Assembly: GCA_031257475.1 (NCBI GenBank)
Contig: JAIROP010000037.1
Span: forward strand, 1-40,744
Reading direction: 5' to 3'
DNA: 40,744 nt
Origin: Holosporaceae bacterium
GTDB taxonomy: Bacteria; Pseudomonadota; Alphaproteobacteria; UBA3830
How positions within the stretch are numbered: position 1 is the first letter of the stretch; each line of letters starts with the position of its first letter. A program made the position numbers and the translations under genes. The notes below the pieces were generated by a model that saw only the letters and a list, made by a program, of their open reading frames with translations, was not told where the DNA came from and did not search any database. Positions 1 through 40,744 of this stretch are shown piece after piece.

Positions 1-271
1 TCCCCCCGCTCCACATACATTCTCCCATAAATACTAAACCCATCCCATTAATAATCCACTAACCAAAACCGCACTCGCAGTAATAAATGCTCGCACACGG
101 CAGAGCAGCCTGGTATTTGGTTGACCTTCGGGCTTTTCCTCTTGGTCATGCGCAACTGCAGGGAATTCAACCCTTTAGGGATTAAATATTCCTGAGCCTA
201 AAGAATGTGAAACTTTTAAAACTTTACTTACCAAAATGCGATAAAATATTCTAGATGATCGGAGACAAAAT
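1..271. other. Upstream region without a recognisable gene
   Basis: I find no supported gene here. Short open stretches on the minus strand (roughly 22-177) lack a convincing start and resemble nothing I know. The first 16 bases look faintly like the 3' end of a tmRNA acceptor arm, but the rest would lie outside the window. The last part carries the ribosome binding site for the gspE-like gene: GGAGA at 261-265, six bases before the GTG at 272. Confidence 0.4.
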
Positions 272-1753
272 GTGGTGGGAGATTTTGCTCTCCGGGGCAT
301 TGGAGAAATACTGCTCAACAGGGGTTTGTTAACCCATGAGCAGATTGCCATCGCTCTGAGACAGCAGAAAAAATCAAAAATTTTATTCGGGCGCCTCGCT
401 GTAAACCTCGGTTTTTTACGGGAAAGCGATCTACTCAAAATTTTGTCCGAATTATATGCAATTGAGATAATTAGTCTCGAATTTCTGTATATAAACCAGG
501 AAATTTTGGGAGCAATTTCCCGTAAAACAGCCGAGAAGTACTTGGCCATTCCCTTTTTTGTTGACGACACCCGCGTAAAGATAGCTATGGCGGATCCCGG
601 AGATCTGAGAGCAATAGACGAAATCAATGTGTGCTTCAGGAATAAAAAAGTTGATTTTTTCATAGCTAAAGAATCTGAAATTCTAAGATTTTTGGAAATA
701 ATGAAATGCAACGGAGAGCTGAACGATCCTCTACTTTTATTGAATAAAATAATTTTTGACGGAGTGGAATCAAGAGCCAGCGATATTCACTTCGAACCGT
801 CGGAAAATTTGGTGCGTGTACGCCTGAGAATCGATGGGGTTCTCCACATTCTCAGAACAGTAGATTTGGATTCCTGGATGCGGATAAAATCCAAACTCAA
901 ACTGATATCTAATCTCAATATCACAGAAAATCGCCGTCCACAGAGCGGTCATACCCGTATTTACATGGCTGGAAGAACAATAGATTTAAGGATCTCTACC
1001 CACCCAGGAATTTTTGGAGAGAATTTCGTCATTAGGATTTTAGATCCTTCGAATGGTGTTAAATCATTGCTGGAATTAGAATTCTCTAACAATGATTTTC
1101 GATGGCTCAGGCGTGTAATTTCATTTCCAAGCGGTATGTTTTTAATTGTGGGACCAACTGGTTCTGGAAAAACCACAACTCTATACTCGCTACTGAGGGA
1201 GATAAATTCCACATCGGTTAATATAATGACACTGGAAGATCCAGTTGAATATCAAATAGATGGCGTGAAACAATTGGATCTACGGGAAGAGGGAATTCTT
1301 TCATTTTCCGATGGCGTGCGATCCATCCTCAGGCAAGATCCAGACGTTCTGCTTGTCGGAGAGATTCGGGATGAAGCCACAGCGTCAACAGCTATTCGCG
1401 CATCTCTAACGGGACGCCTAGTATTGGCAACATTGCATGCAGCAACTCCCGTCGAAGGCATAAGAAGGATGCAGGATCTGGGACTGAAGCTATCGGATTT
1501 CATTCCCAGCCTCATTGGCATTTTTTCTCAGCGTCTTGCACGTCGTCTCATCAATGGCAAGTATAAAGGGAGATTTCCTTTGACCGAATACATTTATTTT
1601 TCCAATGAATTGAAGAAAAATCTTTTGGAAAGCGGCGATATAACCATTTGCAGGGTCGACAAAACTTTTCAGGATTCCTGCAGAGAAGCTTTAAAGGAAA
1701 ACTTGACTGATCAGAGGGAAATCACGAGAGTTTTTGGTGATGCCTATATATAA
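272..1753 (+). CDS. gspE: GspE/PilB-type secretion ATPase
   Basis: This is the cytoplasmic hexameric ATPase that powers pseudopilus or pilus assembly in type II secretion/type IV pilus systems. The N-terminal ~130 residues form the GspE N-domain (repeating 'LGxLLxxxGLL'-like pattern). Walker A GPTGSGKT starts at residue 294, the Walker B region DPDVLLVGEIRD lies around residue 356, and a LATLHA His box follows near 387. The GTG start at 272 is supported by GGAGA at 261-265. Unusually, the C-terminal tetracysteine zinc-binding subdomain of GspE/PilB is missing: the arginine-rich QRLARRL segment (about residue 420) runs almost straight into the YKGRF segment that normally follows the CxxC pairs. 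The gene opens a four-gene overlapping cluster; gspF starts inside its last codons. Family assignment is firm; whether the machine is a T2SS or a T4P relative is not settled by this window. Confidence 0.93.
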   Translation: MVGDFALRGIGEILLNRGLLTHEQIAIALRQQKKSKILFGRLAVNLGFLRESDLLKILSELYAIEIISLEFLYINQEILGAISRKTAEKYLAIPFFVDDTRVKIAMADPGDLRAIDEINVCFRNKKVDFFIAKESEILRFLEIMKCNGELNDPLLLLNKIIFDGVESRASDIHFEPSENLVRVRLRIDGVLHILRTVDLDSWMRIKSKLKLISNLNITENRRPQSGHTRIYMAGRTIDLRISTHPGIFGENFVIRILDPSNGVKSLLELEFSNNDFRWLRRVISFPSGMFLIVGPTGSGKTTTLYSLLREINSTSVNIMTLEDPVEYQIDGVKQLDLREEGILSFSDGVRSILRQDPDVLLVGEIRDEATASTAIRASLTGRLVLATLHAATPVEGIRRMQDLGLKLSDFIPSLIGIFSQRLARRLINGKYKGRFPLTEYIYFSNELKKNLLESGDITICRVDKTFQDSCREALKENLTDQREITRVFGDAYI

Positions 1754-2903
1754 ATACAAAGTGTTGACGAAAGAAGGCCTAAAAAAGGAGGGAGCTATTC
1801 TGGCAGACAGCTATGAATGCGTCTACAAAATTCTTCGAACAAAAAATCATTGTCCTATGAAAATAAGAAAAGTATATTTTGCCTCTCAAAAAGTTAGTTT
1901 AGATGATTTGCTAACTTTTTTTCTCCATATAAATTTTCAACTGAAGTGCGGGGTAGGTATCAATGACGCCATAGAGTCTTTTACGGATTTTCAGGGAAAT
2001 GGAACTCTAAATGCAACACTGCTGAATATTTCTGATTCCGTAAAAAAAGGGGAAAGCATAGGAGAAGCATTTGAGAAAAATCACATTATCTTTGACAAAG
2101 TAACAGTTGGCCTACTGAAATCGGTGGAGAGCACTGGAAATACCCTGGAAATTATTTCAAACATTTTAAATTTTCTTCGCATGCAAATGGATTGGAAAAA
2201 TAACGTGAAACGGGCAATCGCCTATCCAATTTTCATAGTCATTGTCGCTTTTATCGTTCTGATTTTGGGAATAAATTTTCTCGGACCACAGGTCATATCT
2301 TTGTTACAGAGCCAGGGGGAAATTCCTCCGCTAACCCAATTTGCCCTAGAAATACTTCCAGAAATTTCCAAGATGTTGCTATTGTCCATGGTCATCTTAT
2401 CTATTCTGCCATGGACCCAGAGGGGAAGGGATTTCCTGCTGCGCTTGATGTTAAAATCCTCAACAATAGGCGGACTAATCGTAAAAATTTCCCTGTGGCA
2501 ATTTTGCAAAGTTTTGCACATAGCCCTGGATGCCAGATTAGATTTCCTGGAAGCTCTGGATCTAGCAATCAAAACCATAAAAATTCGTCCACTTCAGAGC
2601 GAATTGAAAAGCATCCGCAGCGATATAGTGGATGGATATCGAGTCTCGTCGTCATTTGCAAACGGACGTTTAATTCCTAAAGAAATTCTTATGGCAATCT
2701 ATGTGGGAGAAGAAGGAAATAGCCTCGCCGAGAGTTTGTTTCACATCAGTGAAAATCAATACAAGGAAATATTATTCGGCATCAAATCGTTGGGACAGGT
2801 ATTGAGTATCGGTCTGACAATTTTTACAGGCCTAATATTTATTTTTACTTTGTGTAGCCTTTTCTATCCAATCTACAATTATATTGAAATAGCAGGCCTA
2901 TGA
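1740..2903 (+). CDS. gspF: GspF/PilC-type inner-membrane platform protein
   Basis: Polytopic inner-membrane protein that couples the GspE ATPase to the growing pseudopilus. Two T2SSF domains are visible. Each ends in hydrophobic helices: one around AIAYPIFIVIVAFIVLILG, another around MLLLSMVILSILPW, and a last one near the C-terminus (SIGLTIFTGLIFIFTL). The length (387 residues from this start) is normal for the family. The frame is open from 1734 with TTG and GTG codons, but ATG at 1740 fits the family N-terminus (MPIYKYKVL) best. It overlaps the end of gspE by 14 bases, and its own stop overlaps the next start as ATGA, so the four genes are probably translated as a coupled unit. Confidence 0.92.
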   Translation: MPIYKYKVLTKEGLKKEGAILADSYECVYKILRTKNHCPMKIRKVYFASQKVSLDDLLTFFLHINFQLKCGVGINDAIESFTDFQGNGTLNATLLNISDSVKKGESIGEAFEKNHIIFDKVTVGLLKSVESTGNTLEIISNILNFLRMQMDWKNNVKRAIAYPIFIVIVAFIVLILGINFLGPQVISLLQSQGEIPPLTQFALEILPEISKMLLLSMVILSILPWTQRGRDFLLRLMLKSSTIGGLIVKISLWQFCKVLHIALDARLDFLEALDLAIKTIKIRPLQSELKSIRSDIVDGYRVSSSFANGRLIPKEILMAIYVGEEGNSLAESLFHISENQYKEILFGIKSLGQVLSIGLTIFTGLIFIFTLCSLFYPIYNYIEIAGL

Positions 2904-3922
2904 TGTATGTTTTGGATAGTCGTGAAGTGGAATTTGATCTGGAAAAACTGAACAATTGTCATCTATGGGACGCCTATGAAGTTTTAAGGTGTAGGAAAAA
3001 AATACTAACCACAAATGAAAGAGCCTATCTAATTTTCGGCGATTCCAGAAATATATTTCGCAGGAGTTTTTTCTACCTACAGATTGTCAAGCTGCCCCCG
3101 AACATTTGCCTGGACGACGAGGTGTTTTTGGTCGAGAATGTCGTCGAGGCCTTTTGCAACGACATTAGCAAAATAAATGAACAGGATTGGTGGCTCTGTG
3201 CGGCCCTCAATCAATCCAGGAGTGATCTAAGAATAATCGCAGGCATCGGAAAAGGCATTCTGCTGTCACGATTTTTACCGCCGAATTCCAACGGATCGCA
3301 GGAGGTTTTCAAAACCATAACGTATCTCCAAAGGTTTGGTCTGGGAAAACATATAAAAATTTTCTCATCCCTAGATGTTAAAATCAATGAAACTGTGGAC
3401 TATGAAAAGATCAGCTTTGAGAAATTACCTGAAGAATTCAGGTTTCACGGTCTAAAATCTATCAGTCGTTCCAGTAATTATTGGGAAAAATATCTATCCA
3501 ACGAAGTTTTTTATCCTGTTTTGCTAGTCTTATCGTTGGCTCTGCTCGCGATATGCTATCACATCGAGGACCAGCGTCAGCTTGTTGAATCTCTGAAAAA
3601 TAACGTCCGTGTCGTTACAAAAAATATGGAATTGGAAATAAATGGCAAAAATTTTTCCATAACAAAACAGTTTACTGATCTACTGCGAGAATCCTTTCTT
3701 CCTCTGCAACTGCTAAAAAAGGCCCATGATCTGTGTAAAAAACATAATATTTCCATCGAACAATTATCTCTGGAGAAAAATCAAATAAAAATCAAAACAT
3801 TGCTTGATAATACTTTGGTAAACGATTTAAAATCCTCCTGTCATTTGGAGCAAATATTCCAAGAAGAATACGAGGAACTTGAATCAAATAAAAAAAGGGT
3901 GGTTGTTTTATGTATAAAATAG
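2900..3922 (+). CDS. GspL/PilM-PilN-like bitopic assembly protein
   Basis: The sequence shows a cytoplasmic part of about 200 residues, a single hydrophobic helix at about residues 203-221 (VFYPVLLVLSLALLAICY), then about 115 predicted periplasmic residues rich in charged, coiled-coil-like segments. That topology, and the position directly after gspE-gspF, match GspL (or a PilM-PilN equivalent), the protein that tethers the ATPase to the membrane. Sequence similarity alone is weak: I see no clear actin-like ATPase motifs in the cytoplasmic part. The start ATG overlaps the gspF stop (ATGA at 2900-2903). A second in-frame ATG follows immediately at 2903. The function is assigned by context and topology. 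Confidence 0.6.
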   Translation: MMYVLDSREVEFDLEKLNNCHLWDAYEVLRCRKKILTTNERAYLIFGDSRNIFRRSFFYLQIVKLPPNICLDDEVFLVENVVEAFCNDISKINEQDWWLCAALNQSRSDLRIIAGIGKGILLSRFLPPNSNGSQEVFKTITYLQRFGLGKHIKIFSSLDVKINETVDYEKISFEKLPEEFRFHGLKSISRSSNYWEKYLSNEVFYPVLLVLSLALLAICYHIEDQRQLVESLKNNVRVVTKNMELEINGKNFSITKQFTDLLRESFLPLQLLKKAHDLCKKHNISIEQLSLEKNQIKIKTLLDNTLVNDLKSSCHLEQIFQEEYEELESNKKRVVVLCIK

Positions 3923-4599
3923 GCGCCCTGGTCCTGTTGACGACGATTCTTATCATAAAAATGGTGGAGCTGGATCAAATTGAAGATCAAAAAATTGATT
4001 TGCAGTCGATGAAAAATTCCATTGAGGCTTTCGCCAAGGGAATCAGAATCTGCGATTTTTCGTTTATAAAATCAAAGGAAAAAATTTTTGAGAATGAAGA
4101 CAATCCCAGGGAGATCATTGGAAAAATTTCCAAGAAGTTAAATATCCCAAAATTGTTGATGAAGCACGGTTCCTTTCCCGAGGAAATAAAAATCACGGTC
4201 AATCAAGAGAGAAAAATTTACGCTTTTGTTGAGGGATTGATTTTTGAGCTACCAGGAATAGTGCGAATTGAATCTTTGAACATATCACAAATCGATCAGA
4301 AGAAAGAGTTCACTGCTCTGATTCGTCTGAAAGCCCACCGGTTTAAGGAACAACCTATGGTTCGTATAAAACCTGATGAACGGCGGTGTATATCCATTAA
4401 TTTTTTTGAGAAAGCAAAACCGCACAGATTACTGGGCATAACAGGCAGCTCCAAAGCGTATGTGGATAACAAATGGTTAAGCGTTGGGGATACGGTAGAC
4501 AACGACGAGCACCGAATCAGCAGGGTCGGGCCAAATTTCATCGAAATACAGGATCGTGACTTTAACACACAGCGCCTAAAACTCGGCGCTAGCTGGTAG
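3910..4599 (+). CDS. GspM/PilO-like protein with C-terminal GspC/PilP-like domain
   Basis: An N-terminal membrane anchor (residues about 3-20) is followed by a periplasmic GspM/PilO-like alpha/beta region. The last ~60 residues (about 170-229, HRLLGITGSSKAYV then KWLSVGDTV and FIEIQD) have the short-strand pattern of the GspC homology region/PilP domain, which in type II and type IV systems contacts the outer-membrane secretin. The single protein may therefore do the work usually split between GspM (or PilO) and GspC (or PilP). It overlaps the preceding gene by 13 bases and is the last gene of the cluster. No secretin, major pseudopilin or prepilin peptidase is present in this window. The assignment rests on topology, position and the C-terminal pattern. 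Confidence 0.55.
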   Translation: MYKIGALVLLTTILIIKMVELDQIEDQKIDLQSMKNSIEAFAKGIRICDFSFIKSKEKIFENEDNPREIIGKISKKLNIPKLLMKHGSFPEEIKITVNQERKIYAFVEGLIFELPGIVRIESLNISQIDQKKEFTALIRLKAHRFKEQPMVRIKPDERRCISINFFEKAKPHRLLGITGSSKAYVDNKWLSVGDTVDNDEHRISRVGPNFIEIQDRDFNTQRLKLGASW

Positions 4600-5023
4600 G
4601 CTGCAACAGAGAAGTAAGGAAAGAGGCTATTCTTCTATTAACCGTGTTTGTTTATTAGTTTTTGCCAATTTTTGACTCTCAAGTTTGAGATGCTCCAAGG
4701 CACGGAAAATTATTATTGAACATGGTTAATCCATCCATGTGTTTCGGATCGCACTGGAATAAATCAGGTGAAATTCCTTCTGATGTGGTCAACGGCCTAC
4801 GGAGGAAATTTCCAACCAAATATTCCAAAAAACGTTCGCCATTTCCGCAATAAATCCCTCCGAAAATGCAAAACATGCCCTACGTCAGGTTGCTATCTAT
4901 TGTCTTGCCGCAACCGTTGTCTAATTGGTCTTTTCGAAATCGACTATGCATGATCTCAGTTTATGTATTGACTTTTTTAAAATCCTATGTCATTGCCTGG
5001 CAATTGCAGTTGATGAGGAGAGC
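4600..5023. other. Intergenic stretch, possible decayed sequence
   Basis: About 420 bases follow the secretion cluster. Short open frames exist on both strands (plus 4768-4953, minus 4679-4876) but neither resembles a known family, and they overlap each other. I see no tRNA, convincing terminator or repeat copy. The region could hold the promoter of the following genes or the remains of a lost gene. Confidence 0.3.
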
Positions 5024-5302
5024 ATGAACAGAGAAGACTGGGGCATTAAGAGGAGCTGTCTGTGTTGTGGAATTCGCTTTTATGACTTTTACAAATCTCC
5101 CATAGTATGTCCAGAATGCAACGGAGTGTTTGATCCGGACTATTTGCCAAAGAAAAAGGGAAAAAGTATCCAGGAGAAGCGTGACAACGTTGTAGATGAC
5201 ATAGATGTTGGTGTCGACGATGACGATATGATCGATGAAACTGCCAACGATCTAAATACCGAAGAGGACGGGATAGCTCTGGATGATGATGGGAAAAATT
5301 AG
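5024..5302 (+). CDS. FYDLN-acid family protein (TIGR02300)
   Basis: Small conserved alphaproteobacterial protein of unknown function. The N-terminal half has the family hallmarks: GIKRSCLCCG, the FYDFYK variant of the FYDLN motif, then IVCPECNGVFDP. The two CxxC pairs suggest a small zinc ribbon. The C-terminal half is a run of aspartates and glutamates (DDIDVGVDDDDM and onward), as in the rest of the family. The frame is open from 4925, but the extra 33 residues are not family-like; ATG 5024 has GAGGAG just upstream and begins MNREDWGIKR, so I prefer it (92 residues). The end overlaps the start of the DUF2155 gene by 20 bases. Confidence 0.85.
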   Translation: MNREDWGIKRSCLCCGIRFYDFYKSPIVCPECNGVFDPDYLPKKKGKSIQEKRDNVVDDIDVGVDDDDMIDETANDLNTEEDGIALDDDGKN

Positions 5303-5837
5303 TCGCAGTTTCTTGGCCATCATGAGACCGTTGCTTGACGGATCTTTTCCACAATCGACTTCGTCGGATGCGCTGCTCAGATCCTCATGTACAAGTAGTA
5401 CGCTGCGGTCCTGCGCTGTGCTCCTCCTTGTTCTTGCAGAAAACATCTCATCATGCAATGGTCTCATCATGTCCGTCGCGGTGGTTGCAAGCGGCGCAGA
5501 TGAGAGGGTGACCCAGGATGATGATCCTGTGGAGGAACCATCCATCTGGGAATCTGAGCCTATTGAAGTGGACAATGCGAACCTGCAGATTCTTGATAAG
5601 GTCAGCGGTAAGGTCTACAGGGAAAATCTGAAGCTAAATACTCCGAGAAGTTTTGGTTCCATCGAGCTAAGACTCAAAAGATGCTTCAGGAATTCTCCGG
5701 AAGATGAAAATGAGGTTTTTGCATTTGTTGAAATAACAGAAGGGAAGCGGGTAATTTTTGCCGACTGGCTTTTCGCTTCTTCGCCGTCTGTAAATCTATT
5801 CTCCCATCCCATATACGATATCAGAGTAGAGTTTTAG
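5283..5837 (+). CDS. DUF2155 secreted protein carrying an in-frame inserted repeat
   Basis: The C-terminal ~85 residues match DUF2155, an alphaproteobacterial exported protein family: LQILDKVSGKV, FGSIELRLKRC, then the signature FADWLFASSPS and HPIYDIRV ending. The N-terminus is unusual. Residues 15-63 are encoded by a 140-bp repeat plus its 7-bp target duplication (see separate entry). Without it the protein would begin MMMGKISRSFLAIM-SVAVVASGA-DE, a classical signal peptide with a basic n-region, hydrophobic core and A-S-G-A cleavage site. With it the frame stays open, and the insert supplies its own hydrophobic stretch (CAVLLLVLA). It is unclear whether export survives or whether translation begins at the downstream ATG at 5469. 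The stop is followed directly by dusB. The function of the family is not established. Confidence 0.85.
   Translation: MMMGKISRSFLAIMRPLLDGSFPQSTSSDALLRSSCTSSTLRSCAVLLLVLAENISSCNGLIMSVAVVASGADERVTQDDDPVEEPSIWESEPIEVDNANLQILDKVSGKVYRENLKLNTPRSFGSIELRLKRCFRNSPEDENEVFAFVEITEGKRVIFADWLFASSPSVNLFSHPIYDIRVEF
5325..5464 (+). repeat. Palindromic insertion element, copy 1 (inside DUF2155 gene)
   Basis: A 140-bp element is bounded by terminal inverted repeats: AGACCGTTGCTTGA at 5325-5338 and TCATGCAATGGTCT at 5451-5464, complementary except for two positions. It is flanked by a perfect 7-bp direct repeat CATCATG (5318-5324 and 5465-5471), the expected target-site duplication. Element plus one duplication is 147 bp, exactly 49 codons without a stop, so the host frame is preserved. 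A diverged second copy lies at 39617-39744 in the same orientation. It has no transposase and behaves like a MITE. It also resembles in size and habit the Rickettsia palindromic elements, which insert in frame into genes, though I cannot show sequence relatedness to those. Confidence 0.85.
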
Positions 5838-6857
5838 ATGTCGCTCGAGGAATGTCTGTCGGACAATCGCATTCCGGTTTTTCTGGCTCCGATGGCCGGT
5901 ATTACAGATACACCGTTCAGAGATCTGGTTAGCAGGTTTGGCGTTACAGCCGTTGTATCCGAAATGGTTTCCAGTGAAGCCATGGTGAGATCGAGGCACA
6001 GGGTCTATAAAAGATCCACATATGGAAGTTCCATCCAAATTATCCAGCTTGTTGGAATAAGTCCTCAGCGCATGGCTGAGTCAGCCATAATCAGCGAGGA
6101 TCTTGGGGTAGACGCTATCGACATAAACATGGGCTGTCCAGCTCGCAAAGTGGTATCCGGAAATTCTGGAGCGGCTCTGATGAGAGACGAAGATTTGGCT
6201 GTAAAAATAGCAGAATCCGTCGTGAAAGCGGTGAAAATTCCTGTCACGCTAAAGATGCGTCTTGGTTGGGATGACGAACATAGGAACCATTTATCTCTGG
6301 CTAAAAAATTTGAGGAAGTTGGTATTAAAATGCTGGCGATTCATTGTCGGACACGCAGTCAGATGTACGGAGGAAAAGCCAACTGGCTGGCCATTGCAGA
6401 ACTCAGAAATGCCGTCAAAATTCCATATCTGTGCAACGGGGATATAAAATCACCAGAGGATGCGGTTTGTGCGCTGGAAAAATCACTCGCCCACGGGGTA
6501 ATGGTTGGTAGAGCAGTCCTCGGAAAGCCGTGGCTTCCGAATCAGATAATACAGCTCCTCGATGGACAAAAAATTATCCAGACACCATCCATTGTGCAGC
6601 AGTTTCATATAATTATGGAGCATTTCCAATCTGTTTTGGATTTTTATGGTATTCCACAGGGCATCAAAATATTTCGAAAGCATTTCTGTTGGTACAGCGG
6701 TGGACTGAGCGGATCTGCATGTTTCCGCGAAAATATAAATCATGTCGAGGATCTTAATTCCATAAAAAACTATGTGGAAGACTTTTATGAAAGGCATTTT
6801 CAAGATATCCTATATTCCGAAAAGGAAGTTTTATGTCTCTCGAAACAAGAAATCTAG
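5838..6857 (+). CDS. dusB: tRNA-dihydrouridine synthase B
   Basis: FMN- and NADPH-dependent reductase that makes dihydrouridine in the tRNA D-loop. The TIM-barrel signature APMAGITDTPFRDL is at residues 17-30, and the proton-donor cysteine is C100 in DINMGCPARKV. KMRLGW and the IHCRTRSQMYGG segment that lines the FMN site follow. The length (339) is normal. ATG 5838 follows the DUF2155 stop with no gap, and the 3' end overlaps the Fis-like gene by 25 bases. In alphaproteobacteria dusB usually precedes ntrB-ntrC-ntrY-ntrX; here ntrB is gone and only a Fis-sized piece stands in for ntrC. Confidence 0.95.
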   Translation: MSLEECLSDNRIPVFLAPMAGITDTPFRDLVSRFGVTAVVSEMVSSEAMVRSRHRVYKRSTYGSSIQIIQLVGISPQRMAESAIISEDLGVDAIDINMGCPARKVVSGNSGAALMRDEDLAVKIAESVVKAVKIPVTLKMRLGWDDEHRNHLSLAKKFEEVGIKMLAIHCRTRSQMYGGKANWLAIAELRNAVKIPYLCNGDIKSPEDAVCALEKSLAHGVMVGRAVLGKPWLPNQIIQLLDGQKIIQTPSIVQQFHIIMEHFQSVLDFYGIPQGIKIFRKHFCWYSGGLSGSACFRENINHVEDLNSIKNYVEDFYERHFQDILYSEKEVLCLSKQEI

Positions 6858-7096
6858 GAGTTGGTTTTTCCAAAATGATGGAGGAGTACCTCGAAGAATA
6901 TTTTGCATTTCATCAGGGGGATGATATTCCTCCGGGGTTGTACCATCGGGTTTTGGACGAAGTGGAGCAAACGCTATTTAAGGTGGCGCTGAAATATTCC
7001 AAGGGAAATAATCTCAAAGCTGCTCAAATTCTCGGCATAAATCGCAATACTCTGCGCAGAAAAATCGGGAAAAGTCGAGGGGAAGAGAATATTTAG
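6833..7096 (+). CDS. Stand-alone Fis/NtrC-C-terminal type DNA-binding protein
   Basis: 87-residue protein consisting only of a Fis-type DNA-binding domain. The core LYHRVLDEVEQTLFKVAL is followed by the helix-turn-helix segment AAQILGINRNTLRRKI (about residues 64-79). It matches both E. coli Fis and the C-terminal domain of NtrC. It starts inside dusB, with AAGGAAG just ahead of the ATG, and is followed by ntrY, so by position it is what remains of ntrC after loss of its receiver and AAA+ domains, with ntrB also gone. The result mimics the gammaproteobacterial dusB-fis operon. I infer a dimeric nucleoid-associated or regulatory DNA-binding role. Gene identity (ntrC remnant rather than a true fis) is an inference from neighbours. 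Confidence 0.8.
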   Translation: MSLETRNLGVGFSKMMEEYLEEYFAFHQGDDIPPGLYHRVLDEVEQTLFKVALKYSKGNNLKAAQILGINRNTLRRKIGKSRGEENI

Positions 7097-7136
7097 TCTT
7101 CTTAATAGGATATTATTCTTTTTCAGAAAACCTGGT

Positions 7137-9284
7137 GTGCAGACTTGCATCATGTATCTATTCTTTGTACTTTTGGCGGTTTCTTGCCTAAGTACCTATT
7201 TGCTATTTTCTGATGTTGGATCGTACAGCCGTAACGCAACAGCCGTTATCTCCACGCTCTATCTGGATATTGTTTTTATTTTGATATTGATGCTGCTGGG
7301 AAGCGCCAAGATTATGGAAGTGTGGGCCAGCAGGCATAACAGGGGATCTTTCCTAACTCTGCGATTCATATCGATTTTTTCGCTATTGTCCATCGTTCCA
7401 TCCATAATAATGTGTGTATTCTCCGCGTTTTTTTTTCACAAGGGAATCGAATCCTGGTTCAATAAGCGTAATCTGATAGTACTGCAGGAATCATTGAGCG
7501 TTGCCGAATCCTATCTCCTTGAGCACAAACGTAACACATTAAACGATTGTATAGCAATTTCCCGGGCTGTCGAATATCGCATTGAGCATATGATGGAAAG
7601 TCCAGAAAATAATCCAGAGTTATTTGCCCATGGCGTTGGGCTATTCCTGGATGATCTGTGCGGATTGAAGGGGCTAGATTCTGCGATACTTCTGGATTCT
7701 TATCTAAATATCATTGCCCATTCCAGGTATAGCGTAGCGCTGCATTTTCTCAATGTGGATTACAAAACAATCAAGAAAATTGAGATTCTTGAGAGCAAAG
7801 GGCTTGTCATAGATCCAAATCCAAACAAGGATGCCAAAAATATTGTTGCTGCCTCGTGTTTTCGGAATGCCAACGGATACTTTTACGTCGTAATTGGAAA
7901 GAATATTGATTACAGAGTGCTTTCCCAGGCGAAGCATGCAAGAATAGCCTATGATGAGTATTTGCAACTAAGGGAGGATAGAAGTTCTCTGGAGATCGCT
8001 TTTATTTTTGTGTTCCTGGGAGTAGGCGTTCTGCTGCTCCTTGCGGCTATTGCTGTGGCGCTAGTCTATTCCTGGAGGATTGTAAAACCTATTAGTAATT
8101 TGATAGACGTATCGGAAAAAATCATAAGTGGAAACATGCAGGCACGGGCCTATGAGGATGGTTCTTCCTCCTACGAAGAAATAACTCTACTGAGTAAAAC
8201 ATTTAATCAGATGATTGATCAGGTGTGCTATCAAAGGCAGGATCTTGAAAAAATCAATCAAAAACTTGACGAGAGGATAAAATTCACCAATAGTGTGCTT
8301 GAGGGAGTGTCATCTGGAGTAATCGGCATAGACAACGATGCCATATTTGTCTGGAACACGACCACTGAAAAACTCCTGGGTGATAAAATGATTTTTGGTG
8401 AAAATGTGGGGAATGTTTTTCCAGGAGTGACTGAACTGCTGATGAGCATGGAGGGTCCCTCTATTCAACGGGAAATACAGTTTAAAAAAGGGAATGAAAT
8501 TCGATTGTTTTCTGTTAGAATTGAGAGCTTAACTCCTCAGAAAGGAGGTAGGTTTGTCATTACATTCACGGATTTGACAGACATGATGATTGCACAGAGG
8601 AAAGCAGCCTGGTCAGACGTGGCTCGTCGCGTAGCTCACGAGATAAAAAATCCGTTGACTCCAATCCAGCTGTCTGCCGAAAGGATTCGCCGGAAATATC
8701 TCCCCCAAATATCCAGTAATCCAGAAATCTTTGAGGCGCTTGTGAACGTAATTATTCGACAGGTGGGGGATATAAAAAGACTTATCGACGAATTCAATTT
8801 TTTTGCCAGATTGCCAGAGCCAAAACTAAAGTGGTGCGATTTACAGGAAGTCTGTCAGCAGGCGGTTTTTTTGATGCAAAATGCTGACAAAGACGTGAAC
8901 GTAACGTTCTCAACAGACTCTAAAAGTAGCTATAAAATCAAAGCTGACGAGAGATTACTCCATCAATCTATCGTGAATTTAATTCAAAATTCTATAAATG
9001 TGCTAATCACGACAGCTATGGAAAATAAAAAAGTGTGGGCTACGCTGACGCAAACACCAATTCATGTGAAAATCAGTGTAGAAGACAACGGTCCTGGATT
9101 TCCGAAGGAAAAAATGGCATCCCTGGCCACGCCATACTTCACATTAATGCCAAAAGGAACGGGTTTGGGGCTGGCAATTGTGAAGAAAATAGTACAAGAT
9201 CATGGGGGAGAGTTGTTATTTGAGGAAAGTATACACGGAGGTGCCAAAGTGACCATACAACTTCCATTCACCGGAGAGCAGTAG
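7137..9284 (+). CDS. ntrY: Sensor histidine kinase NtrY
   Basis: Membrane histidine kinase of the NtrY family, partner of NtrX. Three N-terminal hydrophobic helices are followed by a sensory region of about 170 residues, a fourth helix (AFIFVFLGVGVLLLLAAIAV), a HAMP linker and a PAS domain. The HisKA H-box VARRVAHEIKNPLTPIQ follows, with the phosphorylated histidine at residue 501. The ATPase part has the N-box (NLIQNSINVL), G1 (VEDNGPGFP) and G2 (KGTGLGLAIVKKI). All catalytic boxes look intact. The start is uncertain: GTG 7137 lacks a good ribosome binding site, ATG 7152 is an alternative, and the frame is open upstream with protein-like sequence from about 7107. ntrX follows after nine bases. 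Confidence 0.93.
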   Translation: MQTCIMYLFFVLLAVSCLSTYLLFSDVGSYSRNATAVISTLYLDIVFILILMLLGSAKIMEVWASRHNRGSFLTLRFISIFSLLSIVPSIIMCVFSAFFFHKGIESWFNKRNLIVLQESLSVAESYLLEHKRNTLNDCIAISRAVEYRIEHMMESPENNPELFAHGVGLFLDDLCGLKGLDSAILLDSYLNIIAHSRYSVALHFLNVDYKTIKKIEILESKGLVIDPNPNKDAKNIVAASCFRNANGYFYVVIGKNIDYRVLSQAKHARIAYDEYLQLREDRSSLEIAFIFVFLGVGVLLLLAAIAVALVYSWRIVKPISNLIDVSEKIISGNMQARAYEDGSSSYEEITLLSKTFNQMIDQVCYQRQDLEKINQKLDERIKFTNSVLEGVSSGVIGIDNDAIFVWNTTTEKLLGDKMIFGENVGNVFPGVTELLMSMEGPSIQREIQFKKGNEIRLFSVRIESLTPQKGGRFVITFTDLTDMMIAQRKAAWSDVARRVAHEIKNPLTPIQLSAERIRRKYLPQISSNPEIFEALVNVIIRQVGDIKRLIDEFNFFARLPEPKLKWCDLQEVCQQAVFLMQNADKDVNVTFSTDSKSSYKIKADERLLHQSIVNLIQNSINVLITTAMENKKVWATLTQTPIHVKISVEDNGPGFPKEKMASLATPYFTLMPKGTGLGLAIVKKIVQDHGGELLFEESIHGGAKVTIQLPFTGEQ

Positions 9285-9293
9285 AGACGAAAA

Positions 9294-10661
9294 ATGAGCG
9301 GAGAAAGAATACTAATTGTCGATGACGAAGACGAGGTGCGATCCTTGGTATCCGACGTGCTTATGGACGAGGGATATTGTACAGATTTAGCCAAGGATGA
9401 ACAGGAAGCATTTTCCCACATAAGGAAAGCCTGCCCAGACCTTATATTTTTGGATCTATGGATAGGAGAGGATGAGTCCGCAGGTCTGAAGATTTTGAAA
9501 AAAATCAAAAAAATGAGAGTAGAGATTCCCGTTATAGTAATTTCGGGGCACGGAACAATTGACATCGCGGTCCAAATCATCCAAAAGGGAGCCGTGGATT
9601 TCATAGAGAAGCCATTTGTCATAGATCGTTTACTGCTAACATGCAGACGAGCGCTGGAACTTCATCGTCTCAAGATGGAGAACACGGTTTTGAAACAGAG
9701 TAAATTTGACACTGAAGTCTTTTCCATCGGAAAATCTACATTTGCGCAGTCTATAATGTCCACCTTGGAAAAAATCGCCTCCACCAATAGCCGTGTTTTT
9801 ATCAAGAGTAAAGTAGGGCTGGGAGCGGACGCATTGGCATTCAAAATTCATAAAAAATCCAGCCGTAGCGAGGCGCCATTTGTTCGTGTTAACTGTTTTT
9901 TGGATGAAAGAGAAGATCTGGAAGCTAGGTTATTCGGTACCGAACAGTTCTACGGATATATCGAAAGGGCCGACGATGGAACAATATTTTTGGAAGAAAT
10001 CATGAAGCTATCCAGATGCTGCCAGATGAGGCTGCTGCAATTTTTACAGGATGGATTCTACATTGCTGGAAACCGTAGAGTACGTTCTGACGTCAGGATT
10101 ATCTGCAACAGTAGCGATGACGTCGAATCACTCATATTACTATCCAAGTTTCACAAGGAATTATTCTATCGACTGAATGTTATTGATCTGGATGTTCCAT
10201 GCCTGGAGGAGAGACATGAGGATATACTTCCTCTGATTAATTATTATATGTCAAACTCCGAGGCCCTATTTGGGTTGAAACCAAAAAAGTTTACTGAAAT
10301 GGCTCTGGCAGTCCTACAGTCCTACAGTTGGCCGGGAAATATCTATCAGGTGCGTAACGTTGTGGAAAGTTCTCTGATTAGTTCCATGAAATCTCCACAA
10401 ATAGATAAGGATTCCCTGCCGTCTGAGTTAACCGCAAGTACAGAGGAAAAATTTGTTTCTCTGGACGTGGCAAAATTGGTTTCCCTTCAAATGAAGGAAG
10501 CGAAAGAATATTTTGAATCAGATTATCTGCGAGCACAGATAGACAGATTCTCCGGCAATATATCCAAAACTGCTGAGTTCATAGGCATGGAAAGATCAGC
10601 GCTGCACCGCAAACTAAAAGCTCTTGGGATCATGCCAAGCAAAAGAGCTGAGAGAAGATGA
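9294..10661 (+). CDS. ntrX: Response regulator NtrX with degenerate AAA+ domain
   Basis: NtrC-family response regulator. The receiver domain looks active: acidic pair D10-D11, phosphoacceptor D54 in FLDLWIGED, and K106 in EKPF. The central AAA+ domain is eroded. The Walker A position reads KVGLGADALA (about 173-182) with alanine where the ATP-binding lysine should be. The sigma-54-contacting GAFTGA loop is absent (LFGTEQ runs into FYGYIERADDG), and Walker B reads GTIFLEEI instead of the usual LDEI. The C-terminal Fis-type helix-turn-helix (ISKTAEFIGMERSALHRKLK) is intact. Loss of GAFTGA is known in alphaproteobacterial NtrX proteins. Loss of the Walker A lysine goes further and suggests a non-ATPase, DNA-binding regulator switched by phosphorylation. 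The stop overlaps the trkA start (ATGA). Confidence 0.93.
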   Translation: MSGERILIVDDEDEVRSLVSDVLMDEGYCTDLAKDEQEAFSHIRKACPDLIFLDLWIGEDESAGLKILKKIKKMRVEIPVIVISGHGTIDIAVQIIQKGAVDFIEKPFVIDRLLLTCRRALELHRLKMENTVLKQSKFDTEVFSIGKSTFAQSIMSTLEKIASTNSRVFIKSKVGLGADALAFKIHKKSSRSEAPFVRVNCFLDEREDLEARLFGTEQFYGYIERADDGTIFLEEIMKLSRCCQMRLLQFLQDGFYIAGNRRVRSDVRIICNSSDDVESLILLSKFHKELFYRLNVIDLDVPCLEERHEDILPLINYYMSNSEALFGLKPKKFTEMALAVLQSYSWPGNIYQVRNVVESSLISSMKSPQIDKDSLPSELTASTEEKFVSLDVAKLVSLQMKEAKEYFESDYLRAQIDRFSGNISKTAEFIGMERSALHRKLKALGIMPSKRAERR

Positions 10662-12007
10662 ATGTTTTGATTCTGGGAGGTGGGCAGGTCGGCTTTGGCG
10701 TGGCTCACTACCTGAAAAACCAAGGATTTAACGTCACGGTCATAGAGCAATCGCCGGAGCTTGCTTTTAAAATAGGTAGTTCCTCTGATGTTACTGTGGT
10801 ACAGGGAAACGCTCTGGATGTCAATGTTATCAGAAATGCCAATGCCGAGGATTCCAGCCATCTTATTGCCACTATGTCCTGCGACGAACAGAACATGACA
10901 GCGTGCAGACTCCTGGGAAGTATGTTTAATATAAAAACGAAAATTGCCCGCATTAGATCTGATTTTTTTCTGAAGGACAGTGCCTTTGAGCTTTTTTTAA
11001 AAGATTGTTTTGGAATCGATGCGCTGATTCATCCAGAGCTGGAAGTGGCAACTTACACATCCCATATAGTCTCTCTGAAAGGAGCGTTCGATGTTGTCAG
11101 ACTGAATCTTGTAACCATTATTTGCCTCAAATGTCGGGAAAACACAGAAATTTTGAACACGCCTCTCACCCATTTTCAGAGTGTTACCAATTTAACCCTT
11201 TTTATTCTAACGATAACCCGCAATGGTGCAATGTTTTTTCCCTCCAGCCAGGATATTCTGCTACCCGGAGATGAAATTTACATCGCCATCGAATCTTCTC
11301 AGGTTGACGCAGCTATGACTTTGTTCGGATATCCGCAGGAAAAGCAGAATCTTCTTGTGGTTGGAGGGGGAATCACCGGAGGATTTATTGTTAAAAACAT
11401 GGATATTGGCAGAAATATTTCCATCACATGGCTGGAAAAGTCAAAAAATAGGGCAGAAGCAATTGCACAAAATTATCCAGATGCAACGGTTATTCTTGGA
11501 GACGCGCTGAGCGGAGATCTGCTGCGGGAAATAGGCTCAGATGCAAACACGGCGATCGTGGCAACTGATCATGACGAAACAAACGTGCTGGCGTCATTAT
11601 TTTTAAAAAAATTTGGGACAGAACGTACCTTATCTCTGGTGAAAAATAGGAACTATGATCCTCTGCTCTCTGCAAATGGTTGTATAGTCGTTGACCCAGG
11701 AGCCATTACTATAGGAGCTATTCTCAAGAAATCCTGCTTGATGAAGATCTCTTCTTGGGCTCTGCTGAGAGATTCGTCTGTCTGTGTGGCAGAGGTCGAG
11801 ATAACCAAATCCTGCTCTGTTTTAAACGGAACCACAGAATCTGTGAACATAGATAGTCGGATTATTTTTGTATTTATCATAAGAAATGATAGAATAATGC
11901 TGGTGAAAAAGAATGTTTCTCTCAAGCTCGGAGATCGTGTGATCCTGCTCACTTCAATTGAAAATATGCCTTTTCTAAAAAAAACATTTCCTAATTTTTT
12001 CAGATAA
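10658..12007 (+). CDS. trkA: Trk potassium uptake regulatory subunit TrkA
   Basis: Peripheral NAD(H)-binding subunit that gates the TrkH/TrkG potassium channel on the cytoplasmic face. The protein has the expected two-fold repeat: a first Rossmann (RCK_N) motif LGGGQVGFGVA at residues 6-16 and a second, VGGGITGGF, near residue 231, each followed by an RCK_C-like region. The length of 449 is typical (E. coli TrkA is 458). ATG overlaps the ntrX stop. The ntrY-ntrX-trkA order is conserved in alphaproteobacteria. The gene ends 21 bases from the convergent pleD gene, with no obvious terminator hairpin between them. The membrane channel subunit is not in this window. Confidence 0.93.
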   Translation: MNVLILGGGQVGFGVAHYLKNQGFNVTVIEQSPELAFKIGSSSDVTVVQGNALDVNVIRNANAEDSSHLIATMSCDEQNMTACRLLGSMFNIKTKIARIRSDFFLKDSAFELFLKDCFGIDALIHPELEVATYTSHIVSLKGAFDVVRLNLVTIICLKCRENTEILNTPLTHFQSVTNLTLFILTITRNGAMFFPSSQDILLPGDEIYIAIESSQVDAAMTLFGYPQEKQNLLVVGGGITGGFIVKNMDIGRNISITWLEKSKNRAEAIAQNYPDATVILGDALSGDLLREIGSDANTAIVATDHDETNVLASLFLKKFGTERTLSLVKNRNYDPLLSANGCIVVDPGAITIGAILKKSCLMKISSWALLRDSSVCVAEVEITKSCSVLNGTTESVNIDSRIIFVFIIRNDRIMLVKKNVSLKLGDRVILLTSIENMPFLKKTFPNFFR

Positions 12008-12028
12008 ATCTATAAACAATTCGCCCTT

Positions 12029-13309
12029 TTATTGGCAAACGTTGACGGAGTTGCCTCCACTCTGTTTTACTATGTACATGAATTTGTCTGCTATGGAAAT
12101 TGCTTCACGCAGAGAAGTTTTTCCACCAGATTCCATGCAACACACGCCAATGCTGACAGTGCATTGGGCATCATAGAACAACGACTCGCCTATTTTCCTC
12201 TGAATTCTATAAGCTATCTCTTCTACTATGGATTTATTGATGTTATCCATGACGATTATGAACTCATCTCCACCATAGCGGGCAACCACATCTGTGGATC
12301 GTATGTACCTTTTGATCATGTCCGATACATATTTCAGCATGGAATCGGCGAAGGAATGGCCAAACTTGTCATTTATCATTTTGAATTTGTCTATGTCCAG
12401 CATAATCACAGCGGAATTTTCCATTTTATGCTCTTTATTTTTTAAAAAGTCATCGAAAAACGAACGATTGTACACTCCGGTGGTGGAATCAATTTCTGAT
12501 AGATACAGGCTTTTTTTCAACTTTTTAGAAAACACATCATATAACTTTTTGTATTTTATCAATGAATTTATTCGGCACTTTGTGATAAGGGGATTCTCAT
12601 TGATGTTTATTATATCGGTGAATCCTATGGCCAATTCAATGGCCCAATTTACTTTTTCCTGGCTGTATTGATCGAATGTAAAGACAATTGGCTTGTGTTT
12701 GTTCATTTTCCTAAGACGCAGATTGGCGCAGCACTCGTTTGCCTGGGTGTGACTTATGTTTATGATGAAAAGATCCGAGTCGGTTATGTTATCTATCACC
12801 GGCCAAGCCCTCAGCATAACCACTTCAGTATTTTCAAGAATACTTTTGTGGAGAAAGTCGATGTTATTGTGGAAGAATGTGATAATTTTTTGTGGGTTGT
12901 GTTCGTCCAAAAACATACTGTTCAACAAACTGTCGTCGAATTGATTTTTTATTTGCACAAATGTGGCAATTCTTCGAACTAGATCCGCTTTATTTATGTC
13001 AAGACGAAGGATATCCTCCAGCTCAATGGACGGAACCTGCTCATCCGATTCCACCAAACCCATAATCGGAATAACCCCACACAGCTGCCTAAGAACGGAA
13101 AAAAAATTAAAAAACAATTTCGATGACTTTTCGGAAATATTTTTTGGCAGAGATAGAAAAACCACGTCTACTAATTGTGTTCCAACTATTCTTAGGGCGT
13201 CTTCTATAGACTTTGCAAACAATATAGAATAATAAAGTTCCTGCAGTTTCGATGTGATCGGAGAAACATCCAACTTGTTCTCATTAATTATTAATACCCT
13301 CGCAACCAT
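12029..13309 (-). CDS. pleD: PleD-like diguanylate cyclase with degenerate receivers
   Basis: Two receiver-like domains precede a C-terminal GGDEF domain, the PleD architecture, and the gene sits next to divK as in other alphaproteobacteria. The catalytic part looks intact: YGGDEF with GGDEF at residues 346-350, DIDKFKMINDKFGH upstream, and an inhibitory I-site RSTD (337-340) exactly five residues before GGDEF. The first receiver has lost its chemistry. The phosphoacceptor position (D53 in Caulobacter PleD) is S53 in VVFLSLP, and the acidic pair reads N9-E10. The enzyme probably still makes cyclic di-GMP but cannot be activated by phosphorylation in the usual way. The frame is open from 13333; ATG 13309 with AGGGGA upstream matches the family start. 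It overlaps divK by 26 bases. Confidence 0.88.
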   Translation of the reverse strand: MVARVLIINENKLDVSPITSKLQELYYSILFAKSIEDALRIVGTQLVDVVFLSLPKNISEKSSKLFFNFFSVLRQLCGVIPIMGLVESDEQVPSIELEDILRLDINKADLVRRIATFVQIKNQFDDSLLNSMFLDEHNPQKIITFFHNNIDFLHKSILENTEVVMLRAWPVIDNITDSDLFIINISHTQANECCANLRLRKMNKHKPIVFTFDQYSQEKVNWAIELAIGFTDIININENPLITKCRINSLIKYKKLYDVFSKKLKKSLYLSEIDSTTGVYNRSFFDDFLKNKEHKMENSAVIMLDIDKFKMINDKFGHSFADSMLKYVSDMIKRYIRSTDVVARYGGDEFIIVMDNINKSIVEEIAYRIQRKIGESLFYDAQCTVSIGVCCMESGGKTSLREAISIADKFMYIVKQSGGNSVNVCQ

Positions 13310-13694
13310 TTCCCCTACTCTCAACACATGCAAGCACTGACTCTATGAATCTATCAATAGAAATTGGTTTTGTTAAGAATGCATCAAGTATTTTTGAAAT
13401 ATTTTTTTTACATTCCAAATTGTATACAGATAAACCTATGATGGGCATGAGATGTGAAGTGCGCTCCAGCTTCATCTTGGAAATTAACTTCTCCAGAAAC
13501 GACTCCTCTGCTACTTCCGTATTAATTATCACAAGATCCTGTTCTGTTTCTCTAACTTTCATCAATCCATCCATGGCAGATCTAGCTGTGTAGACGTTAA
13601 AACCATAGACAGATAATACATCTTCATAAAGTCTGCAGTGCAAAGAATCTTTCTCTATTAAGATTGCAGATCTTCTAAATAAACTCGCCTGCAC
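13284..13694 (-). CDS. divK: DivK-like single-domain response regulator lacking its phosphoacceptor
   Basis: Single receiver domain of 136 residues, placed directly before pleD as divK is in alphaproteobacteria. The match to DivK runs along its length, including the C-terminal LTKPISIDRFIESV (DivK: SKPISV...). In DivK the phosphorylated aspartate lies in DLILMD; here the aligned segment is DLVIIN, so the acceptor is N58. The N-terminal acidic cluster is altered to E14-K15-D16. Lysine K109 and a serine at the switch position (S89) remain. I infer a pseudo-receiver that may bind partners constitutively, or a decaying gene. The GTG start at 13694 is preceded by an excellent AGGAGG ribosome binding site, which argues that it is still translated. 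Confidence 0.8.
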   Translation of the reverse strand: MQASLFRRSAILIEKDSLHCRLYEDVLSVYGFNVYTARSAMDGLMKVRETEQDLVIINTEVAEESFLEKLISKMKLERTSHLMPIIGLSVYNLECKKNISKILDAFLTKPISIDRFIESVLACVESRGNGCEGINN

Positions 13695-13779
13695 CCTATC
13701 CTCCTACAGCTTTAATAAATTATGAAACTACAATCAAAATGTTAATGAAAAGTTACTAAAAATGTGTAAGTAACATTTT

Positions 13780-14739
13780 TCAAGGCGATGTACTGCTGCC
13801 AAGAACACGCTCCAATTCTCGCATATCATCTGGAAAATCACTTTTGAAGTGCATGATATCCCCTGAACAGGGATGTGAAAATTCCAGGGAGTAGGCATGT
13901 AAAGCCTGTCTAGGAAAATTTTTCAGATATGCAGCCACATCCTTTGGTATGGAATAGTTTTTTGTTCTGTAGAGGGAGTCGCCGATTAGTGAGCATCCTC
14001 TGTGCGCCAAATGGACTCTTATCTGATGGGTCCGTCCGGTTTTCAACTCGCATTCTACCTTGGATGCGTACCCAGCGAATGTGGCCAAAGTTCTGTAGAA
14101 TGTCACAGCATTCCGACCGTAATCCCTGGAGACAGCCATTTTAATGCGATTATCCCTATTCCTGGCTATCAAAGTTTCGATTTTTCCACAGAGAGGCTGG
14201 AGAAGAGAATGACAGAAACATATATATTTTCTTTCTATGGAGTGGCTGGCGAATTGTTTTGCTAATTTTTGATGGGAGAAATCCGTTTTGGCGACTACTA
14301 ATATGCCACTGGTGTCCTTATCGATTCTATGGATGATTCCCGGTCTAAATTCGCCAGTTCCAGTGGATAAAGACTCCCCGCAGTGGCATATCAGCCCATT
14401 GACCAACGTGTGACTGTGATTGCCAGCTCCCGGGTGTACAGTCACTCCAGCCGGCTTGTCGACGACCAGCAGATGATCATCTTCATACAGAATTAAGAAA
14501 GGCACATCGGCGTTGGGAGCGAGGTCTGGCTTTTCCATAACCTGAAAATCGTCATAACAAATTTTGTCCCTGGATTTTATTCTGTGATTTGGATCCGTTA
14601 CCGCAACGGAATTTACCCATACCTGTCCATGAAATATTAGCGATTGAATTTTACTGCGAGAAAGTGATATCAGCTCCCTGGTCAACCATCTGTCTAGCCT
14701 ATCTTTTCCAATATCAGCGGTTACAAACAACTCTTTCAT
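13780..14739 (-). CDS. rluD: Ribosomal large subunit pseudouridine synthase, RluD family
   Basis: Converts uridines of 23S rRNA helix 69 to pseudouridine if it is a true RluD. An N-terminal S4 RNA-binding domain (RLDRWLTRELISLSRSKIQ) is followed by the RluA/RluD catalytic domain, with LYEDDHLLVVDKPAGVTVHPG and the active-site motif HRIDKDTSGILVVAK (catalytic aspartate D140). The segment ELKTGRTHQIRVHLAHRG is also characteristic. The length of 319 fits RluD. The start overlaps the end of the lpxI-lpxB gene by 26 bases, so it is probably the last gene of the long minus-strand cluster. About 85 AT-rich bases separate it from divK. Confidence 0.92.
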   Translation of the reverse strand: MKELFVTADIGKDRLDRWLTRELISLSRSKIQSLIFHGQVWVNSVAVTDPNHRIKSRDKICYDDFQVMEKPDLAPNADVPFLILYEDDHLLVVDKPAGVTVHPGAGNHSHTLVNGLICHCGESLSTGTGEFRPGIIHRIDKDTSGILVVAKTDFSHQKLAKQFASHSIERKYICFCHSLLQPLCGKIETLIARNRDNRIKMAVSRDYGRNAVTFYRTLATFAGYASKVECELKTGRTHQIRVHLAHRGCSLIGDSLYRTKNYSIPKDVAAYLKNFPRQALHAYSLEFSHPCSGDIMHFKSDFPDDMRELERVLGSSTSP

Positions 14740-16663
14740 GTTCTATGACCTCTCTAGCCGCCAGCTTCGGCTTGGTTTTTAGCAACTCAATTACTTTGGT
14801 AAACGCTTTTTTTTGTCCATCGGATTCCTTTGGGTGCAGTATTTTTTCCACCTGCTGAACAATGTTATCAGCTGTACAATCATACTGCAACAGTTCTGGA
14901 ACGACGTCTCTTTTTGCCAAAAGATTTACAAGACAAACATATCGCACTTTAACTAAAAACTTCACGATTAAATAGGTTGGTAAAGATGTTCTATAAATGG
15001 CCACAAATGGTAACCTCACTCTAGCCAACTCCAGCGTCACCGTGCCAGACGCTGCCACGGCTAAATCAGACGAATAATATGCCAGAACTTTTTGAGATTT
15101 TTTAGTAGTTATAAATGGCTTTCGAGGCCAGGAACTGGTCATTTCTTCGATGGTTTTTTGGAGACTTTCCACCGTTGGAATAATGAACCGCACTTTCCCA
15201 TACCTATCCATCATCCTACTGACAAACTTCCCCAATATTGGCATGTGGCGGCGGATTTCAGACATTCTGCTTCCAGGAAGCAAGGTGATGATTCGCTCTT
15301 CGTTCCAACCAGCTGAGAAATTCTTCAGCGCCTCTTCGTTGGGTTTATCAAAATCTGCGTCAATTGCAATCGGATGGCCAACAAAAACCGTTTTAACATT
15401 GCTAAAATATGGTGGTTCAAATGGCAACAGCACCAGCAACTTATCCAAAAATTTATACAGGGATTTTGCCCGCCACCGTCTCCAAGCCCAGACCGGCGGT
15501 GCTACATAGTGAACTATCGAAATACTCGGCTGCATTTTCTTAATTTCCCTATCCACCCGATGCGTAAACCCGGATGAATCAATGGTAACAACAACATTGG
15601 GTTGATAATCAAGGATGGCTTTCACAGTGTCACGGATAAGTCTTTTGACGTGAAATATTTTGCTGATCACTTCCCAAATGCCGATGATGGATAGCTCGTT
15701 GATTGAAAATATTTGCTTTTGTCCTGCCACAGCCATGTATTTTCCACCAACTCCGAGGAATTTGGCGCCACGCGATATTTCTCTGATATCTTCAATCAAC
15801 TTTCCTCCCAGGTAGTCGCCGGAAGCTTCTCCGGCTATCATAAAGATTTTCAGTGGAGATACCCGAATCGCTACCAAAAACATGTTGAGCTCATCGGAGC
15901 GTTTGATGACGTCATCTTTATCAAGTACGATACATCTACCGGCCTCCAGAGCCACGCCGTTGAACCCGTTTTTATGTAATTTTTCAATTGTTTCCACGCC
16001 TATGGTTGGTAAATCCAGTCTATTATCCTGTTGAGGCTTGGATATCTTCACTAAAACTCCTCCGGGAGAAGATGCCGACTGCCCACAGGTTTCTATCAGC
16101 GCATTGGTTCCATGTACATCTTCACGACCAAGCACCCTTCCACAGGATACCAGGACAGACTGGCCTAGGTCGGACAAACCAAGCTCTTTGGCTGCCTGTA
16201 CTCCAACATCCACATCTATAAGGTCAGACGCTGATGGTTTGCGCCGAGAAAAGACGCCCTCGCCAAGGAAAATATCATCCAATAGGCTTGTTCCTGCAAT
16301 CACCACAAACCCTTCATTTTGCACCAGATTAGTGAAAGCTCGAAGCAGAGTGTCATCTCCTGCGAAAATTGCCTTCCCCAGTTGGCGTAGCCATTGCTTT
16401 CCCTTTTTATCCAGGGACAACTGGTTGAAATTCGGTCGCTTTATTCGTCCAGCAAAAACGACCTTTTCTACCCTGTTTTTATGCAGAAAATCTAAAATTT
16501 TACCGATTTCACCCAAATTCGCGGATGTATACTCCGCTTTTGGCCAATTTTTCAGACTGCAAAATCCCTCCATAAAAATCAAACAAAAATCTATCTTTTT
16601 TTGAGTGCAGGCTTTGGCAATCAAGCGAGGATAGTCCCCATCCCCACATACAATTCCAATCAT
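14714..16663 (-). CDS. lpxI-lpxB: LpxI-LpxB fusion: UDP-diacylglucosamine hydrolase plus lipid-A-disaccharide synthase
   Basis: One continuous 649-residue protein carries two successive lipid A enzymes. Residues 1 to about 270 are LpxI: GIVCGDGDYPRLIA at the start, AGDDTLLRAF at 101-110, and the conserved ISKPQQDNRLDLPTIG block at 207-222. LpxI hydrolyses UDP-2,3-diacylglucosamine to lipid X. From about residue 271 it is LpxB: KIFMIAGEASGD, HYVAPPVWAWRRWRAK, FVGHPI, LLPGSRMSEIRRH, and ASGTVTLELA. LpxB joins lipid X to UDP-diacylglucosamine. The usual LpxB start is replaced by LKIF, joined through a very short linker. ATG 16663 overlaps the lpxA stop as ATGA; the frame is open to 16684 but that longer start is less likely. 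These genes are normally separate and adjacent (lpxA-lpxI-lpxB), so the fusion probably arose by loss of a stop between neighbours. Confidence 0.93.
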   Translation of the reverse strand: MIGIVCGDGDYPRLIAKACTQKKIDFCLIFMEGFCSLKNWPKAEYTSANLGEIGKILDFLHKNRVEKVVFAGRIKRPNFNQLSLDKKGKQWLRQLGKAIFAGDDTLLRAFTNLVQNEGFVVIAGTSLLDDIFLGEGVFSRRKPSASDLIDVDVGVQAAKELGLSDLGQSVLVSCGRVLGREDVHGTNALIETCGQSASSPGGVLVKISKPQQDNRLDLPTIGVETIEKLHKNGFNGVALEAGRCIVLDKDDVIKRSDELNMFLVAIRVSPLKIFMIAGEASGDYLGGKLIEDIREISRGAKFLGVGGKYMAVAGQKQIFSINELSIIGIWEVISKIFHVKRLIRDTVKAILDYQPNVVVTIDSSGFTHRVDREIKKMQPSISIVHYVAPPVWAWRRWRAKSLYKFLDKLLVLLPFEPPYFSNVKTVFVGHPIAIDADFDKPNEEALKNFSAGWNEERIITLLPGSRMSEIRRHMPILGKFVSRMMDRYGKVRFIIPTVESLQKTIEEMTSSWPRKPFITTKKSQKVLAYYSSDLAVAASGTVTLELARVRLPFVAIYRTSLPTYLIVKFLVKVRYVCLVNLLAKRDVVPELLQYDCTADNIVQQVEKILHPKESDGQKKAFTKVIELLKTKPKLAAREVIEHERVVCNR

Positions 16664-17448
16664 TGACTTTCTTTGGGAAGACAAAACGATCTGTCCGTAC
16701 TCTTTTTCATAAAATCCACCAGATGATCTACGCAGGATACTCCCCTGATGGAATTTTCCACCTTCGCCACATTCTCGGATAGAGTATGCTCTCCGAAGAA
16801 AATCATTTCATAGGCCTTCTTCAGGGCCAATATTTCCCGTCTGTCGACATTGGATCGTCTCAAGCCTATTATATTTATGTCATAGAGATAGGCACGCTCT
16901 CCCTTTACAGCTCCGTAGGGGATTATATCCCGCTCGACTCCGGACATGCCCCCAATTATGGCATGGCGACCGATCCTAACCCATTGATGGACTGCCACAA
17001 GTCCTCCAACGATTGCCTCATCTCCGATCTTGACATGTCCTCCGAGGGTCGCATTATTTCCCATCACAACATTATCGCCTATAACACAATCGTGGGCGAT
17101 ATGCACAGAAATCATAAAGAGGTTATCGTCTCCGATGACTGTCTGCATCGCGTCTCCGGCAGTTCCAGGGTGTATGGTAACGTATTCCCGTATGGTATTG
17201 CGTTTTCCTATCACCAGACTGGATTTTTCTCCCTTGTATTTCAAATCCTGGGGCATATATCCAATGGATGCAAATGGGAAAATTCGAGTTTCCTCTCCTA
17301 CGACTGTATTTCCATCAACACACACGTGTGGCATAATCTTCACATTATCACCCAGTTCCACGTTGTCTCCTATGATAGAATATGGACCAATATGCACATT
17401 CTGCCCAATTTTGGCCGAGGAAGATATGATGGCTGTTGGATGTATCAA
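16660..17448 (-). CDS. lpxA: UDP-N-acetylglucosamine acyltransferase LpxA
   Basis: First enzyme of lipid A synthesis: moves a 3-hydroxyacyl chain from acyl carrier protein to UDP-GlcNAc in the cytoplasm. The left-handed beta-helix is visible as hexapeptide repeats from residue 2 onward (IHPTAI, AKIGQNVHIGPYSIIG, and so on). The catalytic histidine is H119 in ISVHIAHDCVIG, and the C-terminal helical region (RREILALKKAYEMIF) is typical. The length of 262 is normal. It lies 13 bases after fabZ and overlaps the lpxI-lpxB start by four bases. Confidence 0.96.
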   Translation of the reverse strand: MIHPTAIISSSAKIGQNVHIGPYSIIGDNVELGDNVKIMPHVCVDGNTVVGEETRIFPFASIGYMPQDLKYKGEKSSLVIGKRNTIREYVTIHPGTAGDAMQTVIGDDNLFMISVHIAHDCVIGDNVVMGNNATLGGHVKIGDEAIVGGLVAVHQWVRIGRHAIIGGMSGVERDIIPYGAVKGERAYLYDINIIGLRRSNVDRREILALKKAYEMIFFGEHTLSENVAKVENSIRGVSCVDHLVDFMKKSTDRSFCLPKESQ

Positions 17449-17461
17449 AATTACCTCTCTT

Positions 17462-17902
17462 CTACGGAACCATCATTGCAGTGAAAGTGGCCTCGGTAAC
17501 CAAAACATCTCCAACATAGGCTTTGCCCCTGAATCGCCACACATTGCCACGACTTCTATCTTTTTTGACCTGTAAATAAAGAACCTCTCCCGGCCCCACA
17601 ACTTTTCTAAACTTCACGTTATCCATGGTCATGAAATACACCGACCCACCGCTTTTCTCGATGTGCATAGTCTTCGCGACCACGACGCCGGCCGTTTGTC
17701 CCATCGCTTCCACGATGAACACACCTGGCATGACTGGTTTCTCTGGAAAATGACCTTGAAAAAAAGGCTCGTTTACCGTCACATTCTTTACTCCAACTGC
17801 GCTTTCTCCAAGGACCAAATCTTCTATTCTGTCGATCATCAACATTGGATATCTATGGGGAAGACATTCCTTTATTTGATTTATATCTAAAGAATCGCTC
17901 AC
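17462..17902 (-). CDS. fabZ: 3-hydroxyacyl-ACP dehydratase FabZ
   Basis: Hot-dog-fold dehydratase of fatty acid synthesis that also competes with LpxA for 3-hydroxyacyl-ACP. The active site motif GHFPEKPVMPG supplies H51, and E65 in VFIVEAMGQTAG completes the catalytic pair. HRYPMLMIDRI near the N-terminus is characteristic. The length of 146 is normal. It overlaps the lpxD stop by four bases (ATGA) and stands in the conserved lpxD-fabZ-lpxA order. Confidence 0.96.
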   Translation of the reverse strand: MSDSLDINQIKECLPHRYPMLMIDRIEDLVLGESAVGVKNVTVNEPFFQGHFPEKPVMPGVFIVEAMGQTAGVVVAKTMHIEKSGGSVYFMTMDNVKFRKVVGPGEVLYLQVKKDRSRGNVWRFRGKAYVGDVLVTEATFTAMMVP

Positions 17903-18933
17903 TTCACCTCCGAATTCTTTTCCCGTCGTGTGACAGACTTTTTAAGAAACGCCGCCTGCCTTTTCCAAATATTAATGTCCACGGCAGGAATACCTCCAAC
18001 GACCTTTCCAGCCTCCACACTCGACGCAATGCCGCTCTTTGCTGCCGCAATGACCTGGTCTCCAATCTCTATATGCCCAACAACTCCGACCTGGCCTGCC
18101 AAAACTACTCCATTACCTATCCTGGTGCTGCCTGCTATACCAACCTGTGCGACAATGATGGTTCCATCTCCTATGTGAACATTATGGGCAATTTGAACAA
18201 GATTATCTATGACGGTATCGTTTCCAATGACAGTGTCTTCAATGCTTCCTCTGTCGATTGTTGTGTTCGCTCCAACGCGCACCCGATCTCCAATGATCAC
18301 TCTCCCGAGCTGCTTTATGTAAGTCATTCTTCTTCCAGCAGGAATTATTCCGAATCCAGATTCTCCTAGACGAGCCCCAGAATGAATAATCACATCACAA
18401 CCTATGATACTGTGCGATATGGTAACATTGCTATGGACATGGCTTCCGGAACCTATGTGGCAGCCTTTTTCCACGACGCTGCTTGCTCCAATATAAACAT
18501 TAGCACCCACAACAACATTGGCTTCTATCACCACATTTTCTCCAATATAGCATCCTTCACCAAACTGTGCTGATTCATGAATTCTCGCTGTATTACAGAT
18601 ATGCACAGGAAATTTCTCCCATGGATATAGTATATTAAGAGCCTCTGCGTATCCCAGCTGCGCATTTGCACAAACCAGACCAACCACTCCGGGAGGAAGA
18701 TACTTAATATTCTCTTCTTGAAGAATTACCGCTCCTGCGGATGTACTTCTCAGATCCTCTATATATTTTTTATTACTAAAAAAGGATAGTTCTACCTTTT
18801 GCGCAAATTTGAGCGTAGCAACTCCTGCGATGACAAAATCTTCCTCTCCTACTTTTTTGAAACCGCATATTTGAACAAGCTCAGATAGCTTTAGCTTTTT
18901 TATAACGCCAAAAAAACTCGCATCCACCATCAT
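17899..18933 (-). CDS. lpxD: UDP-3-O-acylglucosamine N-acyltransferase LpxD
   Basis: Third enzyme of lipid A synthesis, adding the N-linked 3-hydroxyacyl chain. The N-terminal uridine-binding domain (about residues 1-105) is followed by the left-handed helix with many hexapeptide repeats. The catalytic histidine lies in VQIAHNVHIGDG. GESGFGIIP, a substrate-pocket segment of LpxD, is also present. The length of 344 is normal. Two ATGs stand in tandem (18933 and 18930). It follows skp closely and is coupled to fabZ. Confidence 0.95.
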   Translation of the reverse strand: MMVDASFFGVIKKLKLSELVQICGFKKVGEEDFVIAGVATLKFAQKVELSFFSNKKYIEDLRSTSAGAVILQEENIKYLPPGVVGLVCANAQLGYAEALNILYPWEKFPVHICNTARIHESAQFGEGCYIGENVVIEANVVVGANVYIGASSVVEKGCHIGSGSHVHSNVTISHSIIGCDVIIHSGARLGESGFGIIPAGRRMTYIKQLGRVIIGDRVRVGANTTIDRGSIEDTVIGNDTVIDNLVQIAHNVHIGDGTIIVAQVGIAGSTRIGNGVVLAGQVGVVGHIEIGDQVIAAAKSGIASSVEAGKVVGGIPAVDINIWKRQAAFLKKSVTRREKNSEVK

Positions 18934-18944
18934 CTATTGTCTCT

Positions 18945-19466
18945 CTACAGAAATTCTACCGTCTCATAGGGGATAATTGCATCAAGTTCTCTTATTATCT
19001 CCTCAGTAATGTCGGGATATTCATCCTCACGGTATACGACCGCCTCTGTAGTGACAAGCATCCTGAGTTTTCTATATACACAGATCTTTTTGATAACTTT
19101 TTTCGTTTCCCTATTGAGTTCCTCAATAGCTCTTCGATAGGCGCTTGATATTTGATATTTTTTGTTTCTGACCTTCTCATAAAGACTCACAAGCATATCC
19201 TCAATCTTCCGAGCGTCCTCAGCAGTCTTTTTTGCCGCCTCCATATCCTTTATCCTGTCTTCCAGCTCTTCCAATTCTTTTGCCGCATTATCATTTGCTG
19301 CCTGTATCTGCTCTTCTATGCTTTTTCCTGCGCTGGACTCCCTAGCAACCCTATTCATATCTACTACTCCCACCGAGCTGTCTCCAGCGCAGTTGCCACA
19401 GATGCTCAACACGATAAAAAACACCCTCCCAAAAATCCAGCGGAATTTACTCAGTTTCTTTTCCAC
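18945..19466 (-). CDS. skp: Periplasmic chaperone Skp/OmpH
   Basis: Holds unfolded outer-membrane proteins in the periplasm on their way to BamA. An N-terminal hydrophobic segment (FGRVFFIVLSICGNCAG) acts as the signal peptide. The mature start VGVVDMNRVARESSAGK matches the Skp strand and helix. A long charged coiled-coil of about 90 residues follows, and the return strand MLVTTEAVVYREDEYPDIT ends the family pattern. The cleavage site is not a clean AxA; the cysteine at the end of the hydrophobic region could suggest a lipoprotein, but no proper lipobox is seen. It sits between bamA and lpxD, the usual place. Confidence 0.88.
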   Translation of the reverse strand: MEKKLSKFRWIFGRVFFIVLSICGNCAGDSSVGVVDMNRVARESSAGKSIEEQIQAANDNAAKELEELEDRIKDMEAAKKTAEDARKIEDMLVSLYEKVRNKKYQISSAYRRAIEELNRETKKVIKKICVYRKLRMLVTTEAVVYREDEYPDITEEIIRELDAIIPYETVEFL

Positions 19467-19474
19467 AGTCCTCT

Positions 19475-21769
19475 CTACATGAAGCCTGTTAGAGTGAAAG
19501 TCTGTTTTTCATCATTTTTATGCTTTTTTATCGGGAAGCCAAAGATGAAGGACAACGGAACCCCAAATGGAGACCTGGCCCACTCAATAGCAACTCCCAC
19601 GGAGCATCTTATGGAACTGGAATCCTTAACATATTTGCTGTTGTACTTGGAGCCCCAGGCACTTCCGAAATCCAGAAACACCTTACCATCAATTCCCATT
19701 TCCCTACTTGATAGGGGTGCTTTTACCATGAAACAGACTGTCCAATACCGATTGCCTCCCAAACTATTGTTGAAAAGATCTCTTGGAGAAATGCCATAGG
19801 AATCGAATCCTCTCATGCTAGCACCATCTCCCCCCAACGCATACCTGTGACCGCTTCGGGTTCCGTTAATTTCCGTCATGTGTCCGATGTTCGCACTGGC
19901 GACAAAAGTTATTCTTCGCGTCAGTGGGTAATAATAGTTCCCTCCCAGCTCATTTTTAAGATAGCGAACATTACCGCCTACTCCGGCATAGGAATTTGTG
20001 AGGGACAGATCATAGCCTCGGCGTGGATCGTAAGGATTGTCCATCCGCTCATAGCTTAGCGTCGACGAAATCTCGCTGCATACATATTTCCCATACTCGT
20101 CCTTCAGCAAATAGGCTTCCGAAACGAGTTGCTCTGGGATTTTTTCATACAGTTTTCCGTCCACCCGATTCCACCAACGTTTATCATGGACAGACACAGC
20201 ATATCCTATCCGGTGAAATATGCAATCCGTGATAGCATAGCGAATGTAGGGAGATACATAGATTGATTTCGTTACGCTTCGCTCAACGCTTTTTCGGTTA
20301 GATTGGTTTGCACCTATGCTTATCCCAGCTCCAAAATTTTTATCCAGAAAATGTGGATCGAAAATATTGGCTTTACATCCGTAAAATTTCTGCATCCAAA
20401 AAATATCTGCCGAAAGGATTCTTCCTGTCCCCATCAGATTATTTTCCACAAAACCGATGAATCCTCCAAATCCATCAGCATCACTGACATTTAATCCGAA
20501 CCGCACCTGTGCTGTGCTATCCTTTTCCTTCACTGCCACCAACAACACTATTTTATCTTCTGCTGCACCCGGAACTTCACTCACCTGAACGTCATCAAAA
20601 TAACCCATGGACTTTAATCTTTCCACGGTTCTTTGTATTTTGTATACATTGTAAGCATCTCCTTCATGCACAATGAACTCTCGTCGTATAACTCTGTCCA
20701 GAGTCCTTGTGTTGCCCACAATATCTATCCTTTCGATAAAAGCACGCGGCCTTTTTACAATGGTATACTTTACGGTGGCCGTTTTGTTTTTCTTATCATA
20801 ATCCACATCAACAAGCACATCGGTAAACGGGTGATCGCTCATGGCTACTCTTCCTCGAATCATCTCCCGATTCGCTTTGATAAGAGCTTCGTTGTATAGA
20901 GTACCGCCAATAATCATTATGTGCTTACTAAAGTCTTCCGCCTTTATCTTTTCCACCTTCGACTCTAGACTCACATCCTTAATTGTGTATTTATCCCCCT
21001 CTTCCATGGAAAAGGTGCAGTAGTGGGATTTTCTGTCAAAATCCATCTCTGCCACCGCCGACGTAACCATAAAAAACGGAAAACCATTGTTTTTATAAAA
21101 CTCGGTAAGATTCTCTCTGTCTACATCCACCTTATCTTCACGGAAGACGTGGCTCTCATAGTCCCAAAAACGCCAGATCCTTGCTTCCTTGGTGGCTAGC
21201 AAATCTTTCAAGTCATCATCGCTGAAACTCTTGTTTCCAACGAAAAGAATCTTCTTGACTGTGGTTTTTGATCCCTCCACTATTTCGAAGACAATGTCTA
21301 TCCTGTTCCCAGGATGCTTGATTATCTTGGGAGTGATCTTTACGGAACAGTATCCCAAAGCCTTGTAGGCCATCTGGAAATCCGACAATATGTCTTTTAT
21401 CGTATGAAGGCTGAACAGTTTTCCTTCTCCAACCCTCCCGTTAACGATATTTTTTAACACATCATCGCTGGCTGCGTCATTACCTTCGAAGGCTACCTTG
21501 TCGACCATCGGCTTCTCCACACAGCTTATTACTAGGACATTGTCCCTCTTAATAAATTTTACATAGGAAAAAAATCCTTTATCAAAGAGAGCCTTAAGAG
21601 TCTCGTTGATATCGCTCTGATCGTAGTTTTTTCGCGGCTTTATTGTTATACATTCCTCCAGAGCAGCCCGCTCTACCCTATCCAACCCCTCAAACTCTAT
21701 GCGATCCACCACATCAGCCCGAATCACTACCATAGCCGCCGTCAGCACTGATACGAATATCTTCTTCAT
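19475..21769 (-). CDS. bamA: Outer membrane protein assembly factor BamA
   Basis: Central Omp85-family protein that inserts beta-barrels into the outer membrane. A signal peptide (MKKIFVSVLTAAMVVIRA) is followed by five POTRA repeats, beginning VVDRIEFEGLDRV and recurring as VDKVAFEGN, VKKILFVGN, YTIKDVSLE and IERIDIVGNTRT. The C-terminal part is the membrane barrel, with the conserved loop motif seen as MRGFDSYGISPRD in place of the VRGF consensus. The length of 764 is normal. It overlaps rseP by four bases and precedes skp. Confidence 0.95.
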   Translation of the reverse strand: MKKIFVSVLTAAMVVIRADVVDRIEFEGLDRVERAALEECITIKPRKNYDQSDINETLKALFDKGFFSYVKFIKRDNVLVISCVEKPMVDKVAFEGNDAASDDVLKNIVNGRVGEGKLFSLHTIKDILSDFQMAYKALGYCSVKITPKIIKHPGNRIDIVFEIVEGSKTTVKKILFVGNKSFSDDDLKDLLATKEARIWRFWDYESHVFREDKVDVDRENLTEFYKNNGFPFFMVTSAVAEMDFDRKSHYCTFSMEEGDKYTIKDVSLESKVEKIKAEDFSKHIMIIGGTLYNEALIKANREMIRGRVAMSDHPFTDVLVDVDYDKKNKTATVKYTIVKRPRAFIERIDIVGNTRTLDRVIRREFIVHEGDAYNVYKIQRTVERLKSMGYFDDVQVSEVPGAAEDKIVLLVAVKEKDSTAQVRFGLNVSDADGFGGFIGFVENNLMGTGRILSADIFWMQKFYGCKANIFDPHFLDKNFGAGISIGANQSNRKSVERSVTKSIYVSPYIRYAITDCIFHRIGYAVSVHDKRWWNRVDGKLYEKIPEQLVSEAYLLKDEYGKYVCSEISSTLSYERMDNPYDPRRGYDLSLTNSYAGVGGNVRYLKNELGGNYYYPLTRRITFVASANIGHMTEINGTRSGHRYALGGDGASMRGFDSYGISPRDLFNNSLGGNRYWTVCFMVKAPLSSREMGIDGKVFLDFGSAWGSKYNSKYVKDSSSIRCSVGVAIEWARSPFGVPLSFIFGFPIKKHKNDEKQTFTLTGFM

Positions 21770-22908
21770 TCCGTTCTTCCCATGATACTAAACACAACAT
21801 TTCTCACTGGCTCCAGGCGCAGCACATCGTTAACCGTGGTCAACAACATCAGGGATACTAACAGAATTGTGCAGACAGTCATAATGTATTCTTGCAATCT
21901 TTTATTAAGTTTTTTCCCACTCAGTTGTTCTATTAAGGATATCAGTATTGTACCGCCGTCCAAAACCGGTAGAGGAAACAGATTTATAAGGCCCAAATTA
22001 AGCGACAAAGATACGGTAAACATTATCAATAGCGCTAGGCTCCCTGTCTTGGACAAATCCCCTGCTATTTCCGCAATTCGCACAAATCCTCCGAAATCAT
22101 CAAGATGTCGTCTTCCAGAGAACAGCTGGGAAAAAAATCTGCACATATCCAGGGAGGCATTGACACATTGAACCCCCGCCTGGAGAAATGAATCCACAAG
22201 GCCCTTTTTAGTAAAAACAGGACCAGATGGTTTTATTCCGATCTGTTTTATCTTTCGCGAACTTCCGACAAGTTGTTTCGTTTCCCGAATCTCCGGGACA
22301 ATTAGAATTTCCTTTTGGGCATTATCTCGTTCGATGACAAACGTCAGAGGTCCTTCTTTGGGTTCCTGAATTTTTCGAACAATATCCTGAAATTTTTCCA
22401 TCTGTTGGCCATCAATTAATACAATGCGATCTCCCGGCCTCAGCTGAACCTTTTCCGCGGGGCTGCCTTTCAAGACATCCCCGACAGTCGGAGGGGAAGA
22501 AGGAAGACCATAGAAAAAACACATTAGAAAAATCACCAAAAAGGCGTAAATGTAATTGAACAGAGGTCCGGAAAACGCAACGAACATTTTCTCCCAGTTA
22601 CTTTTATTGGCAAATGCCTGCTGTTTTTCTTCTTCGGTTAACTTTTTCAATACCTCCTCGTCCCCGGTTGCCGAGGACATATCCTCATCACCGAGCATCA
22701 TAACAAATCCACCTATGGGTAGCAGTGAAAAACACCAACGGGTTCCGTGCCTATCGGTTAGTCCGCAGACCTCCGGCCCTATTCCTATGGAAAACTTCGT
22801 TATCTTCACTCCAACCTTCTTGGCTGCCAAAAAATGGCCATACTCATGCACAAATACAACCACATTTATGATTAAAAAAAACGATACTAGATAGTAGAAA
22901 ATATCCAT
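21766..22908 (-). CDS. rseP: Site-2 intramembrane zinc metalloprotease RseP
   Basis: Cleaves membrane substrates such as anti-sigma factors within the bilayer. The zinc site HEYGHFLAAKKVG is at residues 21-33 (H21, E22, H25) in the first membrane helix, and the third ligand is supplied by the LDGG motif (PVLDGGTIL) near the C-terminus. A single PDZ domain (GDVLKGSPAEKVQLRPGDRI) lies between, whereas E. coli RseP has two; a single PDZ is common in alphaproteobacteria. The length is 380. In most alphaproteobacteria dxr precedes this gene; here cdsA does, with only 11 bases between. Confidence 0.94.
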   Translation of the reverse strand: MDIFYYLVSFFLIINVVVFVHEYGHFLAAKKVGVKITKFSIGIGPEVCGLTDRHGTRWCFSLLPIGGFVMMLGDEDMSSATGDEEVLKKLTEEEKQQAFANKSNWEKMFVAFSGPLFNYIYAFLVIFLMCFFYGLPSSPPTVGDVLKGSPAEKVQLRPGDRIVLIDGQQMEKFQDIVRKIQEPKEGPLTFVIERDNAQKEILIVPEIRETKQLVGSSRKIKQIGIKPSGPVFTKKGLVDSFLQAGVQCVNASLDMCRFFSQLFSGRRHLDDFGGFVRIAEIAGDLSKTGSLALLIMFTVSLSLNLGLINLFPLPVLDGGTILISLIEQLSGKKLNKRLQEYIMTVCTILLVSLMLLTTVNDVLRLEPVRNVVFSIMGRTE

Positions 22909-22919
22909 TATTCCATGTC

Positions 22920-23594
22920 CTAATACAACACACCCATGATCGCCAAAACAACAGATGACAGCAGCAAACTATCCAATCTATCGAGAATACCTCCGTGTCC
23001 TGGGAACAGATTGCCCATATCCTTCACCCGAATTTTTCTCTTGAACCAGGATTCAAGCAAATCTCCCCCTATCGAGGCCAAAATTATCATCTGTATGGTC
23101 CAAAAATCCACAACAAAAGTTCTTTCCATCTGGAAAAATGGACTTTTAAGACAATATGAGATTACATTGCCCAGAAAAATCCCTCCGACAACTCCTGCCC
23201 AGGTCTTCTTGGGACTAATGCGTGGACACAATTTGGGACCTTTCAATATCTTCCCAAAGGAATAAGCGCCGATGTCTGTGAAGCTAGATACGCAGATAAG
23301 AAAAACGCATCCCCACTGCCCCAAATGCTCTCGACAATATATGAAAGATCCGGTTCCAATGCAGCAAAACGTGGCCATCAACAGGCGCAGAGGCATCTGT
23401 TTCGTAACTTTATTTGAAAATATCTCCCGCATCATAAACGCACACGTCCCCCAGCAAATCACCGAAAACGTCATGTGTGGAACCCAGAACAGCAGAACTA
23501 CAATCAGTATGAATAGAAAAGACGAGCACATCCTCCAGAAAAATTCATTCTTTTCTTCCTGGAGGACCTTATCTTCAAACATACTACTTTCCAT
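22920..23594 (-). CDS. cdsA: Phosphatidate cytidylyltransferase CdsA
   Basis: Integral membrane enzyme that makes CDP-diacylglycerol for phospholipid synthesis. The family signature near the C-terminus is clear: GGDLLESWFKRKIRVKDMG, LFPGHGGILDRLDSLL, and upstream SPKKTWAGVVGGI. Several hydrophobic helices precede it. At 224 residues it is on the short side for the family because the N-terminal helices are reduced. The start overlaps the uppS end by 11 bases. Confidence 0.93.
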   Translation of the reverse strand: MESSMFEDKVLQEEKNEFFWRMCSSFLFILIVVLLFWVPHMTFSVICWGTCAFMMREIFSNKVTKQMPLRLLMATFCCIGTGSFIYCREHLGQWGCVFLICVSSFTDIGAYSFGKILKGPKLCPRISPKKTWAGVVGGIFLGNVISYCLKSPFFQMERTFVVDFWTIQMIILASIGGDLLESWFKRKIRVKDMGNLFPGHGGILDRLDSLLLSSVVLAIMGVLY

Positions 23595-24279
23595 ATCGCC
23601 TTTCCTTTTGAGAAAACTCAGAAACGATATTTTTCAAATCTTCCTCATCAAAATCCGGCCATAGTTTATCAACAAAAAATATTTCGGAATAGGCAGACTG
23701 CCATATTAAAAAATTGCTGAGGCGTTTTTCACTGGTTCTGACTACAACATCTGGATATGGAATACCGCTGGTATCCAGGTAAGATGCGAACATCTCCTCA
23801 TCCAAACTACCAATGTCAATTTCGTTCACCAGTACCCCGTGCGCCACTTTCTTAACTGCCCGGATTATTTCGTCTCTTCCTCCATAGCTTATGGCCACAA
23901 TTGCCGTTAGACGGTCGTTGCTTCGTGTAAGATTCGTAATATGATCAATCTTTTTCACAATATCCGGAGATAATTTTCCCAAATTTCCTATGGCTTTGAC
24001 ACAAATCCCATGCCGCATGGCATAGTCCTCCAGGGACGAGAACGCCTCCCGGAACAACTCCATGAGGTTGCTGATTTCCTCCTCGGATCTTTTCCAATTT
24101 TCTATAGATAGAGTATAGTAGGTGACGTATCTTATGCCGTACTCAGGAAGCACCGGCGTGATTTTTTTGACTCTATCGTAACCGCTTCTGTGTCCAAGCA
24201 TTGTTGGGATATTCCTCTCCCGTGCCCATCGTCTGTTACCGTCTAACACAAATGCAATATGCTTTAGCAAATTTCCCAT
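23584..24279 (-). CDS. uppS: Undecaprenyl diphosphate synthase UppS
   Basis: Cis-prenyltransferase that makes the C55 lipid carrier for peptidoglycan and surface polysaccharides. The catalytic aspartate is D13 in HIAFVLDGNRRWARER; the more common form is DGNGRWA. GHRSGYDRVK, YTLSIENWKR and the C-terminal VVRTSEKRLSNFL followed by WPDFDEEDL complete the family motifs. The length of 231 is normal. It starts immediately after the frr stop with no gap. Confidence 0.95.
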   Translation of the reverse strand: MGNLLKHIAFVLDGNRRWARERNIPTMLGHRSGYDRVKKITPVLPEYGIRYVTYYTLSIENWKRSEEEISNLMELFREAFSSLEDYAMRHGICVKAIGNLGKLSPDIVKKIDHITNLTRSNDRLTAIVAISYGGRDEIIRAVKKVAHGVLVNEIDIGSLDEEMFASYLDTSGIPYPDVVVRTSEKRLSNFLIWQSAYSEIFFVDKLWPDFDEEDLKNIVSEFSQKERRYGK

Positions 24280-24825
24280 TTATATTTTCATTACTTCTTT
24301 TTCTTTCAGGGACAGAGATGTATCAATCCTTTTTACGAATTCGTCAGTAATTTTTTGTATCTCGTCCAGCAGTTTTTTTTGCTGATCTTCGGTAATTTCT
24401 TTGCTTTTCTCCTGCCTTTTCACCTCATCCATACACTCGCGACGAATGTTGCGTACGGCAATTTTGGTTTGCTCTGCATACTTACCGGCCATCTTACAGA
24501 TTTCTTTTCTCCGCTCTTCGCTCAAATTTGGAATAGTTATTCTTATTAATTGACCATCTACCACTGGATTTAATCCAAGCTGCGACGTTCGTATTGCCTG
24601 TTCCGTAGCTTTGATCAGAGACGTATCCCAGATCTGCACCGTTAGCAGTTTAGCCTCAGAAGCACTGATAGTTCCTACCTGTTGGATTGGAACTTTATTT
24701 CCATAGGCCTCAACCATGACATGATCCAAAATTGTCACCGATGCACGCCCAGTTCTCAAGCCACCAAAATCTTTCAGTAAATTCTCGAAGCTGTTGTTCA
24801 TTTTTTTTCTAACATTCTCCATCAT
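24280..24825 (-). CDS. frr: Ribosome recycling factor
   Basis: Splits post-termination ribosomes together with EF-G. The match is end to end, with LRTGRASVTILDHVMVEAYG, RITIPNLSEERRKE and the basic helix AVRNIRRECMDEVKR. The frame opens at a GTG (24831), but ATG 24825 has AGGAG seven bases upstream and is the better start (181 residues, close to the usual 185). It lies between pyrH and uppS in the conserved order. Confidence 0.96.
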   Translation of the reverse strand: MMENVRKKMNNSFENLLKDFGGLRTGRASVTILDHVMVEAYGNKVPIQQVGTISASEAKLLTVQIWDTSLIKATEQAIRTSQLGLNPVVDGQLIRITIPNLSEERRKEICKMAGKYAEQTKIAVRNIRRECMDEVKRQEKSKEITEDQQKKLLDEIQKITDEFVKRIDTSLSLKEKEVMKI

Positions 24826-24838
24826 TTTCACTCTCCTG

Positions 24839-25546
24839 TTAGGATATTATAGAACATACCCCCTCCCCGAATAAAACTTTTTCCATGTTTCCTTCTGTTT
24901 CCAATGAACACACAAGTATAGGCATATTATTTTCCTGGGCCATAACAATGGCTGTCTTATCCATCACTTTCAGATTTTTTTCAATAACATCACGGTAGGA
25001 CAGCTGACTAAAAAAAACAGCGTACGGATTAGTTTTAGGATCCGAGTCATATACGCCGGCAACTTTGGTAGCTTTTATCAACAATTCGCATTCCAGCTCG
25101 AGGGCCCGGAGTATTGCTGCAGTATCAGTGGTGAAATAGGGATTTCCGGATCCTGCAGCACAGATTACCACACGTCCCTTTTCCAGGTGTCTCATGGCCT
25201 TGCGGCGAATGTACGCTTCGCAGATGGCGGGCATTGCTACGGCCGACATCACCCGAGTCTTCATTCCCTGTTGCTCTAGAGAAGATTGAAACGCCAATGC
25301 ATTCATTATTGTAGCCAGCATTCCAATACTATCTGCCGCGGATCTGGGCATACCATAGTCAGCGCCGATCACTCCCCGAAATATGTTGCCTCCTCCAACA
25401 ACCATACAAACTTCTATGCCTTTCTCGTGGATCCCTTTGATTTCCTCGGCGATACGAGACACCGTTTTTACATCAATCCCGTAACTCTGATCTCCCATGA
25501 GAAACTCTCCAGAAATTTTCAGAAGTATTCGGTGAAATTTTTTCAA
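24839..25546 (-). CDS. pyrH: UMP kinase
   Basis: Phosphorylates UMP to UDP in pyrimidine nucleotide synthesis; bacterial PyrH is a hexamer of the amino-acid-kinase fold. The N-terminal LLKISGEFLMG, VVGGGNIFRG, and DSIGMLATIMNALAFQ segments are diagnostic. NPYFTTDTAAILRALEL and LLIKATKVAGVYDSDP form the nucleotide sites. The length of 235 is normal. The order rpsB-tsf-pyrH-frr is conserved in most bacteria. Confidence 0.96.
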   Translation of the reverse strand: MKKFHRILLKISGEFLMGDQSYGIDVKTVSRIAEEIKGIHEKGIEVCMVVGGGNIFRGVIGADYGMPRSAADSIGMLATIMNALAFQSSLEQQGMKTRVMSAVAMPAICEAYIRRKAMRHLEKGRVVICAAGSGNPYFTTDTAAILRALELECELLIKATKVAGVYDSDPKTNPYAVFFSQLSYRDVIEKNLKVMDKTAIVMAQENNMPILVCSLETEGNMEKVLFGEGVCSIIS

Positions 25547-25561
25547 AGCTCAACCTATACG

Positions 25562-26485
25562 TTAGCCTAATTGCGCCGCCACTTCAGAAGCAAAGTCTGT
25601 CATATGCTTTTCTATTCCCTCTCCTAGGACGAACTTGGCAAACTTCGTCACCTGTATTGGAGATTCGATTTCCCCAGAAACGTTGGCTATAAGTTCTCTA
25701 ACTTTGACGCTACCATCGATAACGAAAACCTGCTCTAGCAAAACCACGTCCTCGTAGAATTTACGGATACGCCCCTCGACGATTTTTTCGATAAACTCCG
25801 GAGGTTTTCCCATGTTCCTGGCCTGTTCGGACACCACAGCCCTTTCCCGCTCCAACACTGCAGGATCAAGATCTTCCGTGGATATCGATAGGGGATTGGC
25901 GGCTGCGATGTGCATGGCGAGCTTTTTCCCCAAATCTAACAACTTCTCACTGTCTCCAGAGGATTCCAGAGCAACCAGAATGCCAATTCTCCCAAGATTC
26001 GTGGCAATTTTGTTGTGTACATAGGAGACCACCACCCCATTGTCTACCGACAGGCGCTCCAGGCGTCGAATCCCTATGTTTTCCCCAACAACTGCAATTA
26101 AATTCGTCAATTCCTCTTCGACACTGCGCTGCGTTCCCGGATAATCATGCTTTTTTAATTGCTCGATGTTGCAGTCGCAGCTGTTTGCTATTTCCACAAC
26201 ATTGTTGACATATTTTTGAAACAATTCATTCCTAGCGACGAAATCTGTCTCTGCATTTACCTCAACCATTGCCCCCACCTTGCCCTGTACACAGATGCCG
26301 ATCACTCCCTCCGCTGCGACTCGCCCTGCTTTTTGGGCTGCTGCAGACAAGCCTTTCTTACGCAGCCAATCAATTGCGTCCTCAATGTTCCCTTGACAGG
26401 CAATCATGGCCTTTTTACAGTCCATCATTCCAGCACCTGTGCGATCCCGCAGAACCTTCACATCTGCCGCTGTTATATCAGTCAT
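25562..26485 (-). CDS. tsf: Elongation factor Ts
   Basis: Nucleotide exchange factor for EF-Tu. It starts with the UBA-like domain (VKVLRDRTGAGMMDCKKAM). The core follows with the EF-Tu-contacting NAETDFVARNELFQ. HIAAANPLSI and GKPPEFIEKIVEGRIRKFYED are in the C-terminal part. The length of 307 is typical for alphaproteobacteria. It lies 14 bases after rpsB and is presumably cotranscribed with it. Confidence 0.97.
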   Translation of the reverse strand: MTDITAADVKVLRDRTGAGMMDCKKAMIACQGNIEDAIDWLRKKGLSAAAQKAGRVAAEGVIGICVQGKVGAMVEVNAETDFVARNELFQKYVNNVVEIANSCDCNIEQLKKHDYPGTQRSVEEELTNLIAVVGENIGIRRLERLSVDNGVVVSYVHNKIATNLGRIGILVALESSGDSEKLLDLGKKLAMHIAAANPLSISTEDLDPAVLERERAVVSEQARNMGKPPEFIEKIVEGRIRKFYEDVVLLEQVFVIDGSVKVRELIANVSGEIESPIQVTKFAKFVLGEGIEKHMTDFASEVAAQLG

Positions 26486-26499
26486 ATCCCATCTCCTTA

Positions 26500-27303
26500 C
26501 TATTTCTGATCGTCTTGTGCTGAATCTACCGAACCGCTGTCCTCATTGTTTTTATTGACAGCCGTTTCTTCCTCCAGAGGCGGATTCTCCAATGCGCCCA
26601 CGTCGACTCCGGCCAACGACAATCCCCGCTGTATTCCTTCAATTACTGTGGTCTCAAACAAATGGCAGTACAGATCTATGGCCTTGATAGAATCATCATT
26701 ACCAGGTATCGGATAAGCAACGTTGGTTGGATCCGCATTTGTGTCGCACACACCCACGACCGGAATGCCCATGACTTTGGCCTCCTCAACGGCGGTTTTA
26801 TCCACGATAACGTCTAGCACAAACAGCATGGACGGAACGCCCCCCATGTTGCGCACACCTCCCAAAGCTTTATTCAGCTTGCCTATGTTCCTTTCCACAT
26901 GGAGGATCTCTTTCTTTTTCAGCAAAACATTTTCATCTTTCAGTTTGTTTTCCAAATTTTCCAGTTTTTTTATGGACTGAGATATCGTCTTCCAGTTGGT
27001 GAGCATTCCCCCCAACCATCGATGATTTACATAGTATTGTCCGCAGCGCATAGCCGACTCCGCTACTCTATCGCTAGCCTGTCTCTTGGTACCAACGAAC
27101 AGGATACGGCCCCCATCGGCAGCTACATTACAGGCTGCGCTCAATGCTTCTTGCAGCAGGGATAATGTGCGATCCAAATTTATTATGTGGATCTTCTCCT
27201 TGGAGCCATAGATGTACGGAGCCATCTTAGGATTCCAGCGTCTTGTTTGATGCCCAAAATGCACCCCTGCTTCCAGCAATTCGCTTACTGTGACTTTTCT
27301 CAT
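26500..27303 (-). CDS. rpsB: 30S ribosomal protein S2
   Basis: Small-subunit ribosomal protein. The start segment VTVSELLEAGVHFGHQTRRWNPKM and the internal RWLGGMLTNWKTISQSI and DTNADPTNVAYPIPGND are unmistakable. The frame is open from 27330, but ATG 27303 has GAGGAG just upstream and gives the family N-terminus (267 residues). The C-terminal tail is acidic and low-complexity. It heads the long minus-strand cluster and has a hairpin in its leader. Confidence 0.97.
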   Translation of the reverse strand: MRKVTVSELLEAGVHFGHQTRRWNPKMAPYIYGSKEKIHIINLDRTLSLLQEALSAACNVAADGGRILFVGTKRQASDRVAESAMRCGQYYVNHRWLGGMLTNWKTISQSIKKLENLENKLKDENVLLKKKEILHVERNIGKLNKALGGVRNMGGVPSMLFVLDVIVDKTAVEEAKVMGIPVVGVCDTNADPTNVAYPIPGNDDSIKAIDLYCHLFETTVIEGIQRGLSLAGVDVGALENPPLEEETAVNKNNEDSGSVDSAQDDQK

Positions 27304-27328
27304 AACTCTCCTCTTTTTTTCGGTTAAC

Positions 27329-27349
27329 AAAAATCACCCAGTGATTTTT
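27329..27349 (-). promoter_or_regulatory. Perfect hairpin in the rpsB leader
   Basis: A perfect 9-bp inverted repeat (AAAAATCAC and GTGATTTTT, three-base loop) lies 26 bases before the rpsB start on the minus strand. On the transcript it would fold just upstream of the ribosome binding site. It could act in S2 autoregulation or as an attenuator; the U-rich 3' arm is terminator-like. The role is inferred. Confidence 0.5.
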
Positions 27350-27437
27350 CCCCCGCAAAACAACACCGGAAATTCCAGACCGAACAGATGCCGCGCACCT
27401 ACGTGACACCATACGTTTTGCGTGTGTATTGAATCAC

Positions 27438-27466
27438 CTTATACACAGAAATTTGACCAATTACAA
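27438..27466 (-). promoter_or_regulatory. Candidate sigma-70 promoter for rpsB
   Basis: Read on the minus strand: TTGTAA (27466-27461), 17-base spacer, TATAAG (27443-27438). The -10 matches five of six consensus positions and the -35 four of six. It lies about 135 bases upstream of rpsB, leaving room for the leader hairpin. Confidence 0.4.
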
Positions 27467-27703
27467 CTGTTTCTTGAGTAAGTTCAGATACAAAAGGATT
27501 GGTGATAAATCGCTTGTCAAAAATGGATTTTCGAGCCAACATTTCCAATCCTGGGATGGATGCTCGCAATCAATTTGCGTGCAGATTCCCTCAAATGCGA
27601 CAGAAAAATCGGCAAGAAAGTTTCTGTCGGAATTGCCTGAAAAATCACCGTTTTCGACCATCCATGAGGCGGTATCACTTCTATTGAACTTATACATTCA
27701 GTC

Positions 27704-27731
27704 TTGACTTTCAAATAATTATTCCTAGAAT
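27704..27731 (+). promoter_or_regulatory. Candidate sigma-70 promoter for rpmH-rnpA-yidD
   Basis: TTGACT (27704-27709), 16-base spacer, TAGAAT (27726-27731): five of six matches at each element. Predicted transcription start is about 25 bases before the rpmH ATG. Confidence 0.6.
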
Positions 27732-27763
27732 GGCTAGTGTTGTTCCGACAATGGGAGAGTGAT

Positions 27764-27895
27764 ATGGCGAAACCTACTTATAATCCTAGTAGATTGATCC
27801 GCAAGCGTCGGCATGGATTTCGAGCGAGAATGGCTGCGGGCGGTTGCGTTCTCAGGTCTCGTCGGGCCAAAGGGCGTCGCCGGTTGTCTGCCTAA
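27764..27895 (+). CDS. rpmH: 50S ribosomal protein L34
   Basis: 43-residue basic ribosomal protein. The reading is [20 protein letters not shown] followed by ARMAAGG and ending [10 protein letters not shown], the L34 pattern throughout; the middle is a residue or two shorter than usual. ATG 27764 has GGGAGAG upstream. It leads the conserved rpmH-rnpA-yidD set. Confidence 0.95.
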
Positions 27896-27928
27896 TTTTG
27901 CGAGGCAGACAGTGTTGGTTGTTTTCCC

Positions 27929-28294
27929 TTGAAGAAATATCTAAGAGTTAGGAAACGAGCTGATTTTGTCAGAATTTCCAGGGGAGGGTTTTGTTTTCGG
28001 TCCAATTCTATGGTAATGCTATGCGGAAATAATGGACTAGACCATTACAGGATGGGTTTTACCGCTTCCAAAAAAGTCGGTAATGCTGTGGTTCGGAATC
28101 GGTGTAAGCGAAGAATGAGAGCTGCCGCAGACACTGTTCTGAAGAGCGTCGGTCTTGCTGGAGTTGACTATGTTTTTATTGCAAAAAAGAGGACTTTTGG
28201 TGCGGTGTGGTTGGACCTGGTGTGTGAGGCGACAGCAGGCGTGAGTTTTTTAAACAATAAAGTTTTCCAATGCGAGAAGCGGCAATCTGTTTAA
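27929..28294 (+). CDS. rnpA: Ribonuclease P protein component
   Basis: Protein subunit of RNase P, which trims tRNA 5' ends. The hallmark basic helix ASKKVGNAVVRNRCKRRMRAA (within residues 46-66) and the opening YLRVRKRADFVRISRGG are present. The start is TTG at 27929 with no clear ribosome binding site; no better in-frame codon precedes it. The length of 121 is normal. It follows rpmH, as in nearly all bacteria, and overlaps yidD by 25 bases. Confidence 0.93.
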   Translation: MKKYLRVRKRADFVRISRGGFCFRSNSMVMLCGNNGLDHYRMGFTASKKVGNAVVRNRCKRRMRAAADTVLKSVGLAGVDYVFIAKKRTFGAVWLDLVCEATAGVSFLNNKVFQCEKRQSV

Positions 28295-28476
28295 TTCGGG
28301 TGTATCAGAAAGCGTTATCTAGTTTTTTGAGAGCGCAGTGCAAATATTATCCAACATGTTCGGAGTATGCTGTGCTGTCCATAAGAAAGTATGGACTACT
28401 GAGAGGGGGGTTAAAAGCGTCCATCAGACTAATAAGGTGCAATCCATTTTCAGACGGAGGAATTGATTTTCCGTAA
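28270..28476 (+). CDS. yidD: Membrane protein insertion efficiency factor YidD
   Basis: Small amphipathic protein thought to assist YidC in membrane protein insertion. The signature CKYYPTCSEYAVLSIRKYG followed by LIRCNPFSDGG is complete. At 68 residues it is of usual size. In most bacteria yidC follows at once; here the next gene is tRNA-Phe and then rho, so the conserved rpmH-rnpA-yidD-yidC run has been broken. Confidence 0.94.
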   Translation: MREAAICLIRVYQKALSSFLRAQCKYYPTCSEYAVLSIRKYGLLRGGLKASIRLIRCNPFSDGGIDFP

Positions 28477-28521
28477 AAATAATTAATGGTGATACACTTT
28501 GCAGAAAAATTTTACAAATAC

Positions 28522-28550
28522 TGGACAATGAGTTGGATTTGATTTATATG
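28522..28550 (+). promoter_or_regulatory. Candidate promoter for tRNA-Phe
   Basis: TGGACA (28522-28527), 17-base spacer, TATATG (28545-28550). The predicted start is a few bases before the mature tRNA 5' end at 28563. Confidence 0.45.
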
Positions 28551-28562
28551 AGAAAAAGAGAT

Positions 28563-28635
<73 letters not shown>

Positions 28636-28742
28636 TCGTTTGCCGCCTCGCAAAAGTTGTGAAAGTTTTTTTGTAGTTCCTTTTTCGTGGGGAGAGGAGT
28701 TTGAGTGTTTTTGAAGTATCATCATAAATTTGAAGAGAGGAT

Positions 28743-30002
28743 ATGAGGCTAAAAGATATAAAGGCGAAGACGCCTTCTGAGCTGTTAACGTTTGCAGAAA
28801 GTCTGGAGATTGAGAATGCGGCGTCACTTAAAAGGCAGGATTTGTTATTCGCAATCCTTAAGAAGCTTGCAGAAAACGATGTGGAAATCCTGGGAGAAGG
28901 AGTCATTGAAGTACTTCAGGATGGTTTTGGATTTTTGCGTTCCCCAGAAGCGAACTATATGGCAGGCTCGGACGATATATACGTTTCTCCGTCACAGATC
29001 AGGAAGTACACTCTAAAGACTGGCGATACAGTGGAGGGTTTAATAAGATCTCCAAAGGAGGGAGAAAGATATTTCGCCATTGCTCGGCCAAATTCAGTCA
29101 ACGGTGATTTGCCAGACATGGCTAAGCATCGCATAAACTTCGATGATTTGACGCCGCTGTATCCAAATTCGAAATTAACTCTTGAGTTTATCAATAATCC
29201 TCTAGAAAAAGATTTAACTACTCGCATAATAGAGATTGTATGCCCACTAGGATATGGACAGAGAGCGTTGATCGTCGCTCCGCCAAGAACCGGCAAGACA
29301 GTTATGCTGCAGAACATTGCCCGCGCCATCACCGTTAACTCGCCGGAGACACATCTCATAGTTTTGCTCATTGATGAGCGCCCAGAAGAAGTTACTGACA
29401 TGAGGAGATCTGTAAATGGAGAGGTTGTGAGTTCGACATTCGACGAGGTTCCCACGCGGCATGTGCAGGTGGCGGAAATGGTAATCGAGAAGGCTAAACG
29501 GTTGGTGGAGCATAAAAAACACGTAGTCATTCTACTGGATTCCATCACACGATTGGCGCGTGCCTATAACACAGTCTGTCCATCGTCAGGGAAAGTGCTG
29601 ACGGGCGGAGTGGATTCCAATGCACTGCAGCGGCCTAAGAGAATTTTTGGCGCAGCCAGGAATATCGAGGAAGGAGGATCTCTGACAATAATTGGAACCG
29701 CGCTAATTGAGACTGGATCAAGGATGGATGACGTCATATTCGAAGAATTTAAAGGCACCGGCAATGCGGAAATAGTTCTGGACAGAAAATTGTCGGATAA
29801 GAGAACCTTTCCAGCGATAGATATCACTAAATCAGGAACCCGTAAGGAAGAGTTGCTTGTCGATCGGATGACATTGGCTAAAATGTGGGTTTTGAGGAGA
29901 GTTTTGATGCCAATGGGCGCAAGCGATGGCATGGAATTTCTTCTGGACAAGCTAAAGGCAGCAAAAAACAACGAGGATTTTTTCAACACAATGAATCAGT
30001 AG
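28743..30002 (+). CDS. rho: Transcription termination factor Rho
   Basis: Hexameric RNA-dependent ATPase that ends transcription. Domains in order: N-terminal helical domain; cold-shock-like RNA-binding domain ([14 protein letters not shown] and [19 protein letters not shown]); then the RecA-type motor with the P-loop VAPPRTGKT near residue 180 and the Walker B region [17 protein letters not shown]. The length of 419 equals that of E. coli Rho and the match is collinear. It stands alone after tRNA-Phe; rlmB begins about 40 bases after it. Confidence 0.97.
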
Positions 30003-30040
30003 TGGAGAAAAGTTCTTCGGAGTCGTGGGATTGGGTGGTT

Positions 30041-30832
30041 ATGAAAGCGCGTTCGAGGATCGGTGGGGGTCGTCAAGTCGGCTTCGCGAAAAAAGAGAAC
30101 GCAGAGTGGGTATATGGAAAGCACGCTGTCCAAGCTGTTCTGCAGAATCCTAAAAGGTGTATTTTGCGACTGTTGATTCAGGAATCTTGCAGTTATTTCC
30201 CAAAAAAAGAAGACTGGAACCAGTTACAGATCCAACCAGAAGAAAATGTTGACAGCAGAGTATTTGCCGAGATTTTGGGGAAAAATGCAGTGCATCAAGG
30301 ATGTGCGGTTCTGACAAGAAAATTGGAGTATCCCTCAATTGAAGAGCTTGTACAGGATGACTCGGATTGCCGCCCAATTGTCTATTTGGATCAGCTAAGC
30401 GATCCACAGAATATTGGCAGTATTCTCAGAGCGGCAGCGGTTTTTGGAGGCAGAGCATTGGTGACAACCATCCACAATAGTTCTACACTTACCACTGCAG
30501 CAATGAAAGCGGCATCTGGTGCAACGGAGTTGGTTCCGCTGATTCATGTAGTTAATTTGGTCAACTCCATCAATCAACTGAAAAAACATGGATTTTGGTG
30601 CGTTGGATTGGATGAAAAAGCACCTTGCAAAATCCATGAAATGTCCTTAAACAGAAAATTCATATTGGTAGTTGGCAGCGAAGGGAGCGGTTTGAGAAGA
30701 TTAACTCGTAAATCTTGCGATTTTTTTGTACAGTTACCAAGCTTTGGAGATTTTACCACTTTAAATGCAGCGCAGGCGGTTACCGTCGCTCTGTATGAAA
30801 TATTGAGGCAGACACAAAAGGTAAATGACTAA
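30041..30832 (+). CDS. rlmB: SpoU-family 23S rRNA 2'-O-methyltransferase (RlmB/TrmH-like)
   Basis: SAM-dependent ribose methyltransferase with the knotted SPOUT fold. The N-terminal substrate-binding domain begins WVYGKHAVQAVLQNPKR. The catalytic domain shows DQLSDPQNIGSILRAAAVFG (motif 1), LVVGSEGSGLRRLTRKSC (motif 2) and LNAAQAVTVALYEIL (motif 3, with NAAQA rather than the usual NVSVA). RlmB methylates G2251 in E. coli; the exact target here is inferred. The frame is open from 29885, inside rho; ATG 30041 is the first sensible start (263 residues). It overlaps plsY by eight bases. Confidence 0.88.
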   Translation: MKARSRIGGGRQVGFAKKENAEWVYGKHAVQAVLQNPKRCILRLLIQESCSYFPKKEDWNQLQIQPEENVDSRVFAEILGKNAVHQGCAVLTRKLEYPSIEELVQDDSDCRPIVYLDQLSDPQNIGSILRAAAVFGGRALVTTIHNSSTLTTAAMKAASGATELVPLIHVVNLVNSINQLKKHGFWCVGLDEKAPCKIHEMSLNRKFILVVGSEGSGLRRLTRKSCDFFVQLPSFGDFTTLNAAQAVTVALYEILRQTQKVND

Positions 30833-31421
30833 ACAGGTTTTCGAGACTCTTTGCCCGCTATTTGGATATATCCTGGGATCAATTCCGTTTGGACTACTGT
30901 TTTCTGTGACATTTGGAGACGGAAAATTGCAGCATAGGGGTTCGAAAAATATAGGTGCCACCAATGTATTCAGAACCCAAGGGAAAATAATGGGGGTGGC
31001 CACGTTTCTGTGCGATTTTTCCAAGGGATTTCTTCCCTGTTACTTTCTACGGTCAGAGAATGAGGTCGTGAATTTGCTTACGTTGGCCTCGCCGGTCATT
31101 GGCCACATGTTTCCCATTTGGTTGAAATTTAAAGGAGGCAAGGGGATAGCGACCTATCTGGGGGTTCTGTATGCTCTCAGTCCATTTGTTGGGGGTGGAA
31201 CCACCGTCATATGGCTATGTATGTTTCGCATCCTTCGCATTTCCGCCGCTGCGGGGATTATCAGCGTTGTAACCAGCCTGGTTATTTTTAATTATACGAG
31301 AATTGCTATGTGTTGGGATTTTCTTAATCACTTATATGTTTTAATTGGACTTGTCGCTTTAATAATCGCAAAACATTACGATAATCTAAAGCGAATGATG
31401 GAAAAGATAAGAAGCGCCTAG
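30825..31421 (+). CDS. plsY: Glycerol-3-phosphate acyltransferase PlsY
   Basis: Membrane enzyme that uses acyl-phosphate to acylate glycerol-3-phosphate at the start of phospholipid synthesis. The motifs GSIPFGLLFS, the phosphate-binding GSKNIGATNVFRTQG, and FKGGKGIATYLGVL are present, with about five hydrophobic helices. The length of 198 is normal. It overlaps rlmB and precedes dprA; plsY-dprA-topA is a common bacterial order. Confidence 0.95.
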   Translation: MTKQVFETLCPLFGYILGSIPFGLLFSVTFGDGKLQHRGSKNIGATNVFRTQGKIMGVATFLCDFSKGFLPCYFLRSENEVVNLLTLASPVIGHMFPIWLKFKGGKGIATYLGVLYALSPFVGGGTTVIWLCMFRILRISAAAGIISVVTSLVIFNYTRIAMCWDFLNHLYVLIGLVALIIAKHYDNLKRMMEKIRSA

Positions 31422-31465
31422 ACCGATGAATTCACAATTCTATCTAGTGCTTAGGGTGTTGCATT

Positions 31466-32566
31466 GTGTTGTCGAAGGAAGAAAAATTAGCCAGACTGAG
31501 ACTGTACCGCTCGGAATCGATCGGCCCAACTCGTTTTTGGGAATTGATCAACGAATATGGTAGTGCTGTCACGGTGCTTACGAAGGGGTCTGGCATTTTT
31601 CCCAGAGCCGAAAAAAAGCAAAACATCTGTGGTAAGGAAAGAATAGAGGAAGAAATCGCTGCCATGAAAGCCGCCGGAGCTCGTTTCGTATTTTTTGAAG
31701 ACGAGCTATATCCTCCGCTGCTAAGAAATATTCCAGATCCGCCTCCAGTTCTATCATTCCTTGGAGACAAGGACAAAGTGCTAGATCTTTTCCAAATGGA
31801 TGTTGTTGCCGTCGTGGGAGCTCGTAACGCTTCTATAGCGGGTTGCAAATTCTGTCAGATCCTCTGTAAAGATTTGGGAGCCCGGGATGTCGTCACGGTT
31901 TCCGGGCTTGCCAGGGGCATTGATACCTGTGCACATGCGGAGAGTCTGGAGACTGGGACTATAGCTGTCGTAGCCGGCGGGATAAACGTCATATACCCTC
32001 GCGAAAATACAGCATTGTACAATGAAATCATCAAAAAGAATGGTATTTTTTCAGAGGCGTCCTTTAATACACCTCCACAGCCGCAACTATTTCCCCGACG
32101 CAATCGATTAATCGCCGGCATGTCCTACGGCACAGCCATAATTGAAGCTGCTGAGCAATCTGGGTCATTGATAACAGCTCGCATGGCTCTGGATTACAAT
32201 CGTGAGGTGTTTGCAGTGCCTGGATCTCCCCTGGACCCACGAAGTATTGGCTGCAACAAACTGATAAAGGAAGGTGCAATTCTTCTTTTGAGTGTTAATG
32301 ATATACTAGAGCAATTGGAAGCCAAAAAGATTACTCTACGGCGCCAGACGAGTCCGATTCTCACCAAAACCATCGATATAGATTTGGAACTGACAAGAAA
32401 AAAAATACTGGATTCTTTAAGTTCCATCCCTATTACTATTGACGAATTGATTTCTTGCATTAAAGTGTCTCCTCAGGAAGTGCTCAGTGCACTTTTGGAG
32501 CTGGAGCTGGCTAATAAAATAGTGAGATTGCACGGACAGCGTGTCTGTTTAGCCCTCGGCAGCTGA
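31466..32566 (+). CDS. dprA: DNA processing protein DprA
   Basis: Single-strand DNA-binding protein that loads RecA during natural transformation and is widely retained even in non-competent bacteria. The Rossmann-fold core shows VVGARNASIAGCKF, VSGLARGIDTCAH, and the DNA-binding segment PRRNRLIAGMSYGTAIIEA. A winged-helix-like C-terminal domain (residues about 300-366) is present. The start is GTG 31466 (AGGG upstream), followed directly by TTG; the choice is uncertain by one codon. It lies 17 bases before topA. Confidence 0.93.
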   Translation: MLSKEEKLARLRLYRSESIGPTRFWELINEYGSAVTVLTKGSGIFPRAEKKQNICGKERIEEEIAAMKAAGARFVFFEDELYPPLLRNIPDPPPVLSFLGDKDKVLDLFQMDVVAVVGARNASIAGCKFCQILCKDLGARDVVTVSGLARGIDTCAHAESLETGTIAVVAGGINVIYPRENTALYNEIIKKNGIFSEASFNTPPQPQLFPRRNRLIAGMSYGTAIIEAAEQSGSLITARMALDYNREVFAVPGSPLDPRSIGCNKLIKEGAILLLSVNDILEQLEAKKITLRRQTSPILTKTIDIDLELTRKKILDSLSSIPITIDELISCIKVSPQEVLSALLELELANKIVRLHGQRVCLALGS

Positions 32567-32583
32567 TTTTTGAAGGGGTTTGT

Positions 32584-34959
32584 ATGCGTCTTGTGATTGT
32601 GGAGTCTCCGGCTAAGGCTAAAACTATCAATAAGTATCTGGGATCCGAATATAAGGTGATTGCCAGCTATGGGCACGTCAGAGATCTACTTTCAAAGGCT
32701 GGCAGCGTCCGTCCCGACAATGATTTTTTTATGGTATGGGACATAAAGCCCGACGGAAGAAAACGTCTTAATGATATTTCCAATCAATTAAAAAATTGTG
32801 ACGGATTATTGCTTGCCACCGATCCTGATAGAGAAGGAGAAGCAATCTCCTGGCATATTAAAGAGTCACTGCTGGAAAACAGGATGCTCGGTGTTCCGTT
32901 TAAAAGAATCGTCTTTCATGAAATTACCAAGGGTGCCATAGCCGAAGCCATCGCGAATCCGCGCGACATCGATCAATCGTTGGTGGACGCGTACCTGGCA
33001 CGGCGAGCCCTGGACTATCTGGTTGGATTTACCATCTCTCCGATCTTGTGGAGAAAACTGCCGGGAAGCAAGTCGGCTGGACGGGTTCAGTCCGTTGCTC
33101 TGCGCATAATCGTTGACAGGGAAGCTGAGATAGAGGCGTTTCGCAGAAAGGAATACTGGTCCATTGAAGCAAAATTCGAAGCTAAAAACGGAAAACTATT
33201 CCATGCGAAACTCATAAATTATATAGGAAATAAGCTGGATAAATTTTCCATATCCGATGGAAAAGAGGCAGCCATAATTAGGGATTCGCTGTTATCCGGA
33301 AAATTTTCCGTGGAATCCGTAGAGACGAAAGTAGTCAAGCGTAGCCCAGTTCCTCCCTTTATAACTTCCACCATTCAACAGGAGGCATCCCGAAAACTGG
33401 GGTTCAGTGCAAAAAAAACCATGCAGGTGGCGCAGAATCTCTATGAAGGTATTAATGTTGACGGAGAAACCACAGCTCTCATAACCTACATGAGAACGGA
33501 TAGCGTTAATTTATCAAAGGAGGCCATAGGAAAAATCAGAAGTTTGGTAGCCAGTAAATACGGGAATGATTTTTTGCCGGAAAAGCCGCGCTTTTACCAA
33601 ACCAAGGTGAAGAACGCCCAGGAAGCCCATGAGGCCATTCGTCCAGTTGATGTGGATATTAGTTCAGATTTGCTGAGGGGAAAAATACCCATTGATCATT
33701 TTAGATTATATGATCTGATTTGGAAGAGAGCTGTGGCATCGCAGATGGCCTCCGCGGAATTCGATCAGGTGCAGGTGGACGTTTCAGATGCGGATAAAAA
33801 TGTGTTTCGAGCGAATGGCAATACACTAAAATTTGAGGGATTTATCAAAGTATACATGGAGGATAGGGATGAGCAGCAGGAGATGGAAGCGGAAGGCCTT
33901 CTGCCCCCTCTAGCACGTGGAGACAAAACTCCCATGAAAAACCTCGAAGCTCTGCAGCATTTTACAGTGCCACCTCCCAGGTTTTCCGAAGCCAGTCTTG
34001 TAAAGAAACTGGAGGAACTTGGGATTGGCAGGCCATCCACCTACGCCAATATACTGCAAGTTCTTCAGGATCGTGGATATGCTAAGCTTGTAAAAAAATT
34101 CTTTGTTCCCGAAATTCGTGGCCGCCTTGTGACAGTTTTTCTGACAAATTTTTTTAGTAGATATTTGGAGTACGATTTCACAGCGGACCTCGAACAATCG
34201 CTGGATGATATTTCCAACGGCAATAAATCCAAGCTAGAAACTTTGAAAAACTTTTGGAAAGAATTTTGTGAAAGCGTCGATCTAACCAAAAACATAAAAA
34301 TCTCAGAAGTCATCGAAAGACTGAATGCCGCGCTGGAGTCTTTTCTGTTCCAAAGAGAGGATGGTAGCGTGTCCAGAGTATGTCCAGAGTGTAAAACCGG
34401 AGAACTGAGTCTAAAGATAGGAAAGTTTGGATCCTTTCTTGGATGTTCCCGTTATCCAGAATGCAGTTATGTGAGACGATTGGATTCGTCTGCACCAACG
34501 AAAGACGATTCTGCTGTGGCAAAATCTTCGGATTATCCGCGTTTTCTTGGCGTGGATCCACATGACAATAGTGAAATCAGTCTTAAAAAAGGTCCCTACG
34601 GTGTCTATGTGCAGAAAGACAAAGCTGGCACCCAAACCTCAAAAACTGCTGGAAAAAGTACAAAGGGATCTGAAAAGCCTCTCCGAGCATCAATTCCCCA
34701 TTTCATCGATCCGAACAACGTCGATTTAGTTATGGCTTTGGCTTTGCTGCAGTTTCCCAAGAGCCTGGGGCAACATGAGCGTGAAGATGTCAAGATTGGC
34801 ATAGGGAGGTTCGGTCCCTATGTCCTATTCCGTGGAAAGTATGTATCTGCCCCAGAATCTTCCGCGATTTTCTCCATAACATTGAACGATGCTCTGGAGC
34901 TTGTAAAAAAGCACAATAAGCACGCTCCAGCCACAAGAAAACAGTCCCAAACCAAATAA
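32584..34959 (+). CDS. topA: DNA topoisomerase I
   Basis: Relaxes negative supercoils through a 5'-phosphotyrosine. An N-terminal Toprim domain starts LVIVESPAKAKTINKYLG. The acidic cluster DPDREGEAISWH follows, and the catalytic tyrosine is Y302 in TYMRTDSV. One C4 zinc ribbon has C600, C603, C621 and C627. Two further C-terminal repeat modules contain KKGPYGVYVQKD and GIGRFGPYVLFRGKY. The length of 791 is typical for alphaproteobacteria. The tail is lysine-rich. Confidence 0.97.
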   Translation: MRLVIVESPAKAKTINKYLGSEYKVIASYGHVRDLLSKAGSVRPDNDFFMVWDIKPDGRKRLNDISNQLKNCDGLLLATDPDREGEAISWHIKESLLENRMLGVPFKRIVFHEITKGAIAEAIANPRDIDQSLVDAYLARRALDYLVGFTISPILWRKLPGSKSAGRVQSVALRIIVDREAEIEAFRRKEYWSIEAKFEAKNGKLFHAKLINYIGNKLDKFSISDGKEAAIIRDSLLSGKFSVESVETKVVKRSPVPPFITSTIQQEASRKLGFSAKKTMQVAQNLYEGINVDGETTALITYMRTDSVNLSKEAIGKIRSLVASKYGNDFLPEKPRFYQTKVKNAQEAHEAIRPVDVDISSDLLRGKIPIDHFRLYDLIWKRAVASQMASAEFDQVQVDVSDADKNVFRANGNTLKFEGFIKVYMEDRDEQQEMEAEGLLPPLARGDKTPMKNLEALQHFTVPPPRFSEASLVKKLEELGIGRPSTYANILQVLQDRGYAKLVKKFFVPEIRGRLVTVFLTNFFSRYLEYDFTADLEQSLDDISNGNKSKLETLKNFWKEFCESVDLTKNIKISEVIERLNAALESFLFQREDGSVSRVCPECKTGELSLKIGKFGSFLGCSRYPECSYVRRLDSSAPTKDDSAVAKSSDYPRFLGVDPHDNSEISLKKGPYGVYVQKDKAGTQTSKTAGKSTKGSEKPLRASIPHFIDPNNVDLVMALALLQFPKSLGQHEREDVKIGIGRFGPYVLFRGKYVSAPESSAIFSITLNDALELVKKHNKHAPATRKQSQTK

Positions 34960-35054
34960 CTAGCAATCCTACACTATTTAAAATATTTGCTGGGAGCTGG
35001 ACTGCACCAATGAAAGGGTATAGATTTAATAAGGAGTTAGCAAGTGGTGAAGTA

Positions 35055-36449
35055 ATGAGAACAGACCGTCTTGGAAAAATTATAGCGACAATCGGACCAG
35101 CCACGGCTACAGATGAGATGATAGAGAAAGCTTATCTGAGAGGCGTGGATGTATTTCGCCTGAACTTTTCCCATGGTTCCCAAGAAGATCACAAAAAAAC
35201 CTATTTGGCCATACGAAATCTAGGGAAAAAATATGGCACATTTCCAACTATTTTAGCTGATCTGCAGGGGCCTAAGCTAAGAATTGGGACTTTTATGGGC
35301 AATGAGATTATGCTTGAGGTGGGCGAGATCTTTTCGTTGGACATGGATTCGGATCCTGGCAATAACAAAAGGGTGTGTTTTCCCCACAAAGAGGTGTTCC
35401 AGGCGCTACGACCGGGTTCGTTGCTTCTTTTGGATGATGGAAAACTCAAGATGGAGATCATATCCTGTGATGGAAAACGTCTGGGGGCGAGAGTTCTGGT
35501 TGGTGGTAGACTGAGTAATAGGAAGGGAGTCAGTATTCCAAATCTAAAGTTACCAATTTCCAATCTCACTGATAAGGATTTGAGGGATCTGGAGTTCTCA
35601 CTGAAGCTTGGTGTGGACTGGATTGTGCTATCTCTGGTGCAAAGTGTAGAAGATGTAGTTCGGGCAAAGGGGATAATAGAAAATCGCGCCGGGGTGATGA
35701 CTAAACTGGAAAAACCACTGGCAATTCAATCTTTGGAACCTATTGTTGAGGCGTCTGATGCTGTTATGGTTGCTCGTGGAGATCTTGGTGTTGAAATGGA
35801 CCAGGAGGAGTTGCCCGCCATCCAGAGGAGAGTCCTTGAGGTGGGCCACCGTTTGGGTCGGCCGGTAGTGGTTGCAACTCAGATGCTGGAGTCAATGATA
35901 TTTTCTCCAGTTCCCACTCGGGCAGAGGTATCCGATGTAGCCAATGCAGTTTATCAAGGAGCCGATGCCACGATGCTATCTGCAGAATCTGCCTCCGGCC
36001 AGTATCCGCTGGAAGCCATTGCAATGATGAGCAAGGTCATACAAAAAACGGAGGCGGATCCATCCATTTTAAAATATCAGGAGCAGGAGGCCCGGCTACC
36101 TCTCCCAATGGTCTCGGATGCTATTTGTGCTGCAGCCAAGGAGGCGGCGGAGTATTCCAGGGCCCAGGTCATTATGCTGTTTACCGATTCCTTCGATATG
36201 ATTCTCCGATGTTCCAGGATGAGGCCTTCTGTCCCAATAATTGCCGTGGCTGCTTCCGAAAGTTTTGCAAGTAGATGCGGCGTATGTCGTGGAGTTTTCT
36301 CTCTGGTTTCCAAAAGAGAGTTTGGAGAGGAGCAGATGTGTAAAATCGCAAAATTTGTGGTTGCAGAGAGGAAATTCGCGACGGCAGGGGATAATATCGT
36401 TGTGGTGAATGATATTTCGGGAAGTTCTGTCCATATCTGCTCCCTATAG
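35055..36449 (+). CDS. pyk: Pyruvate kinase
   Basis: Last step of glycolysis: phosphoenolpyruvate plus ADP to pyruvate plus ATP. Diagnostic segments in order: KIIATIGPAT, RLNFSHGS, LADLQGPKLRIG, the active-site lysine region VMTKLEKPLAI, MVARGDLGVEM and VATQMLESMI followed by PTRAEVSDVANAV. The C-terminal domain is complete. The frame is open from ATG 35010, but MRTDRLGKII at 35055 matches the family start, giving 464 residues; neither start has a strong ribosome binding site. Its presence suggests some ATP generation from glycolytic intermediates. Confidence 0.95.
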   Translation: MRTDRLGKIIATIGPATATDEMIEKAYLRGVDVFRLNFSHGSQEDHKKTYLAIRNLGKKYGTFPTILADLQGPKLRIGTFMGNEIMLEVGEIFSLDMDSDPGNNKRVCFPHKEVFQALRPGSLLLLDDGKLKMEIISCDGKRLGARVLVGGRLSNRKGVSIPNLKLPISNLTDKDLRDLEFSLKLGVDWIVLSLVQSVEDVVRAKGIIENRAGVMTKLEKPLAIQSLEPIVEASDAVMVARGDLGVEMDQEELPAIQRRVLEVGHRLGRPVVVATQMLESMIFSPVPTRAEVSDVANAVYQGADATMLSAESASGQYPLEAIAMMSKVIQKTEADPSILKYQEQEARLPLPMVSDAICAAAKEAAEYSRAQVIMLFTDSFDMILRCSRMRPSVPIIAVAASESFASRCGVCRGVFSLVSKREFGEEQMCKIAKFVVAERKFATAGDNIVVVNDISGSSVHICSL

Positions 36450-36998
36450 TATTTTTTTAGGTCAATTTGTTGAAATGTGAGATTTTTCGAAACAATCTGC
36501 TGTTGTGTTGATGCATGAGTGCGCTGCAGCCCGCGCACGTTGCTATTGCTCCTGATATGCAATTCTAGGTTTCACAATATTGTTTTGCTTAATAATGGAT
36601 ATTTTTTTTGTTTTTAAATGTTATCATTGTATTAACTTTTTACTAAACTATAAAAAAACTACTGTTTTATGAAGAAGTGCCAGGCACAGGGGTAGTTGGT
36701 GAGTGGTTATACAATTGGAATAAATTCGGAAGTATTGATCAAACATTGCTTTGTTCTCTAGGAAAAAATTCTTGCGTATTAGCTGCGCCATTATATACCC
36801 AAAGTTGTAAAAACTATCTCCCAAAATGCCAATGCAACGGGCCATTAGCGCTGTAATTTTACGGGATTCTCTCTGCCCAATACTTTTTCTCCATATGAAT
36901 TATTTTATATCAATATATATACAAAACAGATTTTTCCAATTGAAAGATATATTTTTTTGAGCTAGTGTGTCGACCATAGGTTTGCAGTGGGGATTAGT
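36450..36998. other. Intergenic region with a GC hairpin and a short unexplained open frame
   Basis: About 550 AT-rich bases. A hairpin GTGCGC (36519-36524), eight-base loop, GCGCAC (36533-36538) stands out against the AT-rich surroundings. An open plus-strand frame 36677-36856 (GTG start, 59 codons) would encode a cysteine-containing peptide with segments GEWLYNWNKFGSIDQ and QSCKNYLPKCQC. I recognise no family and no ribosome binding site. A minus-strand frame covers the same bases. It may be the remains of a gene. Confidence 0.35.
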
Positions 36999-37439
36999 AT
37001 GGTAAAATACTTTGTGTCGGAAGGAAAAGGGTTCAGAACGGACTTGGATTCGTATATGGGAAGTCGAGTTAAAGCTCGAAGATCTTTTCTAGGAATGAGC
37101 CAGGAAAAGCTTGGCAAGTATCTGGGGGTGACGTTTCAACAGATTCAAAAGTACGAAAAAGGTTCCAACCGAATTAGTGCGAGTACGCTGTATAATATTG
37201 CTCGCGTTCTGGCTGTAGATATATCTTTTTTTGTTGAAGGTTATGGAAGTAATGCTGAGCTACGTGATGAGGTGGGTTCTGACTACAGGTCTGATTTGGT
37301 TAAAGAAAAAGAAACTTCAGAATTACTGAAGTCCTACTATAGAATAGAAATGCCCTCTCTTCGGAGGAAAGTTTCCGAACTGGTGAAGACTATAGCAGTC
37401 TCCCAAAAAAAACAGAATGAACGTGATGTCGACGTGTAG
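36999..37439 (+). CDS. XRE-family transcriptional regulator
   Basis: DNA-binding protein with a helix-turn-helix at about residues 19-70 (VKARRSFLGMSQEKLGKYLGVTFQQIQKYEKGSNRISASTL in outline). The motif is of the type common in alphaproteobacterial regulators. The C-terminal ~65 residues are charged and unrecognised. ATG 36999 has GGGGA upstream and is preferred to the GTG at 36987; the length is 146. It stands alone between two AT-rich spacers. Target genes cannot be inferred from the sequence. Confidence 0.9.
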   Translation: MVKYFVSEGKGFRTDLDSYMGSRVKARRSFLGMSQEKLGKYLGVTFQQIQKYEKGSNRISASTLYNIARVLAVDISFFVEGYGSNAELRDEVGSDYRSDLVKEKETSELLKSYYRIEMPSLRRKVSELVKTIAVSQKKQNERDVDV

Positions 37440-37585
37440 TAAGCCGTTGTATTGCCCAAGGCTATGGTGTTTGTATATCCCTCAAAAGTCACATTAAGTG
37501 GAAATTCATATATAAACAATTTTTCTTTAATTGATTTTTAAAACTCTCTGAAATACGTTGTAAGCAGGAAATTTGTTGGGCCGAG

Positions 37586-38341
37586 ATGAGAGTTTTGTGT
37601 TGCTGTCTCGCGTTGGTGTGCTGCAGTAGTGGAGCATTGGCAGCTGAGGATGGCTCTGACGACGTTTCCAGAGAAATAGAAAGCATTGCTGAAGACGAGA
37701 AAGTATCTTTTGATGGAGTGAGAGGTTTGTTGGGGATCAGTTATCCCGTATCTACGTATGGAGCCTCGGTGGGAAGTAGCGATAGATTCACATCAAATAA
37801 GTTTGGCCTGCCCGGAATGACAGTAGGAGTGGAATATGGACTGCCGTTTAATAATGGCCTGTCGCTGGCGGTGGGTGTTGGCCTGAAAGTTTCAAAGGGA
37901 GGGAACAAACGTGGGTCTTGGGAAGAGCTAAACAGGGAACTGGAGAAGCAAAGAGGACCGGCCTATGCGGGCGAGAGAACTGGTGATCTGAAAGCAAACG
38001 GAACAGCTCCCAATGTCTCCCTAAAACTTGGCTATCTCGTGAAGGCTTGCGGGGGCCAATTGTATGTAATCTTTGGCGCAGCCCAGGAAAAAGGCAAGTA
38101 TGAATATTGTCTGAACGGAAACAGTTCTGTCGCAGGAGTTGAGATCAGCGCCTATAAGCCCTTTTTCGGCGTTGGTGGAGAAAGAAAAATAAAGCATAGC
38201 CTTAGTGCCAGCCTAGAAGGACTTTTTACTATGGGGAATAAGGTGAAAAACAACTTTGATACCATTGTCACTCATACAGCAAAGGTTCGTCGGGTTGAAA
38301 TTCGTATAATGTTAGTTCATAGCATATCAAAACTTGATTGA
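37586..38341 (+). CDS. Outer-membrane beta-barrel protein
   Basis: A signal peptide MRVLCCCLALVCCSSGALA with an AxA-type cleavage site is followed by an acidic segment (residues about 20-40). The remainder alternates hydrophobic and polar residues in short strands ended by turns, for example GVRGLLGISYPVS, MTVGVEYGLPF, LSLAVGVGLKVS, VSLKLGYLVKA and LYVIFGAAQEKGKYEY, as expected for a small barrel of the OmpA/OMP_b-brl type with long surface loops. It has no terminal aromatic residue, so the last strand is atypical. A surface or host-interaction role is possible in a host-associated bacterium, but nothing in the sequence shows it. Confidence 0.7.
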   Translation: MRVLCCCLALVCCSSGALAAEDGSDDVSREIESIAEDEKVSFDGVRGLLGISYPVSTYGASVGSSDRFTSNKFGLPGMTVGVEYGLPFNNGLSLAVGVGLKVSKGGNKRGSWEELNRELEKQRGPAYAGERTGDLKANGTAPNVSLKLGYLVKACGGQLYVIFGAAQEKGKYEYCLNGNSSVAGVEISAYKPFFGVGGERKIKHSLSASLEGLFTMGNKVKNNFDTIVTHTAKVRRVEIRIMLVHSISKLD

Positions 38342-38437
38342 GAACAAATTTTAATTTATTACTGATACAGCATTTATCTGATTAATATTTTATAAATATT
38401 TTGTTGGTATAAAGCGGATATATTTATTAAGGTGATC

Positions 38438-39604
38438 ATGGATAGAATAGTAATTGCAGCAGCAGCCAGGACTCCACTCGGAGCATTTAATGGAAAATTA
38501 AAGTCGGTTTCTGCTGTGGAGCTGGGGAAGACAGTCATAGCCAAAGTTGTCGAAGGCTACGCTGGAAAAATCGATGGCGTCTGCATTGGATGTGTGTTAT
38601 CTGCGGGTCTGGGGCAATCGGCGGCACGCCAGGCAGCGATTGGAAGCGGATTGGATGTGTCAGTGAACTGCGTGAACATCAACAAAATTTGCGGGTCCGG
38701 AATGGCCGCCATCATGTTTGCCAGGAATGAGATAATTTCCGGAGAAAAAAATGTGGTGATAGCTGGTGGAATGGAGAGCATGACCAATGCCCCCTATTTA
38801 CTGGAAAAAGCGCGCTCCGGATATAGATTCGGCGACGGGAAAATCCTGGACCACATTTTAAAAGACGGATTACTGGACGCCTATGAACAGCGGGTGATGG
38901 GTTCCTATGCAGAGGATACGGCAGCGGCCTATGCCTTTAGCAGAGCAGATCAGGACGAATACGCGCTCGGATCTTTTCTTCGGGCACGTAAAGCCATAGG
39001 GGAAAACCTGTTTAGGCAGGAAATTGTTCCTATAATATTAAAAGACAGAAAAGGAGACGTAGTGGTTAACAGCGATGAAATCCCTTTTTCTGTGGATCTG
39101 GATAAGATGCCTCGTTTGAAACCGGTTTACCAGGAAAATGGAACCATAACAGCAGCCTCGTCCAGTTCAATTTCAGATGGCGCTGCCGCCCTGTTGATTA
39201 TGACAGAAGCTATGGCTAACAAAATGGGAATGACTCCCCTGGCGCGCATCGTTGCTCAGAGTAGTTTTTCCCAGTCTCCGAAATTGTTCGCTACGGCCCC
39301 CATTGGAGCAATCGGGCAGGTTTTAGAAAAATCCGGATGGTCAGTTGGAGATGTGGATCTATTTGAAATCAACGAAGCCTTCTCCGTGGTAGCCATGGCC
39401 GCCATCCAAGAATTTGGTTTAGATCCAGAAATTGTTAACATATTCGGAGGGGCATGTGCACTGGGACATCCTCTTGGGGCAAGTGGTGCGCGCATCGTAG
39501 TTACTCTTTTGAACGCGATGAAGATGACAGGAGTTAGAAAGGGACTTGCCACTCTGTGTGTGGGAGGCGGAGAGGGCGTTGCCATGACCTTTGAGGCATT
39601 TTAG
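38438..39604 (+). CDS. Acetyl-CoA C-acetyltransferase (thiolase)
   Basis: Condenses two acetyl-CoA to acetoacetyl-CoA, or runs in reverse. The nucleophile is C85 in NKICGSGM, the His motif is GGACALGHPLGASGAR, and the second active-site cysteine lies in LCVGGGEG. NEAFSVV (NEAF motif) is present as well. At 388 residues it is full length. ATG 38438 has AAGGTG just upstream. No polyhydroxybutyrate or ketone-body gene is adjacent, so the pathway (PHB, fatty acid, or other) is open. The second copy of the palindromic element begins 12 bases after its stop. Confidence 0.94.
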   Translation: MDRIVIAAAARTPLGAFNGKLKSVSAVELGKTVIAKVVEGYAGKIDGVCIGCVLSAGLGQSAARQAAIGSGLDVSVNCVNINKICGSGMAAIMFARNEIISGEKNVVIAGGMESMTNAPYLLEKARSGYRFGDGKILDHILKDGLLDAYEQRVMGSYAEDTAAAYAFSRADQDEYALGSFLRARKAIGENLFRQEIVPIILKDRKGDVVVNSDEIPFSVDLDKMPRLKPVYQENGTITAASSSSISDGAAALLIMTEAMANKMGMTPLARIVAQSSFSQSPKLFATAPIGAIGQVLEKSGWSVGDVDLFEINEAFSVVAMAAIQEFGLDPEIVNIFGGACALGHPLGASGARIVVTLLNAMKMTGVRKGLATLCVGGGEGVAMTFEAF

Positions 39605-39616
39605 CCCTCTGAATCG

Positions 39617-39744
39617 AGACTGTTGCCTGATGGATCTTTTTCGCTATTGACTTCGTTAGATATACTCTTGGACCATCATGTACAGATAGTATTCTGCGGT
39701 TCTTTCCTGTTCTTGCAAAAAAAAATCTTATCAGGCAATATCCT
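39617..39744 (+). repeat. Palindromic insertion element, copy 2 (intergenic)
   Basis: About 128 bp homologous to the element at 5325-5464, in the same orientation. Ends are AGACTGTTGCCTGA (39617-39630) and TCAGGCAATATCCT (39731-39744), with eight perfectly paired inner bases. Shared blocks in the same order are GGATCTTTT, GACTTCGT, TCATGTACA, CTGCGGT and TGTTCTTGCA. It is shorter by about 12 bp, mostly one internal gap. No target duplication is visible, so it is probably older than copy 1. It lies between the thiolase stop and the cyclodipeptide synthase-like gene. Confidence 0.8.
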
Positions 39745-39817
39745 TTATAAATAATGCTAGGTAATTTTGCTATAACATGCTATCCTGAGTTGGTGTTGTG
39801 TGAATGAGGTTGAAGTA

Positions 39818-40648
39818 ATGCAAGAAGAAGATATAGAAGAGGGAGGAAGAATAGAGTCGACTATTGCAACATTTCGGAACATCTCCTCGGAAAAATCAAT
39901 AGAAAATTCGGTGGTATACTTTTGTGAAAGTCACACGAATAATCCTGATGACAAAGAAAAACATCAAGCTACTATCGAGTTAATTTACAAAGTATTTGAT
40001 ATACATACCTGTGAAAGGTATGAGGTAAGAACCGGATATTTGAATCGCTACAATTACTTATCTAAACCTATAAATGAATCCTCTCAGGAGGAAATAGAAG
40101 AGGCCATAGTTAAAAGTGCGCAGGCGCAAAATGAATGGGTAGACAGATGCAACCCAGAGCTTCCAGAATTTAGGATGAAAGACTGGCAAGAATGTATTTC
40201 TAAAGAAGAAAACCCTTACTTTGAATGTTGTAGAAAGTTAATAGTCTGTAAAATTCAAAAAAACAAAGAATTTGCTGATTCTTTTTCGAGAACAGTTAAT
40301 GATTACGTCGATAAATACGGAACAAATATAATAAATGGGAACACATATGTACTTGAAGAGTTGTCATGGATATTAAGTCTGCCGTTATTGCACTTAAATA
40401 AGCCTATATATCTGGTTCATGTTGGAATAGTGGGTGATGCCATCAGGTGTTTATTCGCTCACTTTCCCAATTTGCAAAAAGCAGCAAAATGGCTAGCTCC
40501 AAAATTTCACATGGCAGTTTTTGAAAATGAATATGATTTTCTAATGGATTATAGAAATGGCAATCGTGTTGGATATTCGTATGCAATGGAAAACAAAGAG
40601 TTAGTTAGACCAATAAGTACATTTAAGGGGATTGCGCTATATAGATAG
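39818..40648 (+). CDS. Probable tRNA-dependent cyclodipeptide synthase (CDPS)
   Basis: CDPSs take two aminoacyl-tRNAs and release a cyclic dipeptide. Numbering from ATG 39818, the residues fall where Streptomyces AlbC has its catalytic set. S38 in ESHTNN corresponds to S37, and N41 to N40. Y177 and E181 in TYVLEELSW correspond to Y178 and E182 (the YxxxE motif). H201 in IYLVHVG corresponds to H203. That is the NYH-type pattern, except that the tyrosine before the His is V200. LNRYNYL near residue 75 resembles the segment after the first strand-helix unit, and the overall layout follows the family. The C-terminal ~60 residues extend beyond a typical short CDPS. GAGG lies eight bases upstream; GTG 39800 is an alternative start. 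The gene looks more AT-rich than its neighbours, suggesting transfer. No tailoring enzyme is seen in the 96 bases left. Assignment rests on motif reading only. Confidence 0.65.
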   Translation: MQEEDIEEGGRIESTIATFRNISSEKSIENSVVYFCESHTNNPDDKEKHQATIELIYKVFDIHTCERYEVRTGYLNRYNYLSKPINESSQEEIEEAIVKSAQAQNEWVDRCNPELPEFRMKDWQECISKEENPYFECCRKLIVCKIQKNKEFADSFSRTVNDYVDKYGTNIINGNTYVLEELSWILSLPLLHLNKPIYLVHVGIVGDAIRCLFAHFPNLQKAAKWLAPKFHMAVFENEYDFLMDYRNGNRVGYSYAMENKELVRPISTFKGIALYR

Positions 40649-40744
40649 CAATGCATGTTTATTAAGCAATAGAGTTATTGATAGCTCAAGCATTTCCTTT
40701 GATTTTGAGTAACATTTTGTTTTCCGATGTAATCTTGCGAGATA

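Follow-up and report, generated by a model that had tools for sequence, protein, structure and literature searches.

The question raised by this locus is what kind of palindrome lies in frame inside the signal peptide of a conserved protein, and how it came there. The window, by which we mean the whole stretch of 40,744 nucleotides that was analysed, is contig C5 of G000, a Holosporaceae MAG of 920,616 bases (0.92 Mb). Relatives of the same family include G019, G025, G014 and G008. The genomes analysed are mostly MAGs, and insertions were read from the assemblies. The reading which we favour, with a probability of about 0.92, is that the element is a non-autonomous palindromic MITE belonging to a family which we call family A: it is mobile, inserted in frame and a sister of the Rickettsia element RPE1. 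The features are collected in Table 1.

Table 1. Features of the window, with the in-frame insertions of family A found in G032
Feature	Position	Strand	Basis
DUF2155 gene, 184 aa	5283..5837	+	ORF; PF09923; alignment with 16 relatives
Family A palindromic element, 142 bp, GAGACC...GGTCTC, stop-free in the DUF2155 frame	5324..5465	+	Covariance model, 152 bits
Left target-site duplication, ATCAT	5319..5323	+	Sequence; 5-bp rule from 62 copies
Right target-site duplication, ATCAT	5466..5470	+	Sequence; 5-bp rule from 62 copies
Left terminal arm, 5' side of helix 1	5324..5342	+	Fold/covariation alignment
Right terminal arm, 3' side of helix 1	5448..5465	+	Fold/covariation alignment
Central core hairpin, common to family B, Rickettsia RPE1 and palindromes of other phyla	5371..5420	+	Core model R2, 70 bits
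Second family A copy, degraded, intergenic	39616..39745	+	Covariance model, 77 bits
In-frame insert in TldD (G032)	codon 110		Pfam-confirmed host
In-frame insert in MurE (G032)	codon 125		Pfam-confirmed host
In-frame insert in AspS (G032)	codon 331		Pfam-confirmed host
In-frame insert in CysS (G032)	codon 188		Pfam-confirmed host

The host gene has a FYDLN_acid gene on one side and a dihydrouridine synthase gene on the other. It overlaps the first of these, its start covering the FYDLN_acid 3' end (5283–5302), an arrangement by which the two genes may be translationally coupled. A Pfam search of the window protein places DUF2155 (PF09923) at residues 99–182 (E 3.3e-20), and the ORF is open through the whole element. 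The net insert in the protein is 49 codons, residues 15–63 (5325–5471): a counterpart of these residues is absent in all 16 aligned relatives, 10 of them from the same genus as the window. Once the insert is excised the N-terminus reads MMMGKISRSFLAIMSVAVVASGADERV, a normal signal sequence, similar in kind to the N-termini of the relatives. A preliminary description, made from the letters of the window alone, had proposed an element in frame within this signal peptide that adds exactly 49 codons, expected to be unique among orthologues, and whose removal rebuilds a classical signal peptide. All of this holds: the net length is 147 bp, the domain is intact and none of the aligned orthologues shares the added residues.

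Its limits had to be redrawn. The same description gave it 140 bp, with terminal inverted repeats of 14 bp and a 7-bp duplication, CATCATG. The inverted repeat stands; the length is 142 bp and the whole element folds on itself. The duplication is the 5-bp ATCAT, according to the statistics of 62 copies given below: the outer C and G of CATCATG are not duplicated in other copies, and the 7-bp version was rejected. Since 142 and 5 bp add up to 147 bp, the insertion does not shift the reading frame. The arms 5315–5338 and 5451–5474 are 83% complementary, and a segment of 170 nt folds with −62.6 kcal/mol (z −5.7), a value equalled by none of 200 shuffles. The element shows features of a MITE in its terminal inverted repeats, its length below 200 bp and its lack of a transposase gene, and the constant-length duplication of its family is another.

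A BLAST search of its own genome with the window element gives 36 matches, in two main types. A covariance model built on 15 copies gives 39 matches, some copies being counted on both strands; the E-values from such home-made models are rough. A second full copy of family A is found in C15:1945–2086, 85% identical to the window element, and there are several fragments. The second copy in the window, which the preliminary description had also reported, is real, though degraded and intergenic: it follows a thiolase-like gene ending at 39604 and has no clear duplication. Family A is abundant in sister genomes, with dozens of copies in G019, and it is present in G032 and G014; in a sample of 61 genomes none was found outside this same family of genomes. 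The further copies which that description expected therefore exist. G019 also has many solo ends of family A (L319–L338), perfect for at least 17 bp and then broken at varied points, which appear to be truncated or decayed copies.

We have analysed 62 family A copies with their flanks in four genomes (G000, G019, G014 and G032). The length is exactly 142 bp in 33 of them. A perfect 5-bp duplication is found at the borders of 29; re-paired flanks give a mean of 1.06 and a maximum of 7 in 200 trials, and no other repeat length stands out. Family A is mobile. Its hairpin is also maintained: in an alignment of 15 sequences two-sided changes are present at 20 of 44 pairs, the covariation score is reached by none of 500 shuffles, and pairing falls from 91.5% to about 40–50% when the partner is slid by 1–3 columns. 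An Rfam search with the element gives no family above threshold, and its peptides alone find no match in the PDB.

Family A is also found as a coding insert in other genes. Hosts were sought by computing the empty site and then looking for ORFs; the Pfam check was made only for the best six. In G032 the host is a housekeeping gene for 4 of the 11 copies analysed, and each of the four lengthens its gene by 147 bp with the frame still open. The solved chains of CysS and AspS are contiguous where the insert sits: in CysS (1li5) query residues 4–190 and 236–515 align, and chain residues 188 and 191 flank the insert; in AspS (4wj3) query residues 329 and 382 correspond to chain residues 396 and 400. 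Of the 33 copies with a length of 142 bp, 28 have no stop in frame −1 and 26 have none in frame +1, with 0.76 open frames of six expected from shuffles; common descent in the recent past may account for part of this openness. Family A as such inserts in frame, an RPE-like behaviour. Such insertions in conserved genes are rare among 51 analysed copies of G019, G014 and G000, so that a coding role is not general. We also considered, and rejected, that intergenic copies are under selection for frame: of the 29 copies with other lengths 10 keep a net multiple of three, as expected without selection, and the constant length of the family thus reflects its founder. Besides its family A insert, the MurE of G032 (L262) has a further insertion-like stretch, VVAPLAFSVSLPSEGCADCTSDVKAKVNACAAP, possibly another element.

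With the insert the DUF2155 protein has two hydrophobic stretches. One of them, CAVLLLVLA (residues 44–52, mean hydropathy 3.30), is brought by the insert, as had been claimed from the start. The other, LIMSVAVVA (residues 61–69, mean 2.84), is re-formed from the last residues of the insert and the displaced native half; native LAIMSVAVV also has 2.84. Judging from hydropathy, the two stretches probably keep the protein exportable. One could go further and suppose that the element is useful, being kept for remodelling the export or the anchoring of DUF2155 through a stretch more hydrophobic than the native one. We find this improbable: the inserts of the four G032 enzymes read the opposite frame, −1, which gives a soluble acidic peptide (RPLHNELFFARARKDAAQDRSVLDVHEDPSSGSDEANCEKEPLCKGL in TldD), whereas frame +1, used in the window, encodes CAVLLLVLA. 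The hydrophobic stretch is therefore a by-product of orientation and looks incidental. Furthermore, the insertion is common to no relative and so gives no sign of maintenance. We give as little credit to a DUF2155 pseudogene, or to a gene that starts downstream at ATG 5469 and has the element in its untranslated leader, in frame by chance. There is indeed an ATG at the right border of the element, a strong hairpin lies near the start codon, and frame neutrality is automatic for a length of 147, a multiple of three. However, a start at 5469 gives MSVAVVASGA, which has no basic n-region, while the upstream start yields MMMGKISRSFLAIM and, after excision, a signal peptide like those of the relatives. 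The intact domain and the presence of at least four other copies within conserved housekeeping proteins also argue against it.

Least probable of all is that the palindrome is an RNA-level feature, an sRNA or something comparable to sX9, and not transposed DNA. The strong covariation of the hairpin would fit it, and a palindrome of Xanthomonas cissicola bearing the same core is annotated as sX9 by Rfam (77 bits). But selection for a hairpin in the DNA, or correction of one arm by the other, also makes the arms covary, and the window element reaches 13.6 bits with sX9, which is annotated as an sRNA, far below its gathering score of 44. Target-site duplications and dispersed insertions in many copies show transposition of DNA.

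The history of the window element as a MITE is most probably the following. A transposase acting in trans, which we infer, would recognise the ends GAGAC(C/T)GTTGC and make a 5-bp staggered insertion. A net gain of 147 bp leaves the frame of the target unshifted, and one frame per strand is usually free of stops. Insertions into a tolerant part of a gene, with the right phase and orientation, then survive as inserts of 49 residues, as seen in DUF2155, TldD, MurE, AspS and CysS. In DUF2155 the signal peptide was hit after residue 14 and the plus-strand frame of the element used. Family A is a sister of RPE1: both have long hairpins and the same conserved core, with differing ends.

This relationship has become apparent through the second type of match. 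Many of the BLAST matches in G000 cover only approximately positions 54–100 of the query: they are family B. Its ends are AGACTTCTTTCGAAAC...GTTTCGAAAGAAGTCT, and 24 of 39 copies have 144 bp. In 30 of 39 the borders show a perfect duplication of 3 bp, AAT or ATT ('ANT') in most cases, compared with a shuffled mean of 14.6 and a maximum of 22; this expectation is high because the flanks are biased. The net insert is 144 + 3 = 147 bp, as in family A, and the two families have in common the core GATCCTCAYGTAC...GTACDCTGCGGTYYT and the strand read as coding frame. They differ in ends, length and duplication and in the match of family B to RPE1 (TIGR01045), up to 29.9–30.4 bits. Examples in G000 are C37:42072–42217, C21:1290–1435 and C41:272–417, RPE1-like copies outside Rickettsia. 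A further type, 'C', in which ends like GGGACTGTTTACAAACC enclose the core of families A and B, has been seen in L212 (G000:C21:62914–63056), L068 and L003. The model gives about 144 matches in G025 that belong to the family B type; the contigs of this genome (C1–C5 and others) often end inside a copy, so this repeat fragments the assembly.

The Rickettsia element in L379, translated on the host strand, reaches 59.2 bits with TIGR01045, where the cut-off is 30, and matches positions 1–46 of its 48. In the same frame, family B of G000 matches these positions with 29.9 bits; a six-frame search of G000 gives five places, one of which passes the cut-off together with its neighbours (30.4 bits). 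The peptides of family A, including those of the window element in both open frames, have no match with TIGR01045, nor with any RPE in NCBIfam. The profiles of families A and B find each other through AQDRSVL.VHED.S.G, which is encoded by the core, with 20–26 bits (the E-values are for tiny sets). Rickettsia copies have ends AGACTTCTTGCATAAT, AGACTTCTTTCGAAAC or similar and ANT duplications; two of them lie in open frame within genes, adding 147 bp. RPE1 is thus like family A in its size, full-length hairpin, stop-free frames and central hairpin core, and both are inserted in frame in housekeeping genes, with about 46–49 residues added. RPE1 differs by its ends (AGACYT instead of GAGACC), by a duplication of 3 bp instead of 5 bp and by its host, Rickettsia instead of Holosporaceae. 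The preliminary description had spoken of an analogous but possibly unrelated family: an RPE-like mobile palindrome in frame it is, but the core, in DNA and in peptide, is common to family B and to true Rickettsia RPE1. From TIGR01045 and the comparison of ends, family A appears to be a distinct family which shares the RPE1 core and is newly recognised in Holosporaceae.

A candidate mobiliser was sought among the PF01609 transposases of seven relatives. None is flanked by family A ends, and a search of G000 and G019 for an autonomous element combining such ends with a 5-bp duplication gave nothing. In G007, which belongs to the genus of the window, there is an IS of 984 bp (L400:1083–2066, G007:C85) with ends AGACCTGTTGCATAAG and an ATT duplication, as in RPE1-type elements. 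It encodes an IS5-type transposase of 274 aa (NF033581, 110.5 bits, below the equivalog cut-off of 140). In the RPE1-positive genome G375 there are 144-bp palindromes that end in AGACCTGTTGCAAAAG and are flanked by ATT duplications, and also a relative of the G007 transposase (61% identity) in a locus with ends AGACCGTTGCAAAAG and AGACCTGTTGCGAAAG and ATT on both sides. G032 has IS fragments ending in AGACCTGTTGCATAACC and palindromes with similar ends, for example AGACCTGTCGCACAACC. An IS of G069 is bounded by AGACCTCCTGTAAAAG and by duplicated AAT, but the ends are different at the RPE1-like place observed in this genome. Because ends and duplications match, RPE1-type elements are most probably MITEs of IS5-type elements. 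The ends of the G007 IS resemble those of family A (AGACCGTTGCATAA), which resemble these IS5-type and RPE1-type ends (AGACCGTTGC); the IS differs from family A by its length, its transposase and a duplication of 3 bp instead of 5 bp.

In the literature searched, RPEs are described as Rickettsia elements of 105–146 bp, nearly half of them in frame (PMC2229807, PMC10969869), and as present in all Rickettsia and Wolbachia examined (PMC3767692); Table 1 of PMC2229807 enters their target duplication as unknown. By definition (PMC2229807, PMC3767692), an RPE is a palindrome of 100–150 bp in frame in conserved genes, which is what we find in family A. ERIC, Correia/NEMIS, YPAL and the Coxiella QMITE are, by their descriptions, likewise short, palindromic and non-autonomous, sometimes fused to ORFs (PMC2229807, PMC5896051). 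Reports of insertion into the conserved domains of housekeeping proteins concern chiefly RPEs (PMC10969869). The passages searched, from work on R. japonica, the Coxiella QMITE and the Cardinium MITE and from reviews by Delihas, on MITEs and on Holosporales, contain no report of RPE-type elements in Holosporales or of a link of RPEs to an IS or IS5. Protein-coding palindromes, which had been presented as peculiar to Rickettsia and Wolbachia, are found here in another intracellular lineage and with a measurable duplication. With four clear insertions in essential enzymes and a candidate IS5-type transposase for the RPE1 type, which has matching ends and the ANT duplication, the movement of RPEs and their keeping of the frame become a testable question.

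The core has a wider distribution. A scan of 84,980 genomes gives at least 115 stretches with the core pattern; among the matches listed most are Holosporaceae MAGs, and the others include a Rickettsia endosymbiont of Bradysia coprophila, Xanthomonas cissicola and a 'Deltaproteobacteria', a gammaproteobacterial and a Cyanobacteria MAG. In distant genomes a long palindrome with different arms carries the core at its tip or close to it. With the core covariance model 20 of 384 other alphaproteobacterial genomes are positive, some of them with many copies, and 5–43 copies are found in five distant genomes. From sequence identity we infer that the core is homologous across phyla. The viral contigs of IMG/VR have no match to the core pattern, so that, as far as this pattern shows, nothing points to carriage by phages. 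There is perhaps an even chance that all these palindromes form a single superfamily, with a conserved GTAC core and exchangeable arms taken from different insertion sequences. It would be present in Holosporaceae, Rickettsiaceae and, by the core, in Gammaproteobacteria (including sX9), 'Deltaproteobacteria' and Cyanobacteria. An RPE1 branch would be moved by IS5-type transposases with ANT duplications, and family A would have captured ends with a 5-bp duplication and kept the 147 bp.

The 5' part of the Xanthomonas sRNA sX9 (RF02228 in Rfam) is the same GTAC core hairpin. According to a review, sX9 is one of the bacterial sRNAs that are annotated most often (PMC9029176), and our results suggest that this abundant family is part of the same kind of repeats. 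In X. cissicola (L141:1193–1270) sX9 is part of a long palindrome constructed around this core, and instead of an sRNA gene it may represent a repeat element.
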